Below, in pieces: positions 1-64,000 of a stretch of DNA of 64,000 nucleotides; position 1 is the stretch's first letter; every line of letters begins with the position of its first letter. The stretch is from contig JARKIF010000003.1 in the NCBI GenBank assembly GCA_029378245.1, positions 558,001 through 622,000 of the forward strand. Direction: 5' to 3'. The DNA comes from Roridomyces roridus (taxonomy: Eukaryota > Basidiomycota > Agaricomycetes > Agaricales > Mycenaceae). Made by a program: the position numbers and the translations under genes. The notes under the pieces were generated by a model. That model was not told the DNA's origin and made no database searches. It saw only the letters and a program-made list of their open reading frames with translations.

Positions 1-508
1 ACAACAACGAGATCCAACCTGATGGCCTCTTGATCCTCCGGGTCAATGATGTAGGCGAGGCGTGCATGGGTGATTAGCACTCCTCGGGCACACGCCTCGG
101 GTGTAGACTTGCCTTTGGAGTTGTGACGAGGAATGAAAGCAAGCAACCCGAGTCCCCAACGGCGCCCTTGTTCAGATCACAGATGATCTTCCCGGGCTCC
201 TCGTAAGTTGGCGCGCAAACCAGAGGCGGATAGGTGTAGGTGAAGTCCGCAGCCACAAGGTATCCAGAAAGATCACCAAGCTGAGGGAAACACTTCAAAT
301 TGATCACCTTCCTCAACTTCTGGCCAATTTCATCCGTCTCCTCCAGCTCCACTGTCTTCAACTTTATTCGCCTCAGCCTGTTAAACGCCGTGGTGAAGTT
401 GATCGCCCCTGTTTCCCTGGCATCCTGGGCCAGTAGAGTCACAAGCTCTTCCCCATCCTTGAAGATGCTCTCAGCGTACAGCTCTGCTAGCTGGACCTTG
501 CGTCCCAT
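1..508 (-). CDS. Partial unrecognised protein, N-terminal part
   Basis: An open frame on the minus strand starts at an ATG at 508 (MGRKVQLAEL...) and runs with coding-like composition to about 150. The upstream ATGs at 595 and 628 are in the same frame, so the true start is uncertain. A likely intron near 85-150, ending at a GAGGAG acceptor, joins it to a second open stretch reading LITHARLAYIIDPEDQEAI that runs off the window edge. The protein is soluble-looking, with an acidic/basic helical middle (EETDEIGQKLRK) and no signal peptide or membrane segment. I do not recognise the family. The rest of the gene lies left of the window. Confidence 0.45.
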
Positions 509-710
509 GATGCAACTACAATTTCCTATGGACTGGACATTTTCCCGTAGCTCAGAGGAAGGCCAGCAGCAGAGTGGCCAAGTCTTGATGGGCATTGATT
601 GACACCTATTTTCCCATGATGAGCTCAATCCACAACTGTAAGGGTTCGCACTGCCAGGATTTGATCATTTGCTGCCACGGCAAATTTTAAATTTGCTATT
701 TATTTGCTAT

Positions 711-746
711 ACATTTGCTGGGCTAATTTGCGGACCCAGCAAATGT
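711..746. repeat. 12-bp perfect hairpin in an ATTTGCT-rich patch
   Basis: ACATTTGCTGGG at 711-722 is the exact reverse complement of CCCAGCAAATGT at 735-746, with a 12-nt loop. The surrounding 660-810 repeats the word ATTTGCT several times. This looks like the debris of a small inverted-repeat element. No gene is attached to it. Confidence 0.6.
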
Positions 747-2146
747 GTAAAGATGTCAACTTCTTCATTGATTGCCGAGACATTTGCGTTACATTTGCTG
801 GATTACAGCATGTCCTGCCATATATGGGAATAAACACTAATACCTCTATAAGGCAATTCTTGTGCTCGCCGGGCCCCTGTGCACCCCTACTGTTCTTTTT
901 CAAGGTCAAATTCCAAATGATTTCTCCCCAAACTGCCCAAACCGGTGTTCCACTGATTCATTCCTTATTTGGCTATAGCTCACTGATGATTCCTAAACTG
1001 GGTCAATGTGAATGAAAGGTTGTCCATGCTTGTGCTCCTCGATATCTATCTGCCCAGTCCTCACCGTCCGGGCGGACCTTGAAGCTCTCGCTCCACAGTA
1101 TCGGATTAGGTGTCGACAATGTCTGTCATCTACTCCTCGAAGCCCTGGTCGCTGAGAAGAAAAGGACAAGCACGACTTGGGCTTCCCAATAATGCACGAT
1201 TGTTCACATGCCTCAAGTTCTGTGGCCAGCGCAGTAGAGTGGCAGGTAGTTTTCGAGATCACCGCAAAAGCGAGAACACCCCTGTACAGCCACTGCAACC
1301 TAAACGCGAGAGGAGACAGAAGATATTGTATGGCAACTAATTGCATACAAAGCGAGGAATGTCCAAAACCCGAGCGAGGAAGGATGGCGATGGTGCTTGA
1401 CTGCTAGGCCGACAAGCTCGATGCCCATCTTTTCGAGATCACTGCTCCACCACCCCGCATTCGACATCCCGGCGTGGAGACAAGCAACATCCGCCGGCTC
1501 CCGTGTTCTGAACTTTCCCGCACTCGACCTCCAGGCGTTCGAGATTCCCGTGGAAAATGTCGATGAACAGGGACAACGAGCAATCTACAATACCTCTGTA
1601 AGCATGACAACTTGTATTCCACTGGGTGGACTTGCCGCGTCGTCGACACTTTCTGCAAGGTTCCACTGAGGAATACAGAAAATATATATATTCAATCGTA
1701 GATGGATCAATCTGTGGTCTTGTCAGAAATTGCAATGAGGGATATCAGAATGATTGACTCACTCTTCAACCTCACCCCTCACCCGCCTCATACACATGGG
1801 TCTTCTCCTCATCAATTTGACTCATGATCCAGAATTCGAGCAGGAGACGAGAGAGAAGTGCGCTTTTTGATGATTTGCAATTGATGGCATGGACCGGCGA
1901 CGGCGGCATTTTTCGTTTACAGAGTGCTTGGAAACCGGTGAAGGCACGTCGAGCATCGTTGATAGTCAAGATGTCATGAAACCAGCGCTTGCCGACCGAT
2001 CCGCTGATGCGCCATCAACGCCATCACCGCCATCAGTTACGGATCAGAAGATCCGTTGTTATCAACAAACGTACACTCGGTCTACGCACGACAAGTCCCT
2101 CGAGAGGGATGTCGCCCGCCCGAGTAAGGAGGACAACGCTGTCACT
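747..2146. other. Gene-free stretch, no convincing coding signal
   Basis: Only short overlapping open frames on both strands are present, with no recognisable domain, splice pattern or paralogue. A 37-nt sequence at 1151-1187 (GCTGAGAAGAAAAGGACAAG...) recurs with few changes at 3397-3433, so part of the region is a dispersed repeat. The words TTTTCGAGATCAC near 1250 and 1430 are also repeated. Confidence 0.4.
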
Positions 2147-2354
2147 CGAACGATAGGACAACAGTACTTGTCCAGCGCGGGAAGGGTTGCTAGGACAGGA
2201 TCCGACGCGCCGTGTTAGAACCCGACGAGGGGTTCAAACACAGTCACACACGAACGATAGGACAACAGTACTTGTCCAGCGCGGGAAGGGTTGCTAGGAC
2301 AGGACCCGACGCGCCGTGTTAGAACCCGACGAGGGGTTTAAACACAGTCACACA
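2147..2354. repeat. 104-bp unit in two tandem copies
   Basis: The unit starting CGAACGATAGGACAACAG at 2147 is repeated almost exactly from 2251 (period 104). The copies differ at only a few positions, for example GGATCC versus GGACCC. Each unit contains TGTTAGAACCCGACGAGGGG, which looks like a long-terminal-repeat start. The following 350 bp carries a TATTTATACTTGGG promoter-like site. The whole could be a solo LTR with a duplicated end, but no primer-binding site or retrotransposon gene is visible, so this is only an inference. Confidence 0.75.
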
Positions 2355-2789
2355 ACATTCTCGGCATGATCCAGTGATCATGCCAAGGAGGGGTAACCTA
2401 TAGGGTTACAGGGGACACTCCACCTAACTCTATTAAGAGAGGAGCCGCGTAGGGGTAATTAAGGGTCAGGGACCGATCGTACAGGAGAACGCTCCTGAGG
2501 GAATTAGTATTTATACTTGGGTAGAATCTCATGTACAGTAGATTCTACCTCGTCTAATCTCCAGCGCTACTTTGGCTTACGGGTTACGTTCTCTTCCCTC
2601 ACGGACACAACCCGACTCGCCTATTCGCTGAGACTCAACTCGTCTCGTTGTGCTCGACTCGTCTCCTCTCGACGTTCTTGAGCTCGTCGACCTTCTCGTC
2701 GTACCCGGCCGTGTCACCCACGCCGTTCCGCGTCTGATCCGATCACCTGGCAAGCCGGCCTAGACGCTGTCGTTGACACAAGAACAGGA
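2355..2789. other. LTR-like non-coding stretch
   Basis: It contains a palindrome around 2368-2384 (GGCATGATCCAGTGATCATGCC), a TATA-like TATTTATACTTGG near 2508, and a pyrimidine-rich run of CTCG/CGTC words from 2610 to 2710. No coding capacity is seen. It is compatible with the U3-R-U5 of a decayed LTR, unproven. Confidence 0.35.
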
Positions 2790-3290
2790 GCTTGCACCGA
2801 GGGATTCGAACCGGAGACAAGGCAGATACGTGGTTTTTCGTTGTTTGACGGCATGCACAGCGGCGGCAGCATTTCAAGTCCATGCAGTCCTCCGAAAATG
2901 GTGGGGGAGCATGGAGAGACATGGATAGTCGAGAACGGGAGCTTAGATGGAAGGATGCGAGCCAGAGACAAGGGAGGTGCACGCCTTTTTGTTGTTCGAC
3001 GGCATGCACAACGACGGCGGCACTCGGCGGCAACTGAGCCTTCAGAAAATGGTGGGGCATGTGGGGGCCATTGATAGTCCAGAACGGGAGGTTGGATGGA
3101 GAGGTTTAAGCCGGAGATGAGGGAGATGCATGTTGTTTTGTGGTTTGATGGAGTGTACGGCGGTGGCGACAGTCCAGGGCAGCGGAGCGCTCGGCGAGTT
3201 GCGGGCGCCTGTGGAGGCCTATCTAAGGCTGAGAACAGGGGCTTGGATGAAGGAAATCAACTCAGGGACAATGTAAATATGAGTGTTTTT
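2790..3290. repeat. Diverged tandem array, three units of about 150 bp
   Basis: Three successive segments (about 2790-2955, 2955-3105 and 3105-3265) share the order CCGGAGACAAGG/AGATGAGG - TTTTTCGTTGTTTGACGG - CATGCACAGCGGCGG - AATGGTGGGG - AGTCGAGAACGGGAGCTTAGATGG, with substitutions and small indels. The short open frames here are made of the repeat and are unlikely to be genes. Confidence 0.65.
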
Positions 3291-4419
3291 GTGCAAGGTG
3301 ATGATGTGGTGACTCTGCGGCTCCGTATTCAAGGTGGGTGGCGTCCGTATGAGCTCGATATTCACGACGTCTGTATTGCGATCAGTACATGGGTATGCTG
3401 AGAAGAAAAGAACAAGCGCGACTTGGGCTTCCCAGCTCTGACCTCCGGAGCCAGCGCCTTCTAGGCCTCCAAAGCAGGAAAATCAGCTCCTCCGTGGCTC
3501 GTGGCTGATATCATTTCGTTCTGGGCCATCCAAGATGCCTTGGAGCTCTGGTGAGTTGGTGTCTAGATCTTTGCTATACTGCAGATCTAAGGGAAACTCG
3601 GTACCTGCACTCCACTGGTATAGCCGTAACTCCACAGCTTGCGGTCGAAGCCCTCAACGAGGTCCAAGAATTTACGCTGCTGCAACACGTTCCAGTATCT
3701 GCAGCGCTGAGGCTGCACAAACGAGTCCCGCCGACGGAGAAGGGAGGACGAGCCTGTCATCTAAGAGGTTCATCAGCAGACATGTCAAAAAGGGCATTCA
3801 TTAGGCCTACCGACAACACCTTAAGAGCGGCAGCCACCAGCAGCCTTCAGCATGCCCTTCTCCTCATGATCATCCTGCTCCATGCGGAGCCCTCCCACGC
3901 CGCATACTCTTGACGACGTGGGTGCATGCCATGGTGGTTGTGGTCGTGGAAGGCATCGATTGGAGCAAGCGTGAGCCGTGGATGTGATCATGGCAACGTG
4001 TGCATGAGCTAGGGCGGTCTTGAGCATAGTCTCGCGCACATGCACAACCAACTCGTTTTAGGAAACAGTAGCGACATACAGTGTGATGCCACATCTGTGA
4101 AACCAGTGTAATCACGATGGTTTCTGATGCGAGCCGGAATATATATTCAATCAAAATGTATTTCTACTGCTTCACATCACACGCCGAGCATTTGCCAGCA
4201 ACGGCATCATTCCTTCATCACCACTTCGACAACACTTTTCAACTTCGACCACTCGGCAACCCGGCACACGGCACATGCCGAAGGCACGGCTTGATCGGCT
4301 TGATGTCCGTGGATGACCGGATTCCCGTGCCCGCAGCTCATTATCAAGCAGATTATTGAGCCATTACCAAGACCGACGTTGCGGCAATGGTTCGGCAGAG
4401 AATTGATCCGTGGATGTCC
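3291..4419. other. Gene-free stretch with a dispersed repeat
   Basis: Apart from the repeat at 3397-3433 (matching 1151-1187), nothing is recognised. Short frames on both strands overlap each other and show no family features. Confidence 0.4.
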
Positions 4420-4441
4420 GGGGGGGGGGGGGGGTATATAA
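4420..4441 (+). promoter_or_regulatory. G15 homopolymer abutting a TATATAAG box
   Basis: Fifteen consecutive G residues (4420-4434) run directly into TATATAAGG. The TATA word matches the boxes before the real genes at 38498 and 45231. The downstream frame to 4844 is not recognisably a gene, so promoter function is inference. The homopolymer length may be approximate in the assembly. Confidence 0.35.
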
Positions 4442-4901
4442 GGAGCGGAAAAAAGTAGCTAGTCGTAGTAGTACCCCCCAGTTTTCACTGGCGCTGTGGT
4501 CTGTACCAACCAATCTTATCTTTTTTTATCTAGCTTTCACATTGGTCGCCTGGCTCGGTCATAAATCCGCTGCCCAGGGTCAATATCACTGTTCGTCCCG
4601 CTGCCTGCTCGCTGTCCATCACAGCGATCAAATCCCGCCATCAGCGCCATCAGTTCCGCTGTTCCGCCGTATTCATAGCCACCCCCGTTTTTGGCTATCC
4701 GTATCCGCCCCGCTGTATTTCTGCCGTTTACGTACCACCCACCGAATATTATCTGTTGACCAGATTCGGTCGTTGATTGCCCCATTTGGAGTGTTGACGC
4801 AATTCCCCCACTCGTTCGACTTCCGTGGCCAAAGACAAGCCTGATCGGATTTCGAATAGTATTAATTTACGTTGTCACAACAGATGGGTAAGAGCAGCTT
4901 C

Positions 4902-6440
4902 CACTGAGGACCACAGAATGAGTGAAATTCGCGGGGATTTTTCACCCTGAAAGGACGAGAAATTCGCCCGGTAATGCAGTGAAATTCACTCAAAACAAGG
5001 GAATTTCACCGGGAAAATCAATGGTGAATGTTCACGTACAAAACTGAGTTTTTCACTATACCTGTTCACCCCAACTCTTGGTGAATTTCTCTCGCTTTCG
5101 ACTTGAGTATCACCAGGATTGCGGGACAATACCACACGCTAACAACTCATATTTCATTGAGAGAATATGGTGAAAATCACTTGAATTCGTGTGAATACTA
5201 CAAAAAAGCTACTGGTACGTGGCTGCGCGTCGCGCAGTGATAGTTCAAGTATCCCCAGCCCAGAATGAGCATGCGGAGGCTCTGGGGTCAATTGAGGAAA
5301 CCGGTCTTGGGCCTTGGCAATCAAGAGTCAGTCAATGTGTAGATGAAGGTTCGGAAGCACGTACGGGAGGAGAATGACGAGCGGGGGGCAAGGGCGACAA
5401 ATCAGGCCAGTGCGCTGACCAACGGTGAGATTCGCAGGAGAGATAGATGGCTAAACACACCAGGAGTTAGTGCGCCGCGCCGTCTGAAAGCAGCTTCTTC
5501 GACATCGCCATTCACACTCGTCGACGGGTGGCGGGTGTCCTCGATCTGGGCTTGACTGTGAGAACGGACGGGAAACTTGATAGCGAGAATGGACGCACGG
5601 CATGGCACGAGAGTGTTGCGCATTCAAAGAATGAGGACAACAGCAACGAAATAGAATCAGACGGTACACGCACACATCGTTCGACTTTTGGTGATCGTTC
5701 GTCGCCCAAAGGATTGCGCGTATGTAAGTCGGGAGCGGATTTGGAGCTCTCCGCCGTGTTGGGCTCGCCCTAGTGCGAGGGAGCAGCTGCAGATACCTCG
5801 TGTCAATGTGAGGCATGGAAGGGAAAAGAAGCACGCACCACGTAGTTCCAGAATGTCCTCTGCGTCCCCGTGGCGATTGACGGTCAGCCAGTCCCTGTTT
5901 GGGCATCGCTTGAGGCACTTCCAAGTTCCGTTAAGCCGGCCCGGCCTCTGCCGCAAAAGAGCTTGCGTGGCAGACCTGGGCAGGACATGCTGGGCTCAAG
6001 CAGACACCTAGGTTGGGAGAGAGTGGTCTGGCTGCGTGTGCAGGTGAGAATGGAGAGAGGGCATGGTCACGGAGATGGGAGTAAGAGCAAAGAGTGGAGT
6101 AGCGTGACGTATGTGACATTCGATCAAATGACTTCATTTTAAGTACTTACTCCACGAACTCTCACCAACTCCACACTCGCCCCGTCCCTCTTCTTGCTAA
6201 CCTCCTCATCTAGCTTGCTCTCTGACACCGTGGTCAGAACAGTGGTGATCGTAGAGGGCAGATTTGATTAATACACGCAATGGACGTACTTTGAATATTG
6301 GGTGAATCTCCAGAGGTACGGTGAAATCTCATTTCACCCGACAATGGGGTGACCTGACATTTTCGCCCCACACCGTGAAAAAATTATTTCGCCGCAAAAT
6401 GGGTGAAATGCGAAATTCGCGCCTTCCGTTTTTCACAGTG
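4902..6440. mobile_element. CACTA-like non-autonomous DNA transposon, about 1.54 kb
   Basis: The element begins CACTGAGG at 4902 and ends CACAGTG at 6440, so both ends read CACTG inward. It is flanked by the direct triplet TTC (4899-4901 and 6441-6443), the 3-bp target duplication expected of CACTA/EnSpm-type elements. Several hundred bases inside each end are packed with subterminal copies of GTGAAATTCACC-like words in both orientations (4920-5180 and 6300-6440), typical of transposase-binding arrays. The core from 5200 to 6280 has only short overlapping frames and no recognisable transposase, so it would need proteins supplied in trans. Confidence 0.65.
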
Positions 6441-6672
6441 TTCACTGCGACGTGAATGGTTGCTTGAGGCGCTGCTGGCGTCGTCATTAGCATCTACTCG
6501 GCTGCAGTTGGTCGATTAAGGAATGGAGTTGGTTAATCCTGAGTGCAAAGAGTTGCCTCTTAGAAAGCAAGACATTCGTTAACGCTTCGGACAGGTGTAG
6601 AATGGAGACACCCAACTCTGCACGTTTCGCATCCTGGCCGGGCCGGTCAAGGAACGGTGTTTGCGCCCAATC

Positions 6673-6755
6673 TAGGCAGTGATAAGTGAAAGTTGTCCGC
6701 TTTAGGCATTGCTCGGTGAAAGCTTTCCATTTCGGGTAATGGTGAGTGAAAGCTG
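6673..6755. repeat. Three imperfect tandem units of about 30-34 nt
   Basis: The pattern AGGCAnTGnTnnGTGAAAGnTnTCC occurs three times in succession (near 6673, 6711 and 6735). It lies between the two DNA transposons, in a stretch (6441-7111) that otherwise shows nothing I can support. Confidence 0.5.
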
Positions 6756-7111
6756 CACCATGTCGACTATTGAAGATGCGATGTGTTTGCCTCACCGATA
6801 CCCTGAGCAATCAATTGACATTCGAGTTCAAGGTTGCCGTGACTCGTCGACCTGGAGGGCGGAATATTCTTCTTTTGCATTTGATTATCTATACTGTTCT
6901 ACTGCCAGATTGTTTCAGTCACTCTCGTTACCGGCTTGATGCGACGGCAGGCGACGGCTCCGTCGTCGTGTGTTATATCCCGTTCCAACACCAACTCCGG
7001 TACTCATGGAATCGGATCGTAACATCGTGGCAGACAATCAGACCCCTGGTTTCCAATCGTACAGGATCAGAACCTGTACAAGTTAGGGAGAATAGGTGCA
7101 ATGCGCCGCGA

Positions 7112-7177
7112 GGGCGGGTAGGGGGCGGGAGTGGGCGGCAGGCGGCGGGAGTGGGCGGCAGGCGGCGGGGGAGGTAA
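7112..7177. repeat. G-rich minisatellite with quadruplex potential
   Basis: The sequence is made of repeats of GGGCGGCAGGCGGCGGGAGT. It has many runs of three or more G on the plus strand, separated by one to four bases. The frames reading through it on both strands are repeat artefacts. Confidence 0.7.
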
Positions 7178-7434
7178 GCGGTGATGAAGTGCGGTAATGA
7201 TGGGCTGATGGAACCGGCTGAAGCAAGCCACCAAAATGGACGGGAAAATGAAAATCGGAAAATAGATTTGACATGCAAAAGGAGCTCAGAGCTGCTTTTG
7301 CAAAAATGAGCATACTTGACAAAATTTTGACTTTTCATTTTTGATGACAAAAATCAGAAGAAAATGAAAGTCAAAAATGAGCCGAAAACGAGTCAAAAAC
7401 GAGCGCGTGAAACGCCCTAGTGCAATGACACTAA

Positions 7435-8916
7435 GAGCCAGTTTGGCTGCCACCTGCAGGAGGATTTGGGACATGCAAATTTACTTATATGGCAGGTGAA
7501 AGTGAGATGGCGGAAGTGAGGATTCATTCCGTTGCCGTTCCGGCGTGACATCCAAATTTGCTCTATCGCCACATGACAAACAATCAGCGATGCCATCCGC
7601 TCGGCCTCCCGGCATATACTTACCCACTGCCATTGACAAGCGTTGTCGAGATGAGGTTAGCCGCAATTTTTCCCCTTTTCCACCCGGCACCATCCACGTC
7701 ACTGACTATCTCTGCTGGAAGCAATTGGAGCTCATTTCCTACACACGGGTGTATCGGATCGCAACCGGCCATCAGATCTGAATTATATCACAGCGACATG
7801 GAATGGCCACTGTTGGCATTTGCCCACAGCTCCACTTCCCAATGAGGAAGGTGATGGTGGCGCTGTTCTCGGCCAGTTCTTCGGCCATCCGTGCTGCCGT
7901 ATTCTCGCCGCCCTTTGTTGTGGCTCGCTTGCCTCTCGCTTCCATCCTCACTCCTTCCTGCGCAAAACCGCCACGTCCCCGCCACCCTCCCGCCAGCCAT
8001 GTGCGATATCAACGACCGCTCGAGCGTTCTTTCTACTGTCTATTCTGTGTGAGCGAGACACTGCAGCTGTCGCTGAAGGACGAAGGGTGTCCTCTCGAGA
8101 CTCGTGCGTCGCAGTATCCCCTCCATTTCAGTCCCGCCGTTGACCAAACTCTCTCCCAAGGGCACGAAGAGCCATGGAAAGCTCTTTTACACCTTCTCCA
8201 GTGGACACCAGCCCGACAGCCCACCCACACCACACTTGGTATCGCTAACTCAAGCACGCCCAGCAGCGCCCCACGACGCGTTGACCTCCCTCACGCCTCT
8301 GTCGCCCACTACGACCTGGAATACCTCCCGCTCAAGGAACGGCCCTCTCACCCCGAATGCACGTGCCCCTTCCCGCCCATCTCGCCCGACCACAGCGACG
8401 TGGAGATCGTCCAGCCGTTGACGGTCAAGCCCCGCCCTCAGCTCAGTAGGCCCAGGCACCACGGCTGTTGACGCCGTCCTCCCAGGTCTGACCAGCTTGC
8501 GCGCGCTCGAAGCTGCCCCGCCCCTGAGTTACCCGCAGCGAGCGTGCCATGCCTCACACCTTACATATACCCCTTCCCCGTCCCGTCGTCCGTTCCCGCG
8601 TACACACGATGTATCCAATAGCTAGCCTAAAACTTTGATTTTCATTGTCAGCGGACTTGTAAATTTTCACAATTATCTGCCGACGGCAATCGATTTGCAG
8701 ACTGTTCTGATCAAAATAATCCGAAAGACACTGCCTCATCACCTTCCTCATCGGGAAGTGGAGTTGTGGGCAATTTGAAACAAGTTGGAATGGCATAGCT
8801 GACAGGTCACACAGAGTCACTCAATCACCATCGTTGCCGTTTCCAGGGGCCTTCGCGTATTTGCTGCATATAGAAATTTGCATGTCCCAAATCCCAGGTG
8901 GCAGCCGAACTGGCTC
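7435..8916. mobile_element. PIF/Harbinger-like element with captured sequence, about 1.48 kb
   Basis: The left end GAGCCAGTTTGGCTGCCACC at 7435 and the right end at 8916 are inverted repeats. The similarity continues through GATTTGGGACATGCAAATTT for about 60 bp. Both ends abut the triplet TAA (7432-7434 and 8917-8919), the target duplication typical of PIF/Harbinger elements. No transposase is visible. The core carries GC-rich, coding-like sequence on the plus strand (about 8000-8470: serine, proline and threonine rich, open in two frames) that resembles captured host exons. The element ends about 50 bp before the start of the next gene, so it may supply part of its promoter. Confidence 0.7.
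7820..8773. repeat. Nested 37-bp inverted repeat inside the element
   Basis: The arm at 7820-7856 (TTGCCCACAGCTCCACTTCC...) is the reverse complement of 8737-8773 with two or three mismatches. It sits wholly inside the 7435-8916 element, so either a second element has inserted or the element has a double-layered terminus. Confidence 0.7.
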
Positions 8917-8970
8917 TAAGTAGAGATAAAGAACGGATAATGACATTCACCATCAGCGCTCTGCACCGTG

Positions 8971-10491
8971 ATGAACACCAGTCACTCTTTCACTGCCCAC
9001 GTCGTCCTACGACCTGTTCTGCTCGTCTGGAGGGATGCTGAGCTCATGTGCGTCCTTTGGCTGCCCAAAAAACGTCGATCTGACACGCTACAGTTGTTTT
9101 CTCTCTCTTGCTTTCTTTTCTGTCTCGTGCGTGACAATACTTGGGCGCCAATACGCTTTCCTGACCATCTTGTAGTCGTTCAGGCCGATGATTTCTCCGA
9201 CACTGGGCTCACCCGGGCTTCATGGATTTGGAACCCAGAGCCAAATCTGCAGACAACAGCGCCCATCGGCAACGTCGCCTTCCTAAAAACCTTTGCCACG
9301 CCCTCGGGCAAGAGCGCAATCTCTGCGACCATCGCCGTCACCGCCGACAACAACTACACCATGTGGGTGAACGGCCAGCCGATTGGTTCTGGGGACAACT
9401 GGCAGACGGCTCGCTTCTTGACGGCCCAGCTGAATACGTCCACGAACGTCTTTGCCGTACTCGCCACCAACCAGGCTGCCGGTGCGCCCGTGGACGCCAA
9501 CCCGGCAGGCATGATCGCTGCCATCACGGTGCACTACGCAGACAACTCGAGCGACCTCATCCTCACCGACAACTCTTGGCTTGCAGCCAGCACCATCCCT
9601 GCCAACTTCACCACCGCCGCAGACGTCTCTGCTTTCACCGGTGCTGAGGTCGCTGCAACGTACGGCCAGGGGGTGTGGGGTACCGCGAGCAACAGTCTCG
9701 AGACGCCGAATACGCTCAACCTCACGGGCAGCTCGTGGATCTGGTCTACGAGCTCCGCCGACATCAACGCGCCCGTGGGCTCGATCGGTTTCCGCAAGAC
9801 AATTACCAGTCCGTCTGGCAAGACGGCCACTTCTGCGACGATCCTCGCCGCTGCAGACAACACCTTCCAGCTCTTCCTCAATGACGAGTACATCGGTGCT
9901 CCGCCGCACGATGACAACGGTGCTGCCACGACGGGGTCGTGGCATTTTGCTCAGCGCTTCACCGTCGACCTCACTGAGCAGACGAACGCCATCAATATCG
10001 TCGCTACCAATTTTAAGGCGCAGGCGGACGGCGGGACGACAGCAGCTGGGCTCCTCGCTGTCGTGCGCGTTGCGTACAGCGATGGCAGCACGCAGACGTT
10101 TGTCAGCGATGCTTCGTGGCTGGCTGGTGCTGCCACGACAACCCCGTTGGCGTTTGTAGCCATGTCGGACAATGCGCTTGTACCTGCGATTGTGCAGGTG
10201 GCGTATGGATCTCAGCCGTGGGGTCAGCTGTCGATTGCGGATGCGTTGGATGCGAGGGAAGTGCCGGGAGACAATGGGCCTGGCGACGATTCGGTTTCGG
10301 ATTCGCAGTCTCAGTCTGCCCAGCCCGGCAGTTCACAATCGGGTGGCGGGTCTTCGTCGCCGACTGGGAGCGCGAATGTGAACGCACCTGCTCCGACGAC
10401 CAACGCTGCTGGACCACGCATACGTGCCCCACCACTCCTTATACCTTTGCTATCGTTTTCTGTTTTCGGATTCTCGAGGTTAATATTATGA
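8971..10491 (+). CDS. GPI-type surface protein, two tandem lectin-like beta domains
   Basis: A long open frame encodes about 506 residues. Two repeats of about 165 residues follow each other. Repeat 1 starts ASWIWNPEPN (9211) and ends YGQGVWGT; repeat 2 starts SSWIWSTSSADI (9730) and ends YGSQPWGQ. Both contain the A-D-N-x-(Y/F)-x-(M/L)-(W/F)-(V/L)-N core and long S/T-rich strands, like galactose-binding or CBM67-type jelly rolls. The C-terminus has a Ser/Gly/Pro-rich stalk (DDSVSDSQSQSAQPGSS) and a hydrophobic tail (LLIPLLSFSVFGF), the layout of a GPI-anchored cell-wall protein. The N-terminus is uncertain: a possible 45-nt in-frame intron (GTGCGT...ACGCTACAG, 9048-9092) precedes a signal-like FSLSCFLFCLV. 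Sugar binding is inferred from the fold pattern only. Confidence 0.75.
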   Translation: MNTSHSFTAHVVLRPVLLVWRDAELMCVLWLPKKRRSDTLQLFSLSCFLFCLVRDNTWAPIRFPDHLVVVQADDFSDTGLTRASWIWNPEPNLQTTAPIGNVAFLKTFATPSGKSAISATIAVTADNNYTMWVNGQPIGSGDNWQTARFLTAQLNTSTNVFAVLATNQAAGAPVDANPAGMIAAITVHYADNSSDLILTDNSWLAASTIPANFTTAADVSAFTGAEVAATYGQGVWGTASNSLETPNTLNLTGSSWIWSTSSADINAPVGSIGFRKTITSPSGKTATSATILAAADNTFQLFLNDEYIGAPPHDDNGAATTGSWHFAQRFTVDLTEQTNAINIVATNFKAQADGGTTAAGLLAVVRVAYSDGSTQTFVSDASWLAGAATTTPLAFVAMSDNALVPAIVQVAYGSQPWGQLSIADALDAREVPGDNGPGDDSVSDSQSQSAQPGSSQSGGGSSSPTGSANVNAPAPTTNAAGPRIRAPPLLIPLLSFSVFGFSRLIL

Positions 10492-11067
10492 TTCTTGCTA
10501 TTTATGCTTTCGATGGATGCGAGTCGAGAGACCTGGTCATCGTTATCCGATGCAACGAGGCTTGTTCCTCCTCCGGGTAGTGTGTAGTAAGTATTGCAGG
10601 AGATTGCTGCCAAGCCGCTGAATACGACGATGGTGGGTACGCGAGGCCAGTGTCTCTTATTTCGGATGCTAATCCGGCCAGAAGCTGTTGAGTGGAGGGT
10701 AATACACGCCTCTTGCGCGAGGCTTTGCGCGTGGATCCGAGTCTCCCAATGTCAGCGCCCTGTCGAATTGGGCTTGCTTGCCACCAGGTGCTGGATATTA
10801 ATGGCGATCTTGCTGGCTTGATAAGTACCAGAATAGTCACAATGCCCAGCACTCAAATAGCTGGGTGGTACCATCTTGCTGGATACTCGACGACGACCAA
10901 ACCCAAGGAGAACGACCATTGTTCAGGACAAGACAATCGGCTGTGGCCAGAGATCTCCGCTTACATAAACAAAGCCGGTGGAGATTTGACCCTCCGACTT
11001 CATTCATTCACATATTCCCTCTCCACCTCTCCTCCTGGCTGAGCTCCAGCCCCACCCACTCATCACC
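10492..11067. other. Intergenic region between two surface-protein genes
   Basis: No gene is supported. The short frames on both strands are not conserved with anything in the window. A CTTACATAAAC word near 10960 may be a weak TATA element for the gene starting at 11068. Confidence 0.4.
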
Positions 11068-12254
11068 ATGTCGCCCCCGACAACGACAACAACCTCGTCC
11101 TCCTTCGCTCTCTTCTTTCTGCTGTTATGTCTACCCTCCTTGTCGCAGGCTACACCTCCTCCGTCTATTGCCAATGCCAAGAGAGCGCCATCCCCGTATC
11201 GGCCTTGGAGACCCACGAGGCCTTCACCCCGTAGCGAGCCGTCTTTGGGATACTTTGCCCCCGCTGCTGCTGGGGGCTCTATGCTGACCGTTCGTCGCTT
11301 CAAGTCTCCTCCTCCGACTGGAAGAACTTAATGTGCGGTACTTGCAGGAAGCCCCTAACACGGGCGACCCGCCTCTGGGCGAACCACTCAACATTATCGT
11401 AGCGGGGACGTCCGACTCTGCCGTCCTCGTCGACTCGCAGCAAAATGGTGGATTCAGGAACTATATGCTGTAAGTTGTCCGTCCGGAGGATGGTCTTGGC
11501 ACGCGCTCATTCACTGGCAGGTCCATCGGGTTCAGCGCTGAATGTCTCGGCCAGCACGAAGGCGCACCGCAGACGGCTAATCTCGGCGATGGGAATGGTT
11601 ATCGTGCGTGCCTCTGCCCGTCCCATCCATTCTTCTCACTCACTCACTCCAGAGAACGAAACAAACGAACTCCGCTGGGACTACGGCGACCCCCAAATTG
11701 GGACCTGCAAAGAAACCATCCAAGGCGGGAACCACTTCCGCTACTGGGTGCAAAACGGTGCCTCGGGCAACAGTAGCGCCATCTTCATGGCCACATCGTA
11801 CGAGCTCCCCATAGCTCAAGCGCACAATATCATCTCCAACGGGTACAACCTCGGGCGGGATTGGCTCGTCGGCAACATCACTGGCAACTTTGTCAATACG
11901 AGCGCGGTGACGAACCAGACGACGTTTAGCGGGACGACGTCGTTTGGGAATTACACGTACCAGACGGCGATTGCGTATGTCGGTGGGCTGTTGCAGGATA
12001 ATGGGAATGGGGTCAATCATGCGAGTGACGTTGGTGTGAATGGGGGCAGCCCTCTGGATGGGCTGGTCGCTGTTTTGGAGGTCAAGATCACCAGCAGACC
12101 GCCGAGTAGCCCGTCGAGGTGCGTCCTCCTTAAAGTCTATCTTCTCGGATTCGACGACTGATTTACCTTTCGCAGAGCTGGCTCCCGATTCTCGAGCTTG
12201 ATGCCCGTTCCTACGGCGCTGTTACTAGTACTCGGTGCCCTGTGCGCACTATGA
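11068..12254 (+). CDS. Secreted fungal protein with GPI-type tail, unknown function
   Basis: The start at 11068 gives a secretory signal (SSFALFFLLLCLPSLSQA). After one N-terminal intron whose borders I could not fix (within about 11230-11310), the frame reads RLEELNVRYLQEAPNTG and then GEPLNIIVAGTSDSAVLVDS. It continues through introns at about 11471-11520 (GTAAGT...GGCAG), 11600-11652 (GTGCGT...CTCCAG) and 12120-12176 (GTGCGT...TCGCAG). The last exon encodes a hydrophobic tail, PTALLLVLGALCAL, before TGA at 12254, consistent with a GPI signal. Conserved-looking features are GFSAECLGQ, NELRWDYGDP, HFRYWVQNG and many N-glycosylation sequons (NTS, NQT, NYT). The I-V-A-G and FRYW...FMATSYE blocks faintly recall LssY-C-like domains, but I would not assign that. 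No catalytic motif is evident. Confidence 0.7.
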
Positions 12255-12848
12255 CGACGGACGGACGGACGGACTTCTCTTTAATAATCATCACCCGCAT
12301 AGAGGGCGCTACGGACCCAAAATATACACTGCAGACTTGACGAAAGACTGATTTACGATACGAGTGCTACATATACCCCACAACTACCAATTATCAATCG
12401 TATACTGAGTACCTTTGCTATCTACTTACGTCGCGCAACTTGAAATTTTCTGTGGAGAGAAGCAAGTGATGTCAGGGTCAACGGTACGGTCCGCGTTGGT
12501 CGCTGGACACGAAATGGGTGCGGACCGAGGTTGCTACAAAGGGAAGCCGCAGCGGTGCGTCGGCATGTAAGCTTATGAATGTCGGGCGGCTAAGATCTGG
12601 GAGGCGCAAGGGAGAACAATGCGGATTTGCATTCCTCTGCATATAAAGCCAATACTGCAGAGATGTGAGATGACCGAACACTTTGACGCAAAAGTATATA
12701 ACACGCACCATATCAGAATAGAAAGAAGATCTCCATGGGCAGTGACTGTGATGAAATGGCCGGGTATGGCCTCGGGCTCGGCCAGGGGGCCGAAGGGCAT
12801 CCATACTAGCCAGAAGGCGTCGTCTGAATCTTTCTTTGCCTCACACCC
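12255..12848. other. Intergenic region, nothing supported
   Basis: A GGAC tetranucleotide run (near 12256) and AT-rich sequence follow the preceding gene. The short minus-strand frames around 12480-12800 have no family features. This is presumably 3' sequence of the upstream gene and promoter of the next. Confidence 0.4.
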
Positions 12849-13419
12849 ATGTCACCCCCCACACAAAAACAACTCCTCTTCGCCGCAGACGCGCTCTTCC
12901 TCGACTTTGACTCCAACACACCCTGCAGCGTCCTAATCAGCCATTTCTCATCAGACGAATCGGTCGTACTTCAACACGCACCGGCTCGATGCCCACACCG
13001 CAGTACATCCCTCATGACGGGTCCAAACGCCGTGCGCTCATACCTCGACTTGCTCGCAACGTACTGGTATCGCTCCGACTCGCAAATCCACGAACGGAAG
13101 GTGGTGGGGGCGAATAGAGTGGAAGTGAGCGCGAGCGTGAGGTGGACGTGGCGCTCGAGTGGGCGGTCTTGGGTGGAGGATTTCGTGTGTTTGTTGGATT
13201 ATGACGAGCATTTGAAGGTCGTTGGGATGACGGTTGATACCAAGTCCGCGCCTGGGACGTGTATTATGAGAGCGGTGGATGCGGCTGAGCCGATTTTGTG
13301 GACGTTGAGGTGCGTGCGTCTGTTGCGTTGTCTGGCCCTTTTTTGACCACTGGGGACTGCGTAGTGATTTGCCAGAAATCATGGCACTGGACTTTGGAAC
13401 AGAAGCGAGGTCGTTGTAA
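12849..13419 (+). CDS. NTF2-like (SnoaL-type) domain protein
   Basis: Exon 1 (12849-13309) and exon 2 (13365-13419) are separated by a GTGCGT...GCGTAG intron. The spliced product is about 171 residues and ends TLSDLPEIMALDFGTEARSL. The order is an N-terminal helix (ADALFLDF), LISHFS, a TGPNAVRSYLDLLA block, strands around RKVVGANRVEVSASVRWTW and a final LLDYDEHLKVVGMTVDT strand. This is the cone fold of small fungal NTF2/SnoaL-like proteins. No signal peptide or membrane segment is seen. Such proteins are often enzymes or ligand binders of unknown role, and no substrate can be named. It is convergent with the RhoGAP gene, their stops lying 215 bp apart. Confidence 0.65.
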
Positions 13420-13633
13420 TATTGGCGTCCAGCGTTATCAGCAATGGGTTGTAGTAAAGCCACAAGACTCGGAGAAGCAATCGTCTTTCGACAGACCAAA
13501 GTGGAAGAAGACGAGAGCTGTCGATCAATTTCCTTTTTCCACCTCTCGAATAGGTATTCCATATAGTAGTTAGCACAACAGAAATAAGTTAAGGGTAAGT
13601 ACCAAGGTATATAGGTCGTAAAAAGATGCACGG

Positions 13634-15911
13634 TCAAGGACTCTGCGGCGCAGTGAAAAACCCCGAAGCAGTAATACCCACCGCCTCCACCGCCGCCCCC
13701 GTCCCCTTCCTCGTAGTCCCCCTCCCAACAGATATCGACCCCATCCTACCAACAGTCGAGCCAAACCCAGGCACGCCCTTCTCCACGCTCACAAGCGACC
13801 TCGTGCGACTCGATCCATACACACCCCCGCCCCCGTTCCCACTCGTCATCGAACGCGCGCCAATAGCAGATGCAGAGGCAGAGCCCGACATGGTATTCCG
13901 ATGTCTCGGCCGGAAGGTGCTATGCCCACCACCTGCCCCCGCTCCCCCTGCTCCCCAGGCACTTGGTGGCGCACCCGAAGGCGAGCCAGACCCACTCCCA
14001 TTCTGCCCCATCCCAATAGGCATAACCAGCATCGCATCATCAAGATCCTCATCCTCATTCTGCGATCGCACACTCCGCACGCTTTGTCTGCGCTCCGCCA
14101 GTTCTGCAGAGGATACAGAAGCAGAGGATGACGCAGACGCAGAAGAGTCGCCGTGGTTACGCAGAGTTGGGGGCGCAGCTTCAGCGCGGTCTGGTATCTC
14201 GTCAAAGACTTCAAAGTAGCGTTGTATGCAGAGCTTGATGACGATGCCGAGGGTCGTCTTGCCTTCAGCGAGCGCTGCGGTGTTGGATGTAGGTGGAGAT
14301 GGGGCGGCGCTGGGGGATGCGGCAAACAATGCGGGTCCGCCTGGGACACTGCACATCCACACGTCCCGCGCAGGGTTGGTCTTGCTGGCAACGAGATTAG
14401 GGCATAGAACGACCGCCAGGTTGTGTGCGTCCATGCGATTCGAGGCTGCCCGTAGAGAGACGTCGTGCATGAGATCTATGTCTAATTCAGCTTGAAGAAC
14501 AAGAAAGACGAGAAAGCTCTTACGGAGGACGTGGCTCAGTAGGATATAGACGCACGGCGGAAGCTGTGGTAACAGCACGTCACGTATGTACGCAATAGCC
14601 GCGAGGTCGCGCTCCACATTCGCAGGGTCCCTTGCGTCGGGAGACGCAGAAGGCATGGGACAACGACGTATGACGGGGTAGAGGCTCTCCGGGAAGACAG
14701 GCTCCGGCAGGTCGCGGAGGTACTTCTTGAGTAGGACGGCAGCGAGGTGAGGGTCGCCAAAGGTGTCGAGGGATACGACATTTCCTGGAGAACGGCGTGA
14801 GAGCGTACATGGCGGGCAATGGTCCGAGACAAACCGCGATCGTATGCTTCCTGTGCTGCCCTGAGCATCACTGACTGCGGTGACCGACGGAAGAGCCCCT
14901 CCTCCTCCATTCCAGACTCGTGAAGGAATTGGATGGCATCCCGCACGACGCGGGGAATACCGCCCTTCTCGCCATCAAAGCCCATGAGGTCTTCAAGAGG
15001 AACACCAAAGATGTGAGTATCGCCCCGCGTCGTGACTGGCAGTGTTATCTTGCTCTCGTATTTGAGATTTTCCTGATATACTGCCGGTGGGACGTCAATC
15101 TGCGTGAGCGGGATGTGGCACGCAAGCTCGGAAAGGGTGGAGATATAGGTGAGTTTGCGGAAGAATTTAGGGCTAATGATAGCGCCTGCAAGACTGAAAA
15201 GCACTACATAATCCAGAGTCAGCACAGTGAATGAGGATGAGAAGGGGACTGTGCACGCACTCTTCGAAAAAAAGGACGAATGGACGATATACATCCGCTT
15301 GAGATTCTTGCGGTACTTTCTCCCCAGACTGCGATACGCCTTCCACACCCAATTCCATCCCGGCGTGTGACGTCCTCCCGCAGCGAAGAAGACGACGGCA
15401 TAGTCGGACTCGACATACAGATTCAGGTAGCCCAATATTTTGCTGTCGCATGTATATGGATCAGGGGCGCTCAAAAAGCGCGCAGATAGCGGACGCACGA
15501 CAGTAAGAGGTCATAATTGACTTCCTTTGGGTCCGGCAGACCAGAGGCGTTGACTACGACCCTACGACCATGCCGTCAGGCTTGGAATAAGCTTCGACAA
15601 TTGAATGAGACATACATCGGCCGTGTTCTAAGAAGGTCCGTTAGCGACTTGACCCCACAGGAGCTCCCTACTACTCACTCAAAGTCGACGCCAGCTTGGA
15701 AAATAAGCCGAGTGAGGATCTCATCGACGTTGTCCCGGCCCTCATGAGCTCCATATTCGTCCCCACTCTGACGTCTCGCCCATGGAGCTGTGAATTTGCG
15801 CTTGAAGCCCGGAGATGCGGGAGAAGAAGAAGAAGCGGGAGAAGACTGAGCAAGAGACAAGGCAGCGAGTCTCTGCTTGAGTGTCGTGCCGACCTTGACC
15901 GAAGGAGCCAT
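13634..15911 (-). CDS. CRAL-TRIO/BCH plus RhoGAP regulator (p50RhoGAP/Ecm25-like)
   Basis: The protein is a predicted GTPase-activating protein for Rho-family GTPases, acting on polarity and actin. Spliced from the ATG at 15911, the N-terminus (MAPSVKVGTTLKQRLAALSL) is followed by a Sec14-like domain: VVVNASGLPDPKEVNYDLLL, SKILGYLNLYVESDYAVVFF, GWNWVWKAYRSL, then FSLAGAIISPKFFRKL. The RhoGAP domain has the arginine-finger segment EEEGLFRRSP, LLKKYLRDLPEPVFPE, and the signature NRMDAHNLAVVLCPNLV. The tail (14150-13634) is a low-complexity Ser/Gly/Ala region. Introns are short: 15678-15628, 15615 to about 15562 (after a 12-nt microexon, 15627-15616), about 15500-15442, about 15262-15205, about 14837-14787 and about 14521-14488. 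All junctions keep the frame. The Sec14-like domain suggests lipid or membrane targeting. The gene looks functional and is the most conserved in the window. Confidence 0.88.
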
Positions 15912-15999
15912 GCACGAGCGGCCAGGTGTCGGTGGAGAGAGTGCAAGGCCAAAAGCGAATTGATGGCTCCGATCGCTAAATGCGGATCATCGCATGGCT

Positions 16000-16666
16000 A
16001 ATTTCGTCCCTGACTTGAACGCTCATGTGAGCACCCTGCAAGCCGCGTATAACCAAGACATTGCCTGAATCGTTGAACGACTTTCGGATGAAGGAAGAGG
16101 AAGATGAGGACCGCTGAATACTTGCCACTGATCAAGCCCCGGAAACTCCACCAAATTCTGGATTTCATACCGGATTGGCCTGGTCGGGACCTCAAAAGCC
16201 CAATCTGGGACAAGGCTTGGCGCCTGTCCGGGTGGATTCTAGAATTTTCTTGCCCCGCGGCGCACAGTATCTGGTGCTACATGGGCGAAATCTGGCATTT
16301 GTGAGTGACAAATTTGGCTCCAATTCCACCATTTGAAAAGGCGGTAGTTCCAGGAAAACTTTGGTCGAACTTCGTCAAAAGCCTAATGCTGGGCGGCGGG
16401 TCAGCGATTTTTACCTCGAAAATCCAATTTTCGGATAACCCTTTGGAGCTTCTCGGGGCCTCACATCAGGAAAACGGGGGACACTGCATAGTGCCATAGT
16501 AACTTCTCCAGTTTTCCTGATGCACTTATCCCTTTCAGAGCTAGACGGCATCTGCTCTCGCTTCTCAAGATAAGCTCCTTGGAACGCCTCGGGCGGCGCT
16601 GGATCGAGCATGAGATGGTGTTAAAAGGGAGGCAGCTCTTCCCCCCCCCAACTCCCACTTGCCTCC
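16000..16666 (+). promoter_or_regulatory. Upstream region of transporter A, shared with copy B
   Basis: Two blocks match the region before copy B. One is near 16035-16110 (CAAGCCGCGTATAACC, CGGATGAAGGAAGAGG) versus about 21020-21150. The other is 16545-16666 (AGCTAGACGGC, CTTCTCAAGATAAGCTCC, GGGCGGCGCTGG, GTTAAAAGG) versus 21200-21300 and 21360-21490. The tandem duplication therefore included the promoter. Between the blocks, 16120-16540 has no supported gene. Confidence 0.6.
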
Positions 16667-19224
16667 ATGCTAATGTCGAGCGACAACGAGAAGAGTGCGC
16701 CGCTGCCAGAAATCGGCACCCCGGAGCGCATGCTTGCCGAACGCAAGTTGGTGCGCAGGCTGGACCGTCGACTTCTGCCGACGCTCGTCTTGATATATGT
16801 CATGAACAACATCGACGTGAGTCTCCACTTGTATATGGATTCAAATACGAGTCGTGATTCTTAGAGGACCGGGATCACTACTGCTCGATTGCGGGGCTTG
16901 GAGCAGGACTTGCGGCTTTCAGTCGGTCGGACTCGTTTCAAAGACTTGACTGACTCATTCCAGACCTCCAATATAACGTAATTTTATCGGCGTTGTATAT
17001 TCTCTACTCGCCCGCACAAATCCCCTCCAACATGGCGAGTTCCTCTCCGCTATTATGATCAGTTCTGACAGCCGTTCAGATCCTCAATCGAATTACTCGG
17101 TATGTGGTGCGGATTTTTTCATGAGTCGGCGTCACATTCGACATAGCCCGTCGTGGTACATCGGCTGCTGTGTGGTGGCATGGGGTCTTGTGAGCTTGCT
17201 CACCTCTGTCAGTGCCTTCGATAATATCCATTCCCCACCAAATCTCATCGAGAATGGCAGCAAACTCGAGGCTACAGCGGGCTGGTGGCATGCCGTATTT
17301 TCCTAGGGTTACCTGAGGTGTGTTTGCGCCCGGACAACAAGCATATTATAAACCTTGGCTGAAGAATCCAACAGGCTGCATTTTATCCTGGATGTAAGCA
17401 GCTCACCACAAATACATACTCGCATATCGACACCACACAGCAACGTACCTGTTGTCGCGATGGTATACGAAAAAGGCAGGGATGTACCCATCCTGGCAAC
17501 TCGCGGTCTGAACGTTCACAGGAGCTGGCACTTCGCTGTGCAATATTGTACGCCGGTTTCCTTCTGGCCAATGCATTTGGCGCTGTAGGTGTGCCGATGG
17601 CGGGGACGTATTCCAATTTTGACCCCTTCACCCTGCAAGTTAATGGCCGCTGGAATCTTGTCGAACATGGAAGGAAGACTGGGGATTCGGGCCTGGAGAT
17701 GGTATGTGTGTGCGTCATTGACGATATGTGTGACAAAAGCTGGGATCGTACTAGGCTGTTCATAATCGAGGTCAGCGAGCTCTACGTGGACTAGAACTGT
17801 CTCTGAAGTTTCAACAGGGCTCTATCACGATTGCCCTTGGGGTGTTTACCATGTTCGTTTGGCTGCATCTCAGAAATGCTCGTGCTCATGGAAATTGATT
17901 GATTAGATGGGCGTTACCGGACTACGTGAGTCGGGTCCGATCAACTCAAGCAGGAAGAATACCTATCGGGGCTTCTAGCCAAATAACACATCATGGATCG
18001 TCGGAAACGAGCGTCGACTTGCACAGGTCCGGCTCGCCGAGGATGCAGGTGAGGCCGACCAAGATAACGCCGAGGATACGTACGTGTGCTTCCTCGTTTA
18101 CCTTGCCAAGTTGAATTATGGTGTCAGCCCTCTACGCGGTCTCAAGCTAGCTGCTCTGGACCCGCTGGTGTGGGCGTTTGCAATCATGAACATGACTCAG
18201 ATCTTCGGCCTGAGCTTCGTTATTTTCTGTGAGTTTGGCGACGTTTGCCATAGCATAAACCGGGCATAAATTCATCTGCTTCGGATTTCCAGTCCCGACC
18301 CTGACTCGCTCCCTTGGCTTTTCGATTACAATTAGCTTGGTGCTTGTAGCGTACGTACTTGCCTACCGCCTACTTCTTCTCAATGTTTACCTGTCCTCAC
18401 TGGCAGCCCCCCGTGGCTCTTCGCCTCAGCGATATGCTGTCTCAACTCCTGGCACGCAGGTCCGTCCTCCTCCTATTCTTTTAACTCCATGTGGCTTATG
18501 CATCAGCTCAGATGCAACTCGAGAACGATACTTTCACATAGCCGGAACCTGGTGGGTAGTCAGTCTCGGGCTCATTATTTCCATCTGCACCAGGAACCTC
18601 GGCGCTCGGTACTTGTCCATGTTTTTCATGGTATTCGGCTTTGCCGGTGGGTGGTTTTGATTTCTTGAATATTCCGAGGTGCGCTGAATTGAATAGGATT
18701 TTCGCTGACGGCTGTATGGGTGTCGAATGTCATCCCTCGGCCACCATCGTAAGTTCACCTTCTCTCGTGCATGCACACACCTCAATTGAGATTGCACTAC
18801 TAGCAAAAGGGCCGCAGCCATCGCTATCGTTAACGCTGTGGGAAATATCGGGAACATGTACGTGCAATCTGTCGTACAGCCATTCCTGGCTAAAAGAACT
18901 CCAGAATTGGTTCATACTCGTGGAAATCCGAGTGGGGTCCCCTCTACCACCAATCTATGATCATCTCCCTCTGCGCGCTGGTTCTCAGCTCGGTCATTGC
19001 TCTCGGTTCGTCTGCTTGTGGTGTCGTGTCGTTTACGTGTAAACATGCGCACCTCTGTAGGGATCCGCCAACATCTCGTCTTGAGAAACAAACGGCTTGA
19101 TGAGGACGAGCAGGTTGCGGTGAATGGTGCTGATGAGGGGCGTGTCAGAGAGGCGGCGGTGTTGGAGGGGATCACCTTCGAACAGGCGATGGAGAAGCGG
19201 AAGGGGTTCAGGTATCTGCATTGA
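16667..19224 (+). CDS. MFS transporter, allantoate/nicotinate (ACS) family, copy A
   Basis: This is a plasma-membrane anion:cation symporter of the Dal5/Tna1 type; the substrate cannot be named from sequence. The start is ATG 16667 or 16673. N-terminus: TPERMLAERKLVRRLDRRLL, then the family block MNNID|RTGITTARLRGLEQDL (the D-R-x-x-I motif). Later exons read PSWYIGCCVVAWGLVSLL, GLVACRIFLGLPE, TYLLSRWYTKKELALR, ALMAAGILSNMEGRLGIRAW, IWALPDYPNNTSWIVG, PLRGLKLAALDPLVWAF and the tail AVLEGITFEQAMEKRKGF. About 15 introns of 45-60 nt can be removed with every join in frame, including a GC-AG intron at 17035-17079 and another GC donor after YTKK. No disabling change was found. It pairs with copy B in intron layout. 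Confidence 0.82.
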
Positions 19225-19589
19225 TTAGGGAAACATATACTACGTGGGACAATTCTTTTCATTAATGTCACGAATCCCGGGTGCATAAGATTAAGATTCA
19301 GATAAGACCCAAGTCTCTCGCGGCGTATGGCCACTCCAAGTGGCGACCCGACCCCACAGAGCTCTCTACCAACCGGCCAGAGAGTGAGTAAGATACATGT
19401 ACCACAAATCGGAAATAAACCTCCATTTTCCTGTCCCCATCCTCTGTCTCCGACCCATCCTGAAGTGCAAGCAAATGTATTAATATTTCTCGATGCCTTG
19501 GAACCGTGGGAGTGTGGTGGACTATTTGCACATCGGAGTTTGATCGAATCACCTTTTGCTTCCGAACCACCTCCTCGTCTCACTTGCTC
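19225..19589. other. Intergenic, with a dispersed repeat
   Basis: No gene is supported. About 19488-19575 (GATGCCTTGGAACCGTGGGA ... GGAGTTTGATCG ... CTTTTGCTTCCG) is similar to 60990-61070, roughly 70% by eye. Both stretches read DALE-x-WE-x-GG in one plus frame, so this may be the relic of an unrecognised coding sequence. Confidence 0.5.
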
Positions 19590-20699
19590 ACTTTACGCCT
19601 CACACGTGCCGCTCGATATGGCAATTTGATGGGGGCAGTGAAAGGCTGTGCTTAATCGGCGGGAAAGCTATCAATTGATCACATCACGGCACACGTCGAA
19701 TATTCGCCAAGTCAAATCAAAGTCGAATTGTGCTCGAGTACACTAATTAGAGTAGTAGCTAGGTATTAGGAGGATGGGGGTGTGTAATGTAGTTAGTTTG
19801 GAATGAATTCGGAGGGAGATATGCGGGATATTGTGCGGGATAAGGAGAATACGGGTATTGATAGGGTATGGGTAGTGGAAAGCAAACGCCGGCTGTGGAG
19901 GCAGCGACAAGGGTGGGCCGGGCACGGTGGTGGACGGTCCCGGCAGCGGCGTGGTCGATGGTCCTACGGCAGATGCTGTTGATGGTGCCGCCCGGGGCTT
20001 AGCCGATCCCTTCGCCTTGGGCCCGCTGGTGACGCCAGCTCCATACGAAGGGTCTCCGGCGGGGGGGCGTCGCGTTTTGACCATGGGCATGACATGCGTC
20101 ATCCGCTCGGAGCGCGCGGGGTGGGAGGATCGAAAGGAGATGGAGATGACGAGAAGGAGCGGACGAGCCAGTCGTCAATGTTGGGGTGGGAGGCGGGCAG
20201 TCAGGAATGAGGGATCGACAACGACGGGCGCGCACGGCGTGGAGGCGACGGCAGCTAGACGAACCGCTGGGTCGAGAGGGATGAGACGGGGCTTGGGGAG
20301 CAGCGGGTGTCTCGCCGTGGGAGACAGATAGTGGAATCCATCGAAAATACACCTTCAAATGCTTCTCAGGACTGTCACACTGCAAGCCATTCAGATTCGT
20401 TAGAGAGCAGGACCATCGTCACGCACCACTACAAAGTGTTTCCTTTGTTTTTTCCTTTACCACATCTTTGGAGGGGAAGCACCGTCTTGCATATCCTACA
20501 TTTGTAGGCTGGGACGGGCGGCATCGTCGTGGAGAGAGGAGCGAGATGAAGGGAGGAGGGAAGCGCGACGTGATGTTTGTCAACAAACAGCCAACGGCCA
20601 GGAACGGCACAGATGACCGCCGCAAGGTCTGCCGAACGCACAGCCTTTCACTGCCCCCATCAAATTGCCATATCGAGCGGCACGTGTGAGGCGTAAAGT
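19590..20699. repeat. 61-bp perfect inverted repeat enclosing a small gene
   Basis: Bases 19590-19650 (ACTTTACGCCTCACACGTGC...) are the exact reverse complement of 20639-20699, with about 990 bp between. Perfect arms imply recent origin or gene conversion. They are inside the transporter array, between copies A and B. I see no clear target-site duplication, so I cannot call it a transposon. Confidence 0.85.
19999..20524 (-). CDS. Small hypothetical protein, CRIC motif and proline-rich tail
   Basis: The ATG at 20524 gives MPPVPAYKCRICKTVLPLQR, followed by a basic GKGKNKGNT segment. A possible intron 20432-20372 (GTAGTG...GACAG) joins to PEKHLKVYFRWIPLS and then a Ser/Pro/Arg-rich stretch to a stop at 19999. 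A further proline-rich open frame continues to 19743 and may belong to the gene through another intron. Only one Cys-x-x-Cys pair is present, so a zinc finger is not established. It is the only gene between the perfect inverted repeats. The family is unrecognised. Confidence 0.4.
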
Positions 20700-20989
20700 C
20701 AGGAGTGCCTCGTCTCCTTTTCAAGTTCAACGGTTCTTTCCTACTTTACAGACACCATATGCCCTCGGGTGATCTCGTGCGTCCGATTTCGTGCGTTGTT
20801 TAACTCCCCCCGTATCCTCACCTGCTCGATGCATGTTAGTCGGACGCAAGTCGAACCAGAACTTGGCGTTTCGAATGGAGAACATGGAGCAGACGAAGAA
20901 GGCGATCAAGATATAGGGCAGAGACTGGGTCCATTACTTAGAAGGCGGGACTCTAGCGTTATCTACGCGCAAAAGTTGTCTTGACATAC

Positions 20990-21498
20990 TTATCTGGGCA
21001 GGGTTCTTCCGAGCTCCCTCAAAGCCGCGTACAACCGAGACTCTAGCGGGCTATGTAATCGCGAGCGGAGCATCGAAACCAACGTTCAGACCGACTGGAT
21101 GGAAAAAAGAAGAAGACATCGCTTGGTGACTCTCGGATGAAGGAAGAAGAAGAGGACGGCTCACTACAGTCTACTTGCCGGCCTATTCTTCCGCTTCTCC
21201 GAGTCGCGATAAACGCCTTGGAACTTCTCGGGCGGCGCTGGTATGAGCATGAAATGGTGTTAAAAGGAAGGCGCCTCTTCCCCCCTTGACTCCCTTCTGT
21301 GTCCACGCAAATGTCGAGAAGAGTATCCTGGTGCCAGGAATCGGGCTACCGATTCCCGTTAGAGCTAGACGGCTCGTGCTCTCGCTTCTCAAGATAAGCT
21401 CCCTGGAACGCCCCGGGCGGCGCTGGATCGACTCGGAGCATGTGAGATGGTGCTAAAAGGCAAGCAGCTCGCCCCCCCTTCAACTCCCTCCTCCCTTC
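20990..21498 (+). repeat. Duplicated promoter and aborted first exon before copy B
   Basis: The promoter block seen before copy A occurs twice here. The first instance (about 21195-21335) includes a shortened start (ATGTCGAGAAGAGTATCC) that matches the copy A first exon and then stops aligning. The second (about 21360-21498) leads into the real first exon of copy B. The word GGGCGGCGCTGG followed by TGnTnnAAAGG marks each instance. Confidence 0.65.
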
Positions 21499-23946
21499 AT
21501 GCCAATGTCCAGCGAGAAAGAGAAGAGTGTCCCACTGCCAGAAATCGGCACCCCGGAGCGCATGCTCGCCGAACGCAAATTGGTGTGCAGGCTGGACCGT
21601 CAACTCCTGCCGACACTGGTCTTGATAAATATGATGAACAACATCGACGTGAATCTCCTTGTATATTATGGATTCAAATACGAGTCATGATTCTTAGAGA
21701 TCCGGGATCACTGCGGCTCGATTGCGGGGGTTGGAACAGGACTTGCGACTTTCAGGTCGGTCGGACTCGTTTCAAAGACTTGACTGACTCATTCCAGACC
21801 TCCAATACAACGTAATTCTATCGGCGTTGTATATTCTCTTCTGCCCAGCCCAACTTCCTTCGAATATCGCGAGTTCTTCTCCGCCATTAGTATGCTCAGT
21901 TCTGACAGCCGTGCAGATCCTCAATCGAACTACGCGGTATGGCATGCGAGTTTTCTCGTTAGTCGGCCTCACATTAATATTCGAGATAGTCCGTCGTGGT
22001 ACATCGGCTGTTGTGTCATGGCATGCTTGATCACCTCTGTCAGTGCATTCCATAATATCCGCTCCCCCAAATCTGATCGAGGATGGCAGCAAACTCGGGG
22101 TTACAGCGGGATGGTGGCATGCCGTATTTTCCTGGGATTACCTGAGGTGTGTTTGCGCTCGCATAACAGCATTATTATACACCTTGGCTAAGGGGTCCAA
22201 CAGGCTGCGTTCTATCCTGGATGTAAGCAGCTAACCACAAAATCATACTCTCATATCGAACACCACACAGCCGCCTACCTATTGTCGCGATGGTATACGA
22301 AAAAGGCAATGATGCACTCAGGCTTATCCTGAAGACTCGCGGTCTGAACGTGTACAGGAGCTGGCACTTCGCTCTGGGATTCTGTACGCCGGTTACATTC
22401 TGGCCAATGCATTCGGCGCTGTAGGTGTCCCGGTGGCGGTGATGGATTCCAATTTTGACCCCGAGTCAGTATGGAGGGAATACTGGGAATTCGAGCCTGG
22501 AGATGGTATGTTCACTTCCTGATTAACTATGCGTGACACTGGCATCGTAGGCTGTTCATCATCCAGGTCAACAATCTTTATGTTGACTGGAACGGTCTCT
22601 GAAGTTTCAAAAGGGTTCTATCACGATTACCTTTGGGATGCTTGCTATGTTTGTCTAGCTGCATCTCCGGAGTGCTCTTGCTCAGATGAAATTTTTAGAT
22701 GGGTCTTACCGGACTATGTGAGTCGGGTCCGCAACTCAAGCAGGAAGAATACACACCGCAGCATGTAGCCAAATAACACATCATGGATCGTCGGAAACGA
22801 GCGTCGACTTGCACAGGTCCGACTCGCCGAAGATGCAGGCGAGGCTGACCAAGATAACGCCGAGGATACGTATGTGTGCTTCCTCGTTTTCCTTGTCAAG
22901 TTGAATTATGGTGTCAGTCCTCTCCGTGGTCTCAAGCTAGCCGCTCTGGACCCGTTGGTGTGGGCGTTGACGTTTATGAACATCACTCAGTACCTCGGAC
23001 TGAGTTTCGTCATTTTTTGTGAGTTTGGCAGTCTTTCGGCGATTAACTCATGTGTTCGGATTTCCAGTCCCCACCCTGACTCGCTCTCTTGGCTTTTCAA
23101 CCACCATTAGCTTGGTGCTTGCCGCGTAAGTACTCGCCCACCGCTCACTTCCTTCCAAGGTTTACAAATCCTTGTTGCAATCAAGACCCCCGTGGCTTGT
23201 CGCCTCAGTCATATGCTGTCTCAACGCCTGGCACGCAGGTCCGTCCCCTCCCAGTCTTTGATTAAATTTCATGTTGGCACTCATGCATCAACTCAGATGC
23301 GACTCGAGAAAGATACTTTCACATGGCTGGAACCTGGTGGGTAGTCATTCTCGGGTTCATTATTTCCATCGCCACCAAGAACCTCGCCGCTCGGTACTTG
23401 TCCATGTTCTTTATGGTATTTGGCTTTGCTGGCGGGTGGTTTTGATTTTTTGATTTATGTGGTGCGCTGAGTTGAATAGGATTTTCGCTGACGGTTGTGT
23501 GGGTGTCGAATCTCATCCTCGACCGCCGTCGTAAGTTTACCTCCTCTCGTGCATGCACCCCTGTATTCAGACTCCACCACTAGCAAAAGAGCCGCAGCCA
23601 TCGCTATCGTAAACGGTATGGGAAATCTCGGGACCATGTAATAGGTGGCATCCGTGTCGTACAGAACCAGTCGTGGCTGAAAAAAACTCCAGAATGGGCT
23701 CGTACTCGTGGAAATCCGAGTGGTCTCTTTGTGGCGTTGTGTTAAGTACGTGAGCGAGGGTACTTACGTCAACCGGCGGTAGGGATCCGCCAACATCTCG
23801 TCTGGAGAAACAAACGGCTTGAAGAGGACGAACAGGTTGCGGTGCAGGGTGCTGATGAGGAACGTGTTAGAGAGGCGGCGCTGTTGGAGGGTATCACCTT
23901 CGAACAGGCGATGGAGAAGAGGAAGGGATTCAGATATTTGTATTGA
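21499..23946 (+). pseudogene. MFS transporter, ACS family, degraded copy B
   Basis: It is alignable with copy A from exon 1 (TPERMLAERKLVCRLDRQLL) to the terminal exon (EQAMEKRKGFRYLY). Three deletions relative to A were seen. Twelve bases are missing from the membrane segment near 22022 (VAWGLVSLL becomes MACLI). About 30 bases encoding MAAGILSNM are lost around 22465, leaving an exon that no longer joins in frame. About 75 bases are missing after 23724 (ESEWS...), removing the last membrane helix. Exon 1 also has Arg-to-Cys and Tyr-to-Asn changes in otherwise constant positions. The other introns keep usable borders. It is most likely a non-functional relic, though transcription is possible. 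Confidence 0.75.
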
Positions 23947-24530
23947 TTTTTCGGACTTTGTACGGCACTGAACTGCAGACATAATACTTATCAGTGACGG
24001 ATGAGATGATCAAGTTGTACTGTCAAGCGAGTTGCCGGAACTCTGCCGATTTCTGGCTTGCTCTCAACTGTCACTTGATGGTCTTGAACATTCTCCACTC
24101 CTGGGTTACTAGGGACCAAGCCCGCGTGCCCCGCGTCGGAGGACCAACACATCCAATGCCAGCGAATCCAGCGTTTGCGAAAAAGAACACAAACAGCGCA
24201 AGTTGACACTCCGCCCGAATGTAGAATTTAGAAAGAAGTAGGGAGGTGCCATCTTAGCGCCGCACCGGGCTCATCTGAATCCCTCTCTTTCTCAGGTTAT
24301 TCCCTTGCGGCTTGCGGAGACATAAGTCACCCGATGAGCTTGCTGTCCGACGAGGATTCGAATGCATCCTCTAGGTCTAGTAGCTATTAGATGTGTCAGG
24401 GCGCGTTATTTCGGGCGACTTCGGGTCTGGTCCACCGCTCATGATCACCAGGCCCCAGACGATTGGCGCAATCGACGTTTACTAAAGAGGCCAACAAGCT
24501 CTCGTTAGAACCTCACACGTTGCACCCCCC
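23947..24530. other. Spacer between transporter copies B and C
   Basis: From about 24240 on, the spacer resembles 27360-27540 before copy D: CGCACCGGGC, GATGAGCTTGCTGTCCGACG, TCTAGGTCTAG and GGGCGACTTCGGG words occur in the same order. Copies C and D therefore share a duplicated promoter distinct from that of A and B. No gene is supported in the spacer. Confidence 0.5.
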
Positions 24531-27009
24531 ATGTCCAGCGAGAAATCGGAGACCGACTCCAAGGCAGAGCTGGAGGCACCGACTCCCCAAGTCGGTACTC
24601 CAGAGCGCATCCTCGCAGAGCGGCGGCTCGTACGCAAGCTGGATCGCCGACTCCTCCCTACCGTATTCTTGGTCTATGTCATGAATCTCATCGACGTGCG
24701 TTGCTCGCTCTTTTTCGACTCCCAGGCTCAGTGTAACAGAGGAATGGAATCACCACGGCTCGGTTGCAGGGCTTGGAACAGGATTTGAAGTTGTCAGGCA
24801 AGTCCAGTCGCAGTCAACTTGACGACGATATACTTATACTTTACAGACCTCCAGTACAATACAATTCTTTCGGTTTTGTTCGCGACGTACTGCACGGCGC
24901 AGGTTCCCTCGAACATGGCAAGTTCTCCTTCCTGCTTGGATAATATAATAATATCCACTCACTACAGATCCTCAATCGAGTTACTCGGCCGTCGTGGTAC
25001 ATAGGCGCCTGCGTCATCGCGTGGGGTCTGGTCAGCTTGCTTACCGGTGTGAGTCCTATCTTGACTCCCTCCGGGTCCTTCCTAAGCCTCCACAGGAAAC
25101 TCACAACTACGGTGGGATGGTGGCATGCCGTGTCTTCCTCGGTTTGCCAGAGGTGTGTTTCATCCGCCATGTGAGGACTGCAAGTAACCTTTCACAATGC
25201 GTAGTCTGCATTTTATGCAGGAGGTCAGTCGATAGACTCATTCAATCCAAGACCACCGTTCAACATCGTATCACAGTGGTCTACCTCCTATCGCGCTGGT
25301 ACACAAAGAAGGTGTGTATATCAAGTTCAAGTCGGACTGTGACTTATCGACTTCAATATCATTCTAGGAGCTCGCGCTCCGCTCAGCGGTATTGTCCACT
25401 GGTCTGCTTTCCTCTAATGCATTCGGGGCAGTAAGTAACAATCGGGTAGTCCCCGGTCGTGTTTGATCTTCATCTGCAGCTAATGGCCGCTGGAATCCTG
25501 TCGAATATGGAGGGAAAACTGGGCATTAGCGCCTGGCGATGGTATGTACCCGCTGTTCAACAGATTCAGATTCGACAACATTGTGACGTGTGAAAGGTTG
25601 TTTTTCATCGAGGTGCGTACACTGCGTTGATCAAATCCATGGACGATTCCAACCACTCAACTGCTCACAGGGTTCAATCACGATCGTTGTGGGGATTTTC
25701 AGCTTGTGAGTATATGTATTACTTTCTCCAGAACTCTTCTCATTGGATTAAGATGGGCGTTACCGGACTACGTGAGTAGGATTCTCCATGGAATAATCCA
25801 AACTCACTCTCCTGCAGCCCAACAATACGTCATGGATCGTCGGCGATGAGCGTCGACTCGCGCAGGTCAGATTGGCCGAAGACGCCGGCGAGGCAGACCA
25901 GGATAACGTTGAGGACACGTACGTAGTACCGTCTTTCAATCAAGTTGAAGTGTATATTCTCAATATTTACAGTCCGCTTCGTGGCCTCAAGCTAGCCGTG
26001 CAAGACCCGCTGGTATTGACCTTTGCGGTGATGAATACTGCTCAGCTACTCGGACTCAGTTTCACCAATTTTTGTAAGTAAGCTCTCGCGAGTTGTCCGT
26101 GTATCTGGGGTTCACATTAGATCTAGTCCCTACCTTAACGCGAACTCTGGGGTTCTCGACTACCATCAGCCTGTTACTTGCTGCGTACGCCCTATCTTGA
26201 ATGCTGCTTCGATTTCACCTGAGTGATTTCCTTGAAGCCCCCCGTGGATCATCTCCGCAGGCATCTGTTGCCTCAACGCATGGCATGCAGATAGAACCGG
26301 AGAGCGATATTTCCACTTGGCTGGAACGTGGTGGGTCGTCATCCTCGGGTACATCATCGCTCTGTGCACTGGCAAGGCCATCGGTCCGCGGTATTTTTCA
26401 ATGTTTTGTATGGCTATGGGACATGCTGGTGAGTGTCAATTTTCTACTTGCTGTAAGGAGCGATGAGATACCATCTTATAGGGTATACAATGACCGGTGT
26501 TTGGGTGGCAAATGTGATTCCGCGACCGCCATCGTAGGTATTGTTCTTCACTTAAAACCAAGTTAAACACGGTGAATGCCACAGGAAACGGGCTGCTGCC
26601 ATCGGCATCGTCCTAGGTGTCGGGAATCTTGGAAACCTGTCAGTGCAAATGAGACTTGGATGCACTGTATGATCTGAAACCAACAGAATGGGTTCATATA
26701 CCTGGAAATCGGAGTGGGGACCATTGTATCATCAATCTATGATCATATCCCTCTGTGCGATGGTGTTCAGCTCGATCTTGGCTTTCGGTGTGTCTAGTGC
26801 TTGGCTGCTCAAGAATTCATGCTGACCTTAGAGCTTCTTATCCAGGCATCCGTCAACATCTTGTTCAGAAAAACCGACAGCTGGATGAGGACGAGCGGGT
26901 TGTGATGCGGGGCACGGACGAAGCGCGTGTAAAAGAGGCGGCGGTGTTGGAGGGTATCACCTTCGAACAGGCGATGGAGAAGAGAAAGGGGTTCAGATAT
27001 TTGTATTAA
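24531..27009 (+). CDS. MFS transporter, ACS family, copy C
   Basis: ATG 24531 opens MSSEKSETDSKAELEAPTPQ, then TPERILAERRLVRKLDRRLL and NLID|RNGITTARLQGLEQDL. Later blocks are RVTRPSWYIGACVIAWGLVS, NYGGMVACRVFLGLPE, VYLLSRWYTKK, MAAGILSNMEGKLGISAW, WALPDYPNNTSWIVG, PTLTRTLGFSTTISLLLAA and EQAMEKRKGFRYLY. All joins keep the frame and no stop interrupts it. Two introns present in copy A are cleanly absent: after ACTCG (24987/24988) and after TGGCATGCAG (26290/26291). GC-AG introns occur after KLS (GCAAGT, near 24798) and after SNM (GCAAGT, near 24917). A functional symporter of unknown substrate is likely. Confidence 0.82.
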
Positions 27010-27683
27010 TTTGTTGCTGGATGACTCGGATGCCGTGATTTGATTACCTGGTTTGCTCTCAACTCTCAACCTGATGATTCAACTTGATCTGCTCGAAATG
27101 AACATCGTGGCCTCCTGGACTCTCCCAATTATTGCGCTCCGCACCTCTTGGGTTGCTTGTGGACCAAGCCAATGTTATCCCCGTCGGCACACGGACACAT
27201 TCAATCCGGCCAGTGTGCTCACTGCTCCCCCGCTTGGCAGATCAAACGTAAAAGAAAGCGATTGCGGGCAAAGAATAGAGAAAAAAATCCGTCCGACTCG
27301 GAGATCTCTAGAAAGCAGAATGAATGGCGTCGAAGACGAGGACTGAATTGCAATTGTCAAGTGACAGCAAGGAACCTTTTTAACACCGCACTGGGCGCTT
27401 CCCTGCGCTTCCTCTTTCGCAGCCTGGGAAGACCCGACGAGCTCGCAGGCTACTTGCTGTCCGACGAAGATCTGAATGCCTCCGAGTCTTCTAGATTTAG
27501 GCTAATGTAGGAACTTCCATCACGGCGACTTTCTGGTGGCTTGGGCGCTCTGGCGACTTCGGGTTTGGGCCCACCACTCATGACCTCTGGATGTTCGGCG
27601 CAGTCGGGTTCCATGTATGATGAGGTTTACTAAAGAAGCCGCCAACAAGTGGAAGTCGAAGCCTCACCTTGCGCCCTACGGCC
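27010..27683. other. Spacer between copies C and D
   Basis: The right half (27360-27680) matches the copy C promoter region. The left half shows only short frames. No separate gene is supported. Confidence 0.45.
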
Positions 27684-30210
27684 ATGTCCAGCGAGAAAGC
27701 GGAGATCGACTACAAGACAGAGCTGGGTGAGCTGGAGGCGTTTCCTGGAGTTGGACCCTCGATTCCTGCAGTTGGTAACCCGGAGCGCATCCTCGCAGAG
27801 AGAAAGCTCGTACGCAAGTTGGATCGTCGACTACTCCCGACGATATTCTTGGTCTACATTATGAATTACATCGACGTACGTGCCAGACTCACTTTCTTTC
27901 GCCTTCTCAATGACATTGGAACAACAGAGAAATGGAATCACTACGGCTCGACTGCAGGGTTTGGAGCAGGATTTGAAGCTGTCTGGCAAGTCGAGTCGCA
28001 GTCAACTTGACGAAGATATACTTATATTTTGCAGACCTCCAGTATAATGTAATTCTTTCGGTGGTTTTCGCGACGTATTGTCCGTTCCAAATACCTTCGA
28101 ATCTTGTCTGTCGCTCTCTTGAAACCAAGTCTCTCATTTTCTGACAGCTTCAAGATTCTCAACCATGTCAATCGGTAACAATCAAGACCCTGACTCGTCA
28201 AAAGAGCTAACAGACAACAGGCCGTCGTTGTACATAGGCGTCTGCGTCATGGCGTGGGGTCTCATCAGCCTGTTCACCAGTGTGAGTCCTATCTCGCACC
28301 CCGGTCCTTAGTACTGAGCCTAGTATTCGGAAACCAAAAAAAGCAAACTCAGAATTACGGTGGGATCGTGGCGTGCCGTATCTTCCTCGGTCTGCCAGAG
28401 GTGTGTTCACTGTTCGGTGCTCAATCTGTGTGCCTTACTTACCTTGTTGCATAGGCTGCATTCTATCCAGGAGCGGTGTACCTCCTATCGCGCTGGTATA
28501 CGAAGAAGGTACCTGTCCGCATCAAATTCCAGTCCTCAGTTGTGGATTGAATACATGTCGTTCTAGGAGCTCGCTCTTCGCTCAGCTGCATTGTACGCCG
28601 GCCTGCTTCTATCTAATGCATTTGGAGCGGTAAGTACATACCAATAGTCCCAACCTGCACGTGGTCAATCTTTCCACAGCTAATGGCCGCCGGAATCCTG
28701 GCGAATATGGAGGGAAAACGGGGTATTCGAGCCTGGCGATGGTACGTATGCGGGAGTCGAGACGAGAATCAATTTGATTTACCATGAAAGGTTGTTCATC
28801 ATCGAGGTGGGTATGAATCCATGGCCGATTCCAACCACTCGCTCAACTCCGCTTGCAGGGTTCCATCACGATTGTATTGGGGATGTTCACCATGTTCGTA
28901 TCTGTCTTGCTTTCTCGGGATTCCTTACTAAATTATTGTGGATGGGCGTTGCCCAACTACGTGAGTAGCATTCAATTCTTCATGGAATCTAAACTCACTC
29001 TGGATTTTGGTGCAGCCCAACAACACGTCATGGATCGTCGGCAGCGAGCGTCGGCTCGCGCAAGTCAGATTGGCTGAAGACGCGGGTGAGGCGGACCAGG
29101 ATAACGTCGAGGATACGTACGTATCGTCGTTCAATCAAATTGAAGTACATATATTCTCAACATCGACAGTCCGCTTCGTGGCCTCAAGCTAGCCGTACAA
29201 GACCCCCTGGTGTTGACTTTTGCCCTGATGAACGCGGCTCAGCTGCTCGGACTCAGTTTCGCTAATTTTTGTAAGTGAACTTTCAAAGCGAGTTGCTCGT
29301 TTGATGTTCACCGTGATTGTTTGCCAGTCCCAACGCTAACGCGGACGCTGGGCTTCTCGACTACAATCAGCCTGTTACTCGCCGCGTACGTCCGACTACT
29401 TTGAATTCCGCTGCTCTTTCATCTTAATTCTCAAGCCCCCCGTGGATCCTGTCCGGGCTCATATGTTGCCTCAACGCATGGCATGCAGATAAGACAGAAG
29501 AGCGATTTTTCCATTTGGCTGGGACGTGGTGGATCGTCATCATCGGATACATTATTTCGCTGTGCACAAAGGAGATTGGGCCCCGGTATTTTTCGATGTT
29601 TTGTATGACTATGGGACATGCCGGTGGGTGTTCAATTCTTGCCTTCATTTGGGTGACTGATGCGGCTACTACCAATAGGATACGCGCTCACTGGTGCTTG
29701 GGTGGCAAACGTGATTCCGCGGCCGCCCTCGTATGTGTTTACATGTGCCTCAAAAGCGTGTTTATTTGACTGTGCTGCGTAGGAAGCGGGCTGCTGCCAT
29801 TGGTATCGTCATGGGTGTCGGGAATCTTGGAAACTTGTAAGTTCAAATGACACGATGACCTGTAAGTTTAAACTGTGTTTAGGATGGGTTCGTACACATG
29901 GAAATCGGAATGGGGACCATTGTATCACCAGTCCATGATCATATCCCTCTGTGCCTTGGTCCTCAGCTCGGTTTTGGCTCTTGGTTCGTGCATCCAGTGT
30001 TAATGGCTTGCTGGCTGGCCGTAGCTTAATTGCAACTTGAATACAGGCATCCGTCAACATCTTGTTCGCAAAAATAGACAGCTGGACGAGGACGAGCGGG
30101 TTGCGATGCGGGGCGCGGACGAAGGGCGTGTCAAGGAGGCGGCGGTGTTGGAGGGTATCACTTTTGAGCAGGCGATGGAGAAGAGGAAGGGGTTCAGATA
30201 TTTGTATTGA
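27684..30210 (+). CDS. MFS transporter, ACS family, copy D, with exonised intron
   Basis: ATG 27684 opens MSSEKAEIDYKTELGELEAF, then NPERILAERKLVRKLDRRLL and NYID|RNGITTARLQGLEQDL. Blocks equivalent to copy C continue to the terminal EQAMEKRKGFRYLY at 30210. Two features differ from its paralogues. The intron inside PGA/VYLLSRW is absent (28473/28474). The intron after GMFTM (28894-28941, 48 nt) has lost its acceptor: AG in copies A and C is GG here. The 48 nt read through in frame with no stop, adding FVSVLLSRDSLLNYCG just before WALPNY. If retained, this lengthens a loop or helix boundary in the middle of the transporter. Otherwise the gene is open. Confidence 0.8.
28894..28941 (+). other. 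Lost splice acceptor; 48-nt former intron now open
   Basis: The donor GTTCGT and a TACTAAA-like branch site (28927-28932) are kept, but the 3' end is TTGTGG where copies A and C have TTAG or TAAG. The length is a multiple of three and the frame is open, so retention is tolerated by the reading frame. Confidence 0.75.
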
Positions 30211-30705
30211 CTTCTCCCGATTACTTATGGGGGAATTTTTATTTCTTTACTTGAATAGTACAGCTCATGCAGTCTGCCAAGAAACGACGAGGACGTCTTG
30301 CTGCACTCCAACTCGTGCCACACGCCTCCATGCATTCCTGGACCGCCCCAGTCTGTGCCCGCTTGTGGCGGACGCGAGGCGCGTAGCGACGCGTTTGATC
30401 CGTCCGACCATCACCCCGTCTCTTGTCATCCGCTTCCATCTCGTCGTGGCGGATTGGCGGACTCCGCTATTCTGCAACACCACTCTCCCCGGTCGCTTCC
30501 AACCACCCATCATGCCTCGATACCCATGCGGCTGTAGTTTGGCTAGACCAGGCTGTACTTACTTAGTCTTGCATTCGGCATTGCGAAAAAGTTGAAGCGG
30601 TTGATGCGTGATCGACAAAGGAGTCAAATCACTTTTCACAAATATTTCGGTCATGGTCCGAGTCCGCATGGTGCCAGTTTTATCGGCCTCTTGCTTTCGA
30701 CGTCC
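30211..30705. other. Intergenic region
   Basis: No gene is supported. Overlapping frames on both strands are GC-rich without family features. This is a likely terminator/promoter zone between the ACS array and the DHA1 pseudogene. Confidence 0.4.
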
Positions 30706-32850
30706 ATGTCCTCCGACGCAGGTCCATCGTCTCCCCCCACCGTTGTCGGTGTCAACTGGAAGGAGAAGTCTGAGGTCGGGGAGGAGGGACCATTCGGACA
30801 TTATCGTGGACTGGGAAGGTCCTGACGACCCGATGAATCCCAAAAAGTGCGTTTCCTGGCTTTGGCTTTCTTCACGAATCTTAATTCACCTCCTGTTGCA
30901 GTTGGAGTCGGAACAAAAAATGGAAGGCGACTATAATCGTCTCCTTGTTCACGCTCATCTCGCCAGTTTCCTCGAGCATGATCGCTCCAGCGAGTGGGCA
31001 GGTCGCGGAGCGGTTTGGCGTTACGAATACGGTGGTCATTGCGCTGTTCACGAGTATATTTATTCTGTCGTATGGTGCGCTCTCCTCTACATTTCCATTC
31101 TTTGCAGTCACCGACCGAATTTCTTGCAAGCTATCGGCCCACTGGTAAGAGCCTCGTTGATTCCCCTTCGACACGAGCTGACTTGATCATTCCAGTTCCT
31201 CGGCCCTTTGTCCGAAATCTATGTCAGTTCGTTTTAAACCGTGTTGAACCCGCACTCACCTCACACCAGGGCCGAAATAAAGTGATACAAGGCGCGAATC
31301 TATGGTACCTGTGTGGAACCTCGCGTGCGGATTCGCACAAACACAGGCCAACTCCTCGCGTTCAGATTTCTCGCTGGTCTCGTCGGGAGTGCACCTTTGG
31401 CGGTGAGTCTGGCGGTTGAACAATCCAAATTCCGATGATTTGTGGCAGATTGGTGGTGGGTGGCTCGGAGATATATGGAGCCCTGAAGAGCGGGGGCAGG
31501 CTATTGCTATATACTCGTTAGCGCCCCTCCTAGGGCCCAGTAGGCGGCCCCATGTGCGGTGCGTTCATCGCGCAAAAGTCCACTTGGAGGTGGCGGTGAG
31601 TGATACCTCTGCCGTTCGCTCTTGTCTTGACCCTCCCGAAAGTTTTGGTCGACAAGTATCGTCACGGTTGTCATACAGCTGCTTGGACTCGTCTATCTCC
31701 AAGAATGTATGTCAGTCCGTTTCGTTCCTTGGCGAAATTGAAGGTTAGTTTGTTTTCTAGCATACGCTCCATTTCTGCTCGAGCAAAAGGCGAAACGAAT
31801 CGAGAAATCCATGGCTTTGGACCCGGAGAAGGGAGCTTCCGTGCGCGTCGTAAGGTCCAAGTTTGCTACCGAGGGTCGCACGTACGTCCATCTTTCCCTC
31901 CCCTGCCGAGAATAATCCTATACTCATACGACGGTACCCCAGATGGCAGACTATCATCAAATCGCACTCCACGCGTCCTTTCATACTCTTTTATTATGAA
32001 CCATCGTCCAGCTGCTCGCGATATACATGGCATACCTTTATGGGCTTTTCTACCGTGCGTCCCCTCGCTATTATAATTGACGGCCGCTAATTCCCTCACC
32101 CAGTATTCCTCACCCTCGATGCCACTCATGTTTCAAGGCACCTACTACGGCGAGAGCGTCGGCGTATCGGGACTCAACTACCTCGCGCTGGGTATAGGCG
32201 TCTCTGTGCATCGCAAGTCAATGCACGACTATAGATCGGGTTTATCGGACCCTGACGAAGAGGTATGTGGGGCGGGACAGCCGGAGTATCGATTGCGTGG
32301 GTTGATTCTTTTCTTCCTCTTCTCATGGAATGTTGAATCACTGTAGCTTCGATGGTACCGGGCTCGATAATCCTGCCGATTGGACTGTTCAATGACCGGT
32401 GGGCGGTGGAGGCCAAGGTGCATTGGATTGTGGCGGGATATTGTGAGCGCATTCGTTTGCTTTTCTTGGTAACTTTTAGTGATTAAATCGTCAGGGAATC
32501 GTGTTCATAGGCGCGGGTTTATCCTCTGCTTCCAAGTTATCCAAATGTTCGTTACCCTTCCTTTCTTCTTCTCTCTCTTGAATTGTTGAAAGATACCTCG
32601 TCGACGCGTTCACGACGTACGCCGCGAGCGCCATGGCAGCTGCCTCCTTCCTCCGTGCGCTCTGTGGATTTGGATGTCCCGTCGCCGAGGCGATCTTGTA
32701 TGCGGCGATTTTGTTATGGTTGGTCCTGCGTGAGTTGAACGGTTTTTTTTTTCTTTCTGCAAGTGATATTGACGCCGGACCACCTCTTCTTGTGGAAGCG
32801 TCTGGCAGCAGATTCGGATGAGGATCGTTCTAAGCAGTGCGGTCAAGTGA
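30706..32850 (+). pseudogene. DHA1-type (drug/polyamine) MFS transporter, frameshifted
   Basis: It is related to the minus-strand genes at 39798-41908 and 46771-48976. Recognisable blocks are IIVDWEGPDDPMNPK, NKKWKATIIVSLFTLISPVS, GQVAERFGVTNTVVIALFTS, FLGPLSEIY (a motif-A variant of this family), GRNKVIQGANLWYL, GGGWLGDIWSPEERGQAIAI and YAASAMAAASFLRALCGFG. Single-base shifts interrupt it near 30796 (before HSDIIV), near 31312 (CTGTGTGG where an intact paralogue has CTTGTATGG), near 31338, and near 31540 (GGGCCCAGTAGG). The last exon is also shortened (near 32690-32720) before a terminal GCGGTCAAGTGA at 32850. Intron borders are still good, so decay or consensus error is recent. Confidence 0.75.
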
Positions 32851-33251
32851 TGATATATTTCACGAGCCTGAACGACCGGTCTTGTGGAGTTGAAGCACTT
32901 GATATACGCACCTGAACATGGGGCATTAAAATGGAGTGGAGTCTCGGAAGTTGCTGGGAAGCTCAAGTGCTCCGCTGGTTACTCAGGGCCGCGGGGCGGG
33001 AGTCTGGACTCTGAAAGAATGGATTGTTGACAGCCACTCGAAGGACCTTGGTTCAATAGCTTGAAAGCGCGTACTGTCGGAATTTCACGGACCATTCCTC
33101 GGTAATTCCGCTGTCTATGTAGTAAATTGCCACAAAAAATCGAACGAGGCGGAACTTCAACGGAAGCTATCCCCTTTGGCATTGGATTGGATGCGGGGAT
33201 TACATACGCCCCATAGAATTTCGCCTCCCCACCATTCCTCTTCCTACCTCC
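32851..33251. other. Intergenic, upstream of desaturase
   Basis: No gene is supported. A short AT-rich stretch precedes the desaturase start at 33252; no clear TATA box is seen. Confidence 0.4.
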
Positions 33252-35028
33252 ATGTCCGACACAACGAACGAGCAGGGGCTTATCCGGTGCCCGACCTGAG
33301 CATCAAGCAGCTGCTCGACGCAATTCCGTCCGTCTCGCTCTTGCAGCGATGCGTCAAACGCCATTTCGTCCAGGTCCCATTGCTTCAAGCGCTCTGCTCT
33401 CAAGTCGTCCTCTACGTGTACGTAGTAGCACCCGACGTGCGCGCAGCCTGTCTGACTCTCCCCTTTCAGCGCCTGGCATTTGTCGATCTTGGTGCCATCT
33501 ACAAGCCACCGAGTTTGCTGACGGCTTCATCAACCCCGCGACGTTCGCTGCTCCCGACCCTCCTCTCGTCTACAACGCTCCTGCGCGGCGCACTGTGGAC
33601 AGTATACGGGTTCTGGGCTGGTCTTTTTGGAACTGGAATCTGGGTTATCGGTATGTCCTTTGAATCACATGTCGGACCACAATGGGAAGATCTAAAATTC
33701 GACTAGGCCACGAGTGTGGCACCAGGTAACTGCTCTAGAACCCCCAGTCTCGCCATGGCTGACTTGTCCAGTCCTTCTCCGAGTCCAAGACCGATCAACA
33801 ACACCGTCGGCTGGATTCTCCACTCTGCGTGCGCACATCCCCAAGCCTCGTGTTTTTTTTGTATTGATTTTCTCCCCACATCATCAGTCTCGGCGTTCCG
33901 TACCACTCGTGGCGGTACGTTCGACCCTGGACGTCGTCGTTGTCCAGCTCACATTCCTTTGAATAGCATCACCCATGCCAAGCACCATGCCTCCACTGGA
34001 CACATGACGCAAGACCAGGTCTGGGTCCCCAAAACCGCAGCGAGATGGGTCTCCGCCCCATTGACCTCAAGCGCGAGGACCGTCTTGGCGCACGTGCATC
34101 GGCCGAGGTCCAGAAGGAGCTCTACGAGGCTCTCGGTGACTCGCCCATTGGTGCCACCATCGGTGTCGCCATGTACCTTGTGCGTATATCCTATGTTCCC
34201 TTACAACGCCGCGCTCATTACCGACTAGCTTGTGGGCTGGCCGGCTTACATCATCCGCAATGCCAGCGGGCAGCAGCGCTACCCCGAGGGCACGAACCAC
34301 TTTGACCCCAAGGCTGCCATGTTCTCGCCCAACCACTGGACGGACGTTATCCTCTCTGACATTGGTGTCGTCTTCTGGATTGCGGGCCTCATCGCTGCTT
34401 GCCTTCATTACGGTGCTGGAACAGTCTTTGTCGTCTACTTCGTCCCTTACCTCTGGTATGTCTCCCTCGATTTCTTGTCCGTCGCCGTCTGACACATCCA
34501 AAGGGTCAACCACTGGCTCGTCCTCATCACCTTCCTCCAACACACCGACCCTCTCCTCCCGCACTACCGCGCCGCACAATTCACCTTCCCTCGCGGTGCC
34601 CTGTCTACGCTCGACCCGCTCCTTGCTGGGCGACCTCGGCTCCTTCATGGGTGCTATTGGTGCCCATGCCACGTGCGGTATCTCCGAGACTCACGTCCTG
34701 CACCACGTCTGCAGCAAGATCCGCACTACAATGCCTGGGAGGCGGCTGATGCCCTCAAGAAGGTCGTTCATGCCGCCGGTGTTCGGACACAGGGTGCTCC
34801 TGGTGGGTGGGCAGAGATGTATCGCGTGTTCCGCGAGTGCAAGGTACGTTTCCTTACCTTATTCCGTTTGGAGAACAGAGGCTGATTTCGAGGCAGTTTG
34901 TCGAAGACGATGGTGATGTCGTGTTCTACAAGAATGCGTACGGGCTCGCCAAGATGCGCCCTGTGTTCCACGGCGGGGATGCCAACGCGAGTGATTCCGG
35001 GATTGAGCTTGCTGAGAAGCAGCTGTAG
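33252..35028 (+). pseudogene. Delta-12-type fatty-acid desaturase with multiple 1-nt indels
   Basis: The family is membrane di-iron acyl-lipid desaturases of the endoplasmic reticulum that insert a second double bond. Recognisable blocks are YPVPDLSIKQLLDAIP, GALWTVYGFWAGLFGTGIWV, GHECG, INNTVGWILHSALGVPYHSW, ITHAKHHASTGHMTQDQVW, MGLRPIDLKREDRLGARAS, NHFDPKAAMFSPNHWTDVIL, LITFLQHTDPLLPHYRA and a complete C-terminus to TAG 35028. Histidine box 2 (HAKHH) is in frame. Box 1 is truncated to HECGT between a missing C at about 33720 and an extra G at 33793. Box 3 (ETHVLHH, 34686-34706) is in another frame, between an extra C at 34615-34617 and a missing C near 34721. Further shifts lie near 33275 and 34037. 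As written it cannot bind the di-iron centre. Real decay and assembly error are both possible. Confidence 0.78.
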
Positions 35029-35136
35029 ACGGGGTGGACTAGGATAGATTGGATGGGATACGCTCTTTTCTTGCTGCTATCGTAAATTTGTAGAAAGAGG
35101 CGATAGAGTAGAATCAAAAATTCGCTTTCATTTCAT

Positions 35137-36281
35137 TCATTCTATGACTACACCAGTCAAATCGGCGAACCAGGCTCGCTGGTCTTTGGGACTTGCCCAG
35201 TCTTCCGAGTGACCTGCCAGCGTGTTACGGAAGGCATGGCGTTTCTTCAAGGCAAGACGTACCGCCGAAAAACGTCTGAAAATGGGCGCCTTTGATGTGC
35301 GCTTTGTCTGAATCGCGGAGCTGCAGCCCGGAGACGGCGATGACGGACTTGCCGTCTACCCAGAGCTCCAGTTCGCCTGGGAGGAGGGAGGAGGGATAAG
35401 GGAGAATGGTTCTGAATCATAAGCAAGTACTCACCATCCTCGGACCCAACGTTATTCAACTTGACGCGGAACGCCAGTGTGATCCATCTGCCCACGGCGA
35501 CGTCGAAATTGAATGCAGCGCAGCCGACGGAGAAGCCGTAGTCGTTGTTTTCTTTCGAGGATGGGGGAACGGAGAGAAGGCGGGTCGCGGTTGTGAGGGG
35601 TTAGTGGGAGGTAGGTGTATAGCTCTCCGTTTCCTTTTGCTCTTCAAATTCGTGAATCGTGAGTGAGATTAAGAGAGATGAGATGAGGTAGAGAGAAGGG
35701 GTACCTACCTCCACATTGGTCGTACGTTGAAACACTTGCAGCGGTTATCTTTCCGTCCGCCCGTGCATGCGTAAGAAAGGTCTCCCTCCCCGCCGACTTG
35801 AAGAAGCGCAATTCAAATTTCAGAAGAGCGAAGGTGGAACGGACAGACAGACATATTCCAGGTAGTTTCCCGCCCTTGACCCATTCCCAACCACTCTGCA
35901 ACATCATACGGTAGCTCAATACGACGTGTGTCGCGCCGCCACTGGCAGAATCCATGGCCAATCGCGAGGCGAATGCGCTTGGTCCAGAGAGGTAGAAGCC
36001 AAACCGCCGGGGATGGTCGCGGATGGGTTGATGCTCCCTTTGGGGTAGAATGCTTCCCAGGCCAGAGACGGTGCTGGAAATCCACTATCTGAGGGTTCCG
36101 CCGAGTCTGAACTTTCTGGTGGTGGAACCACGAGGGGATGGCTGGTTCGTGAGGTGACTCTGTGGACGCCTAGGTCTTCATCGGTGAGAGCTACTTGGTC
36201 TATTTTTTCGAGGTTGAGGGAGGGGCATGCGGTGAAACCACACTGGAAGGTGTCTACTGGGATGAGATGAGAGAGTGCCAT
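35137..36281 (-). pseudogene. PL14-like polysaccharide lyase, frameshifted copy
   Basis: It is homologous to the genes at 42787 and 50221. From ATG 36281: MALSHLIPVDTFQCGFTACP, LAWEAFYPKGSINPSATIPG, then a 1-nt loss at about 36005 shifts the frame before GFYLSGPSAF. Further blocks are HVVLSYRMMLQSGWEWVKGG, EGDLSYACTGGRKDNRCKCF, GELYTYLPLTPHNRD, a second shift near 35610, NFDVAVGRWITLAFRVKLNN, GELELWVDGKSVIAVSGLQL, and SEDWASPKDQRAWFADLTG to TGA at 35137. Splice borders are intact. The family is predicted to cleave uronate-rich polysaccharides by beta-elimination. The PL14 label is from recall of fungal annotations, not a search. Confidence 0.7.
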
Positions 36282-36389
36282 GAGCATGGTGGGCCGCCGC
36301 CGCGGCAAACAAGCCAGCTTGATCGAGTGATCCTGGATCTTTTTGTCTGCTTCTCGAATCTCGATGCCTCTACTGCGGAGCTGGAGCGT

Positions 36390-36500
36390 ATTTATCTGCG
36401 ATTACTAGGCCGTTGTGGTATACCGGTGCTTGTACGACGGTGTGGGCATTCTTGTCCACTGTCCTCCATCCATCCCTGGTGGTCCTTGGGTGGTCCGCGA
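36390..36500 (+). pseudogene. Relic of an ACS-family MFS exon
   Basis: The plus frame reads AITRPLWYTGACTTVWAFLS, matching the exon RVTRPSWYIGACVIAWGLVS of copy C. Flanking sequence does not continue the gene. It shows that ACS copies once extended right of the current array. Confidence 0.55.
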
Positions 36501-36599
36501 GTTCCATTTTCAAGGATGACATCGATTTTTCGATGGTCAAGAGTGTCAGGCATGGGGGCTTCCAACAAGTTAGCGGGTCGGCTTTCGGATGTAGGCGCT

Positions 36600-38000
36600 C
36601 TGGCATGTGCTTTTCTGAATGTCTTGACGCCTATTCTCACTCGACCTCGACGCTAGCGTATCGCTCAGTACTTGACCTCCGCGAATATGACTCGACGCTG
36701 GCGCTCCTTTGCACCAACAATACTTGGCAAGTCTCCGAATGAATGCTTCACCACCGACCCTGGATCCAGACAGCGTCTGCAAGTCTACTTACGCTCTTGG
36801 CCAAAATCCAATCCAACCCAGATAAATGTTACGAACAAGTCGCTGTACAATGACACGGAATTACCACCGGAACTCCAATAAACCGGGACCCCGGGTGGCG
36901 TTACATTCTCTTGGGCAACTTGTTTATCCGCGTGGTCGCTAAATATGCCTGCATGCATTCGTTGTGGTAAGTAAACCTTTTGACTGGCTTGAAAATTTAG
37001 AGCAGTTATGCCATCCGGGCACCTCGGTGGATTTTTGACCTCGGGACCGGTCTCACTCTGGAGCCGTGCGCACGTGCTTGACTTGGCCTCTTCACACAGG
37101 GGGCATCAGTCATGGCACATTTTTTTGTGTGCCAAGGTGGCACTTGGCGCGCACTCGGCCGGAAGTTGATATCCCGGAGGGAACCCACGTGCCCACCGCC
37201 TTTGTTCTTGTGCACGAGTTCGATTCCGTGTCTAGGTACACATTTTCTGGCCTGACGCATTTGACCATTACAGCCTTCGATAACTCGGCAGAGGATTCAT
37301 CAGAAATGGGGAGGGCAGTGCCTGGGGTATTGAGCGAATTCAAGCTGCGGTTTGGGGTCTGTTTGGCGGTGTCATTGGGGGTGCCTGCACCAGGATCATC
37401 GTATTTGAGAAGAAAAATCAAGGCGGCAGCACGTTGAGCATCCACAGTAATTTTGCACATACTTGGGGCCCCGTAAATGGATGCTTGAGGATTTTCACTA
37501 TATTCAAAGACAATACCCTCCCAAGAATTACGTACTTCCTCGGTGATTGTGAATCACGGGTAACAGATCAGACTCACACAAAATGTCCAACAACGGACCA
37601 ACTGCCACCCAACTTCCGGCCAAGTGCCACCTTGGCACACAAGACAAAGTGCCATGAGGCTTGCCCCCTGTGTCAAGTTGCTTTCTGAATGCCTTGGCGC
37701 TTCTCGTCGTGTTGCCGCTCAACGCCAGCGCTCCTTGACCTCTGACCGACGGCTACACCAGCAATAACAAGTCGAATCATGAATGTCTTGCCACCAACCT
37801 TGGACGGTGTCTGGAACGTTAGAAGTCCACGCTTCAGTTCATACGCCAATGTCGCAAACGAAGATCGCCGTACATGTTGAATCATATGACGCTGGCCAGA
37901 GCAAGCAAGTAGAAATTGAATTACCACCGGGACTCGAAGTAACCGAGCTCCCATGAATGTGCCTAACCGAGCACTGGGCAATTTGTTTTCGTCCACGCTG
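36600..38000. repeat. Diverged direct repeats of about 330 bp flanking a MITE
   Basis: About 36600-36940 and 37676-38000 share, in order, TTTCTGAATG(T/C)CTTG, GCTCC...TTGACCTC, GAATTACCACCGG(A/G)ACTC and (T/C)TGGGCAA(C/T)TTGTTT, with many substitutions between. The copies are direct and are separated by the 578-bp element. Nothing coding was recognised in them. Confidence 0.5.
37095..37672. mobile_element. 578-bp MITE with about 70-bp terminal inverted repeats
   Basis: The left end CACAGGGGGCATCAGTCATG (37095) mirrors the right end, which reads CACAGGGGGCAAGCCTCATG inward from 37672. Similarity continues through TGTGTGCCAAGGTGGCACTT and GGCCGGAAGTTG. Both ends abut TCA (37092-37094 and 37673-37675), a 3-bp target duplication. 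The interior has no transposase. CACA ends plus a 3-bp duplication suggest a CACTA-like or similar non-autonomous element. Confidence 0.72.
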
Positions 38001-38497
38001 CTTCCCAGATGTTCGAATCGACTTGACCAAATGTGGCGAAAGCTGGAGGCCTAAAATGAACTGGTTCTCTCGTCCAGCACCCGTCTTACGGGTCCGAGTG
38101 GACTGGCTTGACCACTTGACCTACTGTACGCATGATTCTGACCTGGGCTACTTGCAATTATTCCCAACCGTGCACAGAATTGAACCTCGGCAACCCCCCT
38201 TTCTAGCCGCTCTCTTCAACCCAATAAAACTAGAATGAGCGTCGGAAACCTCCTCTAGGAGTGAAAAATGCGTCGAATAATCCTCCGAGCTTCAGTCATC
38301 TCTGCTACAACTGCATTTCTCCCCGCACACCTGACACGAATAACAGCGCCCGACGTGACCTTACCTCGCAAAAGGAAGGCTTCGGGTATCAACCTCTTTG
38401 ACCTCAGCCTCTCGGGCCTTGTAACGGATACAGACCCACTTCTGCTACCGACATCCATAGAGTGGCCCATAGCAGCCGGCTATACTAGCGCGTTGAA
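38001..38497. other. Intergenic, upstream of cutinase
   Basis: No gene is supported. The short open frame at 38268-38513 overlaps the cutinase promoter and has no family features. Confidence 0.4.
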
Positions 38498-38506
38498 TAT
38501 AAAAGG
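38498..38506 (+). promoter_or_regulatory. TATA box of the cutinase gene
   Basis: TATAAAAGG lies 49 bp before the cutinase ATG, a spacing that suits transcription starting in the short CAGCACTCTGAACA leader. Confidence 0.6.
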
Positions 38507-38546
38507 CGGTTGAAGCTGAAGGAAATTCTTCAGCACTCTGAACAAC

Positions 38547-39411
38547 ATGTTTCGCTCCCTCTTCGCCCTCGTCTCCCTCAGCCTCGTCGCCTTTGCTGCT
38601 CCGCTCCAGGAACGCGCTTGCACAGACGTTATTGTTGGTCTTGTTCGACTTTCTGCAATGCAACTTTGTTTTAAAACAATACATTGTCCAGGTGATTTTT
38701 GCGCGTGGAACGACCGAGACTGCGCCCATTGGAACTATTGTCGGCCCTCCTCTCCAGGCCGCTCTCCAGAGCGCGCTCGGCAGCAAGACCCTGACCTTCA
38801 CGGGTGTAAACTACGCCGCGGATATCCCCGGATTCCTTGAGGGCGGTGACCCGGCCGGGTCTGCCACCATGGCTAGCCTCGTATGCATTCTCTTTCATCC
38901 ATTCATTCATCTGTGTTTTAACGACTGCGTAGATCACTAGTGCTGCCAACTCTTGCCCTGACGTGAGTTTGAACATTCATTCATTCGGCTGTGTTGATTC
39001 TTATGATTTTTTTTTTTCGAATGTAGGCTGCCATCGTCACCTCCGGCTACTCGCAGGGCGGTCAATTGGTCCACAACTCGGCCAAGCAACTCACCGCCGC
39101 TGTTGCCGCTCGCATCAACGCTGCGGTGATCTTCGTAAGTTGAAACTGATGCCGTTTAGTACTCGGACTGACTGAATACTCGTAGGGCGACCCCGACGAC
39201 GGTGAGGCCGTCCAGGGCGTCTCGGCTGCCAACACGGACGTCATCTGCCACGTCGGAGACGACATTTGCTTGCACGGAGACCTTATTCTGCCCGCTCACC
39301 TGTGAGTATTTTCTTCTTGTCGGCGACGAAGAAGGAAAGCAACTGAATTGATATAGGACTTACGGTGCGGATACCCCCGCCGCGGCGGCCTTCATCGCTT
39401 CGAAAGTTTGA
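38547..39411 (+). CDS. Cutinase, secreted serine esterase
   Basis: The protein is predicted to hydrolyse cutin or other polyesters outside the cell. Six exons are read in frame: 38547-38633, 38692-38880, 38933-38962, 39027-39134, 39186-39301 and 39357-39411. The signal peptide is MFRSLFALVSLSLVAFAAPL. The mature part has VIFARGTTETAPIGTIVGPP, TFTGVNYAADIPGFLEGGDP and the nucleophile motif GYSQGG (Ser). The conserved C-x-x-(V/G)-D-x-(I/V)-C-x-x-D block is present as CHVGDDICLHGD (catalytic Asp), and ILPAHLTYG carries the catalytic His. Cysteines for the usual disulfides are present. The length of about 194 residues fits fungal cutinases. All catalytic residues are present, so an active enzyme is likely. 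Confidence 0.93.
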
Positions 39412-39649
39412 GAGGATTGTATGTAGTATTGAATCAAATTCCTGTACATAGTATTTTTTGTGTGTTAACGTGGCTATTTGACGGAATCTCACGAGCGATT
39501 CCATTCTCTGCCGTATACGGTAGAAGTTGAATTTTGAAAGGAAAGGCAAGATAGGTGCCGGATAGTATGTACTTACAATGGTTAGTCCTTCAATCGCTGT
39601 ACCGCTGAGACGACGACCCAGTTTCACAGGAAACTGGACCGGGGCGAGT

Positions 39650-39757
39650 GGGGTTCGACCCAAACCCGTGATGAAAGACGATCGAGAGTCTGCACTGCTG
39701 GAGGGAATCACTTTTGATCACGATGACGAGAATGAAGGGCCCAGGCATCTGTATTGA
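39650..39757 (+). pseudogene. Relic of an ACS-family MFS C-terminus
   Basis: The plus frame ends ESALLEGITFDHDDENEGPR then HLY and TGA at 39755-39757. It parallels KEAAVLEGITFEQAMEKRKG and RYLY in copies A-D. No other ACS exon is next to it. It is a second relic showing former ACS copies right of the array. Confidence 0.6.
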
Positions 39758-39797
39758 CTGTTCCGCAGCTGAACTGTTCCTTCGAGTGTTTATACGT

Positions 39798-41908
39798 CTA
39801 CTTGACCGCATGCTTTGCAAATCTACTCTTCCTCCTTATCTGTTTGCCATACTTCCAAAGCAACCACGGGCTAAGAGAAAATCAGTAATCGAACCTTTTG
39901 TTTCTGGTAAACTACACCCACGAAGGACACCCAATAGCGATAGCGACGGCGGCAAGGATGGTATCGCCCTTTCCGTGCCCGAGGTGCTTGTACATCACCT
40001 CGGCGAAGAGTGGGAAGCCGAACCCGCAAATGGAGCGCGCGAACATGCACACGGAGAGTGCGCTTGCGGCGTACATGGTGAAAGCATCGATGATGTACCT
40101 GGTTTCGTAATCTCAAACAGGTGTTTGAGAGAAAGAAAGCACATACATCTGGATTGGTTGAAAGTTGAAGATGACTCCTGCACCAATCAAAGTGATTCCC
40201 TAGGTCCTCCCGTTAGCTCGTATGCAAGTGTTCTTTGAAAAGGCAGCTCACAATTTCCGGTACAATCCAATGAGCTTTCACCTGTACCGCCCAACCTGTA
40301 ACGAGCAACCCGATGGGAAGAATCGTCGAACCAAGGAACAAAGAAGCTACACAACATTATATTAGACATTCTGAGAATATGAAGGACGTACGCAGTCGAT
40401 ATTCGGGTTGTCCTGGACTGCCGTATCTCTGCACAAGTACCCTGTATAAATAATCACTGGCGCAGGAATTGATCTGGGATGCGCAGGCAAAGCCTATCCC
40501 CAGAGCGATGTAGTTTAGCCCGGAGATGCCTGTGCTCTCGCCGTATATGCCCCGGAAAATGAGCGGCATCGAAGTGATGAATACTGTTGTTGTTTGTTGA
40601 GTTGAACCAAGGAAGGAAGCGGAGAGACGCACTGAAATATATGCCGGAGACGTAGCCCATGTAAATGGCGAGTATCCCAACGATGGGCTCGTAACAAAAT
40701 AAGATGAAGGGGCGTGTAAGAGCAATGTACATAATGTTCTTCCACCTGGTTGAGACGGTCAGAAAGACAGGTCGGCCTGGTGGAATGTAAGTAACCCATT
40801 CACTTGCGATCCTCTGTTGCAAATTTGGAACGGACGACTCTGGTGGGCGTCTTTTCCGAGTCCATGGCTTTCCGGATGTCGTTTGCCTTTCGTTCCAGGA
40901 GAATCGGGGCATATGCTGAAAAGGAATCAAGGAATGGACGACCATCGAAAAAGGTGCAAACCAGCATTCGCTGAGATAAACAACCCCGAGTATCTGGACA
41001 CAGACAGTGACCATGCTCAGCGACCAAAACTTCAGGCTATTCAGTGATCTTGTTCAAAACCCTGTGCAAACACTTACCGTCCATCTCCATGTCGACTTTT
41101 CGGCGATAAACGCACCGCACACGGCGCCTAACATTGGGCCCACCACAGGCGAAACGGCGTATCAGACCATAGCTTGCCCTCGTTCTTCGGGCCTCCATGC
41201 ATCTCCAATGATACCACCGCAAATCTGAAGTGCCAATGACTCCAAGTCAATCGCCGGTATTAAACCATGCTAGCTGCGTACCGCCAGAGGAGCTCCCGCT
41301 CCCAGACCAGAAAGAAAACGAAAGGCGAGTATCTGGCTCGTGCTTTTGGCAAAACCGCAGGAGAGATTCCATACCAAAAACCATAGATTCGCAATTTGAA
41401 GGATGCGATATCTTCCCTAGCATCTCAATCATTGAGAGAAAATTGCAACCGAGAAATTGAACTCACAAATATTTCGGACAGAGGGGCGAACAGCTGGTGT
41501 TATCTGAGTGGGCGTATATTGCTGTAAGTAAACGGAAATCTGTACCACTGAGCCGATGGCTAGCGCAGGTCCGGATGAGAAATATACTTGGGCTGCAGAA
41601 AGTCCGCTCACCGTACGCGAGAATAAATATACTGGTTATGAGGGCAGTCACCCAGGGATCCTTGATACCAAACTCCACCGCGACTCGAGTGCTTGCCGGT
41701 GCGGTCATATTGGCGGCGACTTGCGTTATAGCTGCAAACAAGGAAGCGACGACGGTAGCAGCCCATTTCTTGCTTCAACTCCAGCTGAGTTCAATCGTCC
41801 GTCCTTCCGACCTCAGCTGAAACGGAAAGATCTATCGTAGACGTACTTTTTGGGGTTCAAAGGGTCGTCAGGTTCATCCCAGTCTACGACGATGTCTTGG
41901 TCGTCCAT
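39798..41908 (-). pseudogene. DHA1-type MFS transporter with two in-frame TGA codons
   Basis: From ATG 41908: MDDQDIVVDWDEPDDPLNPK, then exon 2 with KKWAATVVASLFAAITQVAA, EFGIKDPWVTALITSIFILA, FAPLSEIF, ANLWFLVWNLSCGFAKSTSQ, IIGDAWRPEERGQAMV, VSPVVGPMLGAVCGAFIAEK, YAPILLERKANDIRKAMDSE, ITSMPLIFRGIYGESTGISG, GVIFNFQPIQM and a final basic tail to TAG 39798. Exon 2 has TGG AGT TGA where paralogues have CGA or CGT (near 41778). A later TGA follows GQAMV (near 41167). The first could be bypassed by an alternative GAAG acceptor; the second is within a membrane helix. Intron borders remain good. The left neighbour of the duplicated PL14 unit, it is probably inactive. Confidence 0.7.
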
Positions 41909-42786
41909 CGGTGACCACGGCGATGACGATTCTGGGACTTGCTTCGAGTGGGACGATTCAGAGGTGCCTTCTTCCCTTTATAGACTGGCATGTAGGTGCA
42001 CTACCACGATTGGCAACAAATTGGCAACGCCGTGGAGGAAGAGCGAGCTTCGATCAAGTCCGAGGAGACCGCATTACTATCGCGTCAAGACCGCCTTCGC
42101 GAACCGACTCTTCATCCTCATCTGCTTCTCACATTGCCATCGAAGGAACGGACTACGGGTTCAATGGACGTTTCCAGCTGTAACAGAGATGTGTGAACCT
42201 CAACATAGATTTAATCCTGGAGGCGAGGATCAAGGGCGACGGACTCTGCGTACCTCGAACAGAACGTCCACATCAAACAAGTGACATCTTGTAGGCTACC
42301 ATCGGTTCCGGGAAACTTTCTGGCCGATCTGAGTCTAGTGGAGCCAACATACGGAAGCCGTAGCCTCAAGGGGTCCGATGCGCGCTGGAGAGCCAGCACG
42401 ACCGACTTGGTGGGGGCGTCTCGGGGGGAGACGATGGTGGTAGTGAACGGACCAGGAGGCTGGCAGTGTCCGCCTCATGCATACGATTTCGATGGTGGGT
42501 CCAAGGTGTATTCACCGGTGCCAGTCTCCAGAGCTTGAAGTTGCTTGAAGAGCTCCGGAAGCTTGCGGACTGACGTTTCGGGGGACGTGCCAGTCTGCCA
42601 GAGTTTGAAGAGCTGCGGGCCCGGGACTTGACATTGACGTTGCATAAGTAGTGGCCTCGCCTCGTTTCGACCAAGTTTCAACACAGGAAAGTTGTGAGCA
42701 AGCCATTGCACCGTGAATTTATGAACGAAAGCGTCTCTGTTGGTGGTCGAGGAGGAAAAGAGCCTTTGTTTTGACCAAATTGGGAC
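41909..42786. other. Intergenic, similar to 49650-50220
   Basis: Blocks such as TTGGTGGGGGCG, GAGACGATGGTGGTAGTG, GGAGGCTGGCAGTGT and GGTGGGTCCAAGGTGTnTTCACCGG (42400-42520) recur at about 49780-49900, so the segmental duplication extends, with lower identity, upstream of the lyase genes. No gene is supported. Confidence 0.5.
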
Positions 42787-43930
42787 ATGTCCCTCTCCCA
42801 TCACCTCTTCCTCGTCTCCTCATTTTCTACCGCATTCACCACCTACTGCTTCAACTTGGGCCCACGTGGTATCGACCCCGCGGCATGCCCCACACTACAC
42901 GTACCCGGCGTTGACTCTGTAGCCCTCCGGGACGCAGATGTGGGTGTCCACTACGCCACGCCGGGGACGAGCCACAGGCTCGTCGTTCCTCCCCCCATAT
43001 CCTCTAGGGGACTATCATCTCCTGACTTGTCAGAAGTCGACTGGCCCGCGCCTTCCCTCGCATGGGAGGCGTTCTACCCGAACGGTAGCATCAACCCCGC
43101 CGCTGCGATCCCGGGCGGCTTCGGGTTCTACGTGGCAGGCCCAGCGGCTTTCTCTGAAAAGCTAGCTGCGGGTGCGACACATGCGGTACTAAGTTATCGC
43201 ATGATGCTGCAGGAGGGCTGGGAGTGGGTCAAGGGCGGGAAACTTCCCGGCATATGTGCGTGCGCTATGATGCTTGCTCTATCACCTGGCATTGATTTCT
43301 TCAGATGGCGGCGAGGGAGACTCGTCGTATGCATGTACAGGCGGGCGTCAAGAAGCCCGCTCCAAGTGCTTTAACGTGCGGCCCATGTGGAGGTGTCGAT
43401 GCGTCCATTTTGCTCTCGTCCTTTGAGACTGATCCGTGCAGGCCGAAAGGTCAGGGAGAACTGTACACGTACCTCCCTTTAACAGACCGAAATCAGCAGC
43501 AACTGTCAGCAGTCCCGCCGTATTCGACGGGCAACGCCCAGTACGGCTTTTCCGTCGGCCGGAATGCCTTTAATTTCGACGTCGGAAGGTGGATAACTCT
43601 GGCTTTTCGAGTCAAGCTGAACGATGTTGGCTCCGAAAATGGTGTGTCTCCTGCGCTCTTCCTGTTTGGCGTTCCCTTGACTTTTATCTGCAGGTGAACT
43701 GGAGTTGTGGGTAGACGGGGAGTCCGTCATCAGCGTCTCAGGCCTCACGCTGCGCGACTCGGACAAGTCACGAATAAAAGGCGCGCATTTCCAAACTTTC
43801 TTTGGCGGTGAGTATTCGGATCTCTTGTTCTCGACATCGATTGATTTTAGCAGGCCATGAAGTCGACTGGGCTTCGCCGAAGGACCAGCGCGCGTGGTTT
43901 GCTGATTTATCTGGTGCTATTATAGAGTAA
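42787..43930 (+). CDS. PL14-like polysaccharide lyase, open copy
   Basis: Five exons join in frame: 42787-43255, 43305-43392, 43442-43641, 43694-43807 and 43854-43930. The product is about 315 residues. It starts MSLSHHLFLVSSFSTAFTTY, possibly a weak signal peptide. Then come LAWEAFYPNGSINPAAAIPG, GFGFYVAGPAAFSEKL, VLSYRMMLQEGWEWVKGGKL, PGIYGGEGDSSYACTGGRQE, GELYTYLPLTDRNQQQL, YGFSVGRNAFNFDVGRWITL, ELELWVDGESVISVSGLTLR and IKGAHFQTFFGG followed by DWASPKDQRAWFADLSG. The Arg/Tyr/Lys-rich WEWVKGGKLPG strand and the HFQTFFGG strand are the most conserved parts across the three copies and look like a jelly-roll lyase groove. Alginate or glucuronan lyase activity is inferred from the family name only. 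Confidence 0.8.
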
Positions 43931-45230
43931 CTTATGCGGATATAATGGACACGACTTCTACGGTGCATGACGGGTCCGGAACGCGTCGGCCCTGTCGGAT
44001 TCCTCTCGTTTCTTCGCGTCAGCCCATAGCTATATAGCTCTTAGCTAAAGATACTTACTTGACCTCTGAGCGAGCGTCATCCATGCATTAGACGCGCCAG
44101 CCTCTCCATCTGCCACGGTGCCACCCGCGCCAGTCCAAACGCTCAGCTCATCTTCTATCTGACCCCTGTTGTCCTTTCAATACGACTTGTGGCAAGGGTG
44201 GCTCGCATTGGCTAGCACTTGTTCTGGATAGATCCCGGACGTCTGAGAACCCTGTAGCCTATTTCATCCTCGAATCTCTCCTCGCATCTAGGCGTTTCCG
44301 GATCCGGCGTCGAACAAGAAGCAGAGGTTCCACGTGAGCCATCTCCCTTGCTTTCTGAGGTTCCTAGATTCGATCCTAAATCCGTTTTCAGCTCAGGCTC
44401 TACTGGACTACTTGGTACACAGGCGACGTAGCCCCGCGGCACAGAACGGATCCGACATTGGCCTCATTCTGCTGTCTCTGAAGTGACGCAAGCCGTTCGC
44501 GTTGACTCAGTGATCACCGGAGGCGGGCTCGGCCAGTCCCGTCGGCGAATATAGCGGGTTTCCGATCTCGATTTTCATGGCACTGAGGCTCACTCCGTCT
44601 GGAGCCCGTACGCACAAGAATTGTCATTCAGCCTACCACTGTCAAATTCACGTGCGCTCGCTCCGCTCATTCATTCACTTTCAATAAGTACGTCAAATGA
44701 CTCTCGAGTCTGATGCTTACTGATATCTGGAGATCTGGAGGTCTGCTCGAGCACCCTGCGACGAATATACCGATGAGCTGTGCGTTTCGCCGTCTACTCT
44801 CTCACAAATTGGCGGGAATTCGAGATAGATACTTATCGGATGTATGTGTTATTCTTTTAGCGCCGCTAATACTCTATGTACGTTCTCACTGTTTCTCCGT
44901 TTTTAGGTCGAAGAACGCACCGCCTTCGGTTCATCCGTGCTCATCTGCGGCGAAAGTGCATCCATCAGTCAAGCTAGCAGGGACGGATATACTGTACAAT
45001 TTTACCGCGGTGTACGATTGGCTGATCAAGGCGCTTTCGGACAGAACGCACACCATGTAACACCCCACCGAGTAACGCCGTAAGTACAATGATAGACAAT
45101 TGGCTGGCGTTCGGTGGTCCAGGGGCAGTGAAATGGAGATTGATGAACTTCGACCAATCACGAGTCGTTCTTGAAAGCTGTGGTTCTTCCCTTGTCCCTT
45201 GTTCTTCCCGCTTTAGTTTCTTGGACCCGA
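43931..45230. other. Spacer inside the duplicated unit
   Basis: The sequence is shared with 51368-52900. No gene is supported. It contains one incomplete 130-bp repeat unit (TCTAGGCGTTTCCG...) and a moderately conserved stretch, 44880-45060. Confidence 0.5.
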
Positions 45231-45238
45231 TATAAAAG
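45231..45238 (+). promoter_or_regulatory. TATA box before small membrane protein gene 1
   Basis: TATAAAAG is 42 bp before the ATG at 45273. The duplicate has TATAAGAG at the same place, and family member 3 has GGTATAAAAC at about 54014. Confidence 0.6.
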
Positions 45239-45272
45239 TGAACCGTCCCCCGTTTCTTTTTCCGCCAGTCAG

Positions 45273-45992
45273 ATGCACGACTTGACTTCTCTACAGAGTT
45301 CCCTCCTCTTCGGGTCCCTGTCCCTGATTCCCAACAACACTCTCCGCTATATCCTACTCGCCCTTTTTGCCCTCCTTATCCTCGGCCACGCCATTCATCT
45401 ACAGCGCCCGTCGGTTCGGCTGAACTGCGTCGAGCGCCACGTCGATAAAGCGGAGGCAACCATTTGTCATGCAAAATCCTACTGTTCATCCAAGGATTTT
45501 CTGTGCCTCTGCAAACAGGGTCTGCGGCTCTTAGAGTGAGTTCTCACTCCGATCTCAATTTGACGTTGGTATTCACCTGGTCCGGAAGGGTCAAACGAAC
45601 CTTGTCGCGGGTCAAATGCTGCATACTTGGGTCGACGGCGGTCTTGACCTGGAAGAAATATCGCATCCTCTCCAAAGATATCGAAACTTGCGCGAAGGAC
45701 ATCGAGAAGATCAGGGCCGTCGTGGAGGTTCGCGATCCCGCTAGGGGTCATACTCGAGGATATTAATTTGAACACATAGTTGATATTGGAAGTGGAACGC
45801 CAGCGTCGATTCACAGAGGATATTAGCGACACGGAGGCCATGCTTTCTGGTTTCCGGGTCTCCGGTACGTGTGCGTATTCTGCTGTTAAAATGTTCAATT
45901 TATGCCGCCTCCCAGCCACCAGGGCCATCACATATCCGCATCCGCGCCATGTCGGGCAGCAATCCTACGCATCAGCCGGGAACTCGGTCTAA
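45273..45992 (+). CDS. Small one-TM coiled-coil protein, family member 1
   Basis: Four exons join in frame: 45273-45535, about 45589-45729, about 45779-45864 and about 45916-45992. The N-terminus is MHDLTSLQSSLLFGSLSLIP, followed by NNTLRYILLALFALLILGHA, one membrane helix. Next are IHLQRPSVRLNCVERHVDKA, a helical segment with a Cys pair region (SYCSSKDFLCLC), VKRTLSRVKCCILGSTAVLT, WKKYRILSKDIETCAKDIEK and LILEVERQRRFTEDISDTEA, all amphipathic helix. The tail is short and His/Pro-rich. Membrane-anchored coiled coil is what the sequence shows; I know no function. Five relatives occur in this window. Confidence 0.7.
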
Positions 45993-46439
45993 AGTCTGGG
46001 TCCTTTGGCGTGGGCGTTCCAACCGGCTTGAATGATTTGCTGTTTATGTCTCACATCCCGAATGCTTTCTTCGCTAGCGCAGTTGTTATTTTCTATTGCC
46101 TTGCTCTGCTATATATTATGCCGATGTTGACTTTCTTGTTGATTTTACCTGTTCTAAATTCCAATCATTTCCCGCCTGGGGGTCAAATCGGAGTCCGCAA
46201 CACGAGAACTGCTCGGCGAATGAGGACGAAAAGGAGAAAGTGCCAACACGCGCGATGGCTGGCGCCAGAAAATCCGTCAAGAACCGAAGATGGTCGGATC
46301 AATCGGATTCCCACGGTTCAATGTTGAGGTTCAACCTTGAACTTTGACGTAATTTTGTATTTCTGCGAGGTGGAAGTGCACTGAGCACTCGCGGTGGTGG
46401 ACACATTAATGATGTACTTACCTGGTTTCGCTCTCATTA
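45993..46439. other. Intergenic region
   Basis: No gene is supported. A hydrophobic-looking frame around 46080-46150 is short and not conserved in the other duplication copy. Confidence 0.4.
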
Positions 46440-46570
46440 AACAGCACATAGATAGATCTGGACTAGCTGGAAGTCGAAGATGATTCCTGGACCAATCAAG
46501 GTGATTCCCTGTTTTCCAGTTACATAGCTCGTGCAAGTTCATTTGAAAAGGCAAATCACAATGTCGGCTG
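46440..46570 (-). pseudogene. Relic of a DHA1 MFS exon
   Basis: The minus frame reads GITLIGPGIIFDFQLVQIY, matching GITLIGAGVIFNFQPIQM of the pseudogene ending at 39798, including the flanking splice sites. It stands alone beside the intact gene at 46771. Confidence 0.6.
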
Positions 46571-46770
46571 CTTCGAGCGGAGAGATTTACAAGACATATT
46601 GTGGTCAAGTGAATCAAGAAGGAAAGCCATATGGGATTGATCAAATCATAATTGAATCGTGGGGCAGGTCCGCGGAGATTGAACTCAACTGTCGGGAGTG
46701 AAAATCGTCGATAGTACATAAGTCTACTTGAAATTTCTATTTCCTTCCAACTGGAGTCAAGACCACGCTC

Positions 46771-48976
46771 CTACTTGACCGCGTGCTTTGCGAACCGACT
46801 CTTCATCCTGACCTGTTTCCCATACCGCCATAATAGAATCGGGCTAACAGAAGGTCAGGACGTTCGAAGGTTGTAGGGATAGGTTCAACTCACGCAGGAC
46901 ACCCAATAGCGATGGCTACAACAGCAAGGACCGTATTGCCCTTCCCGTACCCCAGCTTGTCGTACATACTCTCTGCAAAAAGCGGGAATGCAAACCCACA
47001 CAGCGCGCGGAGGCAATAGGCCGCTGCGAGGGCGCTGGCGGCGTATGTGGTGAAGGCGTCGATGATGTATCTGGGAAAAAAGCTCAAAATAAATAAGAAA
47101 GAGAGCCTGAAAAGACGCGACTTCCATTTGGATTGACTGGAAGTTCAGGATGCTACCTGCTCCGATGAATACGATGCCCTAGGACAATGCATTTCAGCTC
47201 CAACCTTAGGTCAATGAATGAATGAACCAACGATATCAGCTACTATCCAGTGCACTTTGGCCTGCACAGCCCATCCGGTTATGAGGAATCCAATCGGTAG
47301 GAGTATCGATCCAGGAACCATGGACGCTGCATCAACGCGTCTAACCAATCCAAACAAGTGAGTTGAAAATTGGCACGCACGTAATCGAAACTCGGGCTGC
47401 CCCACCCCACCGTACCTCTGCTTGAGCACTCTGTAGATATAATCCATCAAGCGGGCGCCGATCTGCGACGCGCCGGAAACCCCAATTCCCAGAGCGAGGT
47501 AGTGCAGCCCAGAGGCGCCCACACTCTGGCCGTACGTGCCCTGGAACATTAATGGCATGGAGGTGAGGAAGACTACGGTAGTAATAAAATTACGGGATTT
47601 GCACGAAGAACAGGTCTTGGGACGCACGGTAGAAGAGTCCGTAGAGGTAGGACATGTATATTGCGAGAAGCTGGACGATGGGTTCGTAGTAGAAGAGCAC
47701 GAAAGGGCGCGTCAGAGCGATTTTGATGACGTTTTTCCAGCTGCATCGTGCGGGAGTCAGTGGTTTCGGGTCGAGAACTAAGACCTACGTCCGGTCGTCG
47801 GTCGTGAGCTTGGACTTGACAATTCTCACAGGGCCTTTCTCCGAGTCCATGGATTTGCGTATTCTTTTCGCTTTTTGTTCCAGCAAAAACGGCGCGTATG
47901 CTGGAAGCTGTCAGGCGGAGAAGAGGCGGTTCAAGTTGAAAAACGAACATTCTCGCAGGTAAAGGACACCGAGCATCTGCACTCCAACAGTAACGATAGT
48001 GGTCGACCAAAACTGCGAGTGCTGAGCGTCCTCTGCTCACAAAGCGGAATGGAAACCTTACCACCCATCTCCAATTCGACTTTTGTGCAATGTACGCACC
48101 GCAAATGGGACCAACGACAGGACCAAGAAGAGGGGCCAAAGTATATATGGCGACAGCCTGTCCTCGTTCTTCAGCGCTCCATATATCTCCCAAGACACCA
48201 CCTCCGATCTATTAAATCAGCAGTTGAACGAATGAGCAAAGGTGAACAAACCGCCAGAGGCGCACTCCCTCCAATCCCAGCCAGGAATCTAAACGCAAGG
48301 AGTTCGCCGGTGTTCTGGGCGAACCCGCAAGCTAGATTCCATACCAAGTACCATAGATTGGCGCCTTGTATTATACGATTCCTCCCCTGGTCGGAGAATG
48401 AGTGGATAGCCGAAATGAACTTGAGCAAAGAAGACTTGCGAATATTTCGGATAGAGGGCCGAGAAACTGGTAATCTGATTAGTTGCCTGCGTTGCCGAAC
48501 AACGGTCTGCTTACTAGTGGGCCAATGGCTAACACAACAGGGCATTCATCAAGTACCGAAAGAATGAGAATACGTCGAGCACGCACCATACGACAAAATG
48601 AAAATACTGGTGAACAGGGCGACGACCACCTCATTTGTGACACCAAAATCGTGGGCGACTTGATCGCTACCTGGGGCGATCATACTGGAGGAGACTGGGG
48701 AGACGAAGGTGAATGCAGAGGCCGTGATCGTCGCCGCCCATTTCTTCCTACGACTCCAGCTGTCCAAGTCAGCGAGATGCAAAGCCGCCGGATGAAAGGA
48801 GAGTCGCACTTTCTGGGATTCAGTGGATCACCAGGGCCTTCCCAATCCACGATGAGATCTTCAGGCTCCTGGGACTGCCCTGTGAAGGCAGCGTCCTTCT
48901 CTGAGTCGAGTGGAGCCTGTGGCACGTTCACGGTCGAGTCTGGCCAGTCCCTGCTGATATTCGCTTCAGCGGACAT
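46771..48976 (-). CDS. DHA1-type MFS transporter (drug/polyamine-like), open
   Basis: This is a proton-coupled antiporter of the Tpo/Flr family type, plasma membrane; substrate unknown. From ATG 48976: MSAEANISRDWPDSTVNVPQ, DLIVDWEGPGDPLNPRN, WSRRKKWAATITASAFTFVS, FGVTNEVVVALFTSIFILSY, AIGPLFLGPLSEIF (motif A region), GRNRIIQGANLWYLVWNLAC, GGGVLGDIWSAEERGQAVAI, LLGPVVGPICGAYIAQKSNW, FLLEQKAKRIRKSMDSEKGP, LTSMPLMFQGTYGQSVGASG, YIIDAFTTYAASALAAAYCL and LLWRYGKQVRMKSRFAKHAV before TAG at 46771. Introns of 45-60 nt all join in frame; the one after SEIF uses a GC donor (GCAAGT). No stop or shift was found, unlike its two paralogues. Confidence 0.82.
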
Positions 48977-49164
48977 GGAGGATAGAAAGAAGGGGTGGCG
49001 GGTAACAGTATGAACGTGGCCTTGAAGAAGGCAGCGCACTACCGTAGCACGATGAGCCACACCATTCGGGTATAATGGGGAAGAGGAAGGGAAGTTCCGC
49101 GGATATGTGTAAAAAGCCGTCCCTACTTCATTTTTGGTGCAGGAAAGCCCGGGGTATGTACCTC

Positions 49165-49355
49165 GCTACTTGACCGCGTGCTACGCAAACCGACTGAGGA
49201 TGGGCTGAATCCTAGTCCTTATCTGCTTCCCATATATCATTGGCCTAGCCGGGTCCGCGGCGGTCAACGGACGTCCAAGAATTCAAAGTGGACTGAGGAC
49301 TCACAAGACGCCCAATAGTGATGGTTATAACAGCAAGCACCGTGTGCATGCCACG
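49165..49355 (-). pseudogene. Relic of a DHA1 MFS 3' end
   Basis: On the plus strand, CTACTTGACCGCGTGCTacG (49168), CAAACCGACT, and CAAGACGCCCAATAGTGATG match the start of the gene at 46771 (CTACTTGACCGCGTGCTTTG ... CAGGACACCCAATAGCGATG), that is, the last two exons and their intron. Nothing further upstream remains. Confidence 0.6.
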
Positions 49356-50220
49356 GTGTCCCGTTCTGATTCCGTTCACGCACGTAGCTGACCTGGAACG
49401 GCGTCAAAATTGAGATGGGAGGGAAGGTGGGGTGGAGAAGTCGAGACAAGGATTCGGTGGATGAGCTTGGGGACAGCTTGGAATCGCACTACTTCGCCTA
49501 TCGCTAAGTACTAGAATCGGACTAGGCGTTCCACGGACGTCCGAGAATCCAAAGTGGAGTAGTGAGGACATCCAATTCCGATTTGAGACAGTTCAGCTCG
49601 ACGGTCAGACCGAGAACTAGGCCATTCAAAAATCTTGGTATGCCTGGAGATTTCAGAGGGAGAGTAGCACTCTAATCTCTTCTGTGGCGGGAAGGTTCCT
49701 CGCCGATCTGAGTCTGGCGGAGCCAAGATACGACTCCGATGGGCGCTGAATAGTCGGGATATTGAGCGCGACCCACTTGGTGGGGGCAATTCCGAGAGGG
49801 GATACCATGATGGTGGTGGAGGAACGAGGAGGCTGGCAGTGTGCCCTGTCTGTCATGCATGCACGGCTTTATAGGATGGTGGGTCCAAGGTGTGTTCACC
49901 GGACCAATACCATGCATCGAGCACGTGCATCCACGAACGCCAACGGCGAGGCGCGGCGGAACGACCAGATGGCGCGAATCGAGCGTTCCATCCGATTGGG
50001 GGTGACTTTCGGTAAGTTGAGAGCTTGATCATGAAGAGCGTCGCAAGCGGCAAGCTACTGGGTTGATTGACGTCGACATTGCATAGTGGCATCGTCTCGT
50101 ATTTCGACAGTGACAGAGAAAGTTTCGGCAAGACAGCGCGCCGTGGATTGAGAGACGAAAACATGTCTCCTGGTTTGCTTGTGGTGGTTGGAGAGAAAGA
50201 GTGTCTTTCCAAATTCGGAC
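49356..50220. other. Intergenic, upstream of the right lyase copy
   Basis: A short direct repeat (GGACGTCCAAGAATTCAAAGTGGA at 49271 and GGACGTCCGAGAATCCAAAGTGGA at about 49537) and blocks shared with 42400-42730 are present. No gene is supported. Confidence 0.45.
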
Positions 50221-51367
50221 ATGTCACTCAGCCTCTCCCATCACCTCTTCCCTGTCTCCTCATTTTCCACCGCATTCACCACCTACTGCTTCAACTTGGG
50301 CCCACGTGGCATCGACTCTGCGGCATGCCCCACACTACACGTACCCGGCGTTGACTCTGTAGCCCTCCGGGACGCAGATGTGGGCACTACGCCACGCCGG
50401 GGACGAGCCACAGGCTCGTTGTTCCTCCCCCCATATCCTCTAGGGGACTATCACCTCCTGACTTGTCGGAAGTCGACTGGCCCGCGCCTTCCCTCGCATG
50501 GGAGGCGTTCTACCCGAACGGTAGCATCAACCCCGCCGCTGCGATCCCGGGCGGCTTCGGGTTCTACGTGGCAGGCCCAGCGGCTTTCTCTGAAAAGCTA
50601 GCTGCGGGTGCGACACATGCGGTACTAAGTTATCGCATGATGCTGCAGGAGGGCTGGGAGTGGGTCAAGGGCGGGAAACTTCCCGGCATATGTGCGTGCG
50701 CTATGATGCTTGCTCTATCACCTGGCATTGATTTCTTCAGATGGCGGCGAGGGAGACTCGTCGTATGCATGTACAGGCGGGCGTCAAGAAGCCCGCTCCA
50801 AGTGCTTTAACGTGCGGCCCATGTGGAGGTGTCGATGCGTCCATTTTGCTCTCGTCCTTTGAGACTGATCCGTGCAGGCCGAAAGGTCAGGGAGAACTGT
50901 ACACGTACCTCCCTTTAACAGACCGAAATCAGCAGCAACTGTCAGCAGTCCCGCCGTATTCGACGGGCAACGCCCAGTACGGCTTTTCCGTCGGCCGGAA
51001 TGCCTTTAATTTCGACGTCGGAAGGTGGATAACTCTGGCTTTTCGAGTCAAGCTGAACGATGTTGGCTCCGAAAATGGTGTGTCTCCTGCGCTCTTCCTG
51101 TTTGGCGTTCCCTTGACTTTTATCTGCAGGTGAACTGGAGTTGTGGGTAGACGGGGAGTCCGTCATCAGCGTCTCAGGCCTCACGCTGCGCGACTCGGAC
51201 AAGTCACGAATAAAAGGCGCGCATTTCCAAACTTTCTTTGGCGGTGATTATCCGCATCTTTTCTTTCTGAACTCAAACTGACTTTGGCAGGCCACGAAGT
51301 CGACTGGGCCTCGCCGAAGGACCAGCGCGCGTGGTTTGCTGATTTATCTGGTGCTATTATAGAGTAA
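50221..51367 (+). pseudogene. PL14-like polysaccharide lyase, right copy with 4-nt deletion
   Basis: It is nearly identical to the gene at 42787, with the same five-exon layout and TAA at 51367. Relative to that copy, four bases are missing after GATGTGGG (about 50384), so the frame leaves VALRDADVG and runs into the other frame for the rest of exon 1. A downstream ATG would be needed to recover SEVDWPAPSLAWEAF. Introns 1-3 are identical to the left copy. Intron 4 (51244-51290) and the first bases of exon 5 differ strongly. The start here is MSLSLSHHLFPVSSF, one dipeptide longer. Probably inactive. Confidence 0.8.
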
Positions 51368-51685
51368 CTTATGCGGATATAATGGATACTGTGCTTTACG
51401 GGTCGGAACGCGCCGTCCCTGTCGGATTCCTCTCGTTTCTTCGCGTCAGCCCGTAGCTCTTGGCTAAAGACACTTACTTGACCTCTGAGCGAGCGTCATC
51501 CATGCATCAGACGCGCCGGCCTCTCCATCTGCCACCCGCGCCAGTCCAAACGCTCAGCTCATCTTCTGTCTGACTCCTGTTTTCCTTTCTTGTGGGTGGC
51601 TCGCATTGGCTAGTACTTGTTCTGGATAGATCCTGGACGTCTGAAAACTCTGTAGCCTATTTCATCCTCCAATCTCTCCTCGGAT

Positions 51686-52075
51686 CTAGGCGTTTCCGGG
51701 CTAAATATGAAATAAGCCTCGATATCCTCCGGCGTCGAACAAGAAGCAAGTTCCGCGTGAGCCATCTCCCGTGCTTTCTCAGGCTCCTAGATTCCATCCT
51801 AAATCCGTTTTCAATCTAGGCGTTTCCGGGCTAAATATGAAGTAAGCCTCGACATCCTCCGGCGTCGAACAAGAAGCAAGTGCCGCGTGAGCCATCTCCC
51901 TTGCTTTCTCAGGTTCCTAGACTCCATCCTAAATCCGTTTTCAATCTAGGCGTTTCCGGGCTAAATATGAAGTAAGCCTCGACATCCTCCGGCGTCGAAC
52001 AAGAAGCAAGTGCCGCGTGAGCCATCTCCCTTGCTTTCTCAGGTTCCTAGACTCCATCCTAAACCCGTTTTCAGC
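51686..52075. repeat. 130-bp satellite, three tandem units
   Basis: Units start CTAGGCGTTTCCGGGCTAAA at 51686, 51816 and 51946 and end TCCTAAATCCGTTTTCA. Units 2 and 3 are almost identical, and unit 1 differs at several bases. The left duplication copy has one incomplete unit lacking the GGGCTAAATATGAAGTAAGC part, so the array expanded after, or contracted since, the duplication. Confidence 0.88.
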
Positions 52076-52939
52076 CCAGGCTCTACTGGAATACTTGGTA
52101 TTGACTTGGTACACAGGCGACGTAGCCCCGCGGCACAGAACGGATCCGACATTGGCCTCGTTCTGCTGTCTCTGAAGTGACGCAAGCCGTTCGCGTGACT
52201 CAGTGATCACCGTGGCGGGCTCGGTCAGTCCCGTCGGCGAATATCGCGGGTCTATTCTCGTGGCATTCCGTCTTGAGCCCGTACGCACAAGAATTGTCAT
52301 TCAGTCTTCTCCAGCCTACCACTGTCAAATTCACGTGCGCTCGCTCCGCTCATTCATTCACCAATGCGTCAAATGACCGGCAAAACTCTCGAGTCTGATG
52401 CTTACTGATATCTGGAGATCTGGAGGTCTGCTCGAGCACCCTGTAACGAATATACCGATGAGCTGTGCGTTCCGCCGTCTACTCTCTCACAAATTGGCGG
52501 GAAGTTGCAAGGAAGTTGAGATAGATACTTATCGGATGTTTGTGCCATCCTTTTAGCGCTGACTCTCTATGTACGTTCTCACTGTTTCTCCGTTTTTAGG
52601 TCGAAGAACGCACCGCCTTCGGTTCATCTGCGCTCATCTGGGGCGAATGTGCATCCATCAGTCAAGCTAGCAGGGACGGATATACTGTACAATTTTACCG
52701 CGGTGTACGATTGGCTGATCAAGGCGCTTTCGGACAGAACGCACTCCATGTAACACCCCACCGAGTAACGCCGTAAGTACAATGACAGACAGGTTCGGTG
52801 GTCCAGGGGCAGTGAAATGGAGATTGATGAACTTCGACCAATCACGAGTCGGCATTGAAAGCTGTTTGTTCTTCCCGCTTTAGTTTCTTGGACCCGATAT
52901 AAGAGTGAACCGTCCCCCGTTTCTTTTTCCGCCAGTCAG

Positions 52940-53658
52940 ATGCACGACTTGACTTCTCTACAGAGTTCCCTCCTCTTCGGGTCCCTGTCCCTGATTCCCA
53001 ACAACACTCTCCGCTATATCCTACTTGTCCTTTTTGCCCTCCTTATCCTCGGCCACGCCATTCATCTACAGCGCCTGTCGGTTCGGCTGAACTGCGTCGA
53101 GCGCCACGTCGATAAAGCGGAGGCAACCATTCGTCATGCGAAATCCTTCTGTTCGTCCAAGGATTTTTTGTGCCTCGTTGAGCAAGGTCTGCGGCTCTTG
53201 GAGTGAGTTCTTACTCCGATCTCAATTTGACCTTGGTATTCTGAATACCTTGTCCGGCAGGGTCAAGCACACCTTGTCGCGAGTCAAATGCTGCTTACTT
53301 GGGTCGACGGCGGTCTTGACTTGGAAGACATATCGCGTCCTCTCCAACGATATCGAAACTTGTGCGACGGACATCAAGAAGATTCAGGCTGTCGTGGAGG
53401 TTCGCGATCCCGCTAGGAGTCATAGAGGATATTTATTTGAATGCATAGTTGATCTTGGAAGTTGAACGCCAGCGTCGATTCACAGAGGATATTACCGACA
53501 CGGAGGCCCTGCTTTCTGGTTTTCGGGTCTCTGGTACGTCCGTGCATCCCGTTGCTAAAATGTACAATTTATGCCGTCTCCCAGACACCAGGGCCATCAC
53601 ATATCCGCATCCGCGCCATGTCGGGCCACCCTATACATCAGCCGAGAATTCAGTCTAA
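52940..53658 (+). CDS. Small one-TM coiled-coil protein, family member 2
   Basis: This is the duplicate of the gene at 45273: exon 1 MHDLTSLQSSLLFGSLSLIP, NNTLRYILLVLFALLILGHA, then ATIRHAKSFCSSKDFLCLVE. Exon 2 is VKHTLSRVKCCLLGSTAVLT and WKTYRVLSNDIETCATDIKK, exon 3 LILEVERQRRFTEDITDTEA, and exon 4 a His/Pro tail ending NSV. All four exons join in frame. Differences from member 1 are mostly conservative, which suggests selection on both copies. Function unknown. Confidence 0.7.
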
Positions 53659-53873
53659 ATTCTGGGTCCTTTGGGCACTCGTAGACACTTTCATTGGCTG
53701 AACTCTGAATTTCTCAACTCCAAGTAACTCAGTTATTTTTTTCTCCTGCCTTGTTCTGCTGTATATTGCGTACACCAATGGTCTCTTTTGGGTTGAATTT
53801 TATTGTTCCAAATTCTCCGATGGTAACAAATCGGAGCTCAGACATGGCAGCTGCCGAGTGTGGAGAACCTCCC

Positions 53874-53966
53874 GTTGACATCCGGCGTTCACCTGAAACA
53901 CCGGGAGCACACAGGAAATCAGTATCACGTAGCTCCCGGTGTTTCGAATGAACGCCGGACGTCAAC
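53874..53966. repeat. 35-bp inverted repeat forming a long hairpin
   Basis: The arm 53874-53908 (GTTGACATCCGGCGTTCACC...) is complementary to 53932-53966 with about four mismatches, around a 23-nt loop. Complementarity resumes further out: AGAACCTC near 53863 with GAGGTTCT near 53991. It ends about 70 bp before the TATA/ATG region of family member 3, so it could be a tiny MITE or a cruciform in that promoter. Confidence 0.75.
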
Positions 53967-54061
53967 CCGGACATCAACTTGACATCAACAGAGGTTCTCC
54001 GCGTTCGGGCTCTGGTATAAAACAGCTGGCACTTACATTGACTGGGTTTGCTACCCTCCCA

Positions 54062-54726
54062 ATGAGCGACTTCACTTCACTTCAGAGTTCCCTCCTCTTG
54101 GGGTCGCTTTCCCTGATCCCGAACAACACCCTGCGCTACGTCCTCGTAGCCCTCTTCGGACTCTCCGCCCTGGTGCATGCCATTCATCTGCAACGCCCGT
54201 CGATCCAACTTGCTCGCGTCGAGCTACAGGTCAAAGAGACGGAGGAAATTATTCAATACGCGCGGTCGTTTTGCCCGGCCAAGGACTTTCTCTCTCTTGG
54301 TGAACAGGCGGTGTGGCTGTTGGAGTGAGTGATTAGATTTCCCTTCCTGGAATCATCGCTGACATCCATGAAGAGTCAAACGGACCGTATCTATTGTGAA
54401 ATGCCACATCCTCGAATCCAAGTCAGGCTTGAGCTGGAAGAAGTATCGCCTCCTCTCCAAGGACATTGCTCTCTGCGTGTTGGACGTACAAAAGATTCGG
54501 GCAGCCGTCGAGGTAGGCAAGCACTTGATGTGAAAACCCAGCTAATTGAATCCACAGCTCGTGGTGGAAACCGAAAACCAACGTCGGTTCACCGAGAGCA
54601 TCAACGAAACGGAGAGTCTGCTCGCTGGTTTTCGTGCCCTGTTCGGTACGATTTCTTTTGAATGCTCCAATTTTAACTTGATCTTTCTCAGATAGAGCCC
54701 CTGTGGTGCGTCGAAGCAATGTCTAG
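54062..54726 (+). CDS. Small one-TM coiled-coil protein, family member 3
   Basis: Exon 1 is MSDFTSLQSSLLLGSLSLIP, NNTLRYVLVALFGLSALVHA, LARVELQVKETEEIIQYARS and SLGEQAVWLLE. Exon 2 begins after GTGAGT...ATGAAG with VKRTVSIVKCHILESKSGLS and WKKYRLLSKDIALCVLDVQK. Exon 3 is LVVETENQRRFTESINETES. Exon 4 is short (DRAPVVRRSNV) and ends at TAG 54726. All joins keep the frame. The layout is the same as members 1 and 2, with clear sequence divergence, so it is an older paralogue. A TATAAAAC box precedes it at about 54015. Confidence 0.7.
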
Positions 54727-55674
54727 GGTTTGGAGACTCGCATACACATGTCCTGGCTGTGATGTACTTGTTGCTGCCGCTTTCCCGCCTTTGTAGTTTC
54801 CGTGTCTCAATTGCCTTGTCAACCTTATGTTCTCCGTTTTCGGAACCAGAATGCTGCTTGCCGAACGAGGACCAATCGCACCCACCCTTGACCCACCTGA
54901 AACCATGAGACGAAGAGACTCGGAAGTACAAGCACAGGTGTGCACCAGAAAAACCGTTAGACAGAACCAGAGAAAGTCCTCGAAGGCGCCTGCGGGCCAG
55001 TGCAGGGAGGGAGTGTTAGAATCCTGACTGGCGGCGATCAAGGAGATAATGCTAGTGGTGATGCGGAATCAAGAGACGGATTCAGACTCGCACACGTGTT
55101 GAACATCATGTGCTCACGGTTTAATTCGAGTTCATGGTACGAGTCATCATGCAGGAAGGCGTTCTCCCCGTTCTTTGCTTCCGGGAGGAGCTCACATGCA
55201 ATATGCTTTGCTTTTGTCAAAGACTTTCGTACGGCTTGTTTGATTTCCCACGGTTCGATCTTGAAGTTCAACTTTGTGGGCGCGTGTAAACTTTGACATA
55301 ATTTCAAATCTCTGGCAGGTATTCATTCGTCCGAATGGCCGACCCATAATTCACAAGATTTGTGGTTGATTTCCAAGTCGACAGCACGGGTTGAGGTGGA
55401 GGCGTCTAGGCAAGTCGCGCTCTCACGGCTGCTTAGTGTTATCACTGATACTAGGAGTGTGGTCGCGTTCATGCGGGGACCCAGGCTCGACTCCGGGAGT
55501 GGTCTTGCCTGTGTTTTTAGCATGTGCCACGCTTCATTTGATTCGGAGCTTTCAAATACATTTCGTTCCACCCCGGCCTCGCCTTGAACCAAGATCCCAA
55601 AATCCGTGCAAGGCTTTCTCTTTCTACATACATACATACACGCTATAGCACATCCACTCTACAGTTAACATTTG
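54727..55674. other. Intergenic region
   Basis: No gene is supported. Several short frames on both strands overlap without family features or splice support. Confidence 0.4.
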
Positions 55675-56656
55675 TTGATATAATTCGTCAAGGCCGTCTT
55701 CTCCGCCGAATCAATGGTGAGGTCGTAGAAATGTTTCTGATCATTCAGTTCAGTTCGAACGGCAGAAGGCGATGGGAGAGGGAGAGGTAACGCACAACGG
55801 TGATCCAAGCGCGGATGTAGGTGCACACATAACTAGCGAGTGGGGGGACGAATCCGGCGGGGTCTGTCCGGCGCGCAGGTTAGGAGTCAACTTCAACGGC
55901 GGGAAGCGGTGTACCTTTATCACCTACACACATGGTTCAGTATGATTGGAGCGGCAATGAGAAACAACACAACACACCCTTTGATTCGTTGAGGTTGTCC
56001 GTGACTATTTGCGACGGAATCAGGGCCGCTAAGGAGGGAGGGAGGAGACGCAGAACGCACTGGCGACCAACTGCGGCCTCGTCAAATCGTTTGCATACGC
56101 CTCGCGCTGAGCCGCGGTCCAATCACGGGCACCGGAGATCCATGCCTACGACCCTGTGTTCAATCATGTCCTGGAAAGAAGAGCAGACGAACAAACCTCT
56201 TTGAGCGGCACAACGTGGTCCTATCATTTGTTCAGCCCGGTTGCAAAGTCGAGAGGAAGTAGAACCCACGATATCCAAATCACTCGCCAGCGTCGTCGCG
56301 ACGCCATCGTACGGGCTCACCCAGTTCCCCGAGGTCGCGGCGCACGCCGAGCTTGTGACGACGTCGGTGCCGTCGCGTTTCAAGACGGTTTCACGGGTAT
56401 CGCACGTCCCGGAGACTGGTGAGGCGCTCAAATCAACGTCTTCACGCTACAGAGGGGGGAGGCACGCACTGATATCCCAAGTCTTGAACTGATCCCGCGA
56501 ATATGCCGGCGAGTTGCTGTCTACTGCCACCACCAGTTCGGAGAGGTAGGTTTTGGCGGTGGCGACTGATACGGGCGTCGGGAGGGCGCGTGGGAGGGGC
56601 ACGCTGACAACAGCGGTCGACGCAGCGAGCAGCAGCAGAGGGAGGACAGAGAGCAT
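55675..56656 (-). CDS. Secreted HNH endonuclease (GmrSD/DUF1524-type)
   Basis: The signal peptide is MLSVLPLLLLAASTAVVSVP. The frame then runs AKTYLSELVVAVDSNSPAYS, RDQFKTWDI, and via a GTGCGT...ACCAG intron to ISGTCDTRETVLKRDGTDVV, GNWVSPYDGVATTLASDLDI, the nuclease motif DHVVPLKE, AWISGARDWTAAQREAYAND, LTRPQLVA, VTDNLNESKGDK, DPAGFVPPLASYVCTYIRAW and KHFYDLTIDSAEKTALTNYI, with TAA at 55675. D-H (metal/catalytic His) and D-N-x-N-x-S-K (HNH Asn and metal ligand region) are both present. Six or seven short introns can be removed in frame; one junction near AITVKHF is less certain. The family includes secreted fungal and bacterial nucleases. Roles in nutrient scavenging or competition are inference. 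Confidence 0.85.
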
Positions 56657-57020
56657 CGTGCGCGCGCGGGTTCGCCAGATAGAGATGCAGCTTTTATCTT
56701 CGCCGGATAAGGTCTCATGATTGCTTTCGAAGTGATCTGGAGTAATGCACGTTGCTGCGTTGTGTTGCCAACGAGGTTCAACGGGTGTGTCGAGGTGGAG
56801 GGAGCTTTAAGAAGCCGCCGAGAGCCATGTGCTGGTATATGACAGAAGATGCCAAGACAATTTCGCATAGATTACGCCAAGATATGCACGTTGGTGCAGA
56901 AAACCGGGTACATCGGACATGTTCAGCTGATAGAGAAGAAAGTGCGCGATGAAAATTACAATTTAGAGGTGCCTAGCATATTACAAGTTGATTAAGGTCC
57001 GTCTCAGCCCATTCTACTGC
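56657..57020. other. Divergent/3' spacer
   Basis: It contains the upstream region of the nuclease gene and the 3' end of the CsbD-like gene. No other gene is supported. Confidence 0.4.
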
Positions 57021-57717
57021 TCAGAAATCGTTGTTGTTGTCGAATTCGCCACGCTGTCAGCAATATGAGTTGGAGACCAAAGGGAGAGTTAGAATTCGAA
57101 GAACATACCTTGCGCTCCTGGCCGCGCTCCTGCATCGTTGAGTTCTTCATGACCTTGCCGGCGAGCTTCTCGGCGCCACCTGCGAAAAAGAGTCAGAATG
57201 AAAGGAGTGGAAGAAGAGGAAAAGGAGACGAGACGAACCCATCAACTTGTCGCCCATAGACGGCTTGTTGCCCGACTCGTACTCATTCCCGGTGTTGTTG
57301 TTGTTCCAGTTCTCCTCCCGACGCTCACCGCCCAACTCGTTCCCATATTCACTCGAGCGTCCCGTGCCGGCGCCCATACCCGTGCCCATGCCCGTGGAGT
57401 CGCCAGAGCCGTAGGTCTCGGTGCCGGTACCGCGGCCAGTGCCGTAGGAGTCCCCCATGCCGCCGCCAGTGGTGTCCATGTCACCAGTTGTACCCATGCC
57501 CATGCCTGAGCCGTAGGTTTCGTCGCCACGGTTGAAGTCTGGTTTGAACAAATGAGGTGAAGGAAAAGAGACGAGCAAGAGGAGACTCACCACCGGTACC
57601 TCGGCCAGCGCGCGCCTGGCTGAAGCCAGACTCGTTCATGGGGTTGGTGGTGTCGAAGGCGTTGCCGCCGGTCGAGCCAAAGTCATTGGTGTTGTTGTTG
57701 GTGTTTTCGTAAGACAT
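57021..57717 (-). CDS. Glycine-rich CsbD-like stress protein
   Basis: Four exons join in frame: 57717-57591, 57538-57239, 57179-57109 and 57053-57021. The product starts MSYENTNNNTNDFGSTGGNA, FDTTNPMNESGFSQARAGRG. A Gly/Thr/Met-rich middle follows (repeats of GMGTGMGAGTG and YGSG type), then EYESGNKPSMGDKLMG, GGAEKLAGKVMKNSTMQERG, QERK and a short GEFDNNNDF end. The G-A-E-K-x-x-G-K-V...M-x-E-R-G-Q-x-R-K segment is the signature of CsbD-like small hydrophilic stress proteins. The protein is probably cytosolic and disordered, induced on stress or stationary phase by analogy. Sequence shows no catalytic feature. Confidence 0.78.
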
Positions 57718-57770
57718 GGTTGTAGTGGGTGAAGTTGCAGATGCGATGGGTTCAACTTGCATTTCGCCCC

Positions 57771-57780
57771 GCCTTTATAT
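57771..57780 (-). promoter_or_regulatory. TATA box of the CsbD-like gene
   Basis: On the minus strand GATATAAAGG lies about 55 bp upstream of the ATG at 57717, like the other TATA-start spacings here. Confidence 0.55.
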
Positions 57781-59832
57781 CATTCGCGCGGGTGCCAGGT
57801 GATGCAATTGTGGAGAAGTTGGATTTGGGGTCGCGGGTCATGGTGGAGTTTATGACCGCGCCAGGTCATTGAACCGTGGAGCGCGGCGAACACGATCACG
57901 TGGGCGCGGACTGTCACCAAACAACGAAACGAACTTGACTTAACACCATCGCCCACTGTCCACCCAATCGACTTTTCCTCGAACCCCCTCAAAGAAGTAT
58001 TAGAGGAGGTCACGGATGGTTTCAAGTACACGTTGAGGAGTGATTCCATGTTCGAGCAGGTGTAGAGTGATGGGGATGAAAAATGCATTTCGATGGTAGT
58101 TCTGAGGAACGAACGAGCACCTGTGTGAAGGCCTAGGCGAGCAAGGAAAGGAGTAAAAAATCACAGAAAACGGACTGATAACGAGTCAGACTCGGCAGAA
58201 AACAGGTGAGCATACGGGAACCGGTACCTCTATTCGGTGAAGTGAGCAAAGTCTCCAAGGATGACATTCTGATAGTGGTCCTCTCCTCTCTGAGCTTCGA
58301 TCTCGATTCGGTGCTGAGCAACAATCACGAGAAATGCAAGCCGTTGATTCCGAGCAGCACGTAGAGTCGAGACTTCGCGGAGGTCGAGCCCACCGAGCGT
58401 GGAGATGGTGGTGTTCGGAGGCACGAAGGGTTTTGATTAAATTCCGAAAGAACAAAGAGATGACCCGGTCCTACGGCCCGGCGAGGTTGAATGGATATCA
58501 CCGCGGATATGTATACAGCCCTCAGGTTCAAGTCGTTCTTTGAAAACCCGCTGGCCGTAATTATCTCACGTAGGGCTATCATGAAGGAACGGTTCGGCGA
58601 ATATACAGCCTTGAGGCTGCTTTGACTTGGATCTGGAAACCCTCCGGCCGTAATTATCCCACGCACGACTATCTTGTTCCGCTACTACTTACCTGCATCT
58701 GAAACAGATTGTCACTTTAATTTAGATGGTCAGGCCAGCCTCGTGAAGGAAGCCACGATGGTAACCTGGAGCCTGCAGCTGCATGGAACAGTCTTGTTGC
58801 AACAATAGGAAAGCATCAAACTTGAAAACCCCGGGCCAAAGGCGGCGCACTCGAAGCCAAAATGGAAGGCTCATGTCGTATGTCTGTGGAGAAGCAGAAT
58901 TAATCAAGTTGCAAAAGAGAGAAAAAAGAGAAAAAAAATCGAAGAAGAGAGGGAGATTTGTTTGCTCACCATGTCGTGGTTCCTGTAATCAAATCTCCTT
59001 GAAGTCTCCGGCAGCGCGTAATGACAATTTGAAACGCGGGTCCAAAATGGGTCTGACACGAGATGGCCGAATTGCGCCGTTTCGTGGGTCCTTTCGGAGC
59101 TAAATCCTCATTTGAACCCACGCTTCATCAGGCATCATCCAATGAGTTTTCAAGTTCAATTCTAGATCCGATGGCCCATCGCCGGCAGCATTCGGCGGAC
59201 TTGTTTTGGATTTCGGGGTCACACGCTGCCGGCACCCCATCCTCTGACAACATCAACTGCCTACTGCGGCTCGTGACTTCCAGCTGCCTATCTCTCGGGG
59301 ATTGAGACTCAATGCAATACCATAAGACTTGAAGAGCTCAGCTAGGAACCCCGTTCAACTCTGTTGCTCACCTCTGGGCACGGCAACACTCACTCGGGTT
59401 CCTGACCCCTACCTCCTCTGATTCAAGTACTAGTACACTATTACAACTGAGAATGATAATATTTGGGAATGACCTCTATAAATTTCTGTCTGTCCTCTGT
59501 TTCCAAATCCCAATCAGTGAACCAGTAAGAAAGACCAAAGAAAGACTTGTGAAGCATGAGTAATGAGCCTAGCTGCGGCCTGCCCACTGATGGAAAAATG
59601 TAAAATCTCCGCCCGGGCCGCCGCTTGCCGCCCACTCAGCGGGAATTGGGCGGCGGCAGAAGATCTCTGGATCTTGATGCCTCGACTACATTCTCAACAT
59701 CTACATTCTCAACATCGATATTCAAAGCTGTACCGTGTACGTTGTCGGCACTGTCGTATTCTAAGCACGGTCCGCTGTAACCCGTCCTCCTATAAGAACA
59801 AACCCTCCGGCAATGGATATTCCATTCAAAAG
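57781..59832. other. Long gene-free stretch with short direct repeats
   Basis: About 58505-58570 and 58595-58660 are diverged direct repeats sharing ATACAGCC(C/T)T(C/G)AGG, GGAAACCC or GAAAACCC, and GGCCGTAATTATC(T/C)CACG. No frame has family features or splice support. Nothing else is recognised. Confidence 0.4.
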
Positions 59833-60607
59833 ATGACCTCCCTCCTTTACAGCTTCCTGTCGCCAAACCCTTGCGACGGCGCCCATCCACTCAACTCCCT
59901 GCTGCTTGCCGGTATATCCCTCATCCCAAACAACACCCTCCGCTACATACTCCTCGCCTTCTTCGCGTGCTCGACACTCCTTCACACCATTCACCTCCAA
60001 CGCCCGTCGGTCCAGCTAGCCCGAGCGGAAAACCAAGTGCAGCAGACGGAAGAAATTATCCAACACGCGAGATCGTTCTGCGCGGCCACGGACTTTGTGT
60101 ACCTCGGAGAACAGGCTGTACGGCTTCTTGGGTGGGCTCACGCTTTCTTCGCTATCTATTAGAGAACTCATGTCTCCGACCCAAGGGTCAAGCGCACGCT
60201 ATCGATTGTTAAATGCTGCTTGCTGGAGGCGGAGAGCTCCTTCCTGACGTGGAAGAGATATCGCCTCCTGTCCAAAGACATCGCCGCGTGCGCGATAGAG
60301 ATGAGCAAGATTCGCGACACTGTCGAGGTCAGTCGTTGCCGTCGGAAAGACGCGAGCGCTCATTTGTTGCTAGCTCCTCGTGGAATCCGAACGCCAACGC
60401 CGGCTCACCGAGGACATCAACAACACAGAGACTGTGCTTTACAGTCTCCAAGCTGCGTCCGGTACGTTGGTCTCATTGAGATAAATGATGAAGAAGACTG
60501 ATTCAGTCGCGTCTCAGGCGGACGGTTCCACGCGGCTGTGTTCGCAGAGTCGGCATCGCAGGCCTGAAGGGTTGTGGCTGGGCGACTGTTTTTTTTTGTT
60601 TCAATGA
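59833..60607 (+). CDS. Small one-TM coiled-coil protein, family member 4
   Basis: Exon 1 from ATG 59833 has an extra leader, MTSLLYSFLSPNPCDGAHPL, then LAGISLIPNNTLRYILLAFF, ACSTLLHTIHLQRPSVQLAR and RSFCAATDFVYLGEQAVRLL. Exon 2 is VKRTLSIVKCCLLEAESSFL, TWKRYRLLSKDIAACAIEMS. Exon 3 is LLVESERQRRLTEDINNTET. Exon 4 differs from the other members (VASQADGSTRLCSQSRHRRP...) and ends at TGA 60607. Joins keep the frame with GTGGGC, GTCAGT and GTACGT donors. It is a diverged relative with a changed C-terminus. Confidence 0.65.
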
Positions 60608-61531
60608 ATCCCGTCCTCCCGATTTCTCAATTATGACCGTCGGATCGTTGCTGTCGAACATGTTTTGTTTGGATATGTAAACCTCTCCAGAAATATTGCG
60701 AATTGTATTGTTTCCGAATTACTTGCCCAAAGATGGTCTGAAGTTGAGAATTGGACATGCCGACGCTCAGCGCTCAGCCATCAGCACATCAGTCCTAATA
60801 AACTCAACACATTGCTTGGCGCCTCGGCCCCACGGCCCGGCGTCGCACGTGAGGCTGGTTCAACTTGAAGATTGCGAGCTCGAGTCGAAACATATTCATA
60901 AGTATGCGGAGAGAGTATTTGTCCTGGGACATGCGGGACTCCCGAGCGCTTCTCAGCCCTTGCCGCAAATGGTTTCGAGCAAATCATCTTGATGCATTGG
61001 AACTGTGGGAAATCGGCGGAAATCAGAGTTTGATAGATCGCCTTTTGCTTCCGTACCACCATCTCCCCGCCCGTCCTCTCGCTTTGCTAGCTGCCCATCT
61101 GTACGGACCTCTGGACTCGAAGACGGAGAGAACCACACCCTCGATTTCGATTGTCACTTCTGGGTCGCTCCGCTCTCAAATGCTGTCTCGATCGGTGCAA
61201 TTCCTTTTTCTCTGGCTCTTCCTCGAATGTTTCTACTCCCCCTGTGGTGCCTTCCTGAGCGGTAAACGGATCCAAAACAAAGCGGAAGACCGAGACTCAA
61301 GTTTCCCTCCCGATATATAGCCCGACATCGGCGATGTACAATCGCCCACTCCTATCGACTGGTTTCAGCTGCCATAACGAACCCGGGACCTCATATTCAA
61401 TGACGGTGGATATACACGGACACAAGACATTTACAATACTGAGAAAACGAGGAGAACAATATTTCCAATCAAGCACAAAACGAGGTCTTGGGAGCCTGGA
61501 CGTTTCTAATTTGAGAGGTGCGATTCACGAC
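60608..61531. other. Intergenic, with the second copy of a dispersed repeat
   Basis: About 60985-61070 matches 19488-19575 (see there). Otherwise no gene is supported; a hydrophobic frame near 61180-61260 is short and unconfirmed. Confidence 0.45.
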
Positions 61532-62191
61532 TCAAACGGACGCTACGGCTGCAGACGAGTTAGAATCCAGACATTCTCACCGAAGCACTCAACCCACCTG
61601 GGTTCCGAAACCCAGAAAGGATTGTCTCGGTTTCGTTAATATCCTCCGTGAGGCGGCTCTGGCGTTCGACTTCCACGATGAGCTGTTGGACCCCATTAGT
61701 CTCTTGTTCCTGCCAAGTTCAAATGATAAAGCTCACCTCGACAGCCGCCTTGATTCTCTTTGCATCCTTCACGTAGATGCTGATATCCTTCGCGATGAGG
61801 CGATATTTCTTCCAGGTCCACATCGACGTTGACTCGAGTAGGCGGAATTTGGCCATCGACACGCCTCTCTTCACCCTGACAGGACAAAATGAGGTGAGCA
61901 TCGGTACCCAATGACTGGAAACAACGAACTCGAGAAGCCATACAGCGTGTTCTCCAAGGGACAAGCAGTCCTTTGCCGTGCAGAACAATCTCGCCTGTCG
62001 GATAATTCCTCGATGTCCCTGACGTGTTGCTCTACGCGGCGGAGTTGAACCGATGGGCGCCTGACATGGATGGCGTGGACGAGAGTAAAGAATACGAAGA
62101 GGGCGAGGAGGAGGTAGCGCAGCGTGTTGTTTAGGATTGAAGACAGAGAGCCCGCGAGGAGAGAGGTTTGGAGGGAAGTCATGTCAGACAT
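61532..62191 (-). pseudogene. Small one-TM coiled-coil protein, family member 5, 1-nt deletion
   Basis: ATG 62191 gives MSDMTSLQTSLLAGSLSSIL, NNTLRYLLLALFVFFTLVHA, IHVRRPSVQLRRVEQHVRDI and EE. One A is then missing from an expected GAAATT (about 62011), so the conserved RQARLFCTAKDCLSLGEHAV is read only in the next frame. Exon 2 (VKRGVSMAKFRLLESTSMWT), exon 3 (LIVEVERQSRLTEDINETET) and a short last exon are intact, with good splice sites. Whether the deletion is real or a consensus error decides if the gene works. It is the only member on the minus strand. Confidence 0.65.
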
Positions 62192-64000
62192 GGCAAGATG
62201 GCCGAATGCCATCTCCTTTTATCTCTACCGTTAATTGAAGGGCACCTGCGGAGATCCAGGCTGAAAGGCGTCATGGGTTGTTCACAGTTTTGGCGCTGTG
62301 TGTGTGTACCGCGATTAGATAGGTACAGCTTCTTTGCAACCTTCGAAAACCTTTCGGTAAGCCATTGCTCTATTGCTACCGAAAGCATAAAGCAGAGCGA
62401 CGGCTCCGATTCTCACGGTGACTGGGTTGTGTGAAATAAATGGGACGGTTATCGTGGTTGTTTCTCGACAGCCAGCGGTGACGTGGGAGAGACGAGTGCA
62501 GATGCAGATGCCAGAAGTGACCTCGGTTTTTGCGTCCGTTGCCAAGTGACAAGTCGAGGTACTCGGACCTCCCGAAATAAATATATCACCCGAATGTTGC
62601 GAGACTACTTCCTCCAATACTTTCACTTCAATATTATTTGCATACATACATATGGTACCTGTGCCACCTCAAAATTATCTGCAAAGTTTGGTCGTCAGTA
62701 CCGGGCAGCCTTTCAGACTCAGGGTCTCACGGGGCAGCCGTGTGTCCAAAGGCATTCATCCAATACATATTACCCGCCGGCGGCATAGCTAAATTGCATG
62801 AATGCAGCCTCGCGGGATACATCGGAGCAGCGTGGGTTGGTTGTAGTTCGGTGCGGTGCCTACTATGTGGTACGGAGTCTCACGCTCAGTGAATGGTGTG
62901 GCGTGGCCAATCTTTAAAATAACTAACGAGATCCACGCAAAGCTCCTTTTAGAACACCACTTCTGACCAGTTGATTCATGTTGGCAATGGCAAGCTTTCT
63001 CCCATATCCCGCGTGCACATATCAATCATCCACCCGGAACATTCACACCTTCACGCCACAGCATTTCATTTCAGACGCCGGTCGGTCCTAAATCGAACTT
63101 CCTGAGGTGCGCTGATTGCCTCAGGTCTGAACTCCTTGCGATTCATTCCCACCCCGCGGTTTTCTGTTGTCTTGTACACAAGGGTATCACGGCACCAATT
63201 TTGTGATGCAACTACTCTTCCCGAACGGGCCCTCAATAGCACAGACAGAGCAGGAGGAGGTTGTCGAATTACCACAACTGTCCCATAGAGGAAGAAAGGT
63301 AACCTTGGAGATCTCGTTGTCTTCAACAGCTTTTTGATTCCGGATGTCAAACCTTGTATGCCAATTTCCACAGGGGAGGAACGCGCCATGAGGCGTCGTC
63401 TTTAGCGCACACTGCCGCGGCCATCTCACCCCGCATAAGCCCGCATAGTATCATAATCTACGCCTACCTGATGTTAAAAAAAGCGCTTTGGAGCAGAAGA
63501 TCTCAGAAGACACGCGTGGAACGCTGCAGGAAATTTTTTGTTGTCCTCCCGAGAAGTGATAGGCGATGAAAATGGAGTGACGTGCGGCACCAGCCGGCGT
63601 CAGTAATACTTGCCTCGTTCGTTTCTCGCGGGTCGCGGCGTGGGGAATCTGTCATGATTGGATGAGTCGACACCATTCCCAGGCCCGAGCTCCGCTTCGC
63701 GGGGAAATAGCTCCATTCCGGACCCAAGCAGAACGCAGTCCCAGGATATTACACCACAACTTTCGAGAGTTTCATCCGATACCAATCGGCGTGCACGCCG
63801 ACGGATTCGATATGGCATGCGTATTTACCGCCTTGAACCTAGAGAAAATATACTTATCCCATTTTGCAGCAGATCTAGAGCGTGCTATGAGTGGCTTCGA
63901 GCCAAATTTATTGGAACCGTGGGAACGAGCATTTCCTCAGGTACGACCGGCCCTGGCCGAGAGTAGCTTGGAACCAGATATCTTGAACCGTGGGAACGAA
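62192..64000. other. Gene-free right end of the window
   Basis: Only short overlapping frames on both strands are present, with no family features, splice support or internal paralogue. A word (A)CCGTGGGAACGA occurs twice near the edge (63916-63930 and 63987-64000). Part of an unrecognised gene may run off the right end. Confidence 0.4.

Follow-up and report, generated by a model that had tools for sequence, protein, structure and literature searches.

By what route do neighbouring copies of one gene come to differ in single introns, with the flanking exons joined to the base? The question is raised by a family of transporter genes in Roridomyces roridus, part of which lies in the window analysed here, a stretch of 64,000 nucleotides (C223:558001-622000); genome searches covered the 90.8-Mb assembly. 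The initial annotation of this stretch had described four copies (A-D) that differ by the clean absence of introns at three sites, here called X, Y and Z, and had proposed recent turnover through cDNA-mediated conversion or gain.

An array of MFS transporter genes

A protein search of the genome recovered not four but at least nine copies (A-I) in an array that spans 106 kb, and nine is a lower bound because the search scores only the best candidates. Further, more distant relatives are present elsewhere in the genome. Copies A-D were modelled by a custom protein-guided spliced alignment of protein to genome, and splicing is taken from gene models and the public annotation (Table 1). The model of C is identical to the public R. 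roridus protein P0001 (500 of 500 residues), and that of D agrees with P0002 at 484 of 508 residues, the mismatch comprising only the 24 N-terminal residues; two junctions of D were adjusted after comparison with P0002. Exons of these genes are tiny. The copies do share a gene structure, as initially described, but they are not all clean, as the stop and the frameshifts in B demonstrate; in B, 20 introns were recognised, with a doubtful call at 182.1. Copy E is also degraded, with one frameshift and deletions.

Profile searches assign the encoded proteins to the MFS transporters, and the ACS model TIGR00893 is the one that they approach most closely. Copy C matches PF07690 (Major Facilitator Superfamily) with an E-value of 6.7e-36 (124.4 bits against a cut-off of 33.4), and among the NCBIfam models TIGR00893 2A0114 scores best (E 9.9e-47), the model for the ACS (anion:cation symporter) family of the MFS, TC 2.A.1.14. 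The TIGR00893 scores of C and D (159.7 and 165.1 bits) fall under the curated cut-off of 395, and thus the proteins are not curated ACS members. The nearest solved chains are those of VGLUT2 (E 4e-6).

The similarity attributed to these paralogues holds within the pairs A-B and C-D, with a coding identity of 85% each, but not between A/B and C/D, where it is 71.6-73.6%. In a quick protein tree, A-I form a single clade against 34 proteins from other species (SH-aLRT 97), and the duplications in the array therefore postdate the split from the sampled species. Together with the polarised losses described below, this supports the proposal that the turnover is recent. Contig C32, which represents the second haplotype, carries alleles of A, B, C, D and I with 99.7-100% identity (99.7-99.9% for A-D) and with the same states at X, Y and Z, so that for these five copies the differences are between genes and not between alleles. 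No second-haplotype copy of E, F, G or H was found in the sequence searched, and H has no allele on C32.

Table 1. Locations of genes, introns and tracts. Positions are those of the window unless a contig is given.
Feature	Location	Strand	Description	Basis
Copy A	16667..19224	+	ACS-like MFS transporter gene, 21 introns; spliced model without stop or frameshift	spliced alignment
Copy B	21505..23946	+	degraded: internal stop, frameshifts, deletion	spliced alignment
Copy C	24531..27009	+	19 introns; without X, Z and 294.2	spliced alignment
Copy D	27684..30210	+	19 introns including a GT..GG one; without Y, Z and 294.2	spliced alignment
Intron X (site 105.2, after ACT-CG)	A 17100..17146; B 21937-21989	+	absent in C
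Intron X in D	28175..28220	+	within the tract common to D and copy F
Intron Y (site 148.1, after GGA)	A 17394..17440; B 22223-22270; C 25224..25276	+	absent in D
Intron Z (site 329.1, after GCA-G)	A 18460..18511; B 23239-23296	+	absent in C and D
Intron 218.2 in D	28894..28941	+	acceptor GG in place of AG; C32 allele identical in this
F-like conversion tract in D	28080..28220	+	end of exon 3, intron 98.0, exon 4, intron X
Copies E and F	C223 482-488 kb	-		protein search of genome
Copies G, H and I	C223 528-538 kb	+		protein search of genome
H-I shared tract	C223:536190-536510		about 320 nt, 88-100% identity; sharp end within intron 125.0
Outgroup paralogue L	C1 4352079-4354662			protein search of genome

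Loss of introns at X, Y, Z and other sites

The five intron positions given initially for A, C and D were reproduced to the base by the spliced alignment. The absences of X from C, of Y from D and of Z from both C and D were likewise confirmed, in agreement with the second haplotype, as was the claim that the joins at the intron-less sites gain or lose no base. The polarity of these differences was determined with one outgroup, the distant paralogue L of the same genome, which carries 19 of the 23 intron sites compared (one of them hand-coded). L holds X, Y and Z at identical position and phase, and the absences in the array are therefore losses; X is also carried by E and F. Genome-wide, the only matches of A's intron Z are the intron itself and its own allele. 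The option of gain is inapplicable at X, Y and Z, although it does apply to a fourth site, 93.0, which lies outside the window.

If each intron is taken to have originated only once, 17 losses at 11 sites have occurred in the array, or 16 if X in I and D is masked as imported. In this count X was lost in C or in the ancestor of C and D, and in addition in the ancestor of G and H; Y was lost in D and, separately, in G; Z was lost once before C and D separated and once in I; and 294.2 was lost in the ancestor of A-D. The underlying tree keeps A-D together, a grouping with a support of only 49/93. Copy I has the fewest introns, with seven lost outside its imported tract, and its losses include two runs at adjoining sites (206.0-218.2 and 329.1-375.1-392.2).

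The exact joins, and also the two runs of adjoining losses in copy I, would fit a route in which spliced mRNA was reverse-transcribed and the product recombined with the gene, the cDNA-mediated conversion of the initial annotation. The available parts of two studies name loss via cDNA as the preferred model in Cryptococcus and fission yeast (PMC2395259, PMC3629103). Nevertheless, this route is not favoured for the array and appears unlikely. In 17 of 19 copy-site cases a retained intron lies, on the nearer side, only 7-54 coding nt from the loss; the two exceptions are both in I (375.1 and 444.1, at 106 and 101 nt from the nearest retained intron). The distance is 7 nt at 294.2, 16 nt at 206.0, 19 nt at 148.1, 141.0 and 218.2, and 20 nt at 105.2, which leaves almost no room on that side for homology with a cDNA template. 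Furthermore, no excess of adjacent losses was found in I, the copy tested (3 pairs versus a null mean of 2.5, P 0.49). Lost sites are also richer in microhomology across the splice junctions, with a mean of 1.70 nt compared to 0.62 nt at kept sites (11 versus 11 sites; Mann-Whitney P 0.008, permutation P 0.005, in a one-sided, post hoc test), even though 294.2 was lost with a repeat of 0 across its junction. On balance, deletion of single introns by end-joining is the route towards which the evidence leans.

It should be noted that isolated losses could still have arisen via cDNA if an allele with several losses was subsequently broken up by meiotic recombination, as the accessible text on Cryptococcus proposes (PMC2395259). 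As far as can be taken from the portions available, the losses in Cryptococcus (PMC2395259) and Schizosaccharomyces (PMC3629103) resemble those in the array in that they are exact and that the same genes were changed repeatedly, but they differ from the pattern in copy I, with its lack of an adjacent-loss excess. The same portion of the fission yeast study reports that an excess of direct repeats was not significant and favours loss via cDNA (PMC3629103), whereas in the array microhomology is enriched at lost sites.

Two tracts shared between copies of the array

The contrast between C and D at site X seems to record a simple difference between sister genes, and the absence from C is indeed real. 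The sister reading fails, however, on the side of D, where X lies in a tract shared with copy F, which is situated 98 kb from D in inverted orientation, on the opposite strand. The tract of about 140 nt is 89% identical to F (130 of 146 aligned columns); a genome-wide search returned only D, its allele and F, the match to F extending for 115 nt at 91% identity (E 8.9e-40). When the copies are compared in sliding windows, most windows of the tract are 80-98% identical between D and F, compared to 28-42% for D and C, and downstream of 28220 C is again the closer match of D. Both introns of the tract are far more similar between D and F (46/49 for 98.0, 40/46 for X) than the median of 0.59 for all same-site pairs. 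In an exon-run test D-F is outside the best 14 of 36 pairs, the tract being too short for this test.

X itself is ancestral, as its presence in L, E, F, A and B attests, and D and F might thus have merely retained the old sequence around it, without any conversion. This is very improbable, because two adjoining introns and the exon between them change partner together, while the D-F introns beyond the tract are mostly near background (maximum 0.72, at 375.1) and C and D agree at 92% in intron 75.1, which lies shortly before the tract. In addition, of 120 fetched homologues, P0002 (D) and P0026 (F) alone have the motif VNRP within their first 260 residues. Judged from these comparisons, the intron X of D is carried by ectopic gene conversion and was not inherited alongside sister C. 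Inside the tract D departs from C, A and B, and hence D would be the likelier recipient, F having no close sister for the reverse check. As the tract has overwritten the state of the C/D ancestor, D is uninformative as to whether that ancestor had X.

A second tract is shared by H and I and contains intron 93.0. The identity of the introns is 88% for 75.1, 93% for 93.0 and 100% for 98.0, with background values at the other sites, and the exon-run test yielded a z of 26 with a permutation P of 0.0005 (the smallest possible value, before a factor of 36). Outside the tract H groups with G (100/99), and a clade of H and I is rejected (AU P 3.6e-7). Inside, at residues 56-125, a grouping of G and H without I is not rejected (P 0.27) and the H+I branch is weak (73/63); as this tree is not decisive, it is the intron identity that identifies H, and not G, as the partner of I. 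Within the tract I resembles G as H does, so that I is the likelier recipient. Most likely, therefore, a tract of about 320 nt moved 93.0 from H to I; and since the intron is present in these two copies only, I would probably have been without it before the transfer.

Intron 93.0, a dispersed mobile element and a probable history of the array

Intron 93.0 (57 nt) is absent in eight of ten genes, including the outgroup L. A search with its DNA gave 31 matches outside the array, of which one was weak (E 1.63) and the other 30 were fetched; three of the fetched copies equal the intron over 50 nt without a difference (E 1.9e-18). When at most three mismatches were allowed, a pattern of 22 bases had 49 hits and its reversed control had none; H, I and the allele of I account for three of the hits, and 46 are further dispersed hits. 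Both ends could be recognised in 27 copies outside the array, and target duplications of 9-11 bp flank 11 of these (six are of 9 bp, and two copies share one flank), versus 0.6% of 812 mismatched flank pairs. At the 93.0 of H there is none, the best repeat being 7 bp with one mismatch and below the threshold. Some of the dispersed copies are longer elements.

Thus, 93.0 is a new intron and a member of a dispersed family of non-autonomous mobile elements of about 56 bp. The element ends TAGTC...TTATA yield GT...AG when a G is present on each flank, and the intron of H aligns with this G-flanked form in 55 of 59 columns. The public protein P0008 equals the H model minus 93.0 at 511 of 511 residues. 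We infer that 93.0 arose by transposition. The ends of the intron deviate from those of the element in the same way in H and in I, so that one insertion, copied once, would be the simplest reading. The converse, that 93.0 is ancestral, was lost in the other copies and gave rise to the dispersed ones, has nothing in its favour beyond the presence in two copies. It is hardly credible, as it would have to accommodate the eight genes without 93.0, L among them, dispersed copies that have target duplications of their own, that in some cases are longer elements and that in three cases are identical to 93.0 over 50 nt.

Introners occur in many lineages (PMC9860276, PMC4457414), and the former study names, in the passages concerned, Pezizomycotina and other ascomycetes among the fungi, its text containing neither "basidiomycot" nor "mushroom". 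Compared with what the accessible parts of both studies describe, the element is similar in that it is short and non-autonomous, is associated with target duplications and forms a GT-AG intron; it differs in that the evidence for an intron extends to a single insertion, the one in H with its copy in I. A reading-frame scan of 30 copies revealed no clear case of splicing of another copy, and a Pfam search with one candidate gave nothing above the cut-off; the name introner is for this reason not applied to the element here. It might nevertheless prove to be a true introner, in this case of a terrestrial mushroom, with some copies spliced in other genes and with conversion spreading the introns, but this is a speculative proposal and rather doubtful. 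If it were true, a target duplication that starts and ends in G would turn TAGTC...TTATA into a ready GT-AG intron, and transposition followed by conversion would multiply introns faster than transposition alone.

The following history of the array is considered probable as a whole. Within the Roridomyces lineage, a single gene for an ACS-like transporter, which had some 22 introns, would have given rise by duplication to nine copies or more. Ancestral introns would have been deleted precisely and singly, at some sites repeatedly, probably through end-joining across short repeats at the splice junctions. The copies would in addition swap short tracts by ectopic gene conversion, so that introns move between them: the tract with X would have passed from F to D, whereas 93.0 would have been born in the H lineage from the element, with the G-flanked ends supplying the splice sites, and would then have been passed on to I.

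Transfer of introns between paralogues is a recognised route, for which the available part of a 2012 review tabulates three unambiguous events, in Mycosphaerella, Aspergillus and Chironomus (PMC3443670). Like these cases, as presented there, the array shows an intron recombined together with its flanks into a paralogue, which in the case of I probably lacked it before. Unlike them, the source of the transferred intron 93.0 can be traced to a mobile element and the host is a basidiomycete, and the second transfer, of X from F to D, would concern an ancestral intron, inverted and over 98 kb. Both mechanisms are known, but it is unusual to find so clean a case, in a basidiomycete, of an intron that derives from a transposable element and was subsequently transferred by conversion.

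The array is informative in several respects. With roughly 16 losses between very short exons, it allows the cDNA model to be tested in a way that is seldom possible, and the intron X of D illustrates how introns brought in by conversion tracts can make a comparison of sister paralogues misleading. The most valuable part is formed by the neighbouring copies of the array, outside A-D. The origin and spread of new introns are still debated, and this array would provide ordered events within one gene family, from an element to an intron and on to its conversion copy in a paralogue.

Non-canonical splice sites in the array

Several transporter copies carry GC-AG introns at corresponding sites (Table). 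Other departures from the usual splice sites concern single copies. In copy A, the usual donor of intron 75.1 lacks one base (window 16926-16963); an alternative GT a few bases downstream keeps the frame and adds one residue. In copy D, intron 218.2 (window 28894-28941) ends with GG instead of AG in both haplotypes; it is removed in the public D protein (P0002) in spite of this acceptor, and if left unspliced it would be read through in frame. It should be noted that our D model also retains 24 N-terminal residues that are missing from the public protein (window 27684-27875), as if a stretch of exon had been turned into an intron.

Table. Introns of the array and copies of the mobile element.
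Feature	Copy	Position	Remark
Intron 93.0 (L040)	H	C223:531986-532042	member of dispersed ~56-bp mobile element family
Intron 93.0 (L041)	I	C223:536348-536404	member of dispersed ~56-bp mobile element family
Element copy L069		C24:1504819-1505467	11-bp target duplication; within long open reading stretch
Element version L076		C223:163743-163859	117 bp; first ~27 bp of the element present at both ends in inverted orientation
Intron 98.0	A, B, C, E	window 17035 (A), 21869 (B), 24918 (C)	GC-AG
Intron 75.1	C, D	window 24798 (C), 27986 (D)	GC-AG
Intron 159.0	A, B		GC-AG
Intron 375.1	B		GC-AG

Intervals between copies

Between copies A and B, a perfect 60-bp inverted repeat (window 19592-19651 and 20638-20697) encloses a stretch of about 1 kb, which is possibly an inserted element. 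Judged from the copy coordinates, the interval from I to A is about 13 kb shorter in the second haplotype (C32:7316-30474 versus C223:538234-574631).

Intron 93.0 and a dispersed mobile element

Dozens of genomic sites carry the ~56-bp element of which intron 93.0, in H as well as in I, is a copy. One of these, L069, is a candidate for a second exonic insertion. The inverted element starts at both ends of the longer version L076 suggest that the element has terminal inverted repeats.
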